A stretch of 60,228 nucleotides of DNA from Faecalibacter rhinopitheci. GTDB lineage: Bacteria; Bacteroidota; Bacteroidia; Flavobacteriales; Weeksellaceae. A program made the position numbers and the translations under genes. Each line of letters begins with the position of its first letter. Positions within the stretch are counted from its first letter, which is position 1. Shown here piece by piece: positions 1 through 60,228 of the stretch. The notes beneath the pieces are model-generated. The model was not told the DNA's origin and searched no databases. It worked only from the letters and a program-made list of their open reading frames with translations. The stretch lies in assembly GCF_015234135.1 (NCBI RefSeq), contig NZ_JADGIK010000010.1, positions 1-60,228 of the forward strand, written 5' to 3'.

Positions 1-9
1 TCAAGGCTG

Positions 10-123
10 TAAAACGATTACCTAAAAATGAATCGTGATTCGGGAATAAATTAAATGATTCCTTTCAGTCACTAATTTATTCTAATCCTTCTCACAATTT
101 ATTTTCTTAACGGTATCGTTTTA
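10..123. repeat. Cruciform repeat unit, copy 1
   Basis: Outer arms TAAAACGATTACC (10-22) and GGTATCGTTTTA (112-123) pair with one bulge. Inner arms GAATAAATTA (44-53) and TAATTTATTC (73-82) pair perfectly around a 19-nt loop (54-72). The unit follows TCAAGGCT and is followed by AAGGCC. It shares its loop and architecture, but not its stem sequence, with the units at 801-915 and 6116-6228. Confidence 0.75.
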
Positions 124-418
124 AGGCCAAATTTAAAATTAGATAAATAGAAAAAGGCTCTTCAGTGGAAGGGCTTTTTTAATTAAAGTAAACCTAATTA
201 CTATTTTATATCTTAATTTTTGTCTTGACACAAAACATTTGAAATTAAGAGGAGAAGCCACGGTGTGGCTTAGGTATTTTAAACTTCTTTATCACTTTTT
301 TCTTGATAAAAAAATAATCAAAAAATCAAGGCTACGATTTTCGGAATATTATGCAATTTTATTATTTATATGTTCATTTTTGTCTTGACACAAAAACGAA
401 CCAAAAAAGTCAAGGCTG

Positions 419-532
419 TAAAACGATTACCTAAAAATGAATCGTGATTCGGGAATAAATTAAATGATTCCTTTCAGTCACTAATTTATTCTAATCCTTC
501 TCACAATTTATTTTCTTAACGGTATCGTTTTA
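419..532. repeat. Cruciform repeat unit, copy 2
   Basis: Exact second copy of the unit at 10-123, carried by the 409-bp duplication. It is preceded by the conserved lead-in segment at about 375-417, which contains CTTGAC and GTCAAG as inverted arms. Confidence 0.75.
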
Positions 533-800
533 AGGCCAAATTTAAAATTAGATAAATAGAAAAAGGCTCTTCAGTGGAAGGGCTTTTTTAATTAAAGTAA
601 ACCTAATTACTATTTTATATCTTAATTTTTGTCTTGACACAAAACATTTGAGATTAAGAGGAGAAGCCACGGTGTGGCTTAGGTATTTTAAACTTCTTTA
701 TCACTTTTTTCTTGATAAAAAAATAATCAAAAAGTCAAGGCTACAATTTGATATGTTCATTTTTGTCTTGACACAAAAACGAACCAAAAAAGTCAAGGCT

Positions 801-915
801 ACGATTTTCGACGGTCAATTATCATTTTGCTACACTAAAATGTTTAAATCGCTCCCGTTGGTCGGTAAACATTTTTGCGTTCCGCTTAATGAATTGACAC
901 TCGTCTGCTAATCGT
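801..915. repeat. Cruciform repeat unit, copy 3
   Basis: Inner arms AAAATGTTTA (837-846) and TAAACATTTT (866-875) enclose a 19-nt loop (847-865). Outer arms pair ACGATT with AATCGT and GTCAATT (814-820) with AATTGAC (892-898). The same lead-in as copy 2 precedes it at about 754-799. The right end reads CGTTAGGCC. No coding sequence is credible across it. Confidence 0.75.
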
Positions 916-920
916 TAGGC

Positions 921-1537
921 CGTTTTTAGAAAAACTAATTTTCTAAGTTTATACAAGATTAAAATAGTATAAGTAAATTTTTATCGCTTATCAAGCATTT
1001 TTTGTGTAGAACGAAAGCCCTGATCAGCATTGGTTGCTTTTGTTTTTCTGCTTTGTGAAAAACAGTTCTTAGCAACGAATGCTAGGGCTGGTTTGTGGAG
1101 TTTGGTGAATGAAACGCTTCGCTTAGTGATTAGAGTGGGGCTTGTCCCCCGTTAGCCCGCAGGTAACTATAATGCCACATTATGTAAACATAGCTTGGAT
1201 GGGGCGGCTGGTGACTCCTTGCTTGGGTATGTGTTGGATTGAGTTTTTTGCTTTTGTTGGTATTTGATTCTTATAAAACTTATTATTAATGGTTTTTATA
1301 AATCATCTTATTTCTCATTACACTTTTCTTTTCTAGTGCCACAAAAAAATAAAAGGATTCTTTTTGCTATTTGAACGCATAACTACCTGAATAATATAAC
1401 CAAATTAGTTTTTTATATTTACTATTATTTATTCTTATACACTTCTCTATTTTGTAGCCTTCCCTATTTTCAAACAGAAAATAAATATAACTAACTCTAT
1501 TTAAATAGGATGCACAAAACACGAATTATTCAATTTA
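921..1537. other. Gene-free segment with a GC-richer structured core
   Basis: I see no credible gene here. About 1010-1250 is noticeably richer in G and C than the rest of the window. It contains a nested stem-loop (1016-1089), a GGGG/CCCC hairpin (1137-1149) and a palindrome ATAATG-CCA-CATTAT (1169-1183). Bases 1260-1537 are ordinary AT-rich spacer. The core could be a structured RNA gene, a recombination site or mobile-element debris. Confidence 0.5.
1016..1089. other. Strong nested stem-loop of unknown role
   Basis: Three stems nest. AGCCCT (1016-1021) pairs with AGGGCT (1084-1089). After a GATC bulge, AGCATTGGTTGCT (1026-1038) pairs with AGCAACGAATGCT (1071-1083), 12 of 13 positions. TGTTTTTC (1041-1048) pairs with GAAAAACA (1057-1064) around an 8-nt loop. 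There is no T-run after it, so it is not a simple terminator. A weaker, partly similar sequence lies at about 5701-5760. RNA or DNA-level function cannot be told apart from sequence alone. Confidence 0.6.
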
Positions 1538-1573
1538 AATTTTATAGTAAATCACTATAAAATTATATCTTTG
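1538..1573 (+). promoter_or_regulatory. Probable operator and promoter of the DUF4007 gene
   Basis: A perfect 11-bp inverted repeat, AATTTTATAGT (1538-1548) and ACTATAAAATT (1554-1564), separated by 5 nt, directly precedes TATCTTTG (1566-1573), which fits the Bacteroidota -7 box TAnnTTTG. No clear -33 TTG is present; the inverted repeat sits where it would be, as expected for a repressor or activator site. A second perfect palindrome, GGAGGAATTCCTCC, lies in the leader at 1581-1594. Confidence 0.5.
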
Positions 1574-1621
1574 AGCTGTTGGAGGAATTCCTCCATTTAG
1601 ATTAAAGTTATTTTAATAAAG

Positions 1622-2482
1622 TTGAATTTGATGAATTATAGATTTTCAGGACACGATACATTTCATTGCAAACAGCAGTGGCTATTGAAGGGTTTTAACA
1701 ACCCTAACTTTTCTAATGTTTCAGAGAGTATTATCTCATTAGGAGTAGGTAAAAATATGGTATCTTCTGTAAAATATTGGTTAGAAGCTTTTGGTATTAC
1801 AAATGAAAACAATTTAACTGAATTTTCAAATTTAATTTTTTCTCCTGAAGAAGGTCTAGATCGTTATTTGGAAAATGAAGGAACTTTGTGGTTGCTTCAG
1901 TATAAATTATGCCAAAAAAAATATGCGAGTATCTTTCAATTATTATTTACAGAATATTTTGATGATAAAGTCAATTATGAATTTAGTGAAGATAAAGTAA
2001 TAAAGTTTATTCTAAACAAACTAGAAATTAACGGTGTAAAATCAATTAGTGAAAATACGTTATCAAATGATTTTAAAGTATTAACTCGCACCTATCTAAG
2101 TTCGTCAAAAGATATTAAAAACATTGAAGAGGAATTTAATGCTCCTCTTTTAGAATTAAATCTGATCGAAAAAATTGAAAGTCATAAATATATTTTAAAT
2201 AAAATCAATCGATCAATTCCTTTAGCAATTTTAGGTTATTGCATACTTGATATGACTCAAGAACAAAATAGTACAAGTTTAAAATTAGAAGAAATTAAAC
2301 GTACTATTGGAAACTATTTCTGTATCACAAATAAATGTTTAGAAGATTTGTTATCTCAATTAAATGAGATTTCAGATGTGTTTGTTTATACAGATCATGC
2401 AGGAACCGCAACTTTAGATATCAAGCAAAATACTATCGAATTAAGAGAAGAATTATTAAAAAAATACTACGATGCGAACTAA
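1622..2482 (+). CDS. DUF4007 family protein
   Basis: The 286-residue protein opens with the family signature FSGHDTFHC at residues 8-16, followed by a Trp/Leu-rich helix, which identifies DUF4007. I know this family mainly from defence loci, including ones with DNA-sulfur-modification genes, but its biochemical role is not established. The start could be residue 1 or Met4, which sits closer to the signature. There is no signal peptide or membrane segment, so it should be cytoplasmic. The stop overlaps the start of the next short ORF by 11 nt, implying a two-gene transcript. A palindromic operator-like site lies upstream. Confidence is good for the family and low for function. Confidence 0.8.
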   Translation: MNLMNYRFSGHDTFHCKQQWLLKGFNNPNFSNVSESIISLGVGKNMVSSVKYWLEAFGITNENNLTEFSNLIFSPEEGLDRYLENEGTLWLLQYKLCQKKYASIFQLLFTEYFDDKVNYEFSEDKVIKFILNKLEINGVKSISENTLSNDFKVLTRTYLSSSKDIKNIEEEFNAPLLELNLIEKIESHKYILNKINRSIPLAILGYCILDMTQEQNSTSLKLEEIKRTIGNYFCITNKCLEDLLSQLNEISDVFVYTDHAGTATLDIKQNTIELREELLKKYYDAN

Positions 2483-2657
2483 TATTTCAACAAACATTAT
2501 AAGAGACGAAAACAAGTCTTTAAATTATATTGTAACCAAAAATGCCGTTGAAATATTTAATAGCATTTTTAATCATTCGAATGAAAACCAAAATTCCTTT
2601 ACCATTATTGTAAATTATAAAAAAGAAAACATATGTTACTTTAGGGAGTTTAAATAA
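2472..2657 (+). pseudogene. Truncated ORF resembling the N-terminus of an ATPase
   Basis: This 61-codon ORF overlaps the DUF4007 stop by 11 nt, the layout of a translationally coupled partner. Its residues 42-48, NSFTIIV, followed by NY, resemble the strand that leads into a P-loop (SFTIIGxYGxGKSS type) of ATPases found next to DUF4007 genes. The P-loop itself is absent: after NY the sequence runs into KKENICYF and stops. I infer that the body of an ATPase gene was deleted, leaving a stub, perhaps joined to its own C-terminal tail. The family call rests on recollection of neighbourhood and motif, so it could also be an unrelated small protein. Confidence 0.45.
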
Positions 2658-2675
2658 TTTAGACATTAAAGAATA

Positions 2676-3536
2676 TTAATATTCTTTTTTACAAGGAATT
2701 ACTCCCCTGATTCCTCCTCTAGGGTTCGGAACATCTTCTTTATATCTTGGTATGATGTGAATATGAACGTGAGGAATCGTTTGTCCTGCTGTCTCTCCTA
2801 CATTAATTCCAATATTAAAACCATCAGGGTTGAATTTTTGTTGTAAAATTTCTTTAACTCGATTCACCACTATCCAACAAGCAATTTGTTCTCTACTTGT
2901 TAATTCAAAATAATCAGAAACTACTCTTTTGGGAACGATTAAAGCATGACCTTTAGAAACTGGAAATTTATCATAGAATGAAAAAACAGTGGCTGTTTCT
3001 ACGATTGGTTCTCTTTTTTCATCAATACTTAAAAATGGACTGATTGCTTCATTTCCTTGATGCAAATAAGTATAATGTTGAAATTCATAAATCTCACAAA
3101 AATCATTGACGAAAACTGATTTAAATGGCAGTTTAACGTTGGTTTGAAATGTTTGGATCTGATGCAATTTATGAGTTCTAAATCCTTGATATTTAACATC
3201 CCTTCTCACTGCAAAATAGGCTTTCCCTCCTATTTTAAGTCTTTCAGAAATATCCATTAAAACATTTACTTGCTCTTCAGATTCTAAAACATTTAAAACG
3301 TAAAAGCAAATAATAGTATCGTAATCATCTTCAAGATTTATCGGAAAATAGTGAGGGTCATAGCCACTAACATCATAACCTTTCATTTTTAAGACTTCAA
3401 CATCTTTACCAAATCCACAGCCGAAATCTAAGGTTTTACCTACAATAAGATTTTTATCCAACAATATTTTACAAGGAAATGAAATATATTTTCTCTCCTT
3501 CGCTGTTAAGTGGCTATATGGATTCGATTTACTCAT
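2676..3536 (-). CDS. Methyltransferase-HIT domain fusion protein
   Basis: A 286-residue two-domain protein. The N-terminal half is a class I SAM-dependent methyltransferase with the glycine loop DFGCGFGKD (37-45), an acidic GYDP after motif II and the strand LKIGGKAYF. The C-terminal half is a HIT (histidine triad) nucleotide hydrolase or transferase domain ending in HVHIHII with triad His256, His258 and His260, then NPRGGIRG. It overlaps the upstream HNH gene by 8 nt, so the two are co-translated. Pairing of a methyltransferase with a nucleotide-handling HIT domain suggests action on a nucleotide or nucleic-acid adduct, but the substrate is unknown. The gene converges with the DUF4007 pair, 18 bp apart. 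Confidence 0.8.
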   Translation of the reverse strand: MSKSNPYSHLTAKERKYISFPCKILLDKNLIVGKTLDFGCGFGKDVEVLKMKGYDVSGYDPHYFPINLEDDYDTIICFYVLNVLESEEQVNVLMDISERLKIGGKAYFAVRRDVKYQGFRTHKLHQIQTFQTNVKLPFKSVFVNDFCEIYEFQHYTYLHQGNEAISPFLSIDEKREPIVETATVFSFYDKFPVSKGHALIVPKRVVSDYFELTSREQIACWIVVNRVKEILQQKFNPDGFNIGINVGETAGQTIPHVHIHIIPRYKEDVPNPRGGIRGVIPCKKEY

Positions 3537-4572
3537 TTAGATATAAAAAACCATTGTTATTGGCAATTGTTAATAGTGGTTGAATTGTATTTTCAAACAG
3601 TACATCATCAAAAGCGGTAATTGTAGGAAAAATAGTTAAATATTCTTCAAGGAATTTATTGCTTGAATGCTTTTCTTTGTGAATATTAAAGGCAATTTTT
3701 TGCAAATTTTTAAACTGCGTAAAATACTTATCAAACTGTGGAAGTCTATCGCTTTTTGAAGAATTGAAAGACTTATCAATTGGTAATAAATTCCAAACTA
3801 AATCGTGAGAAACAAATGCATAAGGAACAAAGTGATCTAGTGCAAAGTTCTTTTCATTAAATACCAATCTTTTACCCGTAAAAATACAATCAATACTACC
3901 CAATTCATCAAAAACGATTTTCCAATAGTGGTTGGTTTGCTTTTGAAGGCTATTTCTTTGTGCTGGTTTAATTAATTTGTTGGAAATATCAGGTACATTT
4001 GGATTTCTATTTTGAAGAAACAACGTCAAATTCCAGTAACAAAAACTTTTCAATAATTTAGAATTTTGTTTTAGATATTCTATCCAATTAGTATTCATAA
4101 TGATTCTATCTTTAGATAAAGCATATAAAGATTGATTTTCAAAACTTTGCGATTTTTTATAAATATCCGTTTTCGTCTCCCCTTGAAACCATGGAGAAAG
4201 GAACCAATGCGGCACATTTTTATCAAAATGCTGAAGAATTTTCTTCGTTTCAGAATCAGTAGAATTAATTAACCTTTCTTGAACAATACTTTGTTTTTCA
4301 TCGATCGTTAGATTTTCAATATCTATCAACTTCAAAACAGCGTCTTCAAGTAAATCATGTTTCCCAAATGAAAGATGAAAATAATTAATGGTATACCAAG
4401 AATTACTAATCATTTTAGAGAAAATTTCTTTTTTTAGAATTTCTGTTTTCTCCTGTTCCACCAACTCCACAATTGCTAATAACCAATAAAATTTATAAGT
4501 CGCTGTTGTGTTATTAAACACTGCAGAAAGTAAATTTACCGGTAAATTTTGGGAATAAGGTAATTCTATCAT
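3529..4572 (-). CDS. HNH endonuclease domain protein
   Basis: A 347-residue cytoplasmic protein. Residues 229-275 hold an HNH nuclease core: a single Cys229 followed by TGK, the catalytic pair Asp246-His247 in LDHFVPYAF, then WNLLPID (260-266) and NSSKSDRLP (270-278), giving the His-Asn-Asn/Lys arrangement. The N-terminal 200 residues are helical and unlike classical restriction enzymes; the opening YSQNLPVNLLSAVFNNT looks like a family signature. The gene starts one base after the stop of the PLP protein gene and overlaps the methyltransferase-HIT gene by 8 nt, so all three form one transcript. A DNA-cleaving effector role is inferred from domain and context. Confidence 0.75.
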   Translation of the reverse strand: MIELPYSQNLPVNLLSAVFNNTTATYKFYWLLAIVELVEQEKTEILKKEIFSKMISNSWYTINYFHLSFGKHDLLEDAVLKLIDIENLTIDEKQSIVQERLINSTDSETKKILQHFDKNVPHWFLSPWFQGETKTDIYKKSQSFENQSLYALSKDRIIMNTNWIEYLKQNSKLLKSFCYWNLTLFLQNRNPNVPDISNKLIKPAQRNSLQKQTNHYWKIVFDELGSIDCIFTGKRLVFNEKNFALDHFVPYAFVSHDLVWNLLPIDKSFNSSKSDRLPQFDKYFTQFKNLQKIAFNIHKEKHSSNKFLEEYLTIFPTITAFDDVLFENTIQPLLTIANNNGFLYLNE

Positions 4573-4573
4573 T

Positions 4574-5542
4574 CTAAGCTGTTTTTAATGAAAAAATATT
4601 ATTCTCATCCTCGATAGACGATTCTACAAATACTGATGCATCTAAATTATTAATTTTAAGATTAATAATATTAAATAATCTTTGATTTAAATCACCAACT
4701 ATTAAAATATTATTTGTTTTCTCTATAAATTTTAATACAGTTTCCCATATTTCCTTATATACCTTTGCAGTTTTATCAATATATCTTTTAGCCAATTCAC
4801 ATGCTTTTCCTAATCCTATGATTAAAGGAGTGTTATATGTACCACCTCTATTGTCATTTTCTTGTGAACCACCATGAATTAATGGAGTTAACATCAAACC
4901 ATTTTTTACATATAAAAAACCTATACCTTTAGGCCCATTAATTTTATGAGCACTCATGCATAGCATATCAATATTTAATTCATTAACATCAATATCGACT
5001 TTACCAATAGCTTGAGTTGCATCACAAAAAAAACTTAAGTTATGTTTTTTAGCAATATCACCAATCAACTGAATATCTTGAATAACACCAGTTTCATTAT
5101 TTGCATACATGATTGCAATTAATGCAGTTTCTGGAGTAATAGAATTCTCTAGTTCATTTAAATCGATTAAACCATTTGAATCAACATCTAAATAAGTAAC
5201 CTCTATTCCTTTGGTTTCTAAATATTCACATGTTTTTAAAACAGCTTTATGCTCCGTTTTACAAGTTATTAGATGATTACCTCTTTCAAAATTTTCTTCA
5301 TAAAAACCTTTTAGAGCATAATTAATACTCTCTGTAGCACCAGAAGTAAAAATGATTTCTGAAGATTCAGCTTGAATGATTTCTGCACATAATTTACGTG
5401 CATTCTCTATCACTTTTTTAGTTTTTAACCCATCAAGATGATTACTTGATGCATTAAAATAATATTGATTAAAATAAGGCATCATTTCATTAAGCACTTC
5501 TTCATTAACTCTAGTGGTTGATGCGTTATCTAAATAAATCAT
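4574..5542 (-). CDS. Cysteine desulfurase-like PLP protein lacking the catalytic Cys
   Basis: This is a class V aminotransferase fold of the NifS/IscS type. It has the N-terminal YLDNASTT, the PLP-stacking TEHKA (His98), the PLP-nitrogen Asp174 in FCDATQAIGK, and Lys200 in SAHKINGPKG as Schiff-base lysine. It ends at residue 322 with FSLKTA. In IscS-type enzymes this strand leads into SSGSAC, whose Cys carries the persulfide; the stop falls where that Cys should be, so the active Cys and the C-terminal helix region are missing. The next gene begins one base later, so the short end looks built in rather than freshly broken. Desulfurase activity is doubtful; PLP binding is likely. DndA/IscS-type enzymes supply sulfur for DNA phosphorothioation. 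Confidence 0.75.
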   Translation of the reverse strand: MIYLDNASTTRVNEEVLNEMMPYFNQYYFNASSNHLDGLKTKKVIENARKLCAEIIQAESSEIIFTSGATESINYALKGFYEENFERGNHLITCKTEHKAVLKTCEYLETKGIEVTYLDVDSNGLIDLNELENSITPETALIAIMYANNETGVIQDIQLIGDIAKKHNLSFFCDATQAIGKVDIDVNELNIDMLCMSAHKINGPKGIGFLYVKNGLMLTPLIHGGSQENDNRGGTYNTPLIIGLGKACELAKRYIDKTAKVYKEIWETVLKFIEKTNNILIVGDLNQRLFNIINLKINNLDASVFVESSIEDENNIFSLKTA

Positions 5543-5551
5543 TAGGTTATT

Positions 5552-5568
5552 ATTTATAAGCTATAAAT
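5552..5568. promoter_or_regulatory. Palindrome upstream of the desulfurase-like/HNH/methyltransferase operon
   Basis: A perfect 7-bp inverted repeat, ATTTATA (5552-5558) and TATAAAT (5562-5568), with a 3-nt spacer lies 9 bp upstream of the operon's first ATG. Its half-site resembles the TTTATAGT/ACTATAAA arms upstream of the DUF4007 gene, so one regulator may serve both operons. AT-rich palindromes arise easily by chance in this genome. Confidence 0.35.
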
Positions 5569-5767
5569 ATACTATTATTACCTAATACTATTTTAAGGAA
5601 AACCATAATAACGGACAAATATAAACCAAACAAAGCCTTAAATATTTAAGTTAAATTTATCTATTTTTTTGATACTGCGTAAGTAATGTAAGTAAAAATC
5701 AGCAAAAACATTTTTTTGTTTTTTGAGTTTGTGAAAAAAAAGTTTTAAACGAAGAATAGCATGCAAT

Positions 5768-5790
5768 AAGGAGAACCAATGGTTCTCCTT
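5768..5790. terminator. Hairpin, possible terminator
   Basis: AAGGAGAACC (5768-5777) and GGTTCTCCTT (5781-5790) form a perfect 10-bp stem with an AAT loop. The following T content is modest, so termination is uncertain, and no gene clearly ends here. Confidence 0.35.
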
Positions 5791-6082
5791 TACTTTGATT
5801 TTAGCTTATGTTTCCAGTTTTTTATTTTGGCGATTTTACAATTTTCTTTTTTGTTAAAAATAAGTTACGGAAGTTACGGCGTGAAAAATAATGAAGTTTA
5901 AAGTAATTGAATGTAAATTTTGCTTGTTTGTGTTTTATCTTCCGTAAGATAATTTAGACTAAAATATAAGCCTTTTTTAAAGTAATATTTTAAACTATAA
6001 AGTACCTCATTTATTATATGTTCATTTTACTCATGAGTTTATTATTTTAAGAATAATGTATTCATGAATCCTTTGGATTTGG

Positions 6083-6236
6083 CTTGATCCAAAACGAACC
6101 AAAAAATCAAGGCTTCAATTCTCGACGGGTAATCATCATTTCGTTTTACTAAAATGTTTAAATCATTCCTTTCAGTCGGTAAACATTTTTGCGCTTCTCT
6201 CAATAGATTGACGCTCGTCTGCGAATTGTTATGCCA
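6083..6236. repeat. Lead-in segment and cruciform repeat unit, copy 4
   Basis: The lead-in (6083-6112) has inverted arms CTTGAT and ATCAAG; the left-edge copies instead have CTTGAC and GTCAAG, a compensated change. The cruciform unit follows, with outer arms CAATTC (6116-6121) and GAATTG (6223-6228) and inner arms AAAATGTTTA (6151-6160) and TAAACATTTT (6180-6189) around a 19-nt loop (6161-6179). The right end reads GTTATGCC. Orientation matches the left-edge copies, so the repeat family brackets the 1.6-5.5 kb island. Confidence 0.7.
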
Positions 6237-6542
6237 TTTTCATTAATTCATCTTCTAATAATTTAGACTCTTTTTGTACTTGATCATAATCTTTTTCCTT
6301 AACGGCATATACATAATTTTAACCGATTTATTGAATAATGAAATATATACTTTGTTTATATTTTATTTTTTTTTATAAAAAAGTGTAAAAAATCCCTTGT
6401 ATACATATGGAAAATATTTTTTCAATGAATTGCTCTACAGCTTTATCCAATTCGTCGTTGACGCTTTTAAAACAAAAAAAATTCTGCTCGGCAATCAATC
6501 CCAACAGAATTTTATTTTATTATTTTCTTGAAAAATTTGTGC

Positions 6543-6800
6543 TTAATCGTAATGAAAACGGCACTTTGCAATTAAAATTTGTTCCTCTTCGTATTTATAA
6601 ATTAAGCGATGTTCTTCATCTATTCTACATGACCAAAAACCTGAATATTTATGTTTTAATGGCTCTGGTTTGCCAATTCCCGTAAAAGGTGTACGTGAAA
6701 TATCTTTCAATAAATCATTGATTCGCTTTACTTTTTTCTTATCAGTTTTTTGCCAAAATAAATAATCTTCCCAAGACTCATCTACGAAAATATATTTCAT
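6543..6800 (-). CDS. yoeB: Txe/YoeB family toxin (ribosome-dependent mRNA interferase)
   Basis: The 85-residue protein matches the whole length of the YoeB/Txe branch of the RelE fold. It opens with YIFVDESWEDYLFWQKTD, continues through the basic helix KVKRINDLLKDI and GIGKPEPLKH, and ends with the catalytic tail CRFHYD. Family members cut mRNA in the ribosomal A site and are silenced by a YefM-type antitoxin. Its start directly abuts the stop of the antitoxin gene (no gap), as is usual for this pair. All expected terminal residues are present, so the toxin looks intact. The pair lies beside repeat-rich DNA, typical for accessory toxin-antitoxin modules. Confidence 0.9.
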   Translation of the reverse strand: MKYIFVDESWEDYLFWQKTDKKKVKRINDLLKDISRTPFTGIGKPEPLKHKYSGFWSCRIDEEHRLIYKYEEEQILIAKCRFHYD

Positions 6801-7055
6801 TTATTCCTCGATTAATTCTTTTTCAAAAGATTGATTACTTTTTAATTTTTCGATGGCTGAATCCAATCTTGATTCATTGATACGAGAAGATAGTTCGTAA
6901 TTAGTAGCCATTAATGAATTGTATTCTTCTAATGACATTACTACTATACCAGAATCTTTCCCTCTGTTGATGATTAAGGTTTCAAAATTCTTTGAAACTC
7001 TATCTAAATAAGATTTAATATCTTTTCTGAAGTCTGAAACACTTGCTATTAACAT
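6801..7055 (-). CDS. yefM: YefM/Phd family antitoxin
   Basis: Starting at the ATG at 7055 gives an 84-residue protein opening MLIASVSDFRKDIKSYLDRV, the usual N-terminal DNA-binding and dimerisation fold of Phd/YefM. A start at 7091 would add 12 residues not seen in the family and would run through the operator, so I reject it. The middle has GIVVMSLEEYNSL, and the C-terminal half is a charged helix expected to wrap the YoeB toxin. It precedes the toxin gene with no gap, the usual order in which antitoxin and complex autoregulate the operon. Confidence 0.88.
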   Translation of the reverse strand: MLIASVSDFRKDIKSYLDRVSKNFETLIINRGKDSGIVVMSLEEYNSLMATNYELSSRINESRLDSAIEKLKSNQSFEKELIEE

Positions 7056-7068
7056 AATCTTGTATTTT

Positions 7069-7094
7069 ATTATGTACAAAATTAAGTACAATAT
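7069..7094. promoter_or_regulatory. Probable YefM-YoeB operator
   Basis: TGTACA (7073-7078) and GTACAA (7086-7091) form inverted TGTAC/GTACA half-sites just upstream of the antitoxin start. Escherichia coli YefM is known to bind palindromes with a TGTACA core, so this is the expected autoregulatory site. Confidence 0.5.
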
Positions 7095-7099
7095 TTTGA

Positions 7100-7497
7100 T
7101 TTACAAAATCTATTTTAGGTAATGGTGTAATAATAAGTCAATGTTATTCAATATATTGGATTAAAATTAATTCATGAAATCAACAATGTACAATGTGTTA
7201 CTTTTATAAGCGGAGCAAAAAATAATAATTATTCTTTTAAGAAAGCTGGTCTATATTTTTATGAAAATGCTTTCTTAATTGTAGGATTTTTTAAAATTGT
7301 AAAACATAAATTATATAAATCTGCTTTTTTATTTCCGTCAATTTTACTTCAAAAAATATGATGTATCTCGCTCCTACATTGTCTATTAGATTAGAAAATT
7401 AAAATACTTAAAGAAGATACAAGAAGTAAGAAAAGAATGCTTACTACAGCTTTATTATGGGCAAAAAAATTACAAATAGATCTAACCCAACACTTTA
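7100..7497 (+). pseudogene. Possible decayed gene fragment
   Basis: Between the antitoxin and katG no intact gene is visible. One frame reads open from about 7139 to 7361 without an obvious ATG (it includes VTFISGAKNN and GLYFYENAFLIVGFFK). The same frame resumes after two stops as KILKEDTRSKKRMLTTALLW to about 7497. The pieces look protein-like but I recognise no family, and AT-rich spacer can give such frames by chance. Confidence 0.25.
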
Positions 7498-7546
7498 TTG
7501 TTTAGAAAACGTAATGTACTACATACTATAATTTTTGATTATGAAA

Positions 7547-7568
7547 AAAGGAGCCAAAAAGCTCCTTT
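7547..7568 (-). terminator. Terminator of katG
   Basis: AAAGGAGC (7547-7554) and GCTCCTTT (7561-7568) form an 8-bp stem; on the minus strand it is followed by a T run. It lies 30 bp past the katG stop. Confidence 0.75.
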
Positions 7569-7597
7569 ATTTTTATATCTCTTAATTTAATAACAGT

Positions 7598-9877
<2,280 letters not shown>

Positions 9878-10115
9878 TTAATTAGTTCTAATATCTATAA
9901 ATTAAATCAATTTTAAATCAATACTTAATTAATAAAATTGATAGCATGATAAGATTAATAACTTAGTCTTAAAAATCATATGATTAAGTTATGAATATTA
10001 AAATTAGTTTCAAAAAATATCATGTAACTCTTACAATTATTAGCAAAGAAATTACTTTCTATAAAATTGTAAAATTGTCTCTATAAATGATTAATTTTCA
10101 CAATAAACATTATAT

Positions 10116-11018
10116 ATGAATAAAAAATTACTATTTGTTTCTACATTATTTCTATTGATGACAGGAAATATCAAAGCACAATCTAAAATTTCTTTTGAGG
10201 AAGAAGAAAATTATTACTTAGGGTCTATAAAAACTCAGAATGGTTGGGAAATCTATTCGGATGTAGAAGATAATATTGAAATCCCTGAAATACTAGTTAC
10301 AAACGCGCAATTTACAGATGGTAAAAATTCTTTGAAAATAGAAACTAAAGATTCAAATATCTTTATAGGTGCTTTTAAAAACATTACAGCTTCTGCCGAG
10401 AAAATAAAGGTTTCTATGGATGTTTTTGTAGAGGATATATATAAAAATGGATATGGTTCTGAAATTATGTTAACTTTAATTGACCAGAATGACACGAATT
10501 TAGCAACTATAAATCTAGCTTTTGATAATACAGTATGGACAGGTAGCGGAAGTTATGTATATGAAGTAGAAGGTGTAACCTATGCGTCAAATTCATGGCT
10601 AACTATTTCCTATCAAATTGATTTTGAAAACTCTAATATTAATTTTTATTTAAACGATACCTATATATCTTCACAAGAAATAGAAATGGGTGCATCCTTA
10701 ACTGCACTTGATGTTTATATGTTTGATATGGGAACACAATTTTATGTAGATAATATTAGCATAGAAAGTTTGCTAGAAACTTCTAGTATTTCGTCTCAAC
10801 AAAAAAAGATTGAAATATTTCCTAATCCCGTATCAGATATTTTAAACATAAAAACAAAAGATGATATTAAAGTGATAGAAGTATATGATATATCGGGGAA
10901 AAAGCTAATTACTACAACAGATAAAGTTTTAAATGTTCATAGCTTACCTAAAGGGAGTTATGTTGTAAAAATTATAACTGATAAAGAAACAACTGTGAAA
11001 AAGTTCATTAAAAAATAA
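10116..11018 (+). CDS. Secreted protein with T9SS type A sorting domain
   Basis: Residues 1-22 form a signal peptide ending at IKAQ. The body (about 25-220) is beta-rich and resembles a jelly-roll, concanavalin-like domain, with paired segments such as FYLNDTYISSQ and DVYMFDMGTQFYVDNISI. The last ~70 residues are a type IX secretion sorting domain: IFPNPVSDILNI, then VYDISGKKL, then LPKGSYVVKI and a final KKFIKK. Such proteins cross the outer membrane through the T9SS and are released or anchored at the surface. The ligand or substrate is unknown. It is a single gene sharing a bidirectional terminator with aguA. Confidence 0.85.
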   Translation: MNKKLLFVSTLFLLMTGNIKAQSKISFEEEENYYLGSIKTQNGWEIYSDVEDNIEIPEILVTNAQFTDGKNSLKIETKDSNIFIGAFKNITASAEKIKVSMDVFVEDIYKNGYGSEIMLTLIDQNDTNLATINLAFDNTVWTGSGSYVYEVEGVTYASNSWLTISYQIDFENSNINFYLNDTYISSQEIEMGASLTALDVYMFDMGTQFYVDNISIESLLETSSISSQQKKIEIFPNPVSDILNIKTKDDIKVIEVYDISGKKLITTTDKVLNVHSLPKGSYVVKIITDKETTVKKFIKK

Positions 11019-11096
11019 TTTTATAGATAATCAACTTTTCAATATAGAATAAAAGTCCAGAATATTTTTTTGGATCTGATTTATTTAAATTTTAAT

Positions 11097-11130
11097 AAAA
11101 ATATCCGATACTAAAGTATCGGATATTTTT
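11097..11130. terminator. Bidirectional terminator
   Basis: A perfect 15-bp stem (11097-11111 with 11116-11130) has a TAAA loop and A/T runs on both sides. It sits between the convergent T9SS-cargo gene and aguA. Confidence 0.85.
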
Positions 11131-11134
11131 ATTA

Positions 11135-12196
11135 TTAAATTTTTGGTTCTTGTTGACTTAAACAGTGGAAAGATCCTAATCCCCAAATGATGTCCGTTGA
11201 ATCTATTCCAACGACTTGACGATCTGGGAAACATTTTTGGATGATTTCTAAAGCCACCTCATCTTTTGCACAACGATAAGTTGGGACAATCACCGATTTA
11301 TTGGCAATGTAGAAATTCGCATAAGACGCCGGTAAACGCTCGCCTTCGCAGTAAACGCCATCAGGCATTGGTAATTCGATAATATTTAACGAGCGACCAT
11401 CTTCCAATTTCATTTCTTGTAATTGACGAAGATTAACTTGTAATAACTCATAGTTATCATCATTTTCATCTTCTTCTACAACCGTTAAAACTGTATCTTC
11501 ATTCACGAAACGAATTGTATCATCGATATGACCATCCGTATCATCACCAACGATTCCGTCTTCCACCCAAAGAATTTGAGAAACACCATAGTAATTTCTT
11601 AAGAATTCTTCGATTTGTTGTTGCGAATAGTCTGGATTACGGTTCTCGTTTAATAAACATGATTTAGACGTCATCAATGTATTTTTTCCATTGAATTCGA
11701 CTGAACCACCTTCCATGATAATTCCTGGGTAGAAAACTGGAAGATTAAATGCTTCTCCAATTTTAGTTGGAATCACATCATCATTTTCGAATGGTGGATA
11801 TTTTCCTCCCCACGCATTGAATCCCCAATCCACAATTACTTTTTGATTTTCAGCATTTTCATTATTTACTAAGAAAGCTGGTCCGTGATCACGACACCAT
11901 GCATCATTAGTTTCGAAAAAGTAAAACTCGACTTGCGATAAATCAGCATCTGTTTTTTCGATGTACGATAAAGCAAAGGCTTTCATTTCCTCATCTTTTA
12001 CATTGATGCGAACTTTTTCACCTTTCGATAATTCAGCAATAAATTGTGCGTATGCTGGATAAATTAGGTGAATACGATCTGGCCAAGATTCCTCTTTATG
12101 AGGCCAAGATAACCACGTTGCTTCGTGTTCTTCCCATTCCGCAGGGAAACGGTATCCTAAATCTTTAGGAAATTTTGTTGTATCTAATGTGTTCAA
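11135..12196 (-). CDS. aguA: Agmatine deiminase
   Basis: A 353-residue enzyme converting agmatine to N-carbamoylputrescine and ammonia, the second-to-last step of the arginine-decarboxylase route to putrescine. It has the guanidine-modifying fold with substrate-binding GGSVEFNGK, catalytic acids and His in DDTDGHIDDTIRF, and nucleophile Cys345 in GSFHCLSQQEP near the C-terminus. It begins FPAEWEEHEATWLSWPH, typical of the family. It is the third gene of a minus-strand set with aguB, whose product uses its reaction product, but a metallo-beta-lactamase gene is interposed. Cytoplasmic; length is normal. Confidence 0.96.
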   Translation of the reverse strand: MNTLDTTKFPKDLGYRFPAEWEEHEATWLSWPHKEESWPDRIHLIYPAYAQFIAELSKGEKVRINVKDEEMKAFALSYIEKTDADLSQVEFYFFETNDAWCRDHGPAFLVNNENAENQKVIVDWGFNAWGGKYPPFENDDVIPTKIGEAFNLPVFYPGIIMEGGSVEFNGKNTLMTSKSCLLNENRNPDYSQQQIEEFLRNYYGVSQILWVEDGIVGDDTDGHIDDTIRFVNEDTVLTVVEEDENDDNYELLQVNLRQLQEMKLEDGRSLNIIELPMPDGVYCEGERLPASYANFYIANKSVIVPTYRCAKDEVALEIIQKCFPDRQVVGIDSTDIIWGLGSFHCLSQQEPKI

Positions 12197-12197
12197 T

Positions 12198-12938
12198 TTA
12201 ATTCTGTTTTAAAAGTTGTAAGGTATGTTCTAAATGACCTTGGGTTTTCCAATTATCGTGTCCAGCAATTACCAATTTAATTTTTGGATGGTGATGCATG
12301 ATTTTTTGAATTGTATTTAGCCAAGCGTTCACATCAGCTTCTCCAATATATCCTAAATCCGTAGCCTCAGTACTTTTTACTAAACAACCACCATTTAAGA
12401 TTTGATATTTCGGTAACCAAACTACCGTATTGTCAGCAGTATGTCCTTTTCCAAAATATTCAATAACGAAACGCTCACCTCCTATTTTATAGGTTTTCCC
12501 TAATTCAATTTCATGTGTTGCAACAGCTTTATTATTTGTTTTTAAAATCGCATTGGTTTCTTTTGTTGCATAAGTCGGAATTCCGATTTGATTGTAAAAA
12601 GCAAAACCTCCTGCGCGATCTTCGTGCGAATGAGATGCAAAAACTGCAATTACTGGTAAATGATGACGAAGTTGAATTGAATCTAAAATCGGTTGATATT
12701 GGGAGTTGTCCCAAGGCGTATCAAACAAAACAATTCCTTTTTTTGTAACTAAATACATGCCATTAGCCGCATATTGCTTGCCATTGAATGTATTAAAAGT
12801 GGTATGAACAAAAACCTTTGGATGAATCTGTTCAATGATTAAAGGTGCTCGTTGTGCATATAAAAATGTACTGAATAGGAAGAATATTCCTATCCAATAC
12901 ATTTTAAGATATTGTATGTTGAAATTAATCTTCATCAA
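12198..12938 (-). CDS. bla: Subclass B1 metallo-beta-lactamase (EBR/IND-like)
   Basis: A periplasmic zinc enzyme that hydrolyses beta-lactams, including carbapenems in related members. Ligands are complete: His103, His105 and Asp107 in SHSHEDRAGG, His166 in GKGHTADN, Cys185 in GGCLVKS and His227 in AGHDNW; Lys188 is the substrate-carboxylate lysine. GYIGEADVNAW is typical of the flavobacterial EBR/IND group. Opening at 12938 overlaps the aguB stop by 14 nt; starting at Met13 (12902) gives 234 residues with a compact signal peptide ending at LYAQ, equally plausible. It lies inside the aguB-aguA polyamine operon, so it is likely co-transcribed and chromosomal rather than cassette-borne. Assignment to EBR is inference. 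Confidence 0.92.
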   Translation of the reverse strand: MMKINFNIQYLKMYWIGIFFLFSTFLYAQRAPLIIEQIHPKVFVHTTFNTFNGKQYAANGMYLVTKKGIVLFDTPWDNSQYQPILDSIQLRHHLPVIAVFASHSHEDRAGGFAFYNQIGIPTYATKETNAILKTNNKAVATHEIELGKTYKIGGERFVIEYFGKGHTADNTVVWLPKYQILNGGCLVKSTEATDLGYIGEADVNAWLNTIQKIMHHHPKIKLVIAGHDNWKTQGHLEHTLQLLKQN

Positions 12939-13800
12939 TAAAACGCTTCGTAATCGGAGCGTATGTTTCGATACGACGATCTCTTAAGAAAGGCCAGTGC
13001 TTACGGAAATAATCAGATTCGTTTAAATCTAATTCAACCACTTCAGTTTCTTCCTTATCATGCGTTGCTAAATATAAAAGTTTCCCTTGTGCATTTGTTG
13101 CGAAAGAACCACCCCAAAATTTCATTGCACCATCTTGTTCAAAACCAACACGGTTCACTGAAATGACAGGAACACCATTGGCTACTGCATGTGAACGTTG
13201 TATCGTTTGCCAAGCGTTGTATTGATCTTGGTTTGTTTCTTCGTCTTGCGTAGTATCCCAACCAATAGCAGTTGGGTAGAATAAAATATCAGCACCCATT
13301 AATGCTGTAATACGAGAAGCTTCTGGATACCATTGATCCCAACAAATTAAAACACCCACTTTACCAAACTTCGTATTGAATACTTTGTATCCTAAATCAC
13401 CTGGTGTAAAGTAGAATTTTTCGTAGAATGCTGGATCATCTGGAATGTGCATTTTGCGGTATTTTCCTAGATACTCACCATCAGCATCTAAAATTGCTGT
13501 TGTATTATGGTATAACCCTTGTGCACGTTTTTCGAATAAAGAGGCTATAATTACAACTCCTAATTCTTTTGCTACGACAGATAGGGCATCTGTTGATGGT
13601 CCAGGAATAGCTTCTGCTAAATCGAAGTTATCGTAATCTTCGACATCACAAAAATATAATGATGTAAATAATTCTTGTAAACATACGATTTGAGCTCCTT
13701 TCGCTGCTGCTACTCTTACTTGCTCTATCGCTTTATTTAAATTTTCTTGTTTGTCCTTAGTACAAGTCATTTGTACCATTCCAACTTTAACTTTTGCCAT
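12925..13800 (-). CDS. aguB: N-carbamoylputrescine amidase
   Basis: A 291-residue nitrilase-superfamily hydrolase that turns N-carbamoylputrescine into putrescine, ammonia and carbon dioxide. The Glu-Lys-Cys triad is visible as Glu43 in LQELF, Lys116 in KYRKMHIPDD and nucleophile Cys153 in GVLICWDQWYPE. The family marker HAVANGVPVISVNRVG and the C-terminal RRIETY are present. It is the first gene of the operon with the metallo-beta-lactamase and aguA; all three are tightly packed. A -7-like box lies about 38 bp upstream. Cytoplasmic. Confidence 0.95.
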   Translation of the reverse strand: MAKVKVGMVQMTCTKDKQENLNKAIEQVRVAAAKGAQIVCLQELFTSLYFCDVEDYDNFDLAEAIPGPSTDALSVVAKELGVVIIASLFEKRAQGLYHNTTAILDADGEYLGKYRKMHIPDDPAFYEKFYFTPGDLGYKVFNTKFGKVGVLICWDQWYPEASRITALMGADILFYPTAIGWDTTQDEETNQDQYNAWQTIQRSHAVANGVPVISVNRVGFEQDGAMKFWGGSFATNAQGKLLYLATHDKEETEVVELDLNESDYFRKHWPFLRDRRIETYAPITKRFIDED

Positions 13801-13837
13801 TAACGAAAACTTATAGGATTGATTTAAATATAAAGTA

Positions 13838-13845
13838 CAAAAATA
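13838..13845 (-). promoter_or_regulatory. Probable -7 box of the aguB-bla-aguA operon
   Basis: On the minus strand this reads TATTTTTG, matching TAnnTTTG, 38 bp before the aguB ATG. No convincing -33 TTG was found at the usual distance. Confidence 0.4.
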
Positions 13846-14046
13846 GTGATATTCTTTAATATTAAATACAACAAAAATTTTAATTGCGAGGTTAAAATCT
13901 TGCTGATAATTCTTTAAAAACGATAAAAAATCGGAATTAAATCCATTTAAAATCTATAATTTAAGATAATATTAAGTTTTATTTCTTAATGTTTCAATTG
14001 AAATTGAATAATTTAGCCCTCAGTTTGAAAAAATTAAAAATTAATA

Positions 14047-14736
14047 ATGAGAAATTTAATACTAACATTATCACTTTTAGGCAGTTCTTATCTGATGGCT
14101 CAAACTGAAGCTACTTTCATATCTAATAATTCTTTACCTAGCTCTGGTGTGTCTGTAATAGAATCTGAGAAAACGGAAACCATTACAGAAACAACTGAAG
14201 TTAAGAAAATCACTTATCACGATCATGTTTTTGAGGCACAGTCATTTAACATTCCTATCATTGAAAATAATGAACAAATGGATTCGTTGATATTAGCTAA
14301 TCAACTTATACCAGTACCCGAAGATGGCGAAGGGTATATGATTCAAAAATTAACCCATAGTAGAGCATTCTTAAATCAGGATGCATTTTTACTTCTAAAA
14401 GATATTTCTAATCAATTTTATGCAGAAACTAATCATAAGCTAAGCATATCATCACTCACTAGAACTATTGAAAGTCAAAATAAATTGAGAAGAGTTAATA
14501 GTAATGCTACAAAAGGCGAAAGTTCTCATAGCTACGGTGCTTCTTTTGATATATCATATTCTAAATACGGTGAAAAATCAGGAAGAAATTATGCTAATGA
14601 ACGAGTGGTGCAAGCATTACTGGATCGGTTAGTAGAAGAAGGTAAAATTTATTATATAAAAGAACGAAGACAACCTTGCTTTCATGTAACTGTAAGAAAT
14701 ACAAAAATAGATTTCAAAAATATGGTGAAATCCTAA
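14047..14736 (+). CDS. Secreted DUF5715 family protein, M15-peptidase-like (copy 1)
   Basis: A 229-residue exported protein with a signal peptide ending near SYLMAQ. The C-terminal ~150 residues resemble zinc D-Ala-D-Ala-type carboxypeptidases (the LAS/M15 fold): SSLTRT, then SSHSYGASFDIS with the metal-ligand spacing H-x(6)-D, and a final His in CFHVTVRN. The fold suggests trimming of peptidoglycan peptides in the periplasm, but DUF5715 members are not well characterised. A paralog follows at 14843 in the same orientation after a terminator. Residues 20-90 are a variable, Thr/Glu-rich linker absent from the second copy. Confidence 0.75.
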   Translation: MRNLILTLSLLGSSYLMAQTEATFISNNSLPSSGVSVIESEKTETITETTEVKKITYHDHVFEAQSFNIPIIENNEQMDSLILANQLIPVPEDGEGYMIQKLTHSRAFLNQDAFLLLKDISNQFYAETNHKLSISSLTRTIESQNKLRRVNSNATKGESSHSYGASFDISYSKYGEKSGRNYANERVVQALLDRLVEEGKIYYIKERRQPCFHVTVRNTKIDFKNMVKS

Positions 14737-14741
14737 ACTCT

Positions 14742-14764
14742 AAATCCTACAAAATGTAGGATTT
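14742..14764 (+). terminator. Terminator between the two DUF5715 genes
   Basis: AAATCCTAC (14742-14750) and GTAGGATTT (14756-14764) form a stem, followed by a T run. Confidence 0.75.
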
Positions 14765-14830
14765 TTTTTGTATTTTAAAATTTAGAATAAAAATATTGTC
14801 AAAATTATACCCTATAAAAGGCTAGAAACT

Positions 14831-14838
14831 TATTTTTG
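14831..14838 (+). promoter_or_regulatory. Probable -7 box of the second DUF5715 gene
   Basis: TATTTTTG followed by C fits the flavobacterial -7 consensus, only 4 nt before the ATG at 14843. The resulting transcript would be nearly leaderless. A terminator upstream supports a separate promoter. Confidence 0.4.
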
Positions 14839-14842
14839 CATC

Positions 14843-15430
14843 ATGCTTAGGAATACATTTTACACATTAATACTATTTGTATCAGGAACTAGTATAACTT
14901 TTTCGCAAGGAAGAAAAGTAATTCCTCCTACTGCCGAATATATAAAACATTTAGAAGCAGCAAAATCTCATGGTACTACACTTATAAAAGATAAAAAACA
15001 ACTTGATAAATATGTTTCTAAAGGAAAATTAGTCTCTGTAAAACAACGAGGTTATGGGTTTAGAGTAACAGATTTAACACATAGTCATCGCTATTTAACT
15101 CCTAGAGCAAATCAAACTTTGAGAGATATAGCACGTGAATTTGTGAAAACAACAGGGCAAAATTTCTTTGTAGTAACTTCCCTTACTCGCACATTACATG
15201 ATCAAGATCGATTAAGAGGTGTCAATGGAAATGCATCATCTAATGACAGTGCGCATAATTATGGGGCATCTTTCGACATATCTTATATCCGATTTAATCA
15301 TAAAATAGGTCAAAATTCTAAACTTGATAGAGATCTTAACAATATTTTAAAATCTTTTCAAAATTCAGGACGAATATATTATGTAAAAGAGAAACAAAGT
15401 AGTTGCTACCATATTGTAGTTCGTCGCTAA
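14843..15430 (+). CDS. Secreted DUF5715 family protein, M15-peptidase-like (copy 2)
   Basis: A 195-residue paralog of the preceding gene. Signal peptide 1-21 ends at TFSQ. It keeps the same block: LTHSHRYLTPRANQTLRDIA, TSLTRTLHDQDRLRG, SAHNYGASFDIS with the H-x(6)-D metal-ligand spacing, and CYHIVVRR with the last His. All putative zinc ligands are intact in both copies, so neither looks dead. It lacks the long Thr/Glu-rich linker of copy 1. Periplasmic peptidoglycan peptidase activity is inferred from the fold. Tandem location with separate regulatory signals suggests duplication followed by regulatory divergence. Confidence 0.75.
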   Translation: MLRNTFYTLILFVSGTSITFSQGRKVIPPTAEYIKHLEAAKSHGTTLIKDKKQLDKYVSKGKLVSVKQRGYGFRVTDLTHSHRYLTPRANQTLRDIAREFVKTTGQNFFVVTSLTRTLHDQDRLRGVNGNASSNDSAHNYGASFDISYIRFNHKIGQNSKLDRDLNNILKSFQNSGRIYYVKEKQSSCYHIVVRR

Positions 15431-15465
15431 AATTTGTATTTTTCGATAGCCAATTTTATGTACGT

Positions 15466-15816
15466 ATGAATATTGAAGAATTAAGAGAATTTTGTTTGAG
15501 TTTACCATTTGTGGAAGAAAAGTTTCCATTTGACCAAACAACATTGGTCATCTATATTGCAGGTAAAATGTTTTGTTTAACTGACATTAGAGAATTTAAT
15601 CGTGTAAATGTTAAATGTGATCCAAGTAATGCAATCGATTTTAGAGAAAACTACCAAGCTGTGTTACCAGGCTATCATATGAATAAGAAACATTGGAACA
15701 CAATTATAATCAACCAAGATGCAAAGGATGCATTAATTTATCAATGGATTAAAGATTCTTATAATTTAGTTATACTTACGCTTCCCAAATCAAAAAGACC
15801 AAATTTAATCTTATAA
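15466..15816 (+). CDS. MmcQ/YjbR family protein
   Basis: A 116-residue small cytoplasmic protein of the MmcQ/YjbR (CyaY-like, double-wing DNA-binding) family. Visible family features are the opening LREFCLSLPFVEEKFPF, the central KMFCLTDI, the CDP segment and the end HMNKKHWNTI with WIKDSYNLV. The ATG at 15466 gives the family length; an upstream start at 15403 would add 21 residues that overlap the preceding gene, so I reject it. Function is not established for the family. It is followed by a strong terminator. Confidence 0.85.
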   Translation: MNIEELREFCLSLPFVEEKFPFDQTTLVIYIAGKMFCLTDIREFNRVNVKCDPSNAIDFRENYQAVLPGYHMNKKHWNTIIINQDAKDALIYQWIKDSYNLVILTLPKSKRPNLIL

Positions 15817-15844
15817 AAAAAGCAGAATAAAAATTCTGCTTTTT
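15817..15844. terminator. Bidirectional terminator
   Basis: A 12-bp stem (15817-15828 with 15833-15844) with an AAAA loop lies between the convergent MmcQ/YjbR gene and the gene ending at 15846. Confidence 0.85.
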
Positions 15845-15845
15845 G

Positions 15846-16172
15846 TTATTCATTTATTTCTTTTTCTTGCGCTAATTTACTAAATAACGCAATTCTTGCT
15901 TGCTCGTTTATTGGATAAAAAATGCTTAAATATAAGCGCTCGTCAATAACATATTTTATTGCACAATGAATATTCTCTTTAGTTAATCTTTCAACAAAAA
16001 GCGTGTTTGTGAAAATTGATAATGAATTTTCTTTAAAAATTTCTTGCGCTCTTTTATACGTTATAAACGTTACATGAAATTTTGTATAGTGCGATTCAAT
16101 ATGCACAATCACATCAACCTCATCATTGATTGGATCATAAATTGGATGTAGAATAGTAGATTTAAATTCCAT
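15846..16172 (-). CDS. Hypothetical protein, 108 aa
   Basis: I do not recognise this family. It is a small soluble protein with alternating beta-type segments (DEVDVIVHIESHY, FHVTFITYK) and a helical C-terminus, without signal peptide or membrane segment. Its start overlaps the stop of the carbonic-anhydrase-like gene by one base, so it is co-translated with it. The coupling suggests a related task but gives no function. Confidence 0.7.
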   Translation of the reverse strand: MEFKSTILHPIYDPINDEVDVIVHIESHYTKFHVTFITYKRAQEIFKENSLSIFTNTLFVERLTKENIHCAIKYVIDERLYLSIFYPINEQARIALFSKLAQEKEINE

Positions 16173-16684
16173 TATTTATACCAGCTACTGTACATTAAAT
16201 AATTATTTGCAATACGCTCTATTTCGCCTTCTTTTAAACTTTGTGGAACATCTTTCACTTTTTTTGCTGGTACTCCTGCCCAAAGTTCACCTTCCTTTAC
16301 ATGTGTACCTTTCGTAATTACAGCTCCTGCAGCAATTAAAGAATTAGATTCAATTATACAATCGTCCATCACAATTGCTCCCATTCCTATTAATACATTA
16401 TCATGAATTGTACATCCATGCACAATTGCATTGTGACCAATAGACACGTTATTTCCTATTGTTGTAGGTGACTTTTGATACGTTGCATGTATAGTCGCAT
16501 TATCTTGTATATTAACTTTATTTCCCATTTTGATGTAATGCACATCTCCACGAATAACGGCAGAGAACCAAATAGAACAATCGTTTCCCATTTGTACATC
16601 ACCAACGATAACTGCATTTTCTGCAATAAAGCAATTTTCACCCATCTGAGGATGCTTCCCATTTAATTCTTTAATAATAGCCAT
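16172..16684 (-). CDS. Gamma carbonic anhydrase family protein
   Basis: A 170-residue left-handed beta-helix trimer of the gamma carbonic anhydrase/YrdA group, built from hexapeptide repeats such as IGNNVS, IGHNAI, IGMGAI. Candidate metal ligands are His66 in ATIHATY and His84 and His89 in SIGHNAIVHG, all present; Arg45 and Asp47 in VIRGDVHYI are also conserved. The C-terminal helix ends NNYLMYSSWYK. Carbonic anhydrase activity is unproven for many members of this group. It is first in a two-gene unit and diverges from the Nfu-type gene. Confidence 0.9.
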   Translation of the reverse strand: MAIIKELNGKHPQMGENCFIAENAVIVGDVQMGNDCSIWFSAVIRGDVHYIKMGNKVNIQDNATIHATYQKSPTTIGNNVSIGHNAIVHGCTIHDNVLIGMGAIVMDDCIIESNSLIAAGAVITKGTHVKEGELWAGVPAKKVKDVPQSLKEGEIERIANNYLMYSSWYK

Positions 16685-16728
16685 CTAAAAATTTATAATT
16701 ATTGGGCAAAATATACAACTAAATCAAC

Positions 16729-16736
16729 TAAATTTG
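16729..16736 (+). promoter_or_regulatory. Probable -7 box of the Nfu/NifU gene
   Basis: TAAATTTG followed by C matches the flavobacterial -7 consensus, 9 nt before the ATG. A TTG at 16702-16704 lies 24 nt upstream, slightly long for the -33 element. Confidence 0.45.
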
Positions 16737-16744
16737 CTGTTATT

Positions 16745-17626
16745 ATGAGAGTATATACAGAAAATACACCTAATGAAAATGTGATGAAGTTCGTTTGTGA
16801 CGAAACTTTAGCACAAGGTGGCGTTGAGTTTACAAAAGATTCAACTGCTACAGAATCACCACTTGCACAAGTTTTACTATCTATACCTTTTATCGACAAA
16901 ATTTTTATCACTGCGAATTTTGTAGCAATTGAGAAAATTGATGGCGTTAATTGGGAAGATGTTCAAAACGATTTATTAGAAATTGTAGAAGAACATTTAG
17001 AGGATGGTCTTATTTTACAGCAACAAAAAAAACAGCCTTTTACAGTTTATGCTGAGATGACTCCTAATCCTTCTGTAATGAAATTTTGTGCGAACGTTAT
17101 GTTGGTACCAGAAATTATAGAAATTAAGTCTAAAGAAAAAGCTGCTGGAGTTCCTTTAGCAGTTGCACTTTATAAAGAATATCCTTTTATTGAGGAAATT
17201 TTCTTTACTGAAAATTATATTTCTTTAACTAAAAATGATACAGAAGAATGGGATTTATGGACAATGGATGTTCGTTCATTTATCTTAAATTATTTACAAG
17301 CTGGAGGAATTGTTTTTGACGAATTTTATGAGTTTACAACAGAAGCTCCGGAAGAAGTTGTGATTAAAGCCAAAGAAGATTTTACTGACGTTGAAACACA
17401 AATTAAAGCAATCTTAGATGAATTTGTACAACCTGCTGTTGCAAACGACGGAGGAAATATTGAATTAATTGAATTTGTGGAGGAAACAAGAACTGCTAAA
17501 ATGTTATTACAAGGAGCTTGTTCTGGTTGTCCATCTTCTACAGCTACACTAAAAAATGGAATTGAAGGTTTATTAAAACAAATGATGCCTGATGTGGTAG
17601 ATAATGTTGAAGCCGTTAACGGATAA
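16745..17626 (+). CDS. Fe-S scaffold/carrier protein with tandem Nfu_N and NifU domains
   Basis: A 293-residue protein that should carry and deliver iron-sulfur clusters. It contains two consecutive Nfu N-terminal domains: residues 2-90, beginning RVYTENTPNENVMKFV, and about 101-195, beginning FTVYAEMTPNPSVMKFC. A C-terminal NifU domain follows with the cluster-binding Cys259 and Cys262 in GACSGCPSS. Other Nfu proteins usually have one N-terminal domain, so this is an internally duplicated form. Cytoplasmic. It is transcribed alone and ends in a strong hairpin. Confidence 0.92.
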   Translation: MRVYTENTPNENVMKFVCDETLAQGGVEFTKDSTATESPLAQVLLSIPFIDKIFITANFVAIEKIDGVNWEDVQNDLLEIVEEHLEDGLILQQQKKQPFTVYAEMTPNPSVMKFCANVMLVPEIIEIKSKEKAAGVPLAVALYKEYPFIEEIFFTENYISLTKNDTEEWDLWTMDVRSFILNYLQAGGIVFDEFYEFTTEAPEEVVIKAKEDFTDVETQIKAILDEFVQPAVANDGGNIELIEFVEETRTAKMLLQGACSGCPSSTATLKNGIEGLLKQMMPDVVDNVEAVNG

Positions 17627-17649
17627 TTTTAATCAATGAATCAAAAATA

Positions 17650-17680
17650 AAAAAGACTTTAGCTAAGCTAAAGTCTTTTT
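17650..17680. terminator. Bidirectional terminator
   Basis: AAAAAGACTTTAGCT and AGCTAAAGTCTTTTT form a near-continuous 15-bp inverted repeat between the convergent Nfu-type gene and the 191-aa gene. Confidence 0.85.
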
Positions 17681-17696
17681 TATTTTTGATATATTA

Positions 17697-18272
17697 TTAT
17701 TCATCATAAAAATCAAATGATCTTCTATAGTTATAAAGCATTAGCCTCCTTCTAGATTCTAAATCATTTATTCTAAAAGAATTAATATCCTCGTTCATAA
17801 AATAGATATTACCTTCTTCCAAACCATCATGGCCAATACATTTTAAAATAAAATCATTTTCAGAAACTTCTGTTACAAAACCTGAAAATCGAGTATCATT
17901 ACCAATTCCTATTCTAATTAAATAATCAGTTTCTCCTTTTAATCTTAATAAAGTAGAGTACATCCAATTATCATCTTTAGGAATATCAAGAAGAATTTCT
18001 TGTTCTTCATCTAATTCTTGATTATGATCATATATGTATTGCAAACATTTACAGTAATCATCACGATCTATTCTTCTCACTTTGTACATTGGCTCTATAA
18101 TAATACCATCCTTTTTACCAAATTTTGTAATATGTTGCATGACAAAAAATTCTTCGTTAAAATCAATTACATAGCCAGCCCAAAAATCTGTACCTGATGG
18201 ATCTTGAAAAATTGCAATCACATATCTATGATCTTTAGAATAGTTGAGTATTTTTTCAAATTCTGTATTCAT
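17697..18272 (-). CDS. Hypothetical protein with internal duplication, 191 aa
   Basis: I do not recognise the family. Two stretches resemble each other: YVIAIFQDPSGTDFWAGYVIDFNEEFFVMQHI (about 17-48) and YLIRIGIGNDTRFSGFVTEVSENDFILKCIG. Both run as strand, polar turn, G-(Y/F)-V and a strand ending in a hydrophobic pair, as in small Sm-like or SH3-like barrels. Each is followed by a residue block (KKDGIIIEPMYKVRRID and EEGNIYFMNEDINSFRI). A two-barrel cytoplasmic protein is therefore likely; function unknown. It follows the 259-aa secreted protein gene by 4 bp. Confidence 0.65.
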   Translation of the reverse strand: MNTEFEKILNYSKDHRYVIAIFQDPSGTDFWAGYVIDFNEEFFVMQHITKFGKKDGIIIEPMYKVRRIDRDDYCKCLQYIYDHNQELDEEQEILLDIPKDDNWMYSTLLRLKGETDYLIRIGIGNDTRFSGFVTEVSENDFILKCIGHDGLEEGNIYFMNEDINSFRINDLESRRRLMLYNYRRSFDFYDE

Positions 18273-18276
18273 TTTT

Positions 18277-19056
18277 TTACTTTTTCTTTACATATATGGC
18301 CTCATGAATTTCAGGAGTCCATTCCCCTTTTTCCAAATTATCTAATTTAATCTTTTTGTAAACCTCTTCTGGTCCAGCTACCACCATTGTAATTTGTGAT
18401 TGATCTCTTAGGTTTTTCTCATTAAATGCGTAGGTAACAAATACTTTTTTCTTTGTTATTAGTTTTATTAAATTTAATAAATACTCTTCCGCATCTGTTG
18501 CAGATTTAAATTTATCATCCTTTTTAAATGAAACTTCAAAAGAACCATCTACTAAAAAATCTGGCTCATAAGCTAAGAAAATCGAGTAATCTTTTTGCTT
18601 TATCTTTTGTGCTTTTGCATATTCCTTTTGATTTTTATATTCTTCTTTTACAATTTCATATTTAAAAGAATATAGATCCGCAATTTTTTCTAATTTATCA
18701 GCATCAAATGAGTAGGCAATTCCGTTATGGAAAACATTATATAATTTTGGATTTACTAACCATTGATCTACAATTTTACGATCTTTAATTGCGTAAATCA
18801 TAAAATGGTTTTCATCAGTCACTTTATTATTTAATTCATATCCATGTTCTAAATTTAATTTTATCCCATCTATTTTAGAAGCATTATCTATATAAAAATT
18901 ATATTTTTCAAAAGATTTATCGGTATTATAATCACTTGCCATTCCTACTAGAATAGTATTGGAATCAAAATTTACTTTGTCTATTAATGTTTGGACTTGA
19001 GCCCAGCTTATTGTAGAAATCATTAAAGTAGCAACAAGTAAAATTCTTCTAATCAT
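18277..19056 (-). CDS. Hypothetical exported protein, 259 aa
   Basis: The first 19 residues are a clear signal peptide ending at TISWAQ, so the protein is periplasmic or surface-located. The rest is rich in Lys, Asp and Tyr with no motif I recognise; a Lys/Glu-rich helical stretch runs at about 135-155. No lipobox is present. It forms a two-gene unit with the internally duplicated 191-aa protein, 4 bp downstream. Confidence 0.65.
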   Translation of the reverse strand: MIRRILLVATLMISTISWAQVQTLIDKVNFDSNTILVGMASDYNTDKSFEKYNFYIDNASKIDGIKLNLEHGYELNNKVTDENHFMIYAIKDRKIVDQWLVNPKLYNVFHNGIAYSFDADKLEKIADLYSFKYEIVKEEYKNQKEYAKAQKIKQKDYSIFLAYEPDFLVDGSFEVSFKKDDKFKSATDAEEYLLNLIKLITKKKVFVTYAFNEKNLRDQSQITMVVAGPEEVYKKIKLDNLEKGEWTPEIHEAIYVKKK

Positions 19057-19290
19057 ATGTATTATTTTGAGGTTTTTATAAAAAAAATAAATTTAATATT
19101 TATTTACAGATTTAAAGGTGTTTTTTAAGTAATAGTTGGAATAACAACATATAGAATGGATTTGTAATGTATAAAGTTTATCCTTTATTGAAATTAAACA
19201 TTTATTTTCTTAAAATTTTTACATTTACTTAACATTCTAGCACTGAATTTGATATTGAGCTTAAATCAACCTATTATTAAATTAAAAATT

Positions 19291-20328
19291 ATGAAGTCTC
19301 ATAAACAATATGTATCAAACAATGTTCTATTACAATTAGGATTTTTGACACTTATCCTTATTATTTTCGGATTAATTATAAAAAATGTCTTTGCTTTTTT
19401 GCCAGGTATTTTGATTGCAATCTGCCTTTTTGTGTTGTTAATAAATCCACTGAATTATTTATATATTACAAAAAAATGGAATAAAACAGCCAGTGTTGTT
19501 CTACTAATGATTGCATCAGCCGTTACAATCATTACACCGTTATACATTCTTATTCATATGCTAACGAATAAAGTGATGATCCTTTTGAATGATACGAATA
19601 AAATAGAATCGGATATAAAGAAAGCCATTACTACTTTAAATCAACAATTTAACATTGATGTATTTAGTGAAACCAATATTTCTAAATTAACACAAATCGG
19701 AACGAAAATATTACAAACGTTATTAAATGCATCTTTAGACACCTTTATTCAATTAGGAGTTGCGTTTATATTGCTATATTTTATGCTAATCAATCATAAA
19801 AAGTTAGAAGATGCTTTTTATAGATATATTCCACTAAAAAATAGAAATCTAAAGAATATGAATTTAGATTTGAAACAGTTAGTGATTTCTAATACTGTTG
19901 GTGTACCAGTAACTGCCTTTATACAAGCTATTATAGCTTATATTGGTTATATTATTTTTGGAGTAGATGATTCCTTTACTTGGTTTGTCTTAACCATTTT
20001 TGCAGCAATGCTACCTGTTGTAGGTGCAGCATTAATTTATATTCCACTAGCAATAATATTAATTGCACAGGGAGAAACTACAAATGCGATAGGATTGTTA
20101 CTATATAGCTTTATAATTGTTGGATTATCGGATAATTTAATTCGATTTGTTTTACAAAAAAAGATGGCGGATGTACACCCATTGGTTACAATTTTTGGTG
20201 TAATTATCGGTATTAATTTATTTGGTTTTATTGGAATTATTTTTGGGCCTATTCTTTTTTCAGTATTTTTATGGTTAATCAAATTATATAAAGCTGAATT
20301 TGTTGATCCAAATCCAGAAGAAATATAA
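19291..20328 (+). CDS. AI-2E family transporter (YdiK/TqsA type)
   Basis: The ATG at 19291 gives a 345-residue inner-membrane protein; an earlier non-ATG start at 19249 adds only 14 residues and lacks support. About eight hydrophobic segments are visible: a pair at the N-terminus (LGFLTLILIIFGLIIKNVF and the next), one near IASAVTIITPLYILI, a soluble loop with amphipathic helices, then four C-terminal helices including LLLYSFIIVGLSDNLIRFVL. Family members export autoinducer-2, ions or other small solutes; the substrate here is unknown. The thioesterase gene follows after 18 bp. Confidence 0.88.
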   Translation: MKSHKQYVSNNVLLQLGFLTLILIIFGLIIKNVFAFLPGILIAICLFVLLINPLNYLYITKKWNKTASVVLLMIASAVTIITPLYILIHMLTNKVMILLNDTNKIESDIKKAITTLNQQFNIDVFSETNISKLTQIGTKILQTLLNASLDTFIQLGVAFILLYFMLINHKKLEDAFYRYIPLKNRNLKNMNLDLKQLVISNTVGVPVTAFIQAIIAYIGYIIFGVDDSFTWFVLTIFAAMLPVVGAALIYIPLAIILIAQGETTNAIGLLLYSFIIVGLSDNLIRFVLQKKMADVHPLVTIFGVIIGINLFGFIGIIFGPILFSVFLWLIKLYKAEFVDPNPEEI

Positions 20329-20346
20329 ATCCACAAAAAAACTATC

Positions 20347-20784
20347 ATGAATTTAGAAAATTTTAAATTCTATCATCCACTAGAAATTAGATGGAACGAT
20401 TTAGACCCCATTGGCCATGTAAATAATGTATATTATATAGAATACTTTCAGATTGGAAGAGGTTTCTATATGATTGATTCTTCTAAGAAATGGGATTGGA
20501 CTAAAAACATGTTTGTTATTGCCCATATTGAATGTGATTATTATAAAGAATTAAAACTTTTATCAAAAAACCCAAGAATTGGATTACGTGTATCAAGATT
20601 AGGAAATAAATCTTTTGACTTTGAATATGTAATTGTGAGTGATGATAAAGATGGAATTCCAATTGTACATGCAAAAGGATTAAGCACACAAGTTTTGGTA
20701 GATTTAACCTTAGGTAAAAGTATAGAATTACCTGAATGGCTAAAAACCGATATCCAAACGTATGAAATAGCTCTAGAAAAATAA
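20347..20784 (+). CDS. Acyl-CoA thioesterase, 4HBT hotdog family
   Basis: A 145-residue single hotdog domain of the YbgC/FadM (4HBT) type. The active-site block is visible at residues 11-25: EIRWNDLDPIGHVNN, with the Asp of DPIGHVNN as catalytic acid. YYIEYFQIGR follows. It should hydrolyse acyl-CoA thioesters in the cytoplasm; the acyl group is unknown. It lies downstream of the AI-2E transporter gene in the same orientation and ends in a hairpin. Confidence 0.88.
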   Translation: MNLENFKFYHPLEIRWNDLDPIGHVNNVYYIEYFQIGRGFYMIDSSKKWDWTKNMFVIAHIECDYYKELKLLSKNPRIGLRVSRLGNKSFDFEYVIVSDDKDGIPIVHAKGLSTQVLVDLTLGKSIELPEWLKTDIQTYEIALEK

Positions 20785-20792
20785 GTATATTT

Positions 20793-20819
20793 AGTCATCA
20801 GTTTACTGGTGACTTTTTT
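20793..20819 (+). terminator. Terminator between the thioesterase gene and sixA
   Basis: AGTCATCAGT (20793-20802) and ACTGGTGACT (20805-20814) pair with one G-T wobble and are followed by six T. Confidence 0.65.
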
Positions 20820-20832
20820 AATTCAATTTATT

Positions 20833-21315
20833 ATGAAAAGAATAATCTTATTTCGACATGCAAAAAGCCGATGGGACGAACCAGTAAACGACCAATTTCG
20901 TAGCATTACTGAAACTGGAAAAACGCGAACAAGATTGTCTGCGAAGAAATTGAGCGAAATTATAGATAATCAATCTTTACATGTTTTTTCTAGTATTGCT
21001 ACCAGAGCACGAGAAACTGCCGAAATTGCAAAATCAATAGTTTTTCCAACTGTAGAAATAAACTATGAGAAAGAATTATATTCGTTTTCTCATTTTACAT
21101 TAAAAAATTGGATAAAATCATTAGATAATTCCATAGAATCAGCAATCATTTTTGGTCATAATCCTGCATTTACTGATATTGCATATGATTTAGGATCTGA
21201 ATTCATTTTAAATATTCCAACTGCTGGAGTAGTTTGGATGGAATTTGAAACAAATGAATGGAGTAAAGTACAAAAAGGCATAACTAAACATATTATTTTT
21301 CCCAAAGAATTATAA
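20833..21315 (+). CDS. sixA: SixA-like histidine phosphatase
   Basis: The ATG at 20833 starts MKRIILFRHAKSRWDEP, giving 160 residues; an earlier start at 20809 lies in the preceding terminator and is rejected. The phosphohistidine motif RHAKS and the later FSSIATRARETA and GHNPAFTD (second catalytic His) define a SixA-type phosphatase. SixA of E. coli dephosphorylates phosphohistidine in signalling proteins. Its stop directly abuts ppk1, forming sixA-ppk1-ppx, which suggests a link to phosphate or polyphosphate handling. Cytoplasmic. Confidence 0.9.
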   Translation: MKRIILFRHAKSRWDEPVNDQFRSITETGKTRTRLSAKKLSEIIDNQSLHVFSSIATRARETAEIAKSIVFPTVEINYEKELYSFSHFTLKNWIKSLDNSIESAIIFGHNPAFTDIAYDLGSEFILNIPTAGVVWMEFETNEWSKVQKGITKHIIFPKEL

Positions 21316-23382
21316 ATGAAAAGATACATTAATAGAGAAATTAGCTGGCTAAAATTCAATGCAAGAGTTTTACAAGAAGCAGCTGACGAAAATGTCCCTT
21401 TATTAGAAAGAATTAGATTTCTAGGAATATATTCTAATAACTTGGACGAGTTTTATTCCGTAAGATATTCAACAATTCTTCGCTCTATTCAATTAAAAGA
21501 TGTAGAAAAAGTATACAGTAATATTGTTGCTGAACAAACTGATGAAGAATTAATAGAAGAAATAAATACAATTGTTACGAAACAACGTGAGAAATATGAC
21601 CTTTTATATGAAGAATTATTCAAAAAATTAGAGGATCATGACATTCATGTTATAGATGATAAAACATTACCAGAAAAATATACTGAATATATCACAGAGT
21701 ATTTTAATGATGAATTAATACATAATGTGGGGGTTTTCGTTTTAAATGAAAAAATTAAAATTCCTTCTCTTAGAGATGGATCATTTTATTTAGCTGTTAA
21801 AATGACGATGAAAGATGAGGTACAATATGCCTTAATCATTGTTCCAACCCATTTATTTGATCGTTTTATTTTATTACCAAAGTGGGGACAGAAATTTTAC
21901 GTAATGTATTTAGAGGATATCATTCGATATCATTTAAATGAAATTTTCAGAACATTTCAATACGATTCTATTGAGGCACATTCTATTAAAATTACACGCG
22001 ATAGCGAACTTAATTTTGATAACGATTTAGAGCATAGCTTATATGAAAAAGTAATTCATAGTTTAGAAGAACGTAAAAAAGGTGAACCTGTAAGGTTGGT
22101 ATATGATAGAGAAATTGCAAATGACACATTAAATTTCTTTTTAGAAAAACTAAATTTGGACGATTATGATAGTATTATTCCAGGTGGAAAATATCATAAT
22201 AAGAGGGATTTAATCGGTTTCCCATCTTTTGGAATTCAAGGTTTAACCTACCATAAGATCAAACCTATCATACAAAAAAGACCTTTATCTTACGATAGTT
22301 ATTTTAGGGCTTTTACGGCAAATGATGAGCTTATATTTGCTCCGTATCATGATTATTCTTTACTCTTAAAATTTTTAAGAGAAGCAGCTATCGACCCTAA
22401 GGTTAAGAAAATTAAGCTTACAGTATATCGCGTCTCTAAGGACTCACAAATAATGCATTCTTTGATTAATGCTGCAATGAATGGGAAAGAAGTTACTGCT
22501 ATACTAGAACTACGGGCGCGTTTTGATGAATCGAATAATGCAATGTGGTCCAAAAAATTACAGGAAGCAGGTGTAAATGTAATATTTGGTGTACCAGGAC
22601 TTAAAGTTCATTCTAAAATTGCCTATATCGAACGATTACCAGAAGAAGGAATTGCAGAAAAATTTGCAATAATAAGTACCGGAAATTTTCATGCTAAGAC
22701 AGCAAAAATTTATACAGATTATACTTATATCACTTCTAATCCTGGGATAACCAAAGAGATAGAACAGGTATTTAAATTCTTTGATGCTAATTATTTAATG
22801 CAAACCTATCATCACCTGATGGTTTCACCGCATGGAACACGTAATAAATTAATCAAACTTATAAAAAGAGAAATTTATAACAAGAAAAGTGGTTTTGAAG
22901 CTGAGATTAATATGAAATTAAATAGTTTGAGTGACAAGCAAATTATTGATTTATTATATAAAGCTTCGCAAAAAGGTGTAAAAATTAGATTAGTTGTTCG
23001 TGGGATTAATTGTTTGATTCCAGGAAAGAAAGACCTATCTGAAAATATAGAATGTGTAAGTGTGATTGATAAATTTTTGGAGCATCCGCGAATATATTGG
23101 TTTAAGAATGCTGGACAAGATCAAGTCTATATTTCTTCTGCAGATATGATGAGTAGAAACCTAGATTATAGAGTTGAAGTTACATGTCCTGTTTATGATT
23201 CAGGATTAAAAAAAGTAATTATGGATACATTTAATTTAAGTTTTAATGATAATGTTAAAGCTCGAATTATTGATGAAAAGCAGTCCCTTGCCTATCGTGA
23301 AAATAAGGAAGATAGAAATCGTTCTCAATTCACTACTTATGATTATTTACAACAATTAAATGAGAATATAAATGAAGATTAA
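21316..23382 (+). CDS. ppk1: Polyphosphate kinase 1
   Basis: A 688-residue enzyme that reversibly polymerises the gamma-phosphate of ATP into inorganic polyphosphate. It opens INREISWLKFNARVLQEA as in all PPK1. Catalytic His432 in KVHSKIAYIER (equivalent to the phosphorylated His of E. coli Ppk) and the second essential His590 in EHPRIYWFKNAG are both present, as are ELRARFDESNN and STGNFHAKTAKIYTDY. Full length. It starts directly at the sixA stop and overlaps ppx by 11 nt, so synthesis and breakdown of polyphosphate are co-translated. Confidence 0.97.
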   Translation: MKRYINREISWLKFNARVLQEAADENVPLLERIRFLGIYSNNLDEFYSVRYSTILRSIQLKDVEKVYSNIVAEQTDEELIEEINTIVTKQREKYDLLYEELFKKLEDHDIHVIDDKTLPEKYTEYITEYFNDELIHNVGVFVLNEKIKIPSLRDGSFYLAVKMTMKDEVQYALIIVPTHLFDRFILLPKWGQKFYVMYLEDIIRYHLNEIFRTFQYDSIEAHSIKITRDSELNFDNDLEHSLYEKVIHSLEERKKGEPVRLVYDREIANDTLNFFLEKLNLDDYDSIIPGGKYHNKRDLIGFPSFGIQGLTYHKIKPIIQKRPLSYDSYFRAFTANDELIFAPYHDYSLLLKFLREAAIDPKVKKIKLTVYRVSKDSQIMHSLINAAMNGKEVTAILELRARFDESNNAMWSKKLQEAGVNVIFGVPGLKVHSKIAYIERLPEEGIAEKFAIISTGNFHAKTAKIYTDYTYITSNPGITKEIEQVFKFFDANYLMQTYHHLMVSPHGTRNKLIKLIKREIYNKKSGFEAEINMKLNSLSDKQIIDLLYKASQKGVKIRLVVRGINCLIPGKKDLSENIECVSVIDKFLEHPRIYWFKNAGQDQVYISSADMMSRNLDYRVEVTCPVYDSGLKKVIMDTFNLSFNDNVKARIIDEKQSLAYRENKEDRNRSQFTTYDYLQQLNENINED

Positions 23383-24265
23383 AAAGCTAGGAGCAATTGA
23401 TATAGGATCCAATGCGATACGTTTATTAATTAATTTTGTCTATGAAGAAGAAGGTAAAGCTCCAATCTTCAATAAAACAAGTATTGTTCGTATGCCTATC
23501 CGTCTTGGTCACGACGTTTTTACTGATGGTACAATTTCTGAAAATAATGCTAACCGTATTTGTGATGCGATGCAAGCCTATGCATTGATGATGAAGGTTT
23601 ATGAAGTGGAAGACTATCGTGCCTACGCAACTTCTGCTATGCGCGAAGCAAAAAATGGATTGGAAATTGTTCAGAATGTAAAGAAACATTGTGATGTAGA
23701 TATAGAAATAATCAATGGTCAAACAGAAGCCGAATTAATATTTTCAACTGAATTAAGCTCATTTGTAAAAGATAATAAAACCTATCTATATGTAGATGTA
23801 GGTGGAGGAAGTACAGAATTAACTTTATTAAAAGATAATAAAATTTTCGCTTCGCAATCTTTTGAAGTGGGAACCGTACGATTGTTAGATAACATGGTGG
23901 ATTCTTCAACTTTTCCGGAAATGCAAAAATGGATTATAGAAAATATTGGCAATGATGAAATTGAATTAATTGGATCTGGTGGAAATATTAACCATGTCTA
24001 TAAATATTCTGGTGTAAAAGTGGGTACACCTCTTGGTGCAACATATGTAAAAAAACACCATAAAATTCTACAAACAATGACTGCAGAGCAACGTATGCAA
24101 AACTTTAATATGAAACCTGACCGTGCAGATGTTGTAGTATATGCTTTAGAAATATATACAAATGTATTAAAATGGTCAAAAGCAACGAAAATTCACGTTC
24201 CTAAAATTGGGCTTTCGGACGGAATTATTCGTGCTTTATATCATGATTTAACTCAAAAAAAATAA
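23372..24265 (+). CDS. ppx: Ppx/GppA family exopolyphosphatase
   Basis: A 297-residue member of the ASKHA phosphatase family that removes terminal phosphates from polyphosphate or converts pppGpp to ppGpp. Phosphate-binding loops are visible: AIDIGSNAIRLLI (8-20), EAELIF, DVGGGSTELTLL and GSGGNINHV. It lacks the long C-terminal HD-like domain of E. coli Ppx, being the short form common in Bacteroidota. The start overlaps ppk1 by 11 nt. Whether polyphosphate or pppGpp is the main substrate cannot be told from sequence. Confidence 0.92.
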   Translation: MKIKKLGAIDIGSNAIRLLINFVYEEEGKAPIFNKTSIVRMPIRLGHDVFTDGTISENNANRICDAMQAYALMMKVYEVEDYRAYATSAMREAKNGLEIVQNVKKHCDVDIEIINGQTEAELIFSTELSSFVKDNKTYLYVDVGGGSTELTLLKDNKIFASQSFEVGTVRLLDNMVDSSTFPEMQKWIIENIGNDEIELIGSGGNINHVYKYSGVKVGTPLGATYVKKHHKILQTMTAEQRMQNFNMKPDRADVVVYALEIYTNVLKWSKATKIHVPKIGLSDGIIRALYHDLTQKK

Positions 24266-24267
24266 TC

Positions 24268-25284
24268 TTAATCGGTAACTAATAAGTTGCCGATTGTTTT
24301 TGATTTCAATTCGGTTTCATCCCATTCTTTCTGTGGATTACTATTAGGCATTATCCCTCCACCTACATATAACTTTACCGTATTTTTAAAAATTTGTGCA
24401 CATCGAAGATTTACAAAATACAATGACTTTTTCTCCCTTTTATAACCAAAATAACCTGCATAAAATTTACGATCATATCCTTCATTTTTTAAAATAAAAT
24501 TTTGAGCATCTTGCTGTGGCATTCCACAAACAGCTGGTGTAGGATGTAATTTTTGTAAAATTGTGTTGACTTGATCATACGATTTTACATCAGCTGAGAT
24601 ATATGATTTTAAATGATTAAAAAATCCAGCATCTATAGTATGTGGCCCATCAACATGTAAGTTAGTCGTATTTTCTAATTTTGAAATAATATAATCAGTT
24701 ACTACTTTTTGTTCCAAAATTTCCTTGTTAGACCATTGTTCATTTTTTGGTAAAGTACCTGCCAATGAAACTGTTTTTATGGTCAAATCCTCTTCTTGCA
24801 ATAATAATTCTGGTGAGGCCCCAATCCATAATCCATCATTTATAGAATACCATAGATATAGGTACGCATTGGGATAGTGCAAATGCAATGCTTTAAAAGT
24901 TTTAATAATATTAACTCCTTTATTACTTATCTCCTTAATTCTAGAAATTACAATTTTATCCGTATTTGTTTGATTTAATTCCTTTACAGTATTTTGAAGC
25001 AAGGCTATATAAGACTCATAAGAAATTGCTTCTTGTGTAAAATTTGATTCTAAATTTAAATCAAGCTCATTTTTCAACTTTTCAATTTGAATACTTTCTA
25101 TATCATCATCATTTATAATAATTTGTTGAGAATTATCGAAACGATTAAAAATGAATTTATTTTTAGATTCAAATTTTTGATCTGCCCATAAATCGACAAA
25201 ATCTGAATTTGGCTCTCTAAAGAGTAAGAACGATTTATTGTTAGTAAGTATATTTTCAAGTTTAGCTTGAAATTTATTTTGCAT
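24268..25284 (-). CDS. Isochorismate synthase (MenF/EntC type)
   Basis: A 338-residue chorismate-binding enzyme that isomerises chorismate to isochorismate, the first committed step to menaquinone. The C-terminal catalytic half shows DKIVISRIKEI, WIGASPELLL, LAGTLP, then HPTPAVCGMPQ with catalytic residues, GYDRKFYAGYFGY and LYVGGGIMPNSNPQKEWDETE. It overlaps the thioesterase gene by 11 nt; the pair fits menaquinone synthesis. A hairpin at 24270-24295 inside its last codons acts on the convergent ppx transcript. Siderophore synthesis is an alternative, but no siderophore genes are nearby. Confidence 0.9.
   Translation of the reverse strand: MQNKFQAKLENILTNNKSFLLFREPNSDFVDLWADQKFESKNKFIFNRFDNSQQIIINDDDIESIQIEKLKNELDLNLESNFTQEAISYESYIALLQNTVKELNQTNTDKIVISRIKEISNKGVNIIKTFKALHLHYPNAYLYLWYSINDGLWIGASPELLLQEEDLTIKTVSLAGTLPKNEQWSNKEILEQKVVTDYIISKLENTTNLHVDGPHTIDAGFFNHLKSYISADVKSYDQVNTILQKLHPTPAVCGMPQQDAQNFILKNEGYDRKFYAGYFGYKREKKSLYFVNLRCAQIFKNTVKLYVGGGIMPNSNPQKEWDETELKSKTIGNLLVTD
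24270..24299 (+). terminator. Terminator of the sixA-ppk1-ppx operon
   Basis: AATCGGTAACT (24270-24280) and AGTTGCCGATT (24285-24295) pair with one wobble, followed by GTTTT. It overlaps the end of the convergent isochorismate synthase gene. Confidence 0.6.
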
Positions 25285-25696
25285 TTGGATTTGGAATTAT
25301 AGCATTAGTGATGTGACTGTAGCAAACTAATTTACCACTTTCATCTGTTATCTCTATTTTAATGAGATGCGATTTATGTCCTTTTTTTACTACTGTAGCA
25401 TGTCCAAACACTGTTCCATCTCGCTTTGAACGGAGATGATTTGCGTCAATTTGTTGTCCAACGGCTACATAATTTTTATCATTTAATATAAAATTAGATA
25501 AAGAACTACCTAATGTTTCCGCTAAAACTACTGATGCGCCACCATGTAGCAATCCAAATGGTTGATGAACGATAGATGAAACTGGCATTTCTGCTTTCAT
25601 AAAATCTTCTCCAACATCCGTAAACTTAATTTTTAGATGAGAAATTAAAGTATTTTCTGATATTTTGTTCAACTGATCCACTAATTGATATGACAT
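25274..25696 (-). CDS. Hotdog-fold thioesterase, PaaI/MenI type
   Basis: A 140-residue hotdog thioesterase. The catalytic block is VHQPFGLLHGGASVVLAETLG (residues 43-63), matching the HGG-x(5)-AE signature of the PaaI/MenI/EntH group. Because it overlaps the isochorismate synthase gene by 11 nt, it most likely hydrolyses 1,4-dihydroxy-2-naphthoyl-CoA in menaquinone synthesis. The assignment depends on context; generic acyl-CoA thioesterases share the motif. Cytoplasmic. Confidence 0.88.
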   Translation of the reverse strand: MSYQLVDQLNKISENTLISHLKIKFTDVGEDFMKAEMPVSSIVHQPFGLLHGGASVVLAETLGSSLSNFILNDKNYVAVGQQIDANHLRSKRDGTVFGHATVVKKGHKSHLIKIEITDESGKLVCYSHITNAIIPNPNAK

Positions 25697-25698
25697 AT

Positions 25699-26259
25699 TT
25701 AGTATATTTTTTTATTATAATTTTCAGGGTATTTAGCTGTTATGGTTTCATAAAATAATTCTATTTCCTTTAAAACCTCTTCTAATTGTTTATTTTTTGT
25801 TTCTACAATTTTAGATATTCCAGCTCTTTTTGTTTTATAATCACAATAGGCTAGCAAAATAGGTACTTCTGCATTTTGCGCAATATGAAAAAATCCTGTT
25901 TTCCATTTTTGGGAGTAACTACGTGTACCTTCTGGCGTATTTATCAAATATAATTTATCTGCTGATTGTAAGACTTCTATAGCAAAATTGACCATATTTT
26001 TATTCTGTGTACGGTCTATGCCTATTCCACCTAAAATTTTTATAAAAAATCCGTACCAAGGTTTTGTCCAAGCATCTTTGATAAACATTTTCATGGGAAT
26101 ATCCATTTTCCAAAATGCTGCAATTGTGTAATAAAAATCCCAATTAGATGTATGTGGTGCACAAACTAAAACACACTTATTAACTTTAGATAAATCTAGA
26201 TGATTATCTAATTTCCATCCTACAAGACTCATCATTAGTTTACCAATAATTTTCTTCAT
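25699..26259 (-). CDS. Lysophospholipid acyltransferase family protein
   Basis: A 186-residue short PlsC-like acyltransferase. The acyltransferase motif I HTSNWD (H-x4-D) is at residues 36-41, the phosphate-binding NTPEGTRS is in the second half, and MFIKDAWTKPWYGFFIKIL gives the membrane-interface helix. It probably transfers an acyl chain onto a glycerophospholipid or related lipid at the inner membrane; the substrate is not clear. It is the first gene of a minus-strand unit with the thioesterase (2 bp apart) and isochorismate synthase. Confidence 0.85.
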   Translation of the reverse strand: MKKIIGKLMMSLVGWKLDNHLDLSKVNKCVLVCAPHTSNWDFYYTIAAFWKMDIPMKMFIKDAWTKPWYGFFIKILGGIGIDRTQNKNMVNFAIEVLQSADKLYLINTPEGTRSYSQKWKTGFFHIAQNAEVPILLAYCDYKTKRAGISKIVETKNKQLEEVLKEIELFYETITAKYPENYNKKIY

Positions 26260-26290
26260 CCAATTTTATTTTACACAACATGTAAAAATA

Positions 26291-26318
26291 AAAAAAAGGA
26301 TTACATTTCTGTAATCCT
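26291..26318 (-). terminator. Terminator of the padR-pspC unit
   Basis: AGGATTACA (26297-26305) and TGTAATCCT (26310-26318) form a stem followed on the minus strand by a T run, 50 bp past the PspC-protein stop. Confidence 0.75.
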
Positions 26319-26369
26319 CGTTATTATATTATTAAATGACAATCTTAAATAAAAAAATCTACAATAGTT

Positions 26370-28106
26370 TTAATTATTTCTGTAGTTAATGTTAATAGAA
26401 TCTGTATCATCTTTATAGTTTATTTGGTTGTTGTTTTGTTGTTTTGTTGGAGTAGAAATTCCTATAGATCCATCTTTGCTTTCAATGCGTATACCGTTTT
26501 TATCAATTCTAACTTTAGCATTTTCATCAGCATCATTTACATTAATTTGGAACTCTCGATCACTAATTTCATCATTCTCTAATTCTTCTGAATTACAATT
26601 CAAACATACGATTTTCTCGCCATTATTTAAGAAGAATTTGTTGTTTGGAGAATAAAAATATTTTTCAACACCGTTATCAATTAAAGATAGATTATTCATT
26701 TTCTTTACATTAACAACTTTGTTTTTAGGTACAAAAATCTTAATTTCTACATCTTGTTTTCTGAATTTACCTTCTTTTTTAATTTTAATAAATTCATCTA
26801 AATTCAAAACATTTCCTTCTAATATGTGATTATAGATCGTTGATTCTACGTTTCTTTTTGCTTCAGCAGTAGAGCCTCCTTTTGCTTTATATTTCAAACT
26901 AATTTTAAATTGGTTTGTATCACTTTCACCTAACGTTATTTCGTCATCGATAGGTATTATTAAATTACCTTCCTCGTCTATTAACTGGTCCAGATCATTC
27001 ATAACCTTAAAATTATATCCACCTAAATTTTGATCTTTAAACTGAACTATTAATGTATCTGAGGATACGGTCAACGTTTCATCTTTTACAAATTCAACAT
27101 CACTTCTAAATCTAGATGCAGTGTTTAATGAGATTCCTATTATTGCAAATAAGGCGATAAACCAAATTACAATAGATGCAATAATTAATGCTTTACTTGT
27201 CTTGACACGTGTAAAACAACGCACTCCCAAAATAGTAATTAAGATCCCTGGAATAATCATTAATATTCCTCCCAAAATTTTAGTAGCAACACTCATCCAT
27301 TGATCTTCGACCATGTAACCAAATAATTCTGTAGGAATGTCAGTCCAAGTTGTAAAAGCTAACGCGCATCCTCCGATGATTAATCCTACACCTATAGATG
27401 TGATAATAAATCCAACGAACCATAGTAAAAATTTACCAAATGCGCCAAATACACCTCCTAATTTATTACTTAATTCACGACTTCCTGAAATTACAGCTTC
27501 ACTGGCTACTTCTGCGTTTTTTTTAAAACTCTCAATATTTGCAGGCTTACCATACATCTGCAATTTCTCTGAAGTTGTAGTTGCTTTAGGTACAAATATT
27601 AATAAGATAAAATAGCATAAAACCACTAAGAAAAAGGAAATTCCTGTAAAGATTCCTAAGATCCCTAAAACTAACCAAGTTGCACGAACTGCCCAAGGAT
27701 CTAATCCTAAATAGTGCGCTAATCCTGCTGATAAACCTGTAATGATTTTATCATCTGGATCACGAAATAATCTTTTGTTATTTTTTGTCTCAAAAGATGA
27801 CTGTGTATATGTTGAATGAGTTGAAGTTGATTCAGCTTCTTCATCTTCTACTCTGTATTGATTAGGATGCCCCATTGTTGCAATAACAAAGTTTACATCA
27901 TCGTCACTTACAACTTCTCTAAATTTTAATCGATCGCGAAACAGTTCAGATATACGGATTTCAACATCTTCAATAATATCATCGATACCCTCAGTTCCGT
28001 GTAACGAATTCTTTACATCTTGTAAATATGTTCTTAGCTTTGAATAAGCGATTTCCTCGACAACGAAAGAAAATCCTCCTAGACTTATTGATACTGTTTT
28101 ATCCAT
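26370..28106 (-). CDS. PspC domain-containing membrane protein
   Basis: A 578-residue inner-membrane protein. After ~110 residues of soluble N-terminus comes a PspC domain (about 110-180): RLFRDPDDKIITGLSAGLAHYLG, WAVRATWLVLGIL and a hydrophobic pair. Three more membrane segments follow (about 225-345), then a ~230-residue soluble C-terminal beta-rich domain likely facing the periplasm. PspC proteins sense or protect the membrane under envelope stress. It overlaps the PadR regulator gene by 8 nt, so the pair is a self-contained stress or signal unit with the regulator as likely autorepressor. Confidence 0.88.
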   Translation of the reverse strand: MDKTVSISLGGFSFVVEEIAYSKLRTYLQDVKNSLHGTEGIDDIIEDVEIRISELFRDRLKFREVVSDDDVNFVIATMGHPNQYRVEDEEAESTSTHSTYTQSSFETKNNKRLFRDPDDKIITGLSAGLAHYLGLDPWAVRATWLVLGILGIFTGISFFLVVLCYFILLIFVPKATTTSEKLQMYGKPANIESFKKNAEVASEAVISGSRELSNKLGGVFGAFGKFLLWFVGFIITSIGVGLIIGGCALAFTTWTDIPTELFGYMVEDQWMSVATKILGGILMIIPGILITILGVRCFTRVKTSKALIIASIVIWFIALFAIIGISLNTASRFRSDVEFVKDETLTVSSDTLIVQFKDQNLGGYNFKVMNDLDQLIDEEGNLIIPIDDEITLGESDTNQFKISLKYKAKGGSTAEAKRNVESTIYNHILEGNVLNLDEFIKIKKEGKFRKQDVEIKIFVPKNKVVNVKKMNNLSLIDNGVEKYFYSPNNKFFLNNGEKIVCLNCNSEELENDEISDREFQINVNDADENAKVRIDKNGIRIESKDGSIGISTPTKQQNNNQINYKDDTDSININYRNN

Positions 28107-28440
28107 TTGTTTGTGTTTCTTTGGTTACTTTGTCTACTGCTTCAATTAACTGAGTCCAAGAATCTTCTAATTCTTTTAAGAAGAATTCTCCTTCATCTGT
28201 TAATGCATAATATTTTCTTGGTGGTCCTGATGTTGATTCTTCCCAGCGATATTGTAAAAGATTATCATTTTTAAGACGTGTTAGTAAAGGATATAATGTT
28301 CCTTCTACTACAATCATCTCTGCTTTTTTTAATTCGTCAATGATATCCGATGCATAAGCATCACCTTTTTTAATAATGCTAAGAATACAATATTCTAACA
28401 CACCTTTGCGCATCTGAATTTTTGTTTTCTCTATATTCAT
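28099..28440 (-). CDS. PadR family transcriptional regulator
   Basis: A 113-residue winged-helix repressor. Family marks: KIQMRKGVLEYCILSIIKKG, then GDAYASDIIDELKKAEMIVVEGTLYPLLTRL (recognition helix) and RKYYALTDEG for the wing. It probably represses its own operon with the PspC gene, overlapping it by 8 nt. A well-spaced promoter lies just upstream. The inducing signal is unknown. Confidence 0.92.
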   Translation of the reverse strand: MNIEKTKIQMRKGVLEYCILSIIKKGDAYASDIIDELKKAEMIVVEGTLYPLLTRLKNDNLLQYRWEESTSGPPRKYYALTDEGEFFLKELEDSWTQLIEAVDKVTKETQTNG

Positions 28441-28464
28441 TATCTGTGTTTTTATTTTGTATTA

Positions 28465-28496
28465 CAAATATATAGAATTATTATAGTATTATGCAA
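28465..28496 (-). promoter_or_regulatory. Promoter of the padR-pspC unit
   Basis: On the minus strand TTG (28496-28494), a 21-nt spacer and TATATTTG (28472-28465) match the Bacteroidota -33/-7 arrangement, 25 bp before the padR ATG. Confidence 0.6.
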
Positions 28497-28657
28497 AACA
28501 AAGTACCTAAATATTTTTAGTTCTATATTTATTTTTAAGTTCATTCTTTTAAAAATCTACTGAATATGTGGCTTAAACTAAATGTTAAATTTTTTGAAAA
28601 CATTTTAGATTAAGAATTTTCAAACCTTTTCATTTTAATTTAAGATATAGAAAAGCG

Positions 28658-28665
28658 TACATTTG
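28658..28665 (+). promoter_or_regulatory. Probable -7 box of the S1/P1 nuclease gene
   Basis: TACATTTG followed by C matches the -7 consensus, 21 nt before the ATG at 28687. It contains the TTG at 28663, which therefore cannot be the start codon. Confidence 0.5.
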
Positions 28666-28686
28666 CAGAAATTATTCAATCATAAC

Positions 28687-29478
28687 ATGAAAAAATTAAT
28701 TGGAAGTGCATTTGCATTAACTTGTTTATTATTAACTACAGAAGCTTCGGCTTGGGGACTAACTGGGCATAGAGTTGTTGCTGAAATTGCGGATAATAAC
28801 TTAACAAAAAAAGCGCGTAAAGAGGTAACTAAAATCATCGGGCCTCAACAATTAGCTTATTGGGCAAATTGGCCAGATTTTATTAAATCTGATAAAAACT
28901 GGGCGCATGCAGATTCTTACCATTATGTAAATATTCCGGGAGGAATGAATTACGAGCAATACAAAGTGGCTATTGAGAATACTTCTGACGATAATATGTA
29001 TAAAAAAGGATTGTTTTTAATGAATGAATTAAAAAACAATAAAGAGTTATCTTTAGAAAAGAAACAAGAATATTTATATTTCTTGATTCATATTATTGGA
29101 GATTCTCACCAACCTTTACATGTAGGACGCGAGGAAGATTTAGGAGGAAATCGCGTAAAAGTACAATGGTTCCGCGAATCAACAAACATCCACTCTGTAT
29201 GGGATTCTAAGTTAGTAGATTACGAAAATTATTCTTTTACAGAATATAGTAATGTAATTGATATCATTACACAAAACAAACGTAAAGAATTACAACAAGG
29301 TGATTTTGCTGATTGGATTTATGAATCATATCAAAAAGCTAATGTAATTTATGCTAATGTTCAGATGGATGAAAAATTAGGTTACAAATATCATTTTGAT
29401 AACAAATATATCATCGAGGATCAATTGTTAAAAGGAGGAGTTCGTTTAGCAAAAGTTCTAAATGATATTTTTAAATAA
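28687..29478 (+). CDS. Secreted S1/P1 family nuclease
   Basis: The ATG at 28687 gives 263 residues with a signal peptide ending EASA, after which the mature protein begins WGLTGHRVVAEIA. In S1/P1 nucleases the mature N-terminal Trp is itself a zinc ligand, so cleavage site and start agree. Further zinc ligands are seen in NWAHADSYHYVN, HIIGDSHQPLHVG and NIHSVWDSKLV. These enzymes cut single-stranded DNA and RNA and remove 3' phosphates. It acts in periplasm or outside. Single gene with its own promoter and terminator. Confidence 0.93.
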   Translation: MKKLIGSAFALTCLLLTTEASAWGLTGHRVVAEIADNNLTKKARKEVTKIIGPQQLAYWANWPDFIKSDKNWAHADSYHYVNIPGGMNYEQYKVAIENTSDDNMYKKGLFLMNELKNNKELSLEKKQEYLYFLIHIIGDSHQPLHVGREEDLGGNRVKVQWFRESTNIHSVWDSKLVDYENYSFTEYSNVIDIITQNKRKELQQGDFADWIYESYQKANVIYANVQMDEKLGYKYHFDNKYIIEDQLLKGGVRLAKVLNDIFK

Positions 29479-29500
29479 AAAATTATCTTTTAAAATATAT

Positions 29501-29530
29501 AAAAAGCCGACTATAAATAGTCGGCTTTTT
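29501..29530. terminator. Bidirectional terminator
   Basis: AAAAAGCCGACTA (29501-29513) and TAGTCGGCTTTTT (29518-29530) lie between the convergent nuclease gene and lipoprotein gene. Confidence 0.85.
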
Positions 29531-29533
29531 ATA

Positions 29534-30043
29534 TTATAAAACAGTTGTTGTCTTCTCAAATTTTAATTTTAATTGATTAAAATCTTGTATATTATCACGT
29601 TGTATAATTATTAATTGATTAGGTTGTATGATATATGATATTGGTTGTACTTCTGTTACGGTATAATAAACATTTAATAAATTACCGTTTAATAAAACGC
29701 TATCTACCTGTATGGTTGTACCAATATTAGTTTTTTCTAATATAATTGGTATCACAAATTCTTTTGAAAAATTGATAGAAGCAGATTCATCAGGCTTATC
29801 TAAGCTTTTAGCTTTTTCAAAAATAGCATTAAAATCATTACTATTATCTATATAAGACTTCTCAATTTTTTTGACATCGACCGAATTTTTCACAAAATAA
29901 TTAGAGATCAATTTATACGAAATTATCTTCGACGAATTTGAAACATTATCATGATCAGGAGTATTGAATACAGAATTCTTATTATAATTATTATTACAAC
30001 TCATTAAAATCAATAGAAATAATATGAGACTACCCTTTTTCAT
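29534..30043 (-). CDS. Putative lipoprotein, 169 aa
   Basis: The N-terminus MKKGSLILFLLILMSCNNN is a lipoprotein signal with lipobox LMSC (Cys16). The mature part is Asn/Ser-rich at first, then beta-rich (VIPIILEKTNIGTTIQVDSV). I do not recognise a family. It should be anchored in a membrane facing the periplasm or cell surface. It stands alone, divergent from the M28 peptidase gene. Confidence 0.7.
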   Translation of the reverse strand: MKKGSLILFLLILMSCNNNYNKNSVFNTPDHDNVSNSSKIISYKLISNYFVKNSVDVKKIEKSYIDNSNDFNAIFEKAKSLDKPDESASINFSKEFVIPIILEKTNIGTTIQVDSVLLNGNLLNVYYTVTEVQPISYIIQPNQLIIIQRDNIQDFNQLKLKFEKTTTVL

Positions 30044-30302
30044 TACAAATATTTATTTTACTAATACAAAGTACTTGCCAAAATCAGGAAATAATTAAAT
30101 ATAATTTTTTTAATAAAATGCTACAAATAATATTTTAAAAATCCACTAACAATATTAGTACTCAAGCACGTATAACTATTTAAGAACTAATCATATTCAA
30201 CAAATCTAGACAACATCAATAGGGTTTATGGTTTACTAAATTTATTCGAAAAATATTTTGTTTCTTTACTTAAAACTCTATTTTAGCTATAAATATAAAC
30301 AC

Positions 30303-31865
30303 ATGAAACTTATACACTCACTAACCTATGCAGCGCTTTTTGGTTCTGCTATTACGCTACAAGCACAAGTTGGTCAGCAACAAAAACTAAACCCAACTAT
30401 TGAACAATTTGTAAACGAAATCAATAATAATTCTCAATTAGAAAAAATTGCACACGAATTATTAGATGGTATTGGACCACGATTAGTTGGGTCTCCACAA
30501 ATGGATCAAGCAAGTGATTGGGCGATTAAAACATTTAAATCTTGGGGAATAGATGCTCGCCGTGAAGATTACGGAACATGGAAGGCATGGGAAAGAGGAT
30601 TAACGCATGTTGATATGACTTACCCAAGAACTAAAAACATTGAAGCAACACAGTTAGCATGGTCACCAGCAACTAAAAAAGCTGTAAATGCCGAAGTAAT
30701 TGCAATGCCTATTTTTAAAAGCGAAGCTGAATTTAAGGCTTGGTTACCAAAGGTTAAAGGTAAAATTGTATTAATGTCTCAAAATCAGAGTCATGGTCGT
30801 TCAGATTATCAATACAAAGAATTTGGTACAGAAGAATTATACTCAAAAATAACTGCTGATAAAAAAGCAGCTAATGACGCTTGGACAAATTCTATTAAAG
30901 TAACAGGACATACGAACAACACATTACCACTTGTATTAGAGGAAAACGGTGCTGCTGCAGTAGCAATTTCTTATTGGACAGGTATTATGGGAGCGAATAG
31001 AATTTTTGGAGCAAAAACTACTAAAATTCCAATGTTAGATATTTCTAATGAAGATTATGGAATGTTATATCGTTTAGCAGAAAATGGAACTTATCCAAAA
31101 TTAACTGTGAACGCACAATCTAAGCATAATGGTGTAACTAAGACTCACAATACAATTGCTGAGATCAAAGGAAAAGAGAAACCGAACGAATATATCATCC
31201 TTTCAGCTCACTTTGATTCATGGGATGGTGCGCAAGGAGCTACAGATAACGGAACGGGAACTATCGCTATGATGGAAACGATTCGTACTATTAAAAAATT
31301 ATACCCAAATAATAAACGTACTATCTTAGTTTGTTTATGGGGAAGTGAAGAACAAGGTCTAAATGGATCTCGCGCCTTTGTAGAAGATCACCCAGAAATT
31401 GTAAAAAATACGCAAGCTGTTTTTAATTTAGATAATGGAACGGGTCGTGTGGTAAATATTAACGGTTCTGGATTTGTAAATTCTTATGATTACATGACAC
31501 GTTGGTTAGCTGGTGCACCAAATGATGTTACTAAACATATTAAAACTGAATTCCCAGGTTCTCCAGGAGGAGGTGGATCTGACCACGCATCTTTTGTTGC
31601 AGCTGGAGTTCCAGGATTTATGCTTAGTTCATTAAACTGGGGGTACGGTACATATACATGGCATACGAACAAAGATACGTATGATAAAATTGTATTTGAG
31701 GAAATTCAAAGTAATGCAATTTTAGCAGCATCTTTAGTTTATATGGCAGATCAAGAAGAAAACTTAGTAAATCGTGATAAACGTGTTTTACCAACAGGTC
31801 GTGACGGTAAGCAAATGACTTGGCCAGAAGTTAAAAGTCCAAGAAGAACTTCAGACGGATATTAA
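30303..31865 (+). CDS. Secreted M28 family zinc peptidase
   Basis: The ATG at 30303 gives 520 residues with signal peptide ending SAITLQAQ; the longer frame from 30258 adds 15 residues before the signal and is rejected. A PA-like domain lies between residues ~120 and 290. The M28 catalytic domain has HFDSWDGAQGATDNGTGT (His and bridging Asp zinc ligands), GSEEQGLNGSRAF (catalytic Glu-Glu), and GGGGSDHASFVAAGVPGF with a further His ligand. Likely a periplasmic or surface aminopeptidase or carboxypeptidase for nutrient peptides. Single gene with a strong terminator. Confidence 0.93.
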   Translation: MKLIHSLTYAALFGSAITLQAQVGQQQKLNPTIEQFVNEINNNSQLEKIAHELLDGIGPRLVGSPQMDQASDWAIKTFKSWGIDARREDYGTWKAWERGLTHVDMTYPRTKNIEATQLAWSPATKKAVNAEVIAMPIFKSEAEFKAWLPKVKGKIVLMSQNQSHGRSDYQYKEFGTEELYSKITADKKAANDAWTNSIKVTGHTNNTLPLVLEENGAAAVAISYWTGIMGANRIFGAKTTKIPMLDISNEDYGMLYRLAENGTYPKLTVNAQSKHNGVTKTHNTIAEIKGKEKPNEYIILSAHFDSWDGAQGATDNGTGTIAMMETIRTIKKLYPNNKRTILVCLWGSEEQGLNGSRAFVEDHPEIVKNTQAVFNLDNGTGRVVNINGSGFVNSYDYMTRWLAGAPNDVTKHIKTEFPGSPGGGGSDHASFVAAGVPGFMLSSLNWGYGTYTWHTNKDTYDKIVFEEIQSNAILAASLVYMADQEENLVNRDKRVLPTGRDGKQMTWPEVKSPRRTSDGY

Positions 31866-31880
31866 TAATCCATCATAAAT

Positions 31881-31916
31881 AAAAATCACTCATTAACCTG
31901 TTAATGAGTGATTTTT
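31881..31916. terminator. Bidirectional terminator
   Basis: A 17-bp stem (31881-31897 with 31900-31916) with a two-base loop lies between the convergent M28 peptidase and DUF1294 genes. Confidence 0.85.
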
Positions 31917-31929
31917 TTATCTATATATT

Positions 31930-32208
31930 TTACATTGTAGTGTAAAATTTCCAACTTATAATTCCTATAAAAAACAATTGAATGAATACAATGAAATAAA
32001 TGATTCTTTTAAATTCTGTTTTTTGAGTTTTATGATGAAATTGTTTCATAGCTACGAAAGAACCAATTGTTCCGCCCAAAAACGTCACAAGAAAAAGAGA
32101 CTTTTCAGGAATTCTCCATTTATTTTTAGTTGCTTTTACTTTATCTATACCAAATAAAATGTAAGAAATAATATTAACTGCAATAAAATAATAAAAAATA
32201 TAACTCAT
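31930..32208 (-). CDS. DUF1294 family membrane protein
   Basis: A 92-residue protein with three hydrophobic segments and the family signature GIDKVKATKNKWRIPEKSL followed by LGGTIGSFVAMKQFHHKTQK. The family has no established function. It is downstream of rlmF by 16 bp in the same orientation. Confidence 0.88.
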   Translation of the reverse strand: MSYIFYYFIAVNIISYILFGIDKVKATKNKWRIPEKSLFLVTFLGGTIGSFVAMKQFHHKTQKTEFKRIIYFIVFIQLFFIGIISWKFYTTM

Positions 32209-32224
32209 TAAAATTTATACAGAA

Positions 32225-33139
32225 TTAAAAACGCCATACTAATAAACGCGTTAATTTATTTCCTTGTTCCATGTTTATTATTTCAACATCTTTTGCTTTT
32301 ACACGTTCCAAAACTATTTTTAATGGACGAAGGTTATCCTTTTTAGAAACTAACGTTGAGAACCATTTCACTTGGTGTTTGAAATTAACACTTTCTCTAA
32401 TCATATTAGTAATAAACACACGTTCACCACCATTACACCATAGTTCAGAATTACTACCTCCGAAATTTTGAATAGGTTTTTGATCAGATTTATTACCTAA
32501 ATTTTTCAACTTACGCATAGTTTGTTCCATCACCTCTTTATTCGATCCAAAAAATGGTGGATTACAAATTGTTAAATCAAATTTTTCTCCTTGTTTAATA
32601 ATATTCGTAAAGATCGCATTTGGATTATATTGAATTCTAATATCTACTTTATTTCTCAAACGTACATTTTTACGAACAATTTCAGAAGCATTTTTATGTG
32701 AACGTAAATCTAATTCTGCTCCAACAAAGTTCCAATCATATTCATAATTTCCAACAATAGGATAAATACAATTTGCCCCTACTCCTACATCTAATATTTT
32801 AACATCTTTTCCACGTGGAATAACTCCGTCATGCGCGCGACCTAATAGATCCGCAGCGTAATGTATATAATCTGCACGACCTGGAATAGGTGGACAAAGA
32901 TTATCAGCTGGAATTTCCCAGTAATCAATGTCATAATATGTCTTTAATAAAGCTTTATTCAAAGCTTTTACTGCGCTACGATCAGAAAAATTAATCGATG
33001 CCTCACCAGATTTATTTGGGATTATATATTGTCTTAAAGCTGGGTAAACAGCTGTTAATTTTTCGAAATTATAAGATGCTAAATGTCTATTACGCGAATG
33101 TAATTTCTTGATTTTTTTTATCCCTTCTGATGTACTCAT
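32225..33139 (-). CDS. rlmF: 23S rRNA (adenine-1618-N6)-methyltransferase
   Basis: A 304-residue SAM-dependent enzyme that methylates A1618 of 23S rRNA. It opens with LHSRNRHLASYNFEKLTAVYP, has the SAM loop DVGVGANCIYP, the acidic GAELD and the N6-adenine catalytic motif NPPFFGS. Length and motif order fit RlmF. Cytoplasmic. A -7-like box lies 15 bp upstream; DUF1294 follows. Confidence 0.94.
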   Translation of the reverse strand: MSTSEGIKKIKKLHSRNRHLASYNFEKLTAVYPALRQYIIPNKSGEASINFSDRSAVKALNKALLKTYYDIDYWEIPADNLCPPIPGRADYIHYAADLLGRAHDGVIPRGKDVKILDVGVGANCIYPIVGNYEYDWNFVGAELDLRSHKNASEIVRKNVRLRNKVDIRIQYNPNAIFTNIIKQGEKFDLTICNPPFFGSNKEVMEQTMRKLKNLGNKSDQKPIQNFGGSNSELWCNGGERVFITNMIRESVNFKHQVKWFSTLVSKKDNLRPLKIVLERVKAKDVEIINMEQGNKLTRLLVWRF

Positions 33140-33153
33140 ACCTTTATTTTGTA

Positions 33154-33161
33154 CAAAAATA
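33154..33161 (-). promoter_or_regulatory. Probable -7 box of rlmF
   Basis: On the minus strand this reads TATTTTTG, 15 bp before the rlmF ATG. No clear -33 element was found. Confidence 0.35.
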
Positions 33162-33318
33162 CATCAATTTATCAGGAGTAACTACATTTTTAATATATGC
33201 TTAACTAGGTTTCAACTATTTATTTAAACCTTGTTTTGAATATAAATGGATGAGATCTTAATAAGTTTAAAATTTAAGCTTAATTTTACATGAAGATTTT
33301 AGATAGAATTCCTTTGCC

Positions 33319-34224
33319 ATGAAATTTTTTTTGACCCTTATATTTACTCTTACAACTCTCTTTATACAAGCTCAATACAATAAAGAATATGAATTTGTTG
33401 ATGTGATTCCACATTGGCAAAAAGGCGATGTTTTTCGTTATACTCAAATCGAAAATGAATATCAAATTGTAAAAAAAGATACGCTTAATAAAAAAAATAA
33501 ACAATTTGATTTAGTTGTTTCAATTCTTGATTCTACTAAAAATTCGTATACTGTAGAATGGAAAATGACTCCAGACTTTAGTCAAATACCAGTATCATTA
33601 CAAGAAGATTTTAAAACAAAATTAGGTAGCCAGCGCTTTGTTTATAGAACGTCGGAAAATGGTGTTTTTGAGGATTTACTAAACTTTGATGAAATTGTTT
33701 CTTACAACAAAAAACTAGTAGAAATAATGGGAGAATCCATTCCTAAGGAAATGGATCGAGATGCTTTCAAAGCTGCATTAGAAAAAGTTTTTGGAAATGA
33801 AGAAGTTACCGCACAACTAATCACAAGTAAAATAAACACATTTCATTTATTTTTTGGCCATAAAATCAAAAAAAATAAATCTTCAAACTCTAAATTTGAA
33901 AGTGTAAATCCTGTCACGAAAAATAAAATCATTTATAACCGAATGATTGAGTTAGAAAATTATAGTGAAGAAGACCAAGTCTATACATTATATGGAGAAA
34001 CCTTTCCGGTGGAGAAAAATCTTATTGATGAAATTAAATCTACACTAGAAACTATAATTTCTAAACAAGTAAAAGATATGGATAAGATTCGGAATTTTGA
34101 TTATATCAGTAAGGTTTTCCAAGCTTCTCATGATTCAGGAATTATTATATATCAAATGAAACGCGATTTTATAGAAGTGGATGATCAGGAAATTATCAAG
34201 GAATTAGAATTTGTCTTAAAATAA
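33319..34224 (+). CDS. Hypothetical exported protein, 301 aa
   Basis: Signal peptide 1-19 ends FIQAQ. The mature protein starts NKEYEFVDVIPHWQKGDVF and alternates beta segments with a central helical part (PKEMDRDAFKAALEKVFG). I recognise no family. It probably sits in the periplasm or outer surface. It is the only gene of its unit before a 43-bp gap to the VF530 gene. Confidence 0.65.
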   Translation: MKFFLTLIFTLTTLFIQAQYNKEYEFVDVIPHWQKGDVFRYTQIENEYQIVKKDTLNKKNKQFDLVVSILDSTKNSYTVEWKMTPDFSQIPVSLQEDFKTKLGSQRFVYRTSENGVFEDLLNFDEIVSYNKKLVEIMGESIPKEMDRDAFKAALEKVFGNEEVTAQLITSKINTFHLFFGHKIKKNKSSNSKFESVNPVTKNKIIYNRMIELENYSEEDQVYTLYGETFPVEKNLIDEIKSTLETIISKQVKDMDKIRNFDYISKVFQASHDSGIIIYQMKRDFIEVDDQEIIKELEFVLK

Positions 34225-34267
34225 TAATTATATTAAATTCTTAAATTTGCTTTTTTAATTAAATATT

Positions 34268-34486
34268 ATGGAACAAAAAAATAATCCATTACACGGTAAA
34301 CGTTTAGATGATATTATAGAAGCTTTGGTATTACACTATGGCGGATGGGAAGGATTGGGACGAGAAATAAACATCAAATGTTTTAATGAGAATCCTAATT
34401 TAAAATCTTCTTTAACTTTTCTAAGAAAAACTCCTTGGGCACGTACTAAAGTGGAAGAATTATATGTAAAAAAAATAGCTAAGTAA
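34268..34486 (+). CDS. VF530 family DNA-binding-like protein
   Basis: A 72-residue protein of the VF530 (DUF2132) family, recognisable from [26 protein letters not shown] and the C-terminal [19 protein letters not shown]. Family structure is a small helical bundle resembling DNA-binding folds; role unknown. Its stop overlaps the next start by one base. Confidence 0.9.
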
Positions 34487-34869
34487 TGCCTAAAATTGAT
34501 GTAAGTAAAAAGATTTATATCGCTTCCGAGCTTTTAACACAATTACAAGAAGAATCTCAAGTTATTGTACACTGCCATATGGATTGCACAGATTTTGCTG
34601 ATGCTGCTAGAATATGGCCAAGTACATATCTTATTGATAATAAAACAGGCATACAGTACCCTTTAGTACATACAGAAGGGATTTCGATGTATCCTAATTG
34701 GACACATATTGATGAAGGCTCATCACTTGATTTTACATTAATATTTAAAGGATTACCTAAGAGCTGCACTTCTTTTGACCTTATTGAAATTATACCACAA
34801 CCAGGTGGTTTTGAATGTCATAAAATCCCTAGAAATAAGAGTGATATTTACCATATAATGTTTGGATAA
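34486..34869 (+). CDS. Hypothetical protein, 127 aa
   Basis: I do not recognise the family. It has no signal peptide. The middle (ARIWPSTYLIDN, EGISMYPNWTHIDEG) and the beta pair LDFTLIFKGLPKSCTSFDLIEI look like a compact beta-sandwich. The end PGGFECHKIPRNKSDIYHI is rich in His and Cys. It is translationally coupled to the VF530 gene. Confidence 0.65.
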   Translation: MPKIDVSKKIYIASELLTQLQEESQVIVHCHMDCTDFADAARIWPSTYLIDNKTGIQYPLVHTEGISMYPNWTHIDEGSSLDFTLIFKGLPKSCTSFDLIEIIPQPGGFECHKIPRNKSDIYHIMFG

Positions 34870-34890
34870 GACGTATACATTAATCTAAAT

Positions 34891-34928
34891 AAAAAAGGGC
34901 TTAGTAATAAATTACTAAGCCCTTTTTT
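34891..34928. terminator. Bidirectional terminator
   Basis: An 18-bp perfect stem (34891-34908 with 34911-34928) lies between the 127-aa gene and sbcC. Confidence 0.88.
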
Positions 34929-34944
34929 ATTTATTTATTAAGAA

Positions 34945-37900
34945 TTATAGCATATTTATACAACTTCCTTTTTCTTCATCTTTTGTAATATTTAATGCAA
35001 TCGGAATACGCTCTTTCAATTCTTCAACGTGAGAAATAATTCCTACAATTCGGTTTTCTTTATGTAAATGGTTTAAAGTTTCAAAAACAATATTTACAGC
35101 ATCAGCATCTTGAGTACCAAATCCTTCATCAATAAAAAAGAAATTTTTACTCGCTTTAAGATTCGTTTGCACACTTTCTGCTAATGCTAATGCCAAACTC
35201 AACGAAACTTGGAACGCTTGCCCACCCGATAAAGTTTTAACACTACGCGGACGACCTTCATTCAAATAATCAATAATCTCAAATTCATGATTTTCATTGA
35301 TTTGTAAACTCAATTGATTTCTGGTCATACGATGAAAGCGTACATTCGCATTTTCGCATAATTGTTTTAAATAAATTGATGAAACATATTGTACAAAACC
35401 AGCTCCTTTAAACATATTACCAAATAATTTCAGTAATTCAGCACGTTTTTGCAACTTATTTTGCACTTCTAATATTTCTTTTTTTGCTTCGTATGCTTGA
35501 AATAAACGAGCAATTTCAGTTTTGCGATTTATCACCAACTCATTAGCATCTTTTAGCTGCGAAGTAATTTGATTAAATACAGCTTCCTGTTGTAAATAGG
35601 TTTCATCATCAAAAGAAACTTTAGCTAATTTTTGCTCTAGTTCTTGGATTGAATTATTCAATGTTTTAAACTGAATTCTGAACTCTTCCAATTGTTTTCG
35701 AAGGCTGACAATGTCTAATTTTTGATTTAATACAATTTTAACTTGTTCTAGATCCTCAATTTTCGATTGTAGTAATGCCGTTTGAATTGAATTTTCTACT
35801 TGAATGAATTCTGAATTTTGAGTTTCAATGCGAATATCAAGTAATTGTATTGTCGGTTTTTGAGCAGCCAATTTCAAATTAAAATCATTTAAATTTTGCT
35901 GTAAAATCAAATAATCTTTCTCAATTTTTAAATTAAATGCTTTGAGTTCTTTCAAATTGTTTTCAACTTCAATAACAATTAAATTTTCAAAATCTTCAAA
36001 TTTTAGAACTTTAAGATTAGATAAATTTTGCTTGATTTGTGCAGCTTTTTTTGCTTCTTCTAACTTAAATTCATCTAATGCAATTTTATATTTTTCTACA
36101 GCAGCTCTTGCTTTTTCTAAAACTTCTCGCTGAGATGAGATAAAATTATTTTTGTCCTCAATTTCTTTTTCAATCTTTAAAACTTCCTGTTTTCTTTCTT
36201 TAAAACCTTCAAAATTTGATGAATCAAAATCTTGCCATATAAACAAATTTTTATGTTCTTTTAATTGCTTATTTAACTCATCTAAAGTTCTATTTTCTTG
36301 AATGACTTGTTGTTCAATTAATTGATTTTGATAGATTAATTGCTTGATTTCCGTAAATCTATTTTGCTCTTTTTCTTGTTCCTTTTCTAATTGTAGAATT
36401 TCTTCTTTAATCTTTTCAATTTTAGATTTCACATCGTCCATTACCACAACCTGAGGATGATCTAAAGAACCACACAAGGGACATGATTCTCCATCATGTA
36501 AATTATGCGCATATTGTGCTAATTTTTGTTGTACCTCGCACTCATTTTTTTGATTTTCTAACGCATTTTTCTGCTTTACAAATACTTCTTTCAAAGCAAT
36601 AAAATCTGCTTCAAAAGTAGAAATCGTAATTTTCTCATCACTAAATCTTTTCTGAAATAATGCTATCTGCGCTTTTATTTGTTCGATTTTATGGGACTGA
36701 GCCTTGATGGAATTCTGTATGGATTCATTTTTTACAAACCAATTATCAGCTGCCATCAAAACTTGTGGATCTAATCTTTGTGATGAAATTTCCTTTAGTT
36801 GAGCAACAGAATTTCTTATTTGATCTTCAATTTGTTTTTGATTCTGCTTTACTTCTTCAACTTTAGCAATACCTTTTAAAGTTCGGGCTTTAAAATTTTT
36901 TATCTCTTCTGTATATGCTAAAATTTGAATAATCAAATTCAAATCATTTTCTTCCACTCGCTTTTCAGCTAATCCGTCAAAATCTTTTTGAATAGCTTGT
37001 ATTTGTAATGTAATGTCCTTGATTTGATTCTCAATTAAATCCCCTTGTTTCTTTTGATTTTCGAGAGAAATTTTATTTTCTTGAATTTCTTTTTCTAACT
37101 TAAATTGATCAATTAATAATTGATTAAATGCATTAAAAATTAATTCATATTGATCCAACTGAAGTTGTTCCTTATCTTTTTGTTCCTTTTGAACTTTAAT
37201 TTGTTCAAACTGTATTTTTTTAGTTTTTAAAGTTTCAAAATCACTTTTTAAAGCTTTTAAACGTTGAAAATTTTCATTTATAACATTATAATTATTTAGA
37301 ATAACTGTATAATTATCTTCTTCAACTTTTAAGTTATTTTGACTTTCCTCAATACTTTCTAATGAAATGGTTTCAAAACCTTGAAGCTTACCTTCAATTT
37401 TATTTAATTCTGCTAAATTATCTTTTGCTAAACGTGCTGCATTATCTTGCAAATCATACTTATGAAGGTTAAAAATTTCCTTCATCATTTGTGTTCTAGC
37501 AGTAGGCTTTAGTTCAATAAATTCTTTGAATTGTCCTTGAGGAATAATAATGGTACGTCTAAAATTTTCGTAGCTTAAACCAAGTATTTTTTCAGAATTA
37601 GTATGATCTAATGGTACCCATTCCTCTTTTATGTTCTCATAAAATACAACCGTAGGATTTCTAACCACATCAAATTGTTTAGAATTTCTTTTGTACTCCC
37701 GAGTTATTCTAAATAATTTATTTTCAAAATTTAAAAAATCGAATTCAACATACGATCTATTCGATTTTAAATTCATCATATTATAAGACATTTTTGTAGC
37801 ACCTAATCTATCAGAAACGCCATATAATACATATGAAATAGCTTCTAAAATGGATGATTTACCTGATCCTACAGCGCCAAAAATCCCGAATAATCCTGCA

Positions 37901-37980
37901 TCTATTAAATCATTAAAGTTGATGGTTTGTCTTTCCTGATATGAGTAAAGTCCTTCTATGGTTAGTTGAATTGGAATCAT
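34945..37980 (-). CDS. sbcC: SbcC-like exonuclease subunit (Rad50 family ATPase)
   Basis: A 1011-residue ABC-type ATPase that, with SbcD, opens DNA hairpins and trims blocked double-strand ends. Walker A GAVGSGKSSILEAI is near residue 35; two long coiled-coil arms meet at the zinc hook CPLCG (Cys500, Cys503); signature LSGGQAFQVSLSLALALAE and Walker B FFFIDEGFGTQD are at the C-terminus. Length is normal. It follows sbcD by 3 bp. The complex destroys long palindromes, which is relevant given the cruciform repeats at the left of the window. Confidence 0.96.
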   Translation of the reverse strand: MIPIQLTIEGLYSYQERQTINFNDLIDAGLFGIFGAVGSGKSSILEAISYVLYGVSDRLGATKMSYNMMNLKSNRSYVEFDFLNFENKLFRITREYKRNSKQFDVVRNPTVVFYENIKEEWVPLDHTNSEKILGLSYENFRRTIIIPQGQFKEFIELKPTARTQMMKEIFNLHKYDLQDNAARLAKDNLAELNKIEGKLQGFETISLESIEESQNNLKVEEDNYTVILNNYNVINENFQRLKALKSDFETLKTKKIQFEQIKVQKEQKDKEQLQLDQYELIFNAFNQLLIDQFKLEKEIQENKISLENQKKQGDLIENQIKDITLQIQAIQKDFDGLAEKRVEENDLNLIIQILAYTEEIKNFKARTLKGIAKVEEVKQNQKQIEDQIRNSVAQLKEISSQRLDPQVLMAADNWFVKNESIQNSIKAQSHKIEQIKAQIALFQKRFSDEKITISTFEADFIALKEVFVKQKNALENQKNECEVQQKLAQYAHNLHDGESCPLCGSLDHPQVVVMDDVKSKIEKIKEEILQLEKEQEKEQNRFTEIKQLIYQNQLIEQQVIQENRTLDELNKQLKEHKNLFIWQDFDSSNFEGFKERKQEVLKIEKEIEDKNNFISSQREVLEKARAAVEKYKIALDEFKLEEAKKAAQIKQNLSNLKVLKFEDFENLIVIEVENNLKELKAFNLKIEKDYLILQQNLNDFNLKLAAQKPTIQLLDIRIETQNSEFIQVENSIQTALLQSKIEDLEQVKIVLNQKLDIVSLRKQLEEFRIQFKTLNNSIQELEQKLAKVSFDDETYLQQEAVFNQITSQLKDANELVINRKTEIARLFQAYEAKKEILEVQNKLQKRAELLKLFGNMFKGAGFVQYVSSIYLKQLCENANVRFHRMTRNQLSLQINENHEFEIIDYLNEGRPRSVKTLSGGQAFQVSLSLALALAESVQTNLKASKNFFFIDEGFGTQDADAVNIVFETLNHLHKENRIVGIISHVEELKERIPIALNITKDEEKGSCINML

Positions 37981-37983
37981 GGT

Positions 37984-39189
37984 CTATGCATTTAGAATTT
38001 CGTTAAACAAATCTATTATTTCATCATTTGGCTCTTGATTAGCATTTTTAGTTTTAAAATAATCTTTGAATAAATCTTTTATGTCTTGGTTAAGATTAAT
38101 CTCTTTATAAACTACTTCGTCATTTGCCTGATTTTTCACCTTAGGAATTAAATGAATAATACCGTCATGAGATTGATAAATTAATTTACGATCTTCAGCT
38201 TTTAAAAAGGAATCACTTTCTAGGGTTAATTCTACTAATGAATTTGGGTTCTCTCGCAGCCAATCTACTGCATTATTAACCTCATCAAAAGTTTTACGTA
38301 ATAATGGACGACCGCTTACTAAAGCAACTTTCTCCCATTTAATGGTTTGATTTGGTTCTGCATGAATAATGGATACATATTTTGTTTGTCCAGCTTCGCT
38401 AAAACTGTAACATAAAGGCGACGAAGAATAAACGACTGGTTGTTGATCTGTTCCAATATTGTTATACGCGTGTAAATGTCCTAGAGCAGTATATTGGATT
38501 TGTGAAGGTATACAATCAGAATATACCATATCCGCATTTCCTATTTTTATTGGTTTTTCACCTTCTGGCTCATCTAATAACTCTGCATCTCTTTTATTCA
38601 TATACAAATGAGAAATTAAGATATTTACACCATTTGTATCACAGTATGCATCGGCAAGTGAAGTCCATTTTTCTTTTAAAACACGATTTAATTCTCCCTC
38701 TTTCTCTTCCCCAAAAAATTGCTTTAATCGTATTTCGTTTGCGTAAGCAGTATGTATAATTCTTATAGGAAAAGGAGTAGATTTAAGATTAATTTCTAAA
38801 AATCCTTCATCAGAATTTTTAATTTTAAATCCCTCCAATTCAAATGGTGTAACAATGGCATTTGGGTGACCAATTAAGATTATCCCACATTCGCGTGCCA
38901 AAGGAAATGGAGCATCAATACGATCAGGAGAATCATGATTACCACCTATAGCAATTACTGGACGCTGTCCATTATTTGAAAGTTGTTTTAACGTTTTATA
39001 AAATAATTCTACCGCCTCTACGCTTGGATTAAATGTATCGAATAAATCTCCGGCAATTAATACTACATCTACATCTTGCTCATTCGCAATCTGCACAATT
39101 TCTTTCATTACTTCAATTTGTTCTGGAAGCCTTGAGAAACTATCCAATCGTTTACCTAAATGCCAATCGGCTGTATGTAGAATTTTCAT
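37984..39189 (-). CDS. sbcD: SbcD-like exonuclease subunit (Mre11 family)
   Basis: A 401-residue metallophosphoesterase, the nuclease partner of SbcC. Metal-binding motifs appear in order: HTADWHLGK at residues 5-13, IAGDLFD, GGNHDSPDR, ILISHLYM and YTALGHLHAY. It begins MKILHTADWHLG. The gene lies between a 51-residue basic ORF (5 bp upstream) and sbcC (3 bp downstream). Confidence 0.96.
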   Translation of the reverse strand: MKILHTADWHLGKRLDSFSRLPEQIEVMKEIVQIANEQDVDVVLIAGDLFDTFNPSVEAVELFYKTLKQLSNNGQRPVIAIGGNHDSPDRIDAPFPLARECGIILIGHPNAIVTPFELEGFKIKNSDEGFLEINLKSTPFPIRIIHTAYANEIRLKQFFGEEKEGELNRVLKEKWTSLADAYCDTNGVNILISHLYMNKRDAELLDEPEGEKPIKIGNADMVYSDCIPSQIQYTALGHLHAYNNIGTDQQPVVYSSSPLCYSFSEAGQTKYVSIIHAEPNQTIKWEKVALVSGRPLLRKTFDEVNNAVDWLRENPNSLVELTLESDSFLKAEDRKLIYQSHDGIIHLIPKVKNQANDEVVYKEINLNQDIKDLFKDYFKTKNANQEPNDEIIDLFNEILNA

Positions 39190-39194
39190 TTATT

Positions 39195-39350
39195 TTATTC
39201 TGGTTTTTCGAGTTTATTTTTTTCGTTAAAAAGTCGGTTAATTTCTTTTAGTCTCGCTTTGCGCTCAGATTCTTCTTCTTTAACTTTTCTTCTTTTTTGC
39301 GCTTTTTTTGCTTTAACTGCTTTCTTATTTGCATCAGTATTTCTACTCAT
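39195..39350 (-). CDS. Small basic coiled-coil ORF preceding sbcDC, 51 aa
   Basis: A short frame from the ATG at 39350 to the TAA at 39195 encodes MSRNTDANKKAVKAKKAQKR, then a Lys/Glu-rich helix (KVKEEESERKARLKEINRLF). It is strongly charged with no Cys, Trp or Tyr, and would fold as one long helix. It ends 5 bp before sbcD on the same strand and is the only frame explaining that space, so it is probably translated with sbcDC. I recognise no family. Confidence 0.6.
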   Translation of the reverse strand: MSRNTDANKKAVKAKKAQKRRKVKEEESERKARLKEINRLFNEKNKLEKPE

Positions 39351-39723
39351 TATTGTAAATTTATATTATTAAAATGCCAAACGATGACGCTTCTCAGTGT
39401 ATTTATACGAATAAGACTATAAATTTATTAGAATAGACTTAATTATATTTTTCATGAAAATCTTATCGATTTGCAAAGTTACGACATTAGTATCATGATT
39501 TATTTGATAAATAAACTTAAGATGGGTTAAGAAACAGAGATTTTTAGTGCTCGCTTAATGCTATATTGATTTAAAAAAAGATTAATTTTTAATGAATTGA
39601 ATTTTTTAAATCAACTTTTTTATAAAAGTTTGTTTAAAATATCTAATTTTATGTTGGTTAATGAATTTAATTTCATTAAATTAGAATCATATAATAGAAT
39701 CTATTAACTTAAATTTTTAATTT
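39351..39723. other. AT-rich intergenic spacer between the sbcDC unit and the THX gene
   Basis: No gene is visible. The segment carries the probable -7 box of the sbcDC unit (39474-39481) and, by position, should carry the promoter of the THX gene, which I could not define. No repeat or RNA gene was recognised. Confidence 0.5.
39474..39481 (-). promoter_or_regulatory. Probable -7 box of the small ORF-sbcD-sbcC unit
   Basis: On the minus strand TAACTTTG followed by C matches the flavobacterial -7 consensus, about 124 bp before the ATG at 39350. The -33 element is not clear. Confidence 0.4.
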
Positions 39724-39852
39724 ATGGGAAAGGGCGATAGAAAGTCTAAAAGAGGAAAAATTATTAAAGGCTCTTACGGTGTAAAACGTCCACGTAAAAA
39801 ATATTATTACGAAGATGTATCTACAGAGAAAGAAGATACAAAAGCCAAATAA
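39724..39852 (+). CDS. Small ribosomal subunit protein bTHX
   Basis: A 42-residue, very basic protein: MGKGDRKSKRGKIIKGSYGV then KRPRKK, matching the conserved THX core (GKGDxKTxRGKIxxGSYGxxRP). THX binds the head of the 30S subunit in Thermus, Bacteroidota and chloroplasts. A C-terminal acidic tail (YYYEDVSTEKED) extends beyond the core. It is a single gene followed by a terminator. Confidence 0.92.
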   Translation: MGKGDRKSKRGKIIKGSYGVKRPRKKYYYEDVSTEKEDTKAK

Positions 39853-39861
39853 TAATTTATG

Positions 39862-39899
39862 AAAGCTGAAAATCAAACCAACGATTTTCAGCTTTTATT
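39862..39899 (+). terminator. Terminator of the THX gene
   Basis: AAAGCTGAAAATC (39862-39874) and GATTTTCAGCTTT (39883-39895) form a 13-bp stem followed by T-rich sequence. Confidence 0.75.
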
Positions 39900-40015
39900 T
39901 TTATTCTTAATTGATATTACTTACGATGAATCTACAATTTTAAGGATATTTTCGACAAATTATAGAATACATTTAGTTATCTGTGCTATTGCGCTTTTAT
40001 TAGATAATACTTCTT

Positions 40016-40588
40016 CTAAAATCTATATCCTACTGATGCTTGAAAAACTTGATGATTCATTTTATAATTTGAACTTTCTAAATCATTAAAGTTAGATAGT
40101 CCAAAAGCATAGCGTAAAGAAGCAAAAATATTGATAGGAAATCGATAAGATAAACCTACAGGAATTGAAAAATCGACACCTTTTGTTTCGTCTTTATAAT
40201 CTATGGTTTGTCCATTTATCTTATCTTCAGATTTAGTTAAAAATCCTATTTGAGGTCCAGCTTCGACTGAAAAACCATCTATAAAATAATATTTTACTAA
40301 AATTGGTACATTGACATAATCAATATTACTTTCACGATTTGAATTAAATTTTGCTCCTTGAGCGGAATATAAAACTTCTGGCTGAAGAGAGAATTGATCT
40401 GAAAGAGCTACCTCAACAAGCAATCCTACATGGAAAGCACTTAAAGTTTTAGAATTGTCTACATCTCCTCCAATATTAGCTGCATTGTAACCTGCTTTTA
40501 TACCGTAATGTAATGTTTGTGCTTGTATTGATGTGGATAAAATTCCTATCATCAAAATCATAAAATTGTATAATTTTCTCATATTCAA
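40016..40588 (-). CDS. Outer membrane beta-barrel protein (OmpW/porin-like), 190 aa
   Basis: Signal peptide 1-23 ends SIQAQ. The rest is an eight-stranded-barrel type sequence with repeated amphipathic strands, for example LHYGIKAGYNAANIGG, FSLQPEVLYSAQGAKF, VNVPILVKYYF and a terminal QVFQASVGYRF ending in Phe, as needed for barrel insertion. This is the PorT/OMP beta-brl family common in Bacteroidota. Role is structural or unknown. Single gene. Confidence 0.88.
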   Translation of the reverse strand: MNMRKLYNFMILMIGILSTSIQAQTLHYGIKAGYNAANIGGDVDNSKTLSAFHVGLLVEVALSDQFSLQPEVLYSAQGAKFNSNRESNIDYVNVPILVKYYFIDGFSVEAGPQIGFLTKSEDKINGQTIDYKDETKGVDFSIPVGLSYRFPINIFASLRYAFGLSNFNDLESSNYKMNHQVFQASVGYRF

Positions 40589-40640
40589 TGTTTTAATTTA
40601 CTTTAAAAATACGGAATTAAATTATAACCACTGAAAAAAA

Positions 40641-40669
40641 AATCCCTTTAGCAATATGCTAAAGGGATT
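40641..40669 (-). terminator. Terminator of the permease-CBS-lptB unit
   Basis: AATCCCTTTAGCA (40641-40653) and TGCTAAAGGGATT (40657-40669), followed on the minus strand by a T run, lie 24 bp past the lptB stop. Confidence 0.85.
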
Positions 40670-40692
40670 AAAATATAAATTCTATTCTTTTC

Positions 40693-41427
40693 CTAAATCT
40701 GTTGATACGTAAAGTTTTCACCTAGATAAACACGACGCACATCAGGATCATTAGCTAATTGCTCCGGCGAACCTTCTTTTAAGATTTTACCTTCGAACAT
40801 AATGTATGTTTTGTCTGTAATAGCTAAAGTTTGTGAAACGTTGTGATCGGTAATTAAGATTCCGATATTTTTATCCTTTAACGAACGTACAATTTTTTGA
40901 ATATCCTCCACCGCAATAGGGTCAACCCCTGCGAAAGGTTCATCCAATAAAATAAAATTAGGTTCTGTAGCCAGACATCGTGCAATTTCGCAACGACGAC
41001 GCTCACCACCTGATAATAAATCTCCACGATTATGACGTACGTGTTCTAGTGAAAATTCTTCAATTAAAGCATCAACTTTAAGTTGTTGTTCTTTCTTCGA
41101 GTATTTGGTAAATTGTAGAACAGATTTAATGTTATCTTCCACAGAAAGTTTTCTAAAAATAGACGCTTCTTGTGCTAAATATCCGATTCCTTTCTGTGCG
41201 CGTTTGTACATTGGATCCTTAGTAATATCCAAATTATTAAGCGATACTTTTCCTTGTGTAGCTGAAACTAGACCAACTATCATATAAAACGAAGTTGTTT
41301 TACCAGCACCATTTGGTCCTAGTAATCCAATAATTTCACCTTGCTCTACTTGGAAGGATACCCCTTTTACGACGTGTTTTTTACCGTAATCTTTTATTAA
41401 ATTCTCTCCTTTTAATACAATTCCCAT
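40693..41427 (-). CDS. lptB: LPS export ABC transporter ATP-binding protein LptB
   Basis: A 244-residue ATPase powering transfer of lipopolysaccharide from the inner membrane through the Lpt bridge. Walker A GLLGPNGAGKTTSFYMIVGL, Q-loop GIGYLAQEASIF, signature LLSGGERRRCEIARCLA and Walker B FILLDEPFAGVDP followed by the switch His in LITDHNV are typical of LptB. It is third in a minus-strand series after the LolE-like permease and a CBS gene; LptF/G are not in this window. Confidence 0.93.
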   Translation of the reverse strand: MGIVLKGENLIKDYGKKHVVKGVSFQVEQGEIIGLLGPNGAGKTTSFYMIVGLVSATQGKVSLNNLDITKDPMYKRAQKGIGYLAQEASIFRKLSVEDNIKSVLQFTKYSKKEQQLKVDALIEEFSLEHVRHNRGDLLSGGERRRCEIARCLATEPNFILLDEPFAGVDPIAVEDIQKIVRSLKDKNIGILITDHNVSQTLAITDKTYIMFEGKILKEGSPEQLANDPDVRRVYLGENFTYQQI

Positions 41428-41450
41428 ATCGATATAAAGATCGGTTTTTA

Positions 41451-42812
41451 TTATTTAATCGAATTGATAATATCGTACTTAGTAATGATATTTAATTTAC
41501 CATCTTCTAATTCGATTAATACCGCTTGATTTTCTTTAGTGATTAATTTAGATACTTCTTCAATAGACGCACTTGCTTTTACGATTGGATAAGGTTTACC
41601 CATAATTTCGCGAATTGGTTTTTCAGCCATGTTTGGATCTTGCATAAATGCTTGAAAAAGATCTGACTCATCTAAAGACCCCACAAATCCTGTAATATCT
41701 CTTACTGGAATTTGAGAAATTTTAAATCGACGCATACGATCGATTGCATGAGAAACTAATTCTTCTGTACGTGCGATAACTAATGGTTTGTCTACATGCT
41801 CTTGAATTAAATCTACAGCAGTTTTTACTTCTTCTTCTAAGTAACCTCTATCACGCATCCAATCATCATTAAAGATTTTACCTACGTAACGAGAACCTGA
41901 ATCATGGAACAATACAACAACTACATCGTCTGGTCCAAATTCATCTTTCATTTGTAATAACCCTTTTATCGCAGAACCAGAAGACATACCTACGAATAAT
42001 CCTTCTTCTAATGCTAAACGACGTGTATATACCGCTGCATCTTTATCTGTCACCTTTGTAAAACCATCGATTACATCAAAATCAACATTTTCTGGTAAAA
42101 TATCTTCCCCGATACCCTCAGTTACGTAAGAATATACTTCATTTTCATCAAAGATTCCTGTTTCTTTATATTTTTTAAAAACAGAACCATATGTATCAAC
42201 TCCCCAAATTTTAATATTTGGATTTTTTTCTTTTAAGTACTTTCCAACACCAGAGATAGTTCCTCCTGTTCCTACACCTACGATAAAATGAGTAACTTTA
42301 CCTTCTGTTTGTTCCCAAATTTCTGGACCAGTTTGTTCGTAGTTTGCTTGTGCATTCGATGGATTATCATATTGATTAACGTACCATCCGTTTGGTGTTT
42401 CTTCTGCTAAACGCTTAGAAACAGAATAATAAGAACGTGGATCTGTTGGCTCAACATCTGTTGGACAAACAACAACTTTCGCACCTACCGCACGTAAGAT
42501 ATCCATTTTCTCTTTAGATTGCTTATCTGTAATTACACAAATTAATTTGTAACCTTTGATAACAGCAGCTAAAGCTAATCCCATTCCTGTATTACCTGAA
42601 GTACCTTCGATAATTGTTCCTCCTGGTACTAAACGTCCATCTTTCTCAGCATCTTCAACCATTTTTAATGCCATTCTATCTTTACAAGAATGTCCAGGGT
42701 TAAAGTATTCAACTTTTGCTAAAACTGTACATGGTAAATCTTTAGTAATGTGATTAATTTTAACTAAAGGTGTATTACCAATCGTTTCTAATATATTATT
42801 TGCGTATTTCAT
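41451..42812 (-). CDS. PLP-dependent cystathionine beta-synthase-like enzyme
   Basis: A 453-residue fold type II PLP enzyme with a C-terminal pair of CBS domains. It starts LETIGNTPLVKINHIT; Lys44 in NPGHSCKDRMALK is the PLP lysine and EGTSGNTGMGLA binds the substrate carboxylate, with the PLP phosphate loop GVGTGGTISG. CBS domains (about 330-453) regulate by nucleotide binding in the family. It could be cystathionine beta-synthase or a CBS-bearing cysteine synthase; the CBS pair favours the former. Neighbours give no decisive context. Confidence 0.9.
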   Translation of the reverse strand: MKYANNILETIGNTPLVKINHITKDLPCTVLAKVEYFNPGHSCKDRMALKMVEDAEKDGRLVPGGTIIEGTSGNTGMGLALAAVIKGYKLICVITDKQSKEKMDILRAVGAKVVVCPTDVEPTDPRSYYSVSKRLAEETPNGWYVNQYDNPSNAQANYEQTGPEIWEQTEGKVTHFIVGVGTGGTISGVGKYLKEKNPNIKIWGVDTYGSVFKKYKETGIFDENEVYSYVTEGIGEDILPENVDFDVIDGFTKVTDKDAAVYTRRLALEEGLFVGMSSGSAIKGLLQMKDEFGPDDVVVVLFHDSGSRYVGKIFNDDWMRDRGYLEEEVKTAVDLIQEHVDKPLVIARTEELVSHAIDRMRRFKISQIPVRDITGFVGSLDESDLFQAFMQDPNMAEKPIREIMGKPYPIVKASASIEEVSKLITKENQAVLIELEDGKLNIITKYDIINSIK

Positions 42813-42837
42813 TTTAATACTTTTTTTTTATAAATCT

Positions 42838-44067
42838 TTATCTAAAATTAATGGCTTTAGAAGGTGTAATTTTAGAAATCATGTATGATGGCAAAAGTAA
42901 TACAATTGCACAAACTAATAAAGCCCCTGCATTTAATATAACAATCATTTTAACATCTAAATATACTGGTGCAACTGATATATAATAATTTTCAGCAGGT
43001 AATGTAATTATCTTAAAATATTTCTGAATTAATAATAATCCAATACCTATTACATTTCCTGCTAACAATCCAGGCATCATAATAAATAAGGCATAATTAA
43101 TAAAAAGCCTTCTAACACTCCAATTTGTAGCGCCAAAAGCTTTTAATAAACCGATTGAGTTAGTGCGTTCTAATATTAATATTAATAAAACCATTACCAT
43201 ATTAATTACAACTACAAATAACATTACAACTAAAATTATGGTAATATTTTTATCAAAAATTGCAATCCATTCATTTATTTGAGCAAATGAATCAGATGCA
43301 GATTCAGACAATAAGTTGTATGGTATATTTTGTGCAACTTTTGCAGATACCATCTCTATGTCATCTATATTTTTTACAAATAACTCAAATCCTCCAATTG
43401 TTGTACTATCCCACTTATTCAGATTTTGAATATGTTTAATATCCCCAATCATTACAATATCATCAAAGTTTTTGATGTCAGATTTATAAATCCCACGAAC
43501 ATTAAATCTTCTGTATACAGGATTACTTTCATCTCTAATAAAGTACATCACAAACGAACTATCTACATCCAATTTTAGTTCATCTGCAACTTTCTTAGAT
43601 AATACAACATCATCTACAAGAGAATCATTATTAATTCTTGGAAAATGACCTTTTATTAAAAAGTTTTTAAATCTAGTAGAATCATAATCAGTCCCTACAC
43701 CTTTAAAAACTACGCCACTAAAATTTTCCGCTGTACGGATAACACCACTTTTATTTGCAATTGCTTGGACGTGGACAATATCTTCAACATTTTTAAAATT
43801 GGGATAAAAAGCTTGTTTTATAGATATAGAATCTGAGCTCAATGAATTATTACTATTATAATTTCGGATGGTAATATGACCATTGAAATCTGCTAATTTA
43901 TTTTTGATTGCTTGTCGTGCACCTACTCCAGTGGAAAAAGTGACTAACGATACAATAATTCCTAAAGCTACAGCAACCTGTGCAATACGTATAATAATAC
44001 TTGATAAGTTATTTTTAGTATTTTTACCAAGTGCAATTTTTTTAGAAAACCACCAAGAAAAGTTCAA
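42838..44067 (-). CDS. ABC transporter permease, LolE/FtsX type
   Basis: A 409-residue inner-membrane permease with one N-terminal membrane helix (IRIAQVAVALGIIVSLVTF), a ~200-residue periplasmic domain, and three C-terminal helices (IILVVMLFVVVINMVMVLLI; LFIMMPGLLAGNVIGIGLLL; IVILNAGALLVCAIVLLLPS). The opening FSWWFSKKIALGK is typical of Bacteroidota LolE-like proteins, which extract lipoproteins for transport to the outer membrane. A matching ATPase is not adjacent. It precedes the CBS gene by 25 bp. Confidence 0.88.
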   Translation of the reverse strand: MNFSWWFSKKIALGKNTKNNLSSIIIRIAQVAVALGIIVSLVTFSTGVGARQAIKNKLADFNGHITIRNYNSNNSLSSDSISIKQAFYPNFKNVEDIVHVQAIANKSGVIRTAENFSGVVFKGVGTDYDSTRFKNFLIKGHFPRINNDSLVDDVVLSKKVADELKLDVDSSFVMYFIRDESNPVYRRFNVRGIYKSDIKNFDDIVMIGDIKHIQNLNKWDSTTIGGFELFVKNIDDIEMVSAKVAQNIPYNLLSESASDSFAQINEWIAIFDKNITIILVVMLFVVVINMVMVLLILILERTNSIGLLKAFGATNWSVRRLFINYALFIMMPGLLAGNVIGIGLLLIQKYFKIITLPAENYYISVAPVYLDVKMIVILNAGALLVCAIVLLLPSYMISKITPSKAINFR

Positions 44068-44148
44068 ATTATTTTTTTTTACAATGATACAATACGATTA
44101 AATTAATAAATCGTCTTTGTTTCAACCCATGATAACTCAATTACCACC

Positions 44149-45411
44149 ATGAAAAAACTTGTCAAATATACATCAATTGCTTTACTTCTAAGCACACCTA
44201 TTTTTTCAATTTCACAAACAAAAAATTACGAAACTGAATTTGCAAATCCAAAAAAGAACGTAAAATTTGTTTATGGCTTAGAAATTGGCCTTGGCGCTGA
44301 AAATACGGAGGCCTATCTGCATTTATTAAAAGATAAAAAAATTGGAGTAATATCTAACCAAACTGGCATTCTAAGAGCAAGTAAAAAAAATATAGATTAC
44401 AGTGAAAATACAATTCACTTAGTCGATTTTTTACTGGGTCAAAAAATTAATGTTGTAAAAATCTATTCTCCAGAACATGGTTTTCGTGGTGATGCGGATG
44501 CAGGAGCGAAAGTAAAATCGGGCGTAGATACTAAAACAGGTTTACCAATTGTTTCGCTTTATGGAAATAATCGAAAACCTACACCAGATCAAATAAAAGA
44601 TGTGGATATTCTAGTTTTTGATATGCAAGATGTTGGAGCAAGATTCTACACATACATTTCAACTTTACATTATGTGATGGAAGCTGCTGCCGAAAATGGT
44701 AAAAAAATTATTGTATTAGATCGTCCAAATCCCAATGCACACTATATTGATGGACCAGTAATGCAACAGGAATTCACTTCTTTTGTAGGTATGCACAAAG
44801 TTCCCATTGTATACGGAATGACGATTGGAGAATATGCTCAAATGATAAATGGGGAAGGTTGGTTAAAGAATAAAATAAAAGCCGATTTACAAGTAATTCC
44901 ATTAAAAGATTATACTCATAATACCAGATATTCTTTACCTGTAAAACCATCACCAAATTTACCCAACGATCGTTCAATTAATTTATACCCGAGTGTTTGT
45001 TTATTTGAAGGTACAAATGTAAATGAAGGTCGTGGAACAGATTTTCAATTTCAAGTGTACGGTTCGCCTTATTTAAAAAATATGCCTTTTCAATATACAC
45101 CAGTAAGTAAACCTGGAGCGACAAGTCCAAAATTTAAAGATGAAGTATGTTATGGTGAAGATTTATCGGATGAATTATATATGGACGAAATTTCGTTACA
45201 ATGGTTAATAACAGCTTATAAAAATAATACTAAACAACCGTTTTGGACATTGAATGGTAAAAAATTATGGATTGATCAATTATCAGGATCAGCAGATTTA
45301 AGAAAACAAATAGAAGCGGGTTGGTCTGAGGAGCGTATTAAAGCAACTTGGCAAAAAGATTTAGAAGATTTTAAAAAAGTTCGTGCAAAGTATTTGATTT
45401 ATCAAGATTAA
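44149..45411 (+). CDS. DUF1343 family exo-beta-N-acetylmuramidase (NamZ-like)
   Basis: A 420-residue exported protein; the signal peptide ends near TPIFSISQ. Family marks: GVISNQTGIL, KIYSPEHGFRGDADAGAKV, SLYGNNRKPTPDQIKDVDIL, DMQDVGARFYTYISTL, LDRPNPN and FEGTNVNEGRGTDFQFQ. NamZ of Bacillus removes N-acetylmuramic acid from non-reducing ends of peptidoglycan fragments, so a cell-wall recycling or scavenging role is likely. Glu in SPEHGFRG and Asp-rich segments fit the proposed active site. Divergent from the LolE-like gene. Confidence 0.92.
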   Translation: MKKLVKYTSIALLLSTPIFSISQTKNYETEFANPKKNVKFVYGLEIGLGAENTEAYLHLLKDKKIGVISNQTGILRASKKNIDYSENTIHLVDFLLGQKINVVKIYSPEHGFRGDADAGAKVKSGVDTKTGLPIVSLYGNNRKPTPDQIKDVDILVFDMQDVGARFYTYISTLHYVMEAAAENGKKIIVLDRPNPNAHYIDGPVMQQEFTSFVGMHKVPIVYGMTIGEYAQMINGEGWLKNKIKADLQVIPLKDYTHNTRYSLPVKPSPNLPNDRSINLYPSVCLFEGTNVNEGRGTDFQFQVYGSPYLKNMPFQYTPVSKPGATSPKFKDEVCYGEDLSDELYMDEISLQWLITAYKNNTKQPFWTLNGKKLWIDQLSGSADLRKQIEAGWSEERIKATWQKDLEDFKKVRAKYLIYQD

Positions 45412-45569
45412 AAGGCATTTGAAATTTTAAAAGAAAGAGAAATTTACTTTGATGAAAAAAGAATAAATTCAATTTCTTACTTCTTTTCTTTATATACAGA
45501 ATGATATATTCATACCATTTTTTACATTTTTTGTAACAATTACTTCGGGAAAAATTTATTATACAAAGG

Positions 45570-45598
45570 AAAACCAGATCCATTTTAGATCTGGTTTT
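45570..45598. terminator. Bidirectional terminator
   Basis: AAAACCAGATC (45570-45580) and GATCTGGTTTT (45588-45598) lie between the convergent NamZ-like gene and the 143-aa gene. Confidence 0.8.
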
Positions 45599-46030
45599 TT
45601 ATTTGATTTCAGCATATTTTGCTTCACCTGTCATGGCATCAAAAGCAACCGTTACATTTTCGTATTCATAAATATTATCAGCTCGCATTGGGGCTTGATT
45701 TAGGTTTTTGGGGAAATTAAATTGTTTTTTGATATCATTTTCCGAACTAATATGGCTTAAACCTAAAACGAATTCGCGCTGAAAAGGTTTACAAATTGGT
45801 GTAGGTACAAAATGAACTTTAATACCAATTATTTCTTCATCCAAAAAAGTGATTAAAATTCCATCTTCTTTAAATAATAATTCATAATCGTGGGATTTTT
45901 GTCCATCAATCACGACATTATTTTGACGGATAGTTCCTTCAGATTTTAATGTATTTTCAAATGTGATGAATTGCTCAGCTTCTTTTGATTTTCCTATTAA
46001 TTCTTGAAATATATTCATATTTTTTTTCAT
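45599..46030 (-). CDS. Hypothetical protein, 143 aa
   Basis: I do not recognise the family. It is soluble and starts MKKNMNIFQELIG; Met5 (46018) is an alternative start. Segments such as HDYELLFKEDGILITFLDEEI and NVTVAFDAMTGEAKYAEIK look beta-rich. It follows the DUF4920 gene by 66 bp, with a hairpin between them, so it may have its own transcript. Confidence 0.65.
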   Translation of the reverse strand: MKKNMNIFQELIGKSKEAEQFITFENTLKSEGTIRQNNVVIDGQKSHDYELLFKEDGILITFLDEEIIGIKVHFVPTPICKPFQREFVLGLSHISSENDIKKQFNFPKNLNQAPMRADNIYEYENVTVAFDAMTGEAKYAEIK

Positions 46031-46042
46031 TTGTTGGTATAA

Positions 46043-46072
46043 AAAAACCTTCCAAATAAATGAAAGGTTTTT
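46043..46072 (-). terminator. Terminator of the DUF4920 gene
   Basis: AAAAACCTT (46043-46051) and AAGGTTTTT (46064-46072), followed on the minus strand by T residues, lie 25 bp past the DUF4920 stop. Confidence 0.65.
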
Positions 46073-46096
46073 AGTTATATTTTAAAGTCTAAATTA

Positions 46097-46666
46097 TTAG
46101 TTTTCTTTTACAAAAACACCATCTGCTTCAAAGTTAAATTGTAACTGAGGTTTTGTAATTTTAGCAATTTCTTCTTTAGATTGCCCAGCATCTTCTGCAT
46201 AATGACGTAATTTATCTACAGAAACTTCACTTACAAAAGCTTTTCCATGAACGATAATATCTGATTTTTCACCATCTAATGGCATAAAAAATCCGTAATC
46301 TTTAAAGCGTACGAAAGATTGCTCCTCGCCTTTTCCAAGATCAACTTTCATCCAACAACCTTTCTTTTTACAAACAGATTCAATAGTCGATTTGAATTGA
46401 ACATTTTCAATCACATCTCCATCTTTCATGTTATCATATAAAGAACCTAACTCATTCTTTGTTAAAGTATTTTTAACATCAAAAGATTCACCATACACTT
46501 GGTATGCATATAAATCAGCGACTGTGGCAGTACCTTTTGCTAAAATATTTTTTTGTGCTTTAGTAACTTTCTCAGTTTTTTCCTTTTTATTTTCTTTTTT
46601 AGCCTGAGCTTGTGTCGTTACAGCGAATGCCATTACTGCACAAAATCCTAAAATATATTTTTTCAT
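46097..46666 (-). CDS. DUF4920 domain-containing exported protein
   Basis: A 189-residue protein with signal peptide ending VTTQAQ, a Lys-rich linker, then the DUF4920 domain: YGESFDVKNTLTKNELGSLY, ESVCKKKGCWMKVDLG and SDIIVHGKAFVSEVSVDKLRHYA. Paired Cys in CKKKGC may bind metal, as in related small-molecule-binding proteins. Function is not established. It follows the NUDIX gene by 18 bp. Confidence 0.88.
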   Translation of the reverse strand: MKKYILGFCAVMAFAVTTQAQAKKENKKEKTEKVTKAQKNILAKGTATVADLYAYQVYGESFDVKNTLTKNELGSLYDNMKDGDVIENVQFKSTIESVCKKKGCWMKVDLGKGEEQSFVRFKDYGFFMPLDGEKSDIIVHGKAFVSEVSVDKLRHYAEDAGQSKEEIAKITKPQLQFNFEADGVFVKEN

Positions 46667-46684
46667 AATAAGTTCTCTTATTTA

Positions 46685-47278
46685 TTACAAATCTAAATAA
46701 TTATTCACTAATAATTTAATGTTTGGATAAGAATTATCCATTAATTCTGCAATCTCTTCTTTCTTTTTCCAAACCACTGCTTCTATGCCTTCTTCGGTTT
46801 GTGGTTGAGGTGTTTCTGTTCCTTCATAAAAAACCTCATACCAAAATGTTTGTTTAATAATATATTCTTTTTGAAAATAGATATGATATGTAGACATTAA
46901 AAATCGCTTCAACTCTAAGGGAGTAATGCTACATTCTTCTTCTATTTCTCTAATTGCAGATTCTTCCGTAGTTTCACCTTCTTCCATCTTACCTTTTGGT
47001 AAATCCCATTTTCCTAAACGGTAAATAAATAAATATTCATCTTTAGGATTACGAACTATACCTCCTGCTGCTCGGATTAGCTTGAAATAATCGAAAAACT
47101 TTTCCCAAACCTCCTCAATATTATCTGAAAAAATATTAACGTGATTTACACCTGAATTGGACAATAAATGAAATGCTTCATCGAATTGAGATTCGTGATG
47201 AAATAAAATATTTTTTGCTGCTGGTTTTGATTCTTGTGCGAAAGTCAGTGAACTTTCATTAAAAAAAACTTTGTACAT
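46685..47278 (-). CDS. NUDIX hydrolase
   Basis: The start at 47278 gives 197 residues. A longer frame from 47425 is rejected because a -7 box (47294-47301) lies inside it and its extra 49 residues read like translated spacer and antisense of the next gene. The Nudix box is complete: GKMEEGETTEESAIREIEEE plus the following residues, preceded by AAGGIVRNPKDEYLFIYR. It hydrolyses a nucleoside diphosphate linked to an unknown moiety. The first ~65 residues form an extra N-terminal domain. Cytoplasmic. Confidence 0.9.
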   Translation of the reverse strand: MYKVFFNESSLTFAQESKPAAKNILFHHESQFDEAFHLLSNSGVNHVNIFSDNIEEVWEKFFDYFKLIRAAGGIVRNPKDEYLFIYRLGKWDLPKGKMEEGETTEESAIREIEEECSITPLELKRFLMSTYHIYFQKEYIIKQTFWYEVFYEGTETPQPQTEEGIEAVVWKKKEEIAELMDNSYPNIKLLVNNYLDL

Positions 47279-47293
47279 TTGAGCGATTTGATA

Positions 47294-47301
47294 CAAATTT
47301 A
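47294..47301 (-). promoter_or_regulatory. Probable -7 box of the NUDIX gene
   Basis: On the minus strand this reads TAAATTTG, 15 bp before the ATG at 47278. It supports that start over the frame opening at 47425. Confidence 0.5.
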
Positions 47302-47319
47302 TAAAAAACTCACAGGAAT

Positions 47320-47715
47320 ATGAAAGTAAATACAAATAAAGTACGTTTATCAAAAAATCAACAAGATGCTTTTGAATTCTTACTGAATATGGAAAACTAT
47401 AAACAGTTGATGCCAACTGATACAAAATCCTTTGAAATCCATGAATCTGGAAAAGGTTTTACTGTAGGTGTTGGTGCATTACCAAAGGTAGGAATGCGTT
47501 TAAAAGAAACAACTGAACCTTCGCAAATTGTTTTTGAATCTCCGGCTCCAGCTTTTGATTATACATTAACTATAAATATTGAAGCTATTGATGAGAATAC
47601 ATCTGATGTACAATTAGATTTTGATGGAAAATTCAATATGATGATTGAAATGATGGCTAAAAAACCATTGACTTCATTCATCGAAACTATTGCAGAAAAT
47701 TTAGGGAAACTTTAA
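47320..47715 (+). CDS. SRPBCC (START-like) family protein
   Basis: A 131-residue soluble protein of the helix-grip type: an N-terminal strand KVRLSKNQQDAFEFLLNM, a middle of paired strands (GFTVGVGALPKVGMRLKE, IVFESPAPAFDYTLTINIEA) and a long C-terminal helix ending FIETIAENLGKL. The fold binds hydrophobic ligands in a central pocket; the ligand is unknown. Divergent from the NUDIX gene and ended by a strong hairpin. Confidence 0.82.
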   Translation: MKVNTNKVRLSKNQQDAFEFLLNMENYKQLMPTDTKSFEIHESGKGFTVGVGALPKVGMRLKETTEPSQIVFESPAPAFDYTLTINIEAIDENTSDVQLDFDGKFNMMIEMMAKKPLTSFIETIAENLGKL

Positions 47716-47735
47716 TTTTATCACTATAAAATAAT

Positions 47736-47767
47736 AAAAAAGCACTTCTGTACAGAAGTGCTTTTTT
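47736..47767. terminator. Bidirectional terminator
   Basis: A 15-bp stem (47736-47750 with 47753-47767) with a TA loop lies between the SRPBCC gene and the head-repeat pseudogene. Confidence 0.88.
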
Positions 47768-47789
47768 ATATTTAAAAGAATTGTAAATG

Positions 47790-49301
47790 TTATTTTTCAA
47801 GTTTTTCTATACGTTTAATAAGCTCTGCTTGCACAGCTTGTAAATCATTGATTTGTTTTTTATGATCACTTATAATTGAATATAATTCTTCTGTTTTTTG
47901 AGTTATAGTTGCTGTACCATTAAATTGTGTCGAACTCAATTTCTTCAAGATTCCATCTTTATCAACAACTAATAAGGCATCTGTAATTGCACCTTTTTTT
48001 AATCCTTCGATTTTAACTGGGTCTAGTGTTCCATATGGTTTTACATGTAAACGATGAGTAGGTGAGATTTCTCCTATACCAATTTTATCATATGTAGTAT
48101 CACTTGTTCCAACTCTACCTAATACAATTGAATTACTAGCACCAACTCTAGATTGAGAACCTATTGCAGTACTAAAGAAAAATTCACTATTTAATACATC
48201 AGTTGGACCGCTACCGAAACCTAAAAATGTGCTATTATCAATTTTTTTAATTTGATTTCTATAATTATCATGATGAAGAATTTCGCTACCTAAGAAAACA
48301 TTTCCAAATGATTTTAATTTACCATTCGGATTTGTACCACTTACATTTGAAGCTAAAATATCATTTCCAATAAAAATATTTTTACTTAAAATATCATTAC
48401 CCACATTGTCTGGTCTCCATCCTTCTCCTGCTCTTTCTCCTATAAAAATGTAATAATCAGTAAAAGTAACACTACCACCTGCACTGTAACCTAATGCAAC
48501 ATTCCCTGTTCCTAAACTGTTATTTTTTAAACTTCCATAACCTATTGCAGTATTTCTATTACTTTTCATGGCTTGCAAAGCAAATGTACCTATAGCTGTA
48601 TTATAAGCGCCATTTACTAATGTACTTAAAGAACTTGCTCCAACAGCTGTATTACCACGTCCAGCATCATTGACGTTATATGGGGCGAAAGCTTTTAATG
48701 AATTATAACCAACTGCTACCGGATATTCATCAATTGTGGTAACACTATTTACTTAACTTGATAATGCATCTTTTCCGATACCTACAGCTCCTATTTGTGT
48801 TTTGGCTAATTTTAATACATTTTATCCAATTGCAATATTATCAGACCCAGTTGTAATGGCATTTAAATTTGATTTACCAATTGCAATATTACTACTACCT
48901 GTTCCACCAACTCCGGCATCTTTGGTAATGTGGTTGTTGGTCCCAACTAAACGTAAATCTTGGTCATTAGGATTCATCACCCTCACCCATTTATCAGTTT
49001 CCCAATAATAAAATCCAGGTGTTACTTTATTTGCGACTAAAACTTCGGTAGGAGATATCTCTGTATTGTATACTAATAATGAATTTGAGGTTTCAATATT
49101 TCCTGTTAAAGGAGCAAAATTATTTGTCGCTGTCAGTTTTACTCTTGGTATTAGCACACCTTTATCAGCAGATTCTACATCTAATATTGAGCTTTCTGCC
49201 GGAGTAAAAGTTGTTTGTTTACTGATTCCAACTTGTGCGTTTAGTGAATTTGAAAACATAAATGAAGCTAACAAGCTCATCAGAAATAAAGGTTTTTTCA
49301 T
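47790..49301 (-). pseudogene. Secreted head-repeat protein interrupted by two in-frame TAA codons
   Basis: One continuous frame of 504 codons is interrupted only by TAA at 48822-48824 and TAA at 48753-48755. The signal peptide ends NSLNAQ. After a beta-rich part (about 25-140) come repeats of the trimeric-adhesin head type: SNIAIGKSN, DNIAIG, GNTAVGAS, NTAIGTFA, RNTAIGYG, GNVALGYS. The C-terminus is a coiled coil (KKQINDLQAVQAELIKRIEK). The first stop stands where the repeat expects Tyr (AIG-stop-N). No frameshift is present, so two point changes suffice. Sequence continues protein-like after both stops, so loss is recent, or the stops are read through or are errors. Confidence 0.8.
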
Positions 49302-49568
49302 AGTTTTTTGGTTGATTTAAAAAAAATTATAAATAATAGGTTGGTAAAAATTATATTATAATTGGTAGACAAAAATATAGCTATTATCTTAATTGTATTA
49401 TTCCCAGAATCAGCTATATATTAAACTATTTTTTAATCTATTTAAAAAACATCATCAATACATAAAAATACTTTTCTTGTGATATATACTAGATTGGAAA
49501 GTATATTAAACTTTATAATCTGTTCATTTATCATTAAATTTATGTAATCTTCATTTATACATAAAACA

Positions 49569-51902
49569 ATGTTATACAACTTATTACATCAATTTATTTT
49601 ACTGATTACAAAAAAAATCATTATGCTTATATTGGTGCTTTTTATTGGATATCATAAATCTAGTGGGCAATATATTCATGTGAAAAATGATTTTACACCG
49701 ATCCAATTAGTAAAAGACATTTTTTTAGGTTCAAGTTGTATTGATATTGATGAAGAATCAATACGTCTGACGGGATATAACAGTGATAATACTATTAGCT
49801 ATGGTTATTTTGAAAAAGGAAAATCAAATTTCCCTTTAGAAAGTGGTATTTTATTAACAACGGGAAACCTTAATGCAGCAGTTGGTCCTAATACTACCCT
49901 ACAAAGCTTTACAAATTCAGATTGGAAAGGAGATAAAGATCTGGAGGAAGCTCTAAACTTAACTACGAATACAACTTATAATGCGACTATTTTATCTTTT
50001 GATTTTACGTCAATTGAAAATGATCAGATTATATTCGAATATATTTTTGCATCCGAACAATATCTCCGCACAAGCAATGAAGGAAACTGTGGTTATACCG
50101 ATGGATTCGCTTTTTTAATAAAAGAGCACAATTCTCCAAATGATTATCTAAATATAGCTTTAATACCTGGCACTAATATTCCAGTATCAGTAAATACAAT
50201 ATTTGGAACGGGAGGTTTATGTACACCGGTAAATTCTCAATATTTTAGTCAATTTAATTTTAATAATTCTCCCACAAATTTTAATGGAGAAACTGTTATT
50301 TTGAATGCAATAGCTAATGTAACTCCAGGAAAAAAATATACAATAAAATTAGTTATTGCTGACCAGGGAAATGGTTTATACGACTCTGGAGTATTCTTAA
50401 AGGCAGGGAGTTTTTCAAATTCAATAAACTTAGGAAAAGATTTAACTATCACAGAAGGAACAGCATTATGTGAAGATGAAACATATCAACTAAATGCATA
50501 TCATGAAAATGCAATAAATTATAAATGGTTTAGAAATGGACAACAAATAGCATCGGCAAATGCCTCCACATATCTAGTACATCAACCTGGAAAATATGAC
50601 GTAGAGATTGAATTAGCTACTAGCTGTATCATAAAAGGGAGCATTATAATCGAATATCATTCTTCACCAATTATTAAAAACACTTCTTTTTATATTTGTG
50701 ACGAGGATTTAGATAATAAGATTAATATTCATTTACTCCAATACAATAATCAAATTTTAGAAGGTTATAACAACACTATTAATATTCAATATTTTAATAC
50801 ATATCTGGAAGCCCAACAAAATATAAATTCTATAGAATATTTAGAATTATTAGTTCCCGACTTATCAAAAAATATTTATGTTAGGCTCCAAAACCAAAAT
50901 TGTCTACCGATTATTGAACCTCTTTTCTTTATTTTACAAGAGTTAAGCACTTCTAATTCTGTAAATCCCTTTATTATTTGTGATGAAAATATGGATGGAT
51001 CAGAATACATCGATCTTACCAATTATACTAGTTTTATTCTCAACGAAAATCCAGAATCTTTGAAATTTTTTGCTTCAGAAAATGATGCGAAATTAAATAA
51101 AAATGAAATTAGCGAACAACAAATCCTTACACAAAATAGTACTTTTTTTTTCCGATATTCTTATCTAAATAAATGTGAAAATATAGCCATACTTAATTTC
51201 CATTTTAAAACTATCAAAAAATCAGAGGTTTTGAAAGATCAAACGATCTGTCAGAATTCCACAACTTCATTAGATGCAGGCGAAGGATATGATTCCTATT
51301 TTTGGTTTCATAGTGGAGAAACAACTTCAAAAATTGAAAATGTTCCTATAGGAGTTTATCAAGTAAGATTAGAATTTGAGGGATGTTTCTATATTCAAGA
51401 GGTTGTTGTAAGCGAATCTGAAAATCCGATCATTGAAAATATCTTAATCCGTGGAAATACTGTAACAATTAATGTAACCAATGCTGATAATAACTTCCTA
51501 TATGCTTTAGATAATGGTCCATTTCAATCTTCTAACGTATTTTATAATGTAACTATTGGTAAACATACGATTCATGTTAAGTCTTCGACAGAATGTACTA
51601 TTATATCACAAGAATTTAGCATTATCGAATTTTTAAATTTTATTTCACCTAATCAAGATGGCATAAATGATTTTCTAAATTTTTCTCAGCTAAAGGAAAA
51701 AAACAATCCAATATTTAAAATATACAATCGTTTAGGAGAAATTATATTTGAAGGTTCATTATTTAATAATTTTATATGGGACGGAACCTTCAGAGGAAAA
51801 AAAGTATCTTCTGGTACATACTGGTATACGATTGAATGGAAAGAAATAGGATCTGAAGAAATTATATCTCAACATCATTGGATTTTGTTAAAAAGGAAAT
51901 AA
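49569..51902 (+). CDS. Choice-of-anchor L protein with T9SS type B sorting domain
   Basis: A 777-residue surface protein. A signal-type hydrophobic stretch precedes GYHKSSGQ; the start may be the first Met or Met19 (49623). A choice-of-anchor L domain (about 55-280) shows GILLTTGNLNAAVGPN, ATILSFDFTSIENDQIIFEY and FASEQY. Ig-like and PKD-like parts follow. The end has FISPNQDGINDFLNF, FKIYNRLGEIIFEG and GTYWYTIEWKE, the gliding-motility type (type B) T9SS sorting domain. Likely an adhesin or gliding-associated protein attached to the cell surface. Two genes follow closely. Confidence 0.9.
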   Translation: MLYNLLHQFILLITKKIIMLILVLFIGYHKSSGQYIHVKNDFTPIQLVKDIFLGSSCIDIDEESIRLTGYNSDNTISYGYFEKGKSNFPLESGILLTTGNLNAAVGPNTTLQSFTNSDWKGDKDLEEALNLTTNTTYNATILSFDFTSIENDQIIFEYIFASEQYLRTSNEGNCGYTDGFAFLIKEHNSPNDYLNIALIPGTNIPVSVNTIFGTGGLCTPVNSQYFSQFNFNNSPTNFNGETVILNAIANVTPGKKYTIKLVIADQGNGLYDSGVFLKAGSFSNSINLGKDLTITEGTALCEDETYQLNAYHENAINYKWFRNGQQIASANASTYLVHQPGKYDVEIELATSCIIKGSIIIEYHSSPIIKNTSFYICDEDLDNKINIHLLQYNNQILEGYNNTINIQYFNTYLEAQQNINSIEYLELLVPDLSKNIYVRLQNQNCLPIIEPLFFILQELSTSNSVNPFIICDENMDGSEYIDLTNYTSFILNENPESLKFFASENDAKLNKNEISEQQILTQNSTFFFRYSYLNKCENIAILNFHFKTIKKSEVLKDQTICQNSTTSLDAGEGYDSYFWFHSGETTSKIENVPIGVYQVRLEFEGCFYIQEVVVSESENPIIENILIRGNTVTINVTNADNNFLYALDNGPFQSSNVFYNVTIGKHTIHVKSSTECTIISQEFSIIEFLNFISPNQDGINDFLNFSQLKEKNNPIFKIYNRLGEIIFEGSLFNNFIWDGTFRGKKVSSGTYWYTIEWKEIGSEEIISQHHWILLKRK

Positions 51903-51911
51903 TTTTATACC

Positions 51912-52217
51912 ATGGAAAAATCGATAGCATTCCCCAAGAAAGATCTTATGATTGAACTTTTTTTAGCGGAACAAAATCTTGATCATTCACAAGAACTATT
52001 CTGGAATAAAATTAAAACAAATCCACAAGTATGGAAATGTAATGATGTTATTGAGGATAATTTTTGGGTCGTTGCCGGACATGAAAATCATATTGTATGG
52101 TATAATGATATTGTAGAAGGTTTTAATATTTCTAAGTTTAAAATTGAAGGAAAAATATTAGAATATTGCGGTTCTAAGCTTGAATTAACTGATGTATTAA
52201 ATGAATTAATGCATTAA
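51912..52217 (+). CDS. Hypothetical protein, 101 aa
   Basis: I do not recognise the family. It is soluble and Trp-rich (LFWNKIKTN, NFWVVAGHENHIVWYNDI), with a C-terminal ELTDVLNELMH helix. The compact alpha/beta pattern and length fit a small binding or immunity-like protein, but nothing confirms that. It starts 9 bp after the surface-protein stop and ends 3 bp before the SGNH-like frame. Confidence 0.65.
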   Translation: MEKSIAFPKKDLMIELFLAEQNLDHSQELFWNKIKTNPQVWKCNDVIEDNFWVVAGHENHIVWYNDIVEGFNISKFKIEGKILEYCGSKLELTDVLNELMH

Positions 52218-52220
52218 AAT

Positions 52221-53139
52221 ATGTTTAAAAAAATACTTAAATACATATGTTCAATATTTATCTTGTATAGTATATTTTTATATGTAATAAATTATAATTA
52301 TATACCTTATTTCTCTACTAAATTCGGCGGTTATAAGCCAAATGGATATGGTCACTTAAATACACGTATTAAAGAGATAAAAAAATATTAATTATAATCT
52401 TGACATTCTTTTTTTAGGTTCCTCGCATACATATAGAGGATTTGATACTAGATATTATGTAAATAAAAAAACATTTAATTTAGGATCAAGTTCACAAAGT
52501 CCAGTTCAAACGAATATTTTATTAAAAAGGTATATTGATAATGTGAAACCTAAAATTGTGATATACGAAGTATATCCTCCAACATTTTATAAATCACAAA
52601 TAAACCCTGCTCTTGATTTAGTTAGTAATGATAAAAATGATAATTTATCATTAAATATGGTTTTGTCCGCTAATGATATTAAACTTTATAACACTTTTTT
52701 GATTGCAAGTATAAATGATTTTTTTAATATTAATAAGAATAATATTGAGCCAATTGTCAAAAAAAATGATTATTATATTAAAGGAGGATTTGTAGAAAGC
52801 AAAATTAGTTTTGCTGATAAAAAAATTCATAATAATAACACGTGGAATATAGATTATAAGCAAATTGAAATTTTTGAAGAAAACTTAAAATTAATTAAAA
52901 ATAATAATTCTAGGATTATTTTAGTATTTGCTCCAATATCTAAAAGTTTATATAACTCTTATAATAACAACTCTAAAATTGATAGTTTATTCAATTCTTT
53001 TAAAGTAGAATATTATAATTTAAACAAATTAATAGAAATCAATGATACACTTGATTTATATGATGATCACCATTTAAATAAAAATGGAGTTAAAAAGTTG
53101 AATTTAAAAATGATAGAAATAATCAATAAAAAAACCTGA
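52221..53139 (+). pseudogene. Membrane-anchored SGNH-like protein with a one-base frameshift
   Basis: The ATG at 52221 opens a frame with a membrane anchor (MFKKILKYICSIFILYSIFL) that stops at 52389-52391. The continuing protein reads on in the +1 frame to 53139. Removing one A from the seven-A run at 52379-52385 gives EIKNINYNLDILFLGSSHTY and a 305-residue protein. GSSH and a late DDHHLNKNGVKKL provide the Ser/His and Asp/His blocks of SGNH/GDSL-type hydrolases, some of which act on cell-surface polymers. Either a frameshifted pseudogene, a phase-variable gene, or a sequencing error. Confidence 0.75.
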
Positions 53140-53158
53140 TCAAATTGATCAGGTTTTT
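53130..53158. terminator. Bidirectional terminator
   Basis: AAAAACCTGATCAA (53130-53143) and TTGATCAGGTTTTT (53145-53158) overlap the stop of the SGNH-like frame and precede the convergent typA end. Confidence 0.8.
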
Positions 53159-53180
53159 AAATATTATATCAAATTGGATA

Positions 53181-54983
53181 TTATCCCATTGTTTTTTCGT
53201 AACGCTTACGATCATTCTCTTTTAAGTGAATTTTACGTAAACGGATGAAGTTTGGAGTTACCTCGATACACTCATCACCTTGGATATATTCCATACATTC
53301 CTCTAAAGTCATTTCGATTTTTGGAGCAATTGTAGTAGAATCATCTTTACCTGATGCACGAATATTATTTAATTTCTTAGCCTCAACAACGTTTACAACT
53401 AAGTCATTATTACGAGAGTGCTCTCCTACGATCATACCTTCGTAAACCTCTTCACCTGGAGCGATAAAGAATTTACCACGATCTTGTAATTTATCAATAG
53501 AATAAGGAGTAGATGTACCTTGATCTTTAGAAATAATTACACCTGCAGAACGTCCAGCGATAGCACCTTTAAAAGGTTTATACTCTAAGAAGTTGTGTGC
53601 CATTACAGCCTCACCAGCAGTATTTGTTAACATTAATGAACGTAAACCAATTAAACCACGAGAAGGAATCTCGAACTCTAAGTGTTGCATACCTTCTTTA
53701 GCTTCCATTACTAATAAATCACCTTTACGTTGAGTTACTAAGTCAATGGCTTTAGAAGAGTAATCATCTGGAACATCAATTACTAACGTTTCATATGGCT
53801 CACATTTTACACCGTCAATTTCTTTGAAGATAACTTGTGGTTGCCCAACTGTTAACTCATAACCTTCACGACGCATTGTTTCAATTAATACAGATAAGTG
53901 CATGATACCACGTCCGTAAACTAATTGTGTATTAGAATCTTCTGTTGGCTCAACACGTAAAGCTAAGTTACGCTCTAATTCGTCAGTTAAACGATCAACT
54001 AAGTGACGAGAAGTCACAAATTTTCCGTCTTTACCAAAGAATGGAGAGTTGTTGATACCGAATGACATGTTCATTGTAGGCTCATCAATATGCATAATTG
54101 GTAATGCTTCAGGATTTTCTGGATCAGCGATAGTATCACCAATTTGGAATCCATCAATACCAACTACAGCACAGATATCTCCAGCTTTTACAACAGAAGC
54201 TTTAACTTTTCCTAAACCTGTAAAAGTGTATAATTCTTTGATTTTATGTTTTTTGAAAGATCCATCAGGCTTAGTTAAAGCAATCCAGTCTCCTTCTTTG
54301 ATTTCTCCTCTTGTTACTTTACCTACAGCAATACGTCCTAAGAATTTAGAGTAATCTAAAGATGTAATTTGCATTTGTAATGCACCTTCATTTACTTTTG
54401 GAGCAGGCACGTGCTCTAAAATACCATCCATTAATGGAATAATATCTTCTGTACGTACATTCTCTGTGTTGAACCAACCTTGTTTAGAAGATCCGTAGAA
54501 CGCAGGGAAATCTAATTGTTCCTCAGTAGCATCTAAGTTGAAGAATAATTCAAAAACTTTATCATGAACTTCGTCAGGACGACAGTTTTCTTTATCAACT
54601 TTATTGATAACTACTAATGGTTTTAAACCTAATTCTAAAGCTTTTCCTAAAACGAAACGAGTTTGAGGCATTGGTCCCTCAAAAGCATCTACTAATAAGA
54701 TAACTCCATCGGCCATTTTCAATACACGCTCAACTTCACCACCGAAATCCGCGTGGCCAGGAGTATCGATAACATTGATTTTTACACCTTTATACTCTAC
54801 CGATGCATTTTTAGAAAAGATAGTAATCCCTCTTTCACGCTCGATATCGTTGTTATCCATGATTAATTCACCTGACTCTTGGTTTTCTCTAAAAACGTTA
54901 GTTGAGTGAAGAATTTTATCAACCAAAGTTGTTTTACCGTGGTCAACGTGTGCGATAATCGCAATATTTCTGATGTTTTGCAT
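53181..54983 (-). CDS. typA: Translational GTPase TypA/BipA
   Basis: A 600-residue ribosome-binding GTPase needed for ribosome assembly and stress adaptation. GTPase motifs are in place: [15 protein letters not shown] (G1), RGITI (G2), [16 protein letters not shown] (G3) and NKVDKE (G4). The EF-G-like domains III and V and the BipA-specific C-terminal domain follow; length is normal. Single gene. Cytoplasmic. Confidence 0.97.
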
Positions 54984-55001
54984 TCTTGAAAATTATGGGT
55001 G

Positions 55002-55009
55002 CAAATTTA
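55002..55009 (-). promoter_or_regulatory. Probable -7 box of typA
   Basis: On the minus strand TAAATTTG followed by C matches the flavobacterial -7 consensus, 18 bp before the typA ATG. No -33 TTG was found at a normal distance. Confidence 0.45.
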
Positions 55010-55175
55010 CGACAAATTTATTTTTAATTACTATTTTATTGATAATATTTAAAATAATCAATTAAAAAGTCAGAAAAAGTTAATTTATATTTAAATTTCC
55101 CTATAAAATCGCATATTTTTTAACTATTATTGGATATAAATACAGCTCCTAAAGAGAAAAATTATAATTTAAAAA

Positions 55176-56096
55176 TTAGCGACCATACTGTTCATAATAA
55201 TCTTCTGCATATTTTTCTAATCTTTTTAATAATGCAATATTATCGTTTTCAATAGAAGTTAATTTGTCTTCAACATTTGTAAACAATGGAATATACCATT
55301 CCACAAAGTCAAAATACTGTCGTACTCCACGGTTTGAAAAGGAATAACCATGACGAGCAAAAATTGTATTTCGGATGATTTCTAAATCTAATTTTCTGAG
55401 ATTTTTCAATTCCTTTTCAGTTAATTTTTTTGAAGATGCGTTTATTTTATAAATAGCATCTGAAGCTGCTCGGTTAACATTTATTACGTATTCTTCTCCT
55501 TCGTAGTTTTCTTTTTTATCTTTATAATTAACCCAATCCACTAAAGGATAATTTTCTACTTCTCCTTCATCATATTCAAAAGTATTAGGCTTCAGCATCA
55601 AATTTGAATCATATCTAAAGTCTTTACGTTTTAATGAAAATTTTCTTGAATATACAGGTAAATCTTTTCGTTTCGAATACCAAAATCCGTAGATAGAATC
55701 GTTATTTGGAGCTATATTAAATTTAAACGTTCCATCATATTTATGATCTCCCGGCTCTGTTACCACAACATATCGCGTAGAATCTGTATTTTTTATAGTC
55801 CCCACGAATGGACGCATATTTCCTGCAGTAACACTATAACCTTTTACGTCTTCATCGGTGATTTTTTGTATCACAAATCCTATACGATTAGATACTGAAA
55901 AAATTTCAGAACGATTATAATCGACAGAATCCGCTTCGAATATTCCAGCCCATAATCCATAATCGCTTTCGCTTATTTCGATATTCTCTGATTGTATCGT
56001 ATCAGTAGTTTCGGGTGTGGCCAAGTTATTTTGCTTTTCATTTTTACATGAAAACATTATCATTAATAACAAAATATAGATAAATTGATATTTCAT
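55176..56096 (-). CDS. YARHG domain lipoprotein
   Basis: A 306-residue lipoprotein with lipobox MFSC (Cys17). The C-terminal ~85 residues are a YARHG domain: LRKLDLEIIRNTIFARHGYS, then YFDFVEWYIPLF and a charged helix. YARHG is an extracellular domain of unknown function often near peptidoglycan-linked proteins. The middle is beta-rich (IKNTDSTRYVVVTEPGDHKY). It follows the DUF2306 gene by 6 bp, forming a two-gene unit. Confidence 0.88.
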   Translation of the reverse strand: MKYQFIYILLLMIMFSCKNEKQNNLATPETTDTIQSENIEISESDYGLWAGIFEADSVDYNRSEIFSVSNRIGFVIQKITDEDVKGYSVTAGNMRPFVGTIKNTDSTRYVVVTEPGDHKYDGTFKFNIAPNNDSIYGFWYSKRKDLPVYSRKFSLKRKDFRYDSNLMLKPNTFEYDEGEVENYPLVDWVNYKDKKENYEGEEYVINVNRAASDAIYKINASSKKLTEKELKNLRKLDLEIIRNTIFARHGYSFSNRGVRQYFDFVEWYIPLFTNVEDKLTSIENDNIALLKRLEKYAEDYYEQYGR

Positions 56097-56102
56097 AGGA
56101 TT

Positions 56103-56747
56103 CTACTTTTTAGAATAGTTAATATATATTTCGATAAGAATTAAATTCAAAACCCATCCTAACCAAGCTACTACTATATAAGCCTCCATTGGATTTGGTT
56201 TGAATAAGTAAACAATTATCACTTTCCATAATCGTAAAGTTAATGCCGACAAGGTTAATGCATAACTGCGCCACATATCTCGTTGATGCCCTTTAAAATT
56301 CTTATTTTTTATACGAACTAGCGCTCGTATTGTGTAAAAAATCCAAAGTATTCCGAGTATTATAAAGGCAAATTTTGCACCCAATCCTCCATTTGCATAA
56401 TATCCTATAAATATCCCCGATGGTGCTGCAAATATTACAACTATAATAACGTAGGCATATCCTAGCCATTGATGTATTCTTCGAGGAACAATTTTCGCAA
56501 TAGGAAAAAGCTGAACTAATCCGATTAATAAAACAAAGATTGAAAAAAAAACATGTATATAAAATACCGGTAAATAACCATTTACGTGTTCTACTTCATC
56601 TTGTTTTATTGCTAAAAATGCTACTTCATCTGTTAATACAGAATATTTTAGCGTAATCTGTATCATTAAATAGGTAAAATAAATCCAGATTGATATTAAC
56701 AAGAATTTCCACCATTTTATATGTTTTATTAAGTTATTCACTATCAA
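56103..56747 (-). CDS. DUF2306 family membrane protein
   Basis: A 214-residue inner-membrane protein with about six hydrophobic helices, among them FLLISIWIYFTYLMIQITL, IHVFFSIFVLLIGLVQLF, WLGYAYVIIVVIFAAPSG and VVAWLGWVLNLILIEIYI. The HQWLGYAYV and HQRDMWRSYALTLSALTLRLW blocks carry conserved His and Arg residues typical of DUF2306. Function unknown; related heme- or quinone-linked membrane proteins have a similar layout. Co-transcribed with the YARHG lipoprotein. Confidence 0.85.
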   Translation of the reverse strand: MIVNNLIKHIKWWKFLLISIWIYFTYLMIQITLKYSVLTDEVAFLAIKQDEVEHVNGYLPVFYIHVFFSIFVLLIGLVQLFPIAKIVPRRIHQWLGYAYVIIVVIFAAPSGIFIGYYANGGLGAKFAFIILGILWIFYTIRALVRIKNKNFKGHQRDMWRSYALTLSALTLRLWKVIIVYLFKPNPMEAYIVVAWLGWVLNLILIEIYINYSKK

Positions 56748-56801
56748 TTAAATTGAAACATTGGATTTAAATTTAATTGATTTATTTTGAAGTTAAACAT
56801 T

Positions 56802-56836
56802 AAAAAAGCCTTTAGACATTTTCTAAAGGCTTTTTT
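56802..56836. terminator. Terminator of the AsmA-like gene
   Basis: A 15-bp stem (56802-56816 with 56822-56836) with a CATTT loop lies 7 bp past the AsmA-like stop. Confidence 0.85.
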
Positions 56837-56842
56837 AATAAT

Positions 56843-59800
56843 TTATTGCTGTAAAGCTTTGGCTTTTTCTTCTTCAAGATTTTTTTGATATTCTGCGAAC
56901 TCGTCATCAGTTTCATTTAAATCTTCTTTATGATATTTTCCTACTTCTACCTCAAATGTATCAGCAGGACCTGTAATTTTAATCGGTATACCTATAATCC
57001 CGAACGGTGGTAAACCTAGGCGCATACCAATATTCATGTAACCGTCTAAAGTTACTTGACCTTCTATACGAGGTCGGAATCCTGCAATTTTAAATTTTGT
57101 ACGATCAATCGTCATTACATTATTCGCAATTGATGTATGGATTTTTATATTCTTTAATTTCGCATCGTGTAAGGCATCTTTTGATGTCTTTTCTGCAACA
57201 GTATTAAATACTTTAAAACCCATTAATTGAACATCTTCTACCACAAGATCTCCATTTCCTTTTATAGTTTTTAGTTTAGGAAACATATCTACTCCTAGAT
57301 TTCCTTCTAAATGATAATCTAATGATACTTTACCATGAGCCTTTTCTGCGGCACTTGCTATTTCTCTAAATAACGTAATTTCTTTGTACGCACGCTGAAT
57401 ATCAAAGTTATTACCCTTTATATCAAAACTAAATTTAGCGTTTCTAGCATTAATTGGATGATAAATTCCATTTAAATTAAATGTAGAACCAACTAAATTA
57501 AATTGAGTTTGATCTAATTTTAGGTTTCCTTTATTCAAACTTAGATTCCCGTTAAAATTATCTAATACTAAATCATTATACAATACTTTTTTAGCTTTTC
57601 CATTAATCTTTACATCCACATTTTTTGGTAACAATACGACTCCTTCAGCTGACGAAGATGTTGTAGTTTCATTCGTATTGAAAGCCATAAAATCATTAAT
57701 ATTAATTTTTTCAGATGTGAAATTAATATCACCTTTCAAAGTTTCAGTATCTTTTAAGCTATAGTTGATGTAATTAGAAACTTTCCCATCAAAAATAAAT
57801 TGATTACGCTTATATCTTGCTTTAACGTTTTCAAAGGTTAACTGACTTCCACTAAATTTAAAAGATCCTTCTTTGATTTTAAACTTGCTCGGAAAATACT
57901 TTGTATTAATAGTTATGTTTTCTAACTTAACAAATCCACGATTTTGCAAATTTTCTAAAGCAGTTCCATTATTTCCTTTTAATCCTAGGTTTGCTGTAAT
58001 AATACCATCTACGTCTAATCCTTCAATTGGGAACAATTTGTAAAAATCACCAAGTTTTAATTCACCCTTTGAATGAATTCTATAATCTAAATGATTAAAA
58101 TCTTTTAAATCAGCATTAATCATAAAAGGTTTTCCGGCTAACGTAAACGAAATGGGTAATACTTTTACAGATAAGTCACTAAAAGATCCTCTACCACTTT
58201 TTATTTGAGTTTCAATATTTATATTTTCTAAAGGTAGATTTGGCATATCATCGTAACGTAAATATCCATTTTTCACCACTAATACAGTATTGCTAACTGG
58301 AACTATTTTACGCACTGGGTCATAAATTCCATTTACTTTCATTTGTGCAAACAAATCACCTCGCAGATCGATACCCTCTAGCGGATAAATTTTATAAATA
58401 TCTTGTAAATGAACCTTTGCTTTAAAATTAGCATCAATCGGATAATTTTTAAAATTTTTAATGTTAATTTTCCCAAATAAATAATTGTCTAAAGCTTTTG
58501 CATCTATCTGATGAATGGCTAATGATGTATGATCAAAATTTCCATCTTTGTTATCCATTTCCATATCAAGATTAATATGATCGATAGCTGCTGGCATTTC
58601 ATCTAATTTGAAATACCCATTTTGAAGAGTAGTTTTTAAATGAAAAGTTGGAATTTTTTGAAACAATTTTTTATCTGTATATTGTATAGAACCTTTCCAA
58701 TTTCCTTCTAAATTTAAAATCCCTTTTGTAGAAATATGTTTAAATCCTGTTGCATTTTTCAATGCTTCTAAATCTACATTAGAGTTGATTTCCCCTTCAG
58801 AATACATTGTTTTTCCTGCTAAGTAGGTAAAGTTAGCCTTAGTCTTTCCTTCTAATAATTTAAAATCTAGATTATCCACCTTTATCCTTAATTTCTCAGG
58901 GTCTAAGGAAGGTAAATCTATTACAGAAACTAAATTTAAGTTTTTAATTGGTGTAGGAGATTTTTTATAATTAAGGCTTGCGTCATTTATTTCTGTTTCT
59001 ATATAGACATCTGGATTTTGATTTGTATCCGAATTCATAATCCCTTTAACGGTCAACAAAATTTTTGAAGAACCTCCCATTTCCACATCCTTTGCCCATT
59101 GTTGATACGTTTCTGGAATAAGAGCAGAAACATATTTTAAATTATTATTTTCGGAAGCAATGGTTAAATCAAAAACTTTACTTTCATTAGGCATTTGAAA
59201 CTTTCCTTTTAAAGTAAATGGGAAGTGTCCAAGTTCTAACTGATTATCTATAAAATCAAAAGTAAAAGCATTTAAATCAATGGTAGAATTTACTTTACCC
59301 TTTAAGGTAAGATGTTTTATAAACGTTTCTTTATCATATACGAAGAAAGCATCTTTTATATCTGTATTCGCATCTAAGCGTAATATATTATCCTTAAAAT
59401 CAATAAATCCGTCGTAATCAAAATTCTTTAAATTTAAATTAACTTTAGTAGCTAAGTCCGCGTATTGAAAATTGGAGTTGGAAATTTTTATATCATTCAA
59501 GACTAATCCAACATCAGTTTGTTCATCATTTTCCATTTCTTGTGAAGGAATCATGATATCATAATTATTACGCCCTAAACTATCTACTTGGATTTGTATA
59601 TTAGCTTTATCGATATATAATTCATTAAAGATAATTTTATCACCAAAAAGAGATTTAATATCTACTCCTAATGCGATTTCTTTTGCATCAATTAAGTTAG
59701 TATTACCATAGGGAGGTGTACCTTTGATGGAAGAATCTTCTAAAGTAACTGTAAGTTTTGGAAAGTGTTTAAAAAAGGAAATATCTAATTTTTTAAATTC

Positions 59801-59968
59801 CACTTCAGTTTTTACATAATTTTTTGCAACATCCTTGATCCCATTGTCTATTGTCCCTTTAAATAAAAATGGCGACAAATATAAAACTAGCGCCATTCCT
59901 CCAACTGTTATACCTGTTCCTTTCAGGATCTTGTATACTTTTGGAAGGGCTGTTTTTTCCTTCTTCAT
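56843..59968 (-). CDS. AsmA-like C-terminal region protein (DUF3971 type), 1041 aa
   Basis: A 1041-residue protein with one N-terminal membrane helix (GTGITVGGMALVLYLSPFLF, about 15-34) and a very long periplasmic part made of repeated beta strands, as in AsmA/TamB/YhdP bridges. Recurrent patterns such as INLDMEMDNKDGNFD and VNGIYDPVRK, with GLPPFGIIGIPIKITGP near the end, match the AsmA C-terminal domain. Such proteins carry phospholipid between inner and outer membrane or modulate outer-membrane assembly. The substrate is inferred. Single gene. Confidence 0.9.
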   Translation of the reverse strand: MKKEKTALPKVYKILKGTGITVGGMALVLYLSPFLFKGTIDNGIKDVAKNYVKTEVEFKKLDISFFKHFPKLTVTLEDSSIKGTPPYGNTNLIDAKEIALGVDIKSLFGDKIIFNELYIDKANIQIQVDSLGRNNYDIMIPSQEMENDEQTDVGLVLNDIKISNSNFQYADLATKVNLNLKNFDYDGFIDFKDNILRLDANTDIKDAFFVYDKETFIKHLTLKGKVNSTIDLNAFTFDFIDNQLELGHFPFTLKGKFQMPNESKVFDLTIASENNNLKYVSALIPETYQQWAKDVEMGGSSKILLTVKGIMNSDTNQNPDVYIETEINDASLNYKKSPTPIKNLNLVSVIDLPSLDPEKLRIKVDNLDFKLLEGKTKANFTYLAGKTMYSEGEINSNVDLEALKNATGFKHISTKGILNLEGNWKGSIQYTDKKLFQKIPTFHLKTTLQNGYFKLDEMPAAIDHINLDMEMDNKDGNFDHTSLAIHQIDAKALDNYLFGKINIKNFKNYPIDANFKAKVHLQDIYKIYPLEGIDLRGDLFAQMKVNGIYDPVRKIVPVSNTVLVVKNGYLRYDDMPNLPLENINIETQIKSGRGSFSDLSVKVLPISFTLAGKPFMINADLKDFNHLDYRIHSKGELKLGDFYKLFPIEGLDVDGIITANLGLKGNNGTALENLQNRGFVKLENITINTKYFPSKFKIKEGSFKFSGSQLTFENVKARYKRNQFIFDGKVSNYINYSLKDTETLKGDINFTSEKININDFMAFNTNETTTSSSAEGVVLLPKNVDVKINGKAKKVLYNDLVLDNFNGNLSLNKGNLKLDQTQFNLVGSTFNLNGIYHPINARNAKFSFDIKGNNFDIQRAYKEITLFREIASAAEKAHGKVSLDYHLEGNLGVDMFPKLKTIKGNGDLVVEDVQLMGFKVFNTVAEKTSKDALHDAKLKNIKIHTSIANNVMTIDRTKFKIAGFRPRIEGQVTLDGYMNIGMRLGLPPFGIIGIPIKITGPADTFEVEVGKYHKEDLNETDDEFAEYQKNLEEEKAKALQQ

Positions 59969-60075
59969 AACTGTTTTAAATCGACTGCAAATTAGTTCAG
60001 ATAATACTGAATAAAAAAATATTGATAAAGATTTCCACCGCAGTTTAGGTGGATTAACCTCATTTTAGCGCATAA

Positions 60076-60104
60076 AAAAAGTCAAGCGATTTGCTTGACT
60101 TTTT
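60076..60104 (-). terminator. Terminator of tRNA-Lys
   Basis: AAAAAGTCAAGC (60076-60087) and GCTTGACTTTTT (60093-60104) lie directly past the 3' end of the tRNA on the minus strand. Confidence 0.85.
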
Positions 60105-60105
60105 G

Positions 60106-60178
60106 TGACCTGGCTGGGGTTCGAACCCAGGACCCCAACATTAAAAGTGTTGTGCTCTACCAGCTGAGCTACCAGGTC
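60106..60178 (-). tRNA. tRNA-Lys (anticodon TTT)
   Basis: On the minus strand 73 nt fold as a cloverleaf. Acceptor arms GACCTGG and CCAGGTC pair perfectly with discriminator A. The D arm carries AGCTCAGCTGGTAGAGC, the anticodon stem-loop reads CAACA-CTTTTAA-TGTTG with anticodon TTT, and the T loop is GGTTCGAACCC. CCA is not encoded. A T-rich hairpin follows. Confidence 0.96.
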
Positions 60179-60228
60179 TCCGTTTGGAGTGTTACTATTT
60201 TTATACTTCTTAGTAACATGAAGTTTGT

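Follow-up and report, generated by a model that had tools for sequence, protein, structure and literature searches.

The window analysed here, a 60,228-nucleotide stretch of Faecalibacter rhinopitheci DNA (contig NZ_JADGIK010000010.1), contains an island flanked by two copies of an intergenic repeat (Table 1). The five genes of the island exist and are positioned as an earlier sequence-only reading had placed them, according to both ORF coordinates and Pfam matches to DUF4007 (8.2e-65), HNH_4 (3.1e-9), HIT (2.8e-23), Methyltransf_23 (1.3e-7) and Aminotran_5 (2.3e-73). The ORF coordinates agree likewise with its description of two convergent units separated by 18 bp. The DUF4007 ORF (start at 1622 or 1631) overlaps the following stub ORF by 11 nt, while in the opposing three-gene unit a single nucleotide lies between the desulfurase-like ORF and the HNH gene, which itself overlaps the next gene by 8 nt. 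The latter gene encodes a methyltransferase fused to a HIT domain (MTase-HIT), as had been proposed, the Methyltransf_23 and HIT matches falling within one ORF. A tandem-repeat search gave none.

Table 1. Positions of the island genes and flanking repeats within the window.
Feature	Position	Strand	Remarks
Multi-copy intergenic repeat, left copy	760..930	+	Flanks island
sspB (DUF4007)	1631..2482	+	Intact ORF; Pfam, PADLOC
sspC relic	2472..2657	+	61-aa ORF; homology to intact sspC ends at 2618
MTase-HIT fusion	2676..3536	-	286 aa
HNH endonuclease	3529..4572	-	347 aa
sspA relic, SspA/DndA-type cysteine desulfurase	4574..5542	-	322 aa; stops before catalytic-cysteine region
Same intergenic repeat, right copy	6078..6240	+	81% identical to left copy

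What remains here is a wrecked SspABCD phosphorothioate (PT) locus with an HNH and MTase-HIT module intact inside it. The suspected tie to sulfur-based DNA modification was confirmed. PADLOC recognised SspB (5.3e-82), the desulfurase ORF (SspA 7.5e-122, DndA 1.3e-121) and the start of SspC. The SspC match covers only positions 1-40 of the 1039-position profile (6.9e-7): the stub represents the first 49 codons of SspC and breaks off just before Walker A, and with the P-loop missing the ATPase domain is absent, so that the former description of the stub as ATPase-like is abandoned. The desulfurase-like protein does belong to the SspA family by profile but has lost the catalytic-cysteine region, the alignment stopping before the cysteine loop. 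No PF01507 (PAPS_reduct) protein, and hence no SspD or DndC, was found in the whole genome (99.99% complete), whereas the same search was positive in 14/14 control genomes; the absence of this partner had been correctly noted from the sequence. For DndD, the genome scored 20.8 bits at best, where the cut-off is 245.85. The PF01507 and DndD results rule out that either Ssp or Dnd works in the window genome, and it is the defects in SspC, SspA and SspD that mark the locus as wrecked. In its two closest relatives the sspA piece is further deleted, as is the sspB piece in one of them. Intact ssp relatives were present in the same genus (L139) and at family level (L141-L144), and the window SspB protein is 93.6% identical to that of an intact sspBCD in the same-genus genome G073.

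The HNH protein had been taken as the probable effector, a reading that is retained here. Its N-terminal domain is helical or winged-helix-like with an invariant T-Y-K, and the C-terminal domain is a Cas9-like HNH in which H247 and N270 are invariant, the catalytic H and N being unchanged in 46/46 sequences. PADLOC yielded only a partial Cas9-HNH match (0.0015) and no full-length model. The nearest homologue is found in G073 (79%).

MTase-HIT consists of a class-I SAM methyltransferase domain followed by a HIT domain displaying both the H-x-H-x-H triad and the fold of the HIT superfamily, whose enzymes act also on adenylated molecules. The triad is complete in 43/43 Bacteroidota-type rows of alignment A2. 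DNA-base methyltransferases of R-M systems combine a target-recognition domain with a catalytic motif of the DPPY/NPPY or PC type. MTase-HIT does not fit this pattern: at that strand it reads D-T-I-I-C-F-Y-V-L-N-V, and the best fold matches of the methyltransferase domain are small-molecule methyltransferases. The first 80 or so residues match the start of TIGR04096 (dnd_rel_methyl; 2.1e-15), scoring 56.5 bits against a cut-off of 150.

A global scan yielded 308 relatives, of which the best 80 (56 non-cyanobacterial and 24 cyanobacterial) were analysed. Within this best 80, an HNH gene lies immediately upstream of the fused MTase-HIT gene, on the same strand, in 56/56 non-cyanobacterial loci and in 0/24 cyanobacterial loci, with an overlap or a spacing of ≤10 nt in 55 of the 56. 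The co-occurrence check proposed with the sequence-only reading thus has a split outcome. The HNH and MTase-HIT pair recurs beyond chance, in 56/80 loci of this independent scan, whereas the PLP (desulfurase-like) gene rarely joins it: outside the window it directly adjoins the pair in one of the 56 loci (L083), and its candidacy as a regular third component was dropped. PADLOC has no model for the pair of families, and no description of the pair, nor a match to a described system, was found in the open-licence literature, part of which was represented by passages. The pair is an uncharacterised, widespread module, common in Bacteroidota.

The order sspB fragment - HNH - MTase-HIT - sspD at locus L078 bears out the suggestion that the module stands where PT genes stood, and ssp relics or stray ssp genes were found in ten further HNH-MTase-HIT loci. 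An sspA-like match in L049 (26%) and an sspD-like match in L081 (25%) were too weak to be taken as relics and lie outside this count.

Partner choice was examined in a sample based on HNH and independent of MTase-HIT. An HNH match was present in 25 of 395 Bacteroidota genomes, of which 19 were examined, the other six (G766, G788, G808, G837, G912 and G935) matching part of HNH only. MTase-HIT was adjacent in 15, HIT alone in one and neither in three; HNH also occurs with a HIT protein that has no MTase domain. PT genes were present in all three of the HIT-free genomes and in G073 (4/4): sspA-B-C-D beside HNH in G811, dndC-dndD beside HNH in G664, dndC-D-E elsewhere in the genome in G297, and sspBCD 20-30 kb from HNH in G073. 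At locus L017 the PT genes are similarly 20-30 kb distant rather than adjacent. PT status was defined by SspB (DUF4007) or DndD, with DndD below the NCBIfam cut-off not counted; G664 was counted despite a DndD below the cut-off, its DndC exceeding its own. Where an intact HNH adjoined HIT or MTase-HIT, PT genes were detected in only 1/65 Bacteroidota genomes (de-duplicated; searched for DUF4007 and DndD), against 4/4 without HIT (Fisher p 5.8e-6, a nominal value because PT status rests on two families, the lineages share ancestry and many of the genomes are MAGs). In G582 (L106) one genome houses both the HNH-MTase-HIT pair and sspABCD, each of them intact. The HNH family is thus found, near-exclusively, either with PT genes (ssp or dnd) or with adjacent HIT or MTase-HIT.

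On balance, we lean towards the explanation that HNH is a PT-linked effector for which HIT or MTase-HIT came to stand in for the PT partner, and that the two-gene module is mobile and survives intact within an ssp wreck. HNH would be a DNA-cutting effector, which in PT-carrying hosts may be restrained or licensed by PT marks or PT enzymes, as for DndI and SspE, and in hosts without PT by HIT or MTase-HIT. The ssp remnants at ten further loci and the damaged or short HNH genes beside MTase-HIT described below also speak for this explanation; against it stand G582, with pair and sspABCD together, L017, in which HNH lacks MTase-HIT, and seven HNH plasmids with neither ssp nor HIT in the flank read. 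That HNH occurs with either partner, and rarely with both, suggests that the job of the DNA sulfur mark may have passed to the HIT protein. On the MTase-HIT tree the HNH-subtype label needs 12 changes, eight of them forced by starred branches. As HNH subtypes are exchanged again and again within one MTase-HIT lineage, the target of the partner would be generic, for example a signalling nucleotide, a product that is adenylated or end-modified, or a mark without sequence specificity, and the partner is probably neither a site-matched methylase nor a tailor-made antitoxin. The existence of HNH with HIT but no MTase domain points to HIT as the minimal partner. Both the biochemistry and an anti-phage activity of the module are predictions. 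More tentatively, and with the balance somewhat against it, HIT and MTase-HIT may functionally replace DNA phosphorothioation itself: HNH proteins born in PT systems would have repeatedly left with a HIT nucleotide hydrolase as self-protection or off-switch, the PT genes then decaying in place. If true, an enzyme that processes nucleotides, instead of a mark on the DNA, would govern self/non-self control in a system resembling restriction. The claim that the service of PT to HNH is replaceable by HIT or MTase-HIT bears on how PT-linked effectors spare their host, and it is made testable by a natural pair within one genus, the window genome (MTase-HIT, no PT) and G073 (sspBCD intact, no MTase-HIT).

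An alternative, considered rather unlikely, is type IV, PT-dependent restriction, in which HNH cuts incoming PT-marked DNA and HIT removes sulfur from the PT nucleotides released; such an HNH could not coexist with functional ssp genes, and this would account for the broken ssp genes around the module. The known SBD-HNH PT-dependent enzymes ScoMcrA, SprMcrA and EcoWI are similarly small, with an N-terminal winged-helix-like domain bearing Y-K, often Y-P, and a C-terminal HNH. They differ in that the HNH here is of the Cas9-type HNH_4 and is found with PT genes rather than away from them; no sequence-profile match to SBD was obtained, and a sequence-level test lent the SBD idea no support. A selfish cassette, with HNH as a genome-cutting toxin, MTase-HIT as its antidote and insertion into ssp incidental, is improbable. 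It would fit the tight overlap of the two genes, the 97% identity of the module between two genera whose flanking DNA has diverged further, and the 3/56 loci in which MTase-HIT is intact but its HNH neighbour is either broken (L041 and L100) or short (L075), the reverse being 0/56 by construction of the scan. Intact HNH without MTase-HIT nevertheless occurs in L017 and L174, the former showing that the partner can be lost; antidotes usually co-vary with their toxin, yet HNH subtypes swap at least eight times against MTase-HIT; and the link to ssp and dnd is left unexplained.

The compact system first envisaged, with DUF4007, the PLP protein, HNH and MTase-HIT acting jointly in a novel sulfur pathway without DndC, now appears very improbable. 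SspB and the 322-aa SspA piece are indeed intact ORFs, a Cys-less SspA of similar kind (59% identity) directly precedes HNH in L083, and sspB compared with G073 gave dN 0.032, dS 0.233 and a dN/dS of about 0.14, although this ratio mostly reflects time before truncation. Against it stand the broken SspC and SspA, a genome without a PP-loop sulfurtransferase, relatives that lose sspA and sspB first, and the otherwise varied neighbours of the pair among the scan loci; DUF4007 and the PLP protein were accordingly set aside as parts of a working system.

Several known systems share features with the island. SspABCD-SspE and SspABCD-SspFGH resemble it in the recognisable SspA, SspB and SspC start; the window differs in having no SspC, SspD or SspA active site, and its nuclease is HNH_4 rather than the DUF262-DUF1524 SspE. 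IscS-DndBCDE-DndI likewise couples an HNH effector to PT, and an HNH of the present family sits beside dndC-dndD in G664. DndI is described as a DUF262 plus DUF1524 HNH protein with ATPase activity (PMC11662687); the Pfam search found no DUF262 or NTPase motif in the window HNH. MTase-HIT shares its N-terminal 80 or so residues with TIGR04096, a DNA phosphorothioation-associated putative methyltransferase, full-length members of which were found in cyanobacterial ssp plasmids, but at 286 aa it has a HIT domain in place of the TIGR04096 C-terminal part. Thoeris type II likewise has a HIT protein, ThsC, within its defence operon, and a role in switching off a nucleotide signal has been proposed for it (PMC8565338). 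Similarity to ThsC, the only PADLOC match of MTase-HIT, for which there is no full-length model, is confined to the HIT domain (3.2e-10); the window has no TIR or ThsA genes, and the HIT partner is an HNH nuclease.

Among 50,697 phage records HNH was present in one and HIT-type matches in 21, with no MTase-HIT fusion. IMG/VR contained two HNH loci and three MTase-domain loci, with no HNH and MTase-HIT pair in their flanks. Eight plasmid HIT matches were opened, four of which (L122, L123, L124 and L126) had a homologous HNH next door and four none. Named plasmids carrying HNH comprised 13 distinct replicons; within the flank fetched, HIT or MTase-HIT was found in none, neither ssp nor HIT in seven, and ssp genes in six. 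The HL-69 plasmid has the order DUF4007 - SspC - HNH - SspD.

Open reading frame positions bore out the placement of five genes by the sequence-only reading; the window begins at base 1 of its contig, in a genome of 2.89 Mb. Family scans identified the DUF4007 gene as SspB, the stub as SspC (first 40 profile positions) and the PLP protein as SspA/DndA, all of the phosphorothioation (PT) gene set ssp. Of the remaining two genes, one encodes an HNH_4 protein and the other a fusion of methyltransferase and HIT domains (MTase-HIT), the start of which lies near the PT-associated methyltransferase family TIGR04096 (NCBIfam, 2.1e-15, far under the cut-off). The proposal that all five form one compact defence system did not survive: the ssp genes are a wreck, and interest centres on the HNH-MTase-HIT module, together with its exchange with PT.

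Positions 1559-2618 of the window are 93.6% identical to the intact sspBCD of a genome of the same genus (G073), the match ending abruptly at 2618, codon 49 of sspC; intact SspC runs on into G-N-Y-G-T-G-K-S-T. On alignment, the window SspA stops short of the cysteine loop present in two full-length relatives. No PF01507 protein was found in the window genome by a search that was positive in 14 of 14 control genomes, and the top DndD match there scored 20.8 bits (cut-off 245.85). The sspB ORF is intact, with a dN/dS against G073 of approximately 0.14 (0.032/0.233), a value that mostly reflects history preceding the damage.

Relics or stray ssp genes were present at ten HNH-MTase-HIT loci beyond the window (see table), none of which possessed sspB, a full sspC and sspD jointly in the flank. 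At L017 an sspA fragment accompanies HNH, and MTase-HIT is missing. Intact ssp loci, six in all (L139-L144), had neither HNH nor MTase-HIT in the 20 kb read. In a comparison of the window with Weeksella locus L016, identity per 60-nt step is about 92-100% across the HNH-MTase-HIT pair and lower in the remnants of sspA (83-85%) and sspB (62-93%), so the pair has moved or recombined later than its flanks.

Features of the window and of the comparison loci
Locus	Position (strand)	Content
Window	1-300; 410-709	300-nt block at contig start, recurring identically 409 nt on
Window	760-930; 6078-6240	direct intergenic-repeat copies flanking island, 81% identical
Window	1631-2482 (+)	sspB
Window	2472-2657 (+)	sspC relic
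Window	2676-3536 (-)	MTase-HIT
Window	3529-4572 (-)	HNH
Window	4574-5542 (-)	sspA relic
Window	6543-7061 (-)	YoeB toxin/Phd-YefM antitoxin pair, just past right repeat
L041 (= L016)		sspA and sspB pieces
L033		sspB; sspC cut at 224 aa
L033	2892-15786	dense island: SspB, cut SspC, P-loop kinase, PDC-M11A/B, HNH, MTase-HIT, PbeA-like helicase, PbeC/LmuB-like ATPase
L043		sspB 5' piece
L077		sspB 5' piece
L078		sspB 5' piece; sspD after MTase-HIT
L056		in order: sspB piece, sspD, HNH-MTase-HIT pair
L044		sspD after HNH-MTase-HIT pair
L083		Cys-less sspA
L182		sspB; sspC cut at 673 aa, directly before HNH
L189/L178		sspB piece; two contigs, one genome
L013	14999-17071	full-length TIGR04096 methyltransferase gene adjoining sspA, cyanobacterial plasmid
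L130	11478-13544	as L013
L129	5066-6393	Streptomyces phage phiSASD1: PAPS-reductase-family gene, HIT gene directly after
L194	9-638	IMG/VR, putative viral contig edge: HNH 62% identical to window HNH

The methyltransferase domain was used as query against genome contigs of 84,980 species, and the best 80 of 308 relatives were kept. A HIT domain follows in all 80; among them, HNH lies directly upstream on the same strand at all 56 loci without a cyanobacterial title, overlapping or within 10 nt in 55, and at none of the 24 cyanobacterial loci. Two HNH subtypes (39 and 17 of the 56) share mainly the HNH core and a T-Y-K segment, and subtype changes 12 times on the MTase-HIT tree, eight changes being forced by well-supported branches. 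Two genomes from a single genus-level group, L067 and L036, have MTase-HIT proteins with 86.6% identity but HNHs that can be aligned over the HNH core only (29%). HNH accompanies HIT without the methyltransferase domain at L019 and L188, and on plasmids L122, L123, L124 and L126 (HNH family-profile matches 4e-13 to 1e-18).

Such an HNH is absent from 22 of 24 cyanobacterial MTase-HIT genomes. Since the HIT triad has lost its middle histidine in 7/7 cyanobacterial rows of the protein alignment and retains it in 43/43 others, the cyanobacterial protein is probably different in kind. L066, L092 and L120, where this histidine is replaced and no HNH adjoins, perhaps exemplify a different, non-hydrolytic use.

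The HNH has alternative partners. Sixteen plasmid records carrying it represent 13 distinct replicons, of which six have ssp genes in the flank (Cyanobacterium HL-69, DUF4007 - SspC-like - HNH - SspD; Hymenobacter yonginensis, HNH - sspA - sspB - sspC - sspD), none has HIT or MTase-HIT there and seven have neither. Searching 395 Bacteroidota genomes with the HNH alignment gave 25 matches; in the 19 examined the partner was adjacent MTase-HIT (15), HIT alone (1) or neither (3). Those three carry sspA-B-C-D beside HNH (G811), dndC above and dndD slightly below cut-off beside HNH (G664), or dndC and dndD above cut-off plus dndE elsewhere in the genome (G297). G073, whose HNH is closest to that of the window (79%), has sspBCD and no HIT. 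PT genes thus occur in 4/4 genomes having HNH without HIT versus 1/65 in which an intact HNH accompanies HIT or MTase-HIT (genomes screened for both DUF4007 and DndD, after setting aside duplicates and three cases in which HNH is broken or short). The Fisher value of 5.8e-6 is nominal, given the relatedness of the lineages, the many MAGs among the genomes and the use of two families to represent PT. The sole positive, G582, holds an intact sspABCD elsewhere in its genome. Among the genomes with broken or short HNH, DndD was found in G580 and not in G064 or G566. DUF4007 occurs in 5/148 genomes of the order, the window genome included.

The HNH may be a DNA cutter that in PT hosts would be restrained or licensed by PT, by analogy with published DndI and SspE, a role that HIT or MTase-HIT might take over. 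Exchange of one HNH subtype for another points to a generic substrate. Published work describes conversion of dGMPS to dGMP and H2S by the HIT enzyme HINT1 (PMC8775712) and a proposed off-switch role for a HIT protein in type II Thoeris (PMC8565338); by these analogies, nucleotide processing is plausible here.

No MTase-HIT was found in the 6 kb after the HNH of L194. The intergenic repeat flanking the island has 53 matches genome-wide, about 13 of them long. A YefM/YoeB pair also occurs on the Geminocystis ssp plasmid L134, where it follows sspD.
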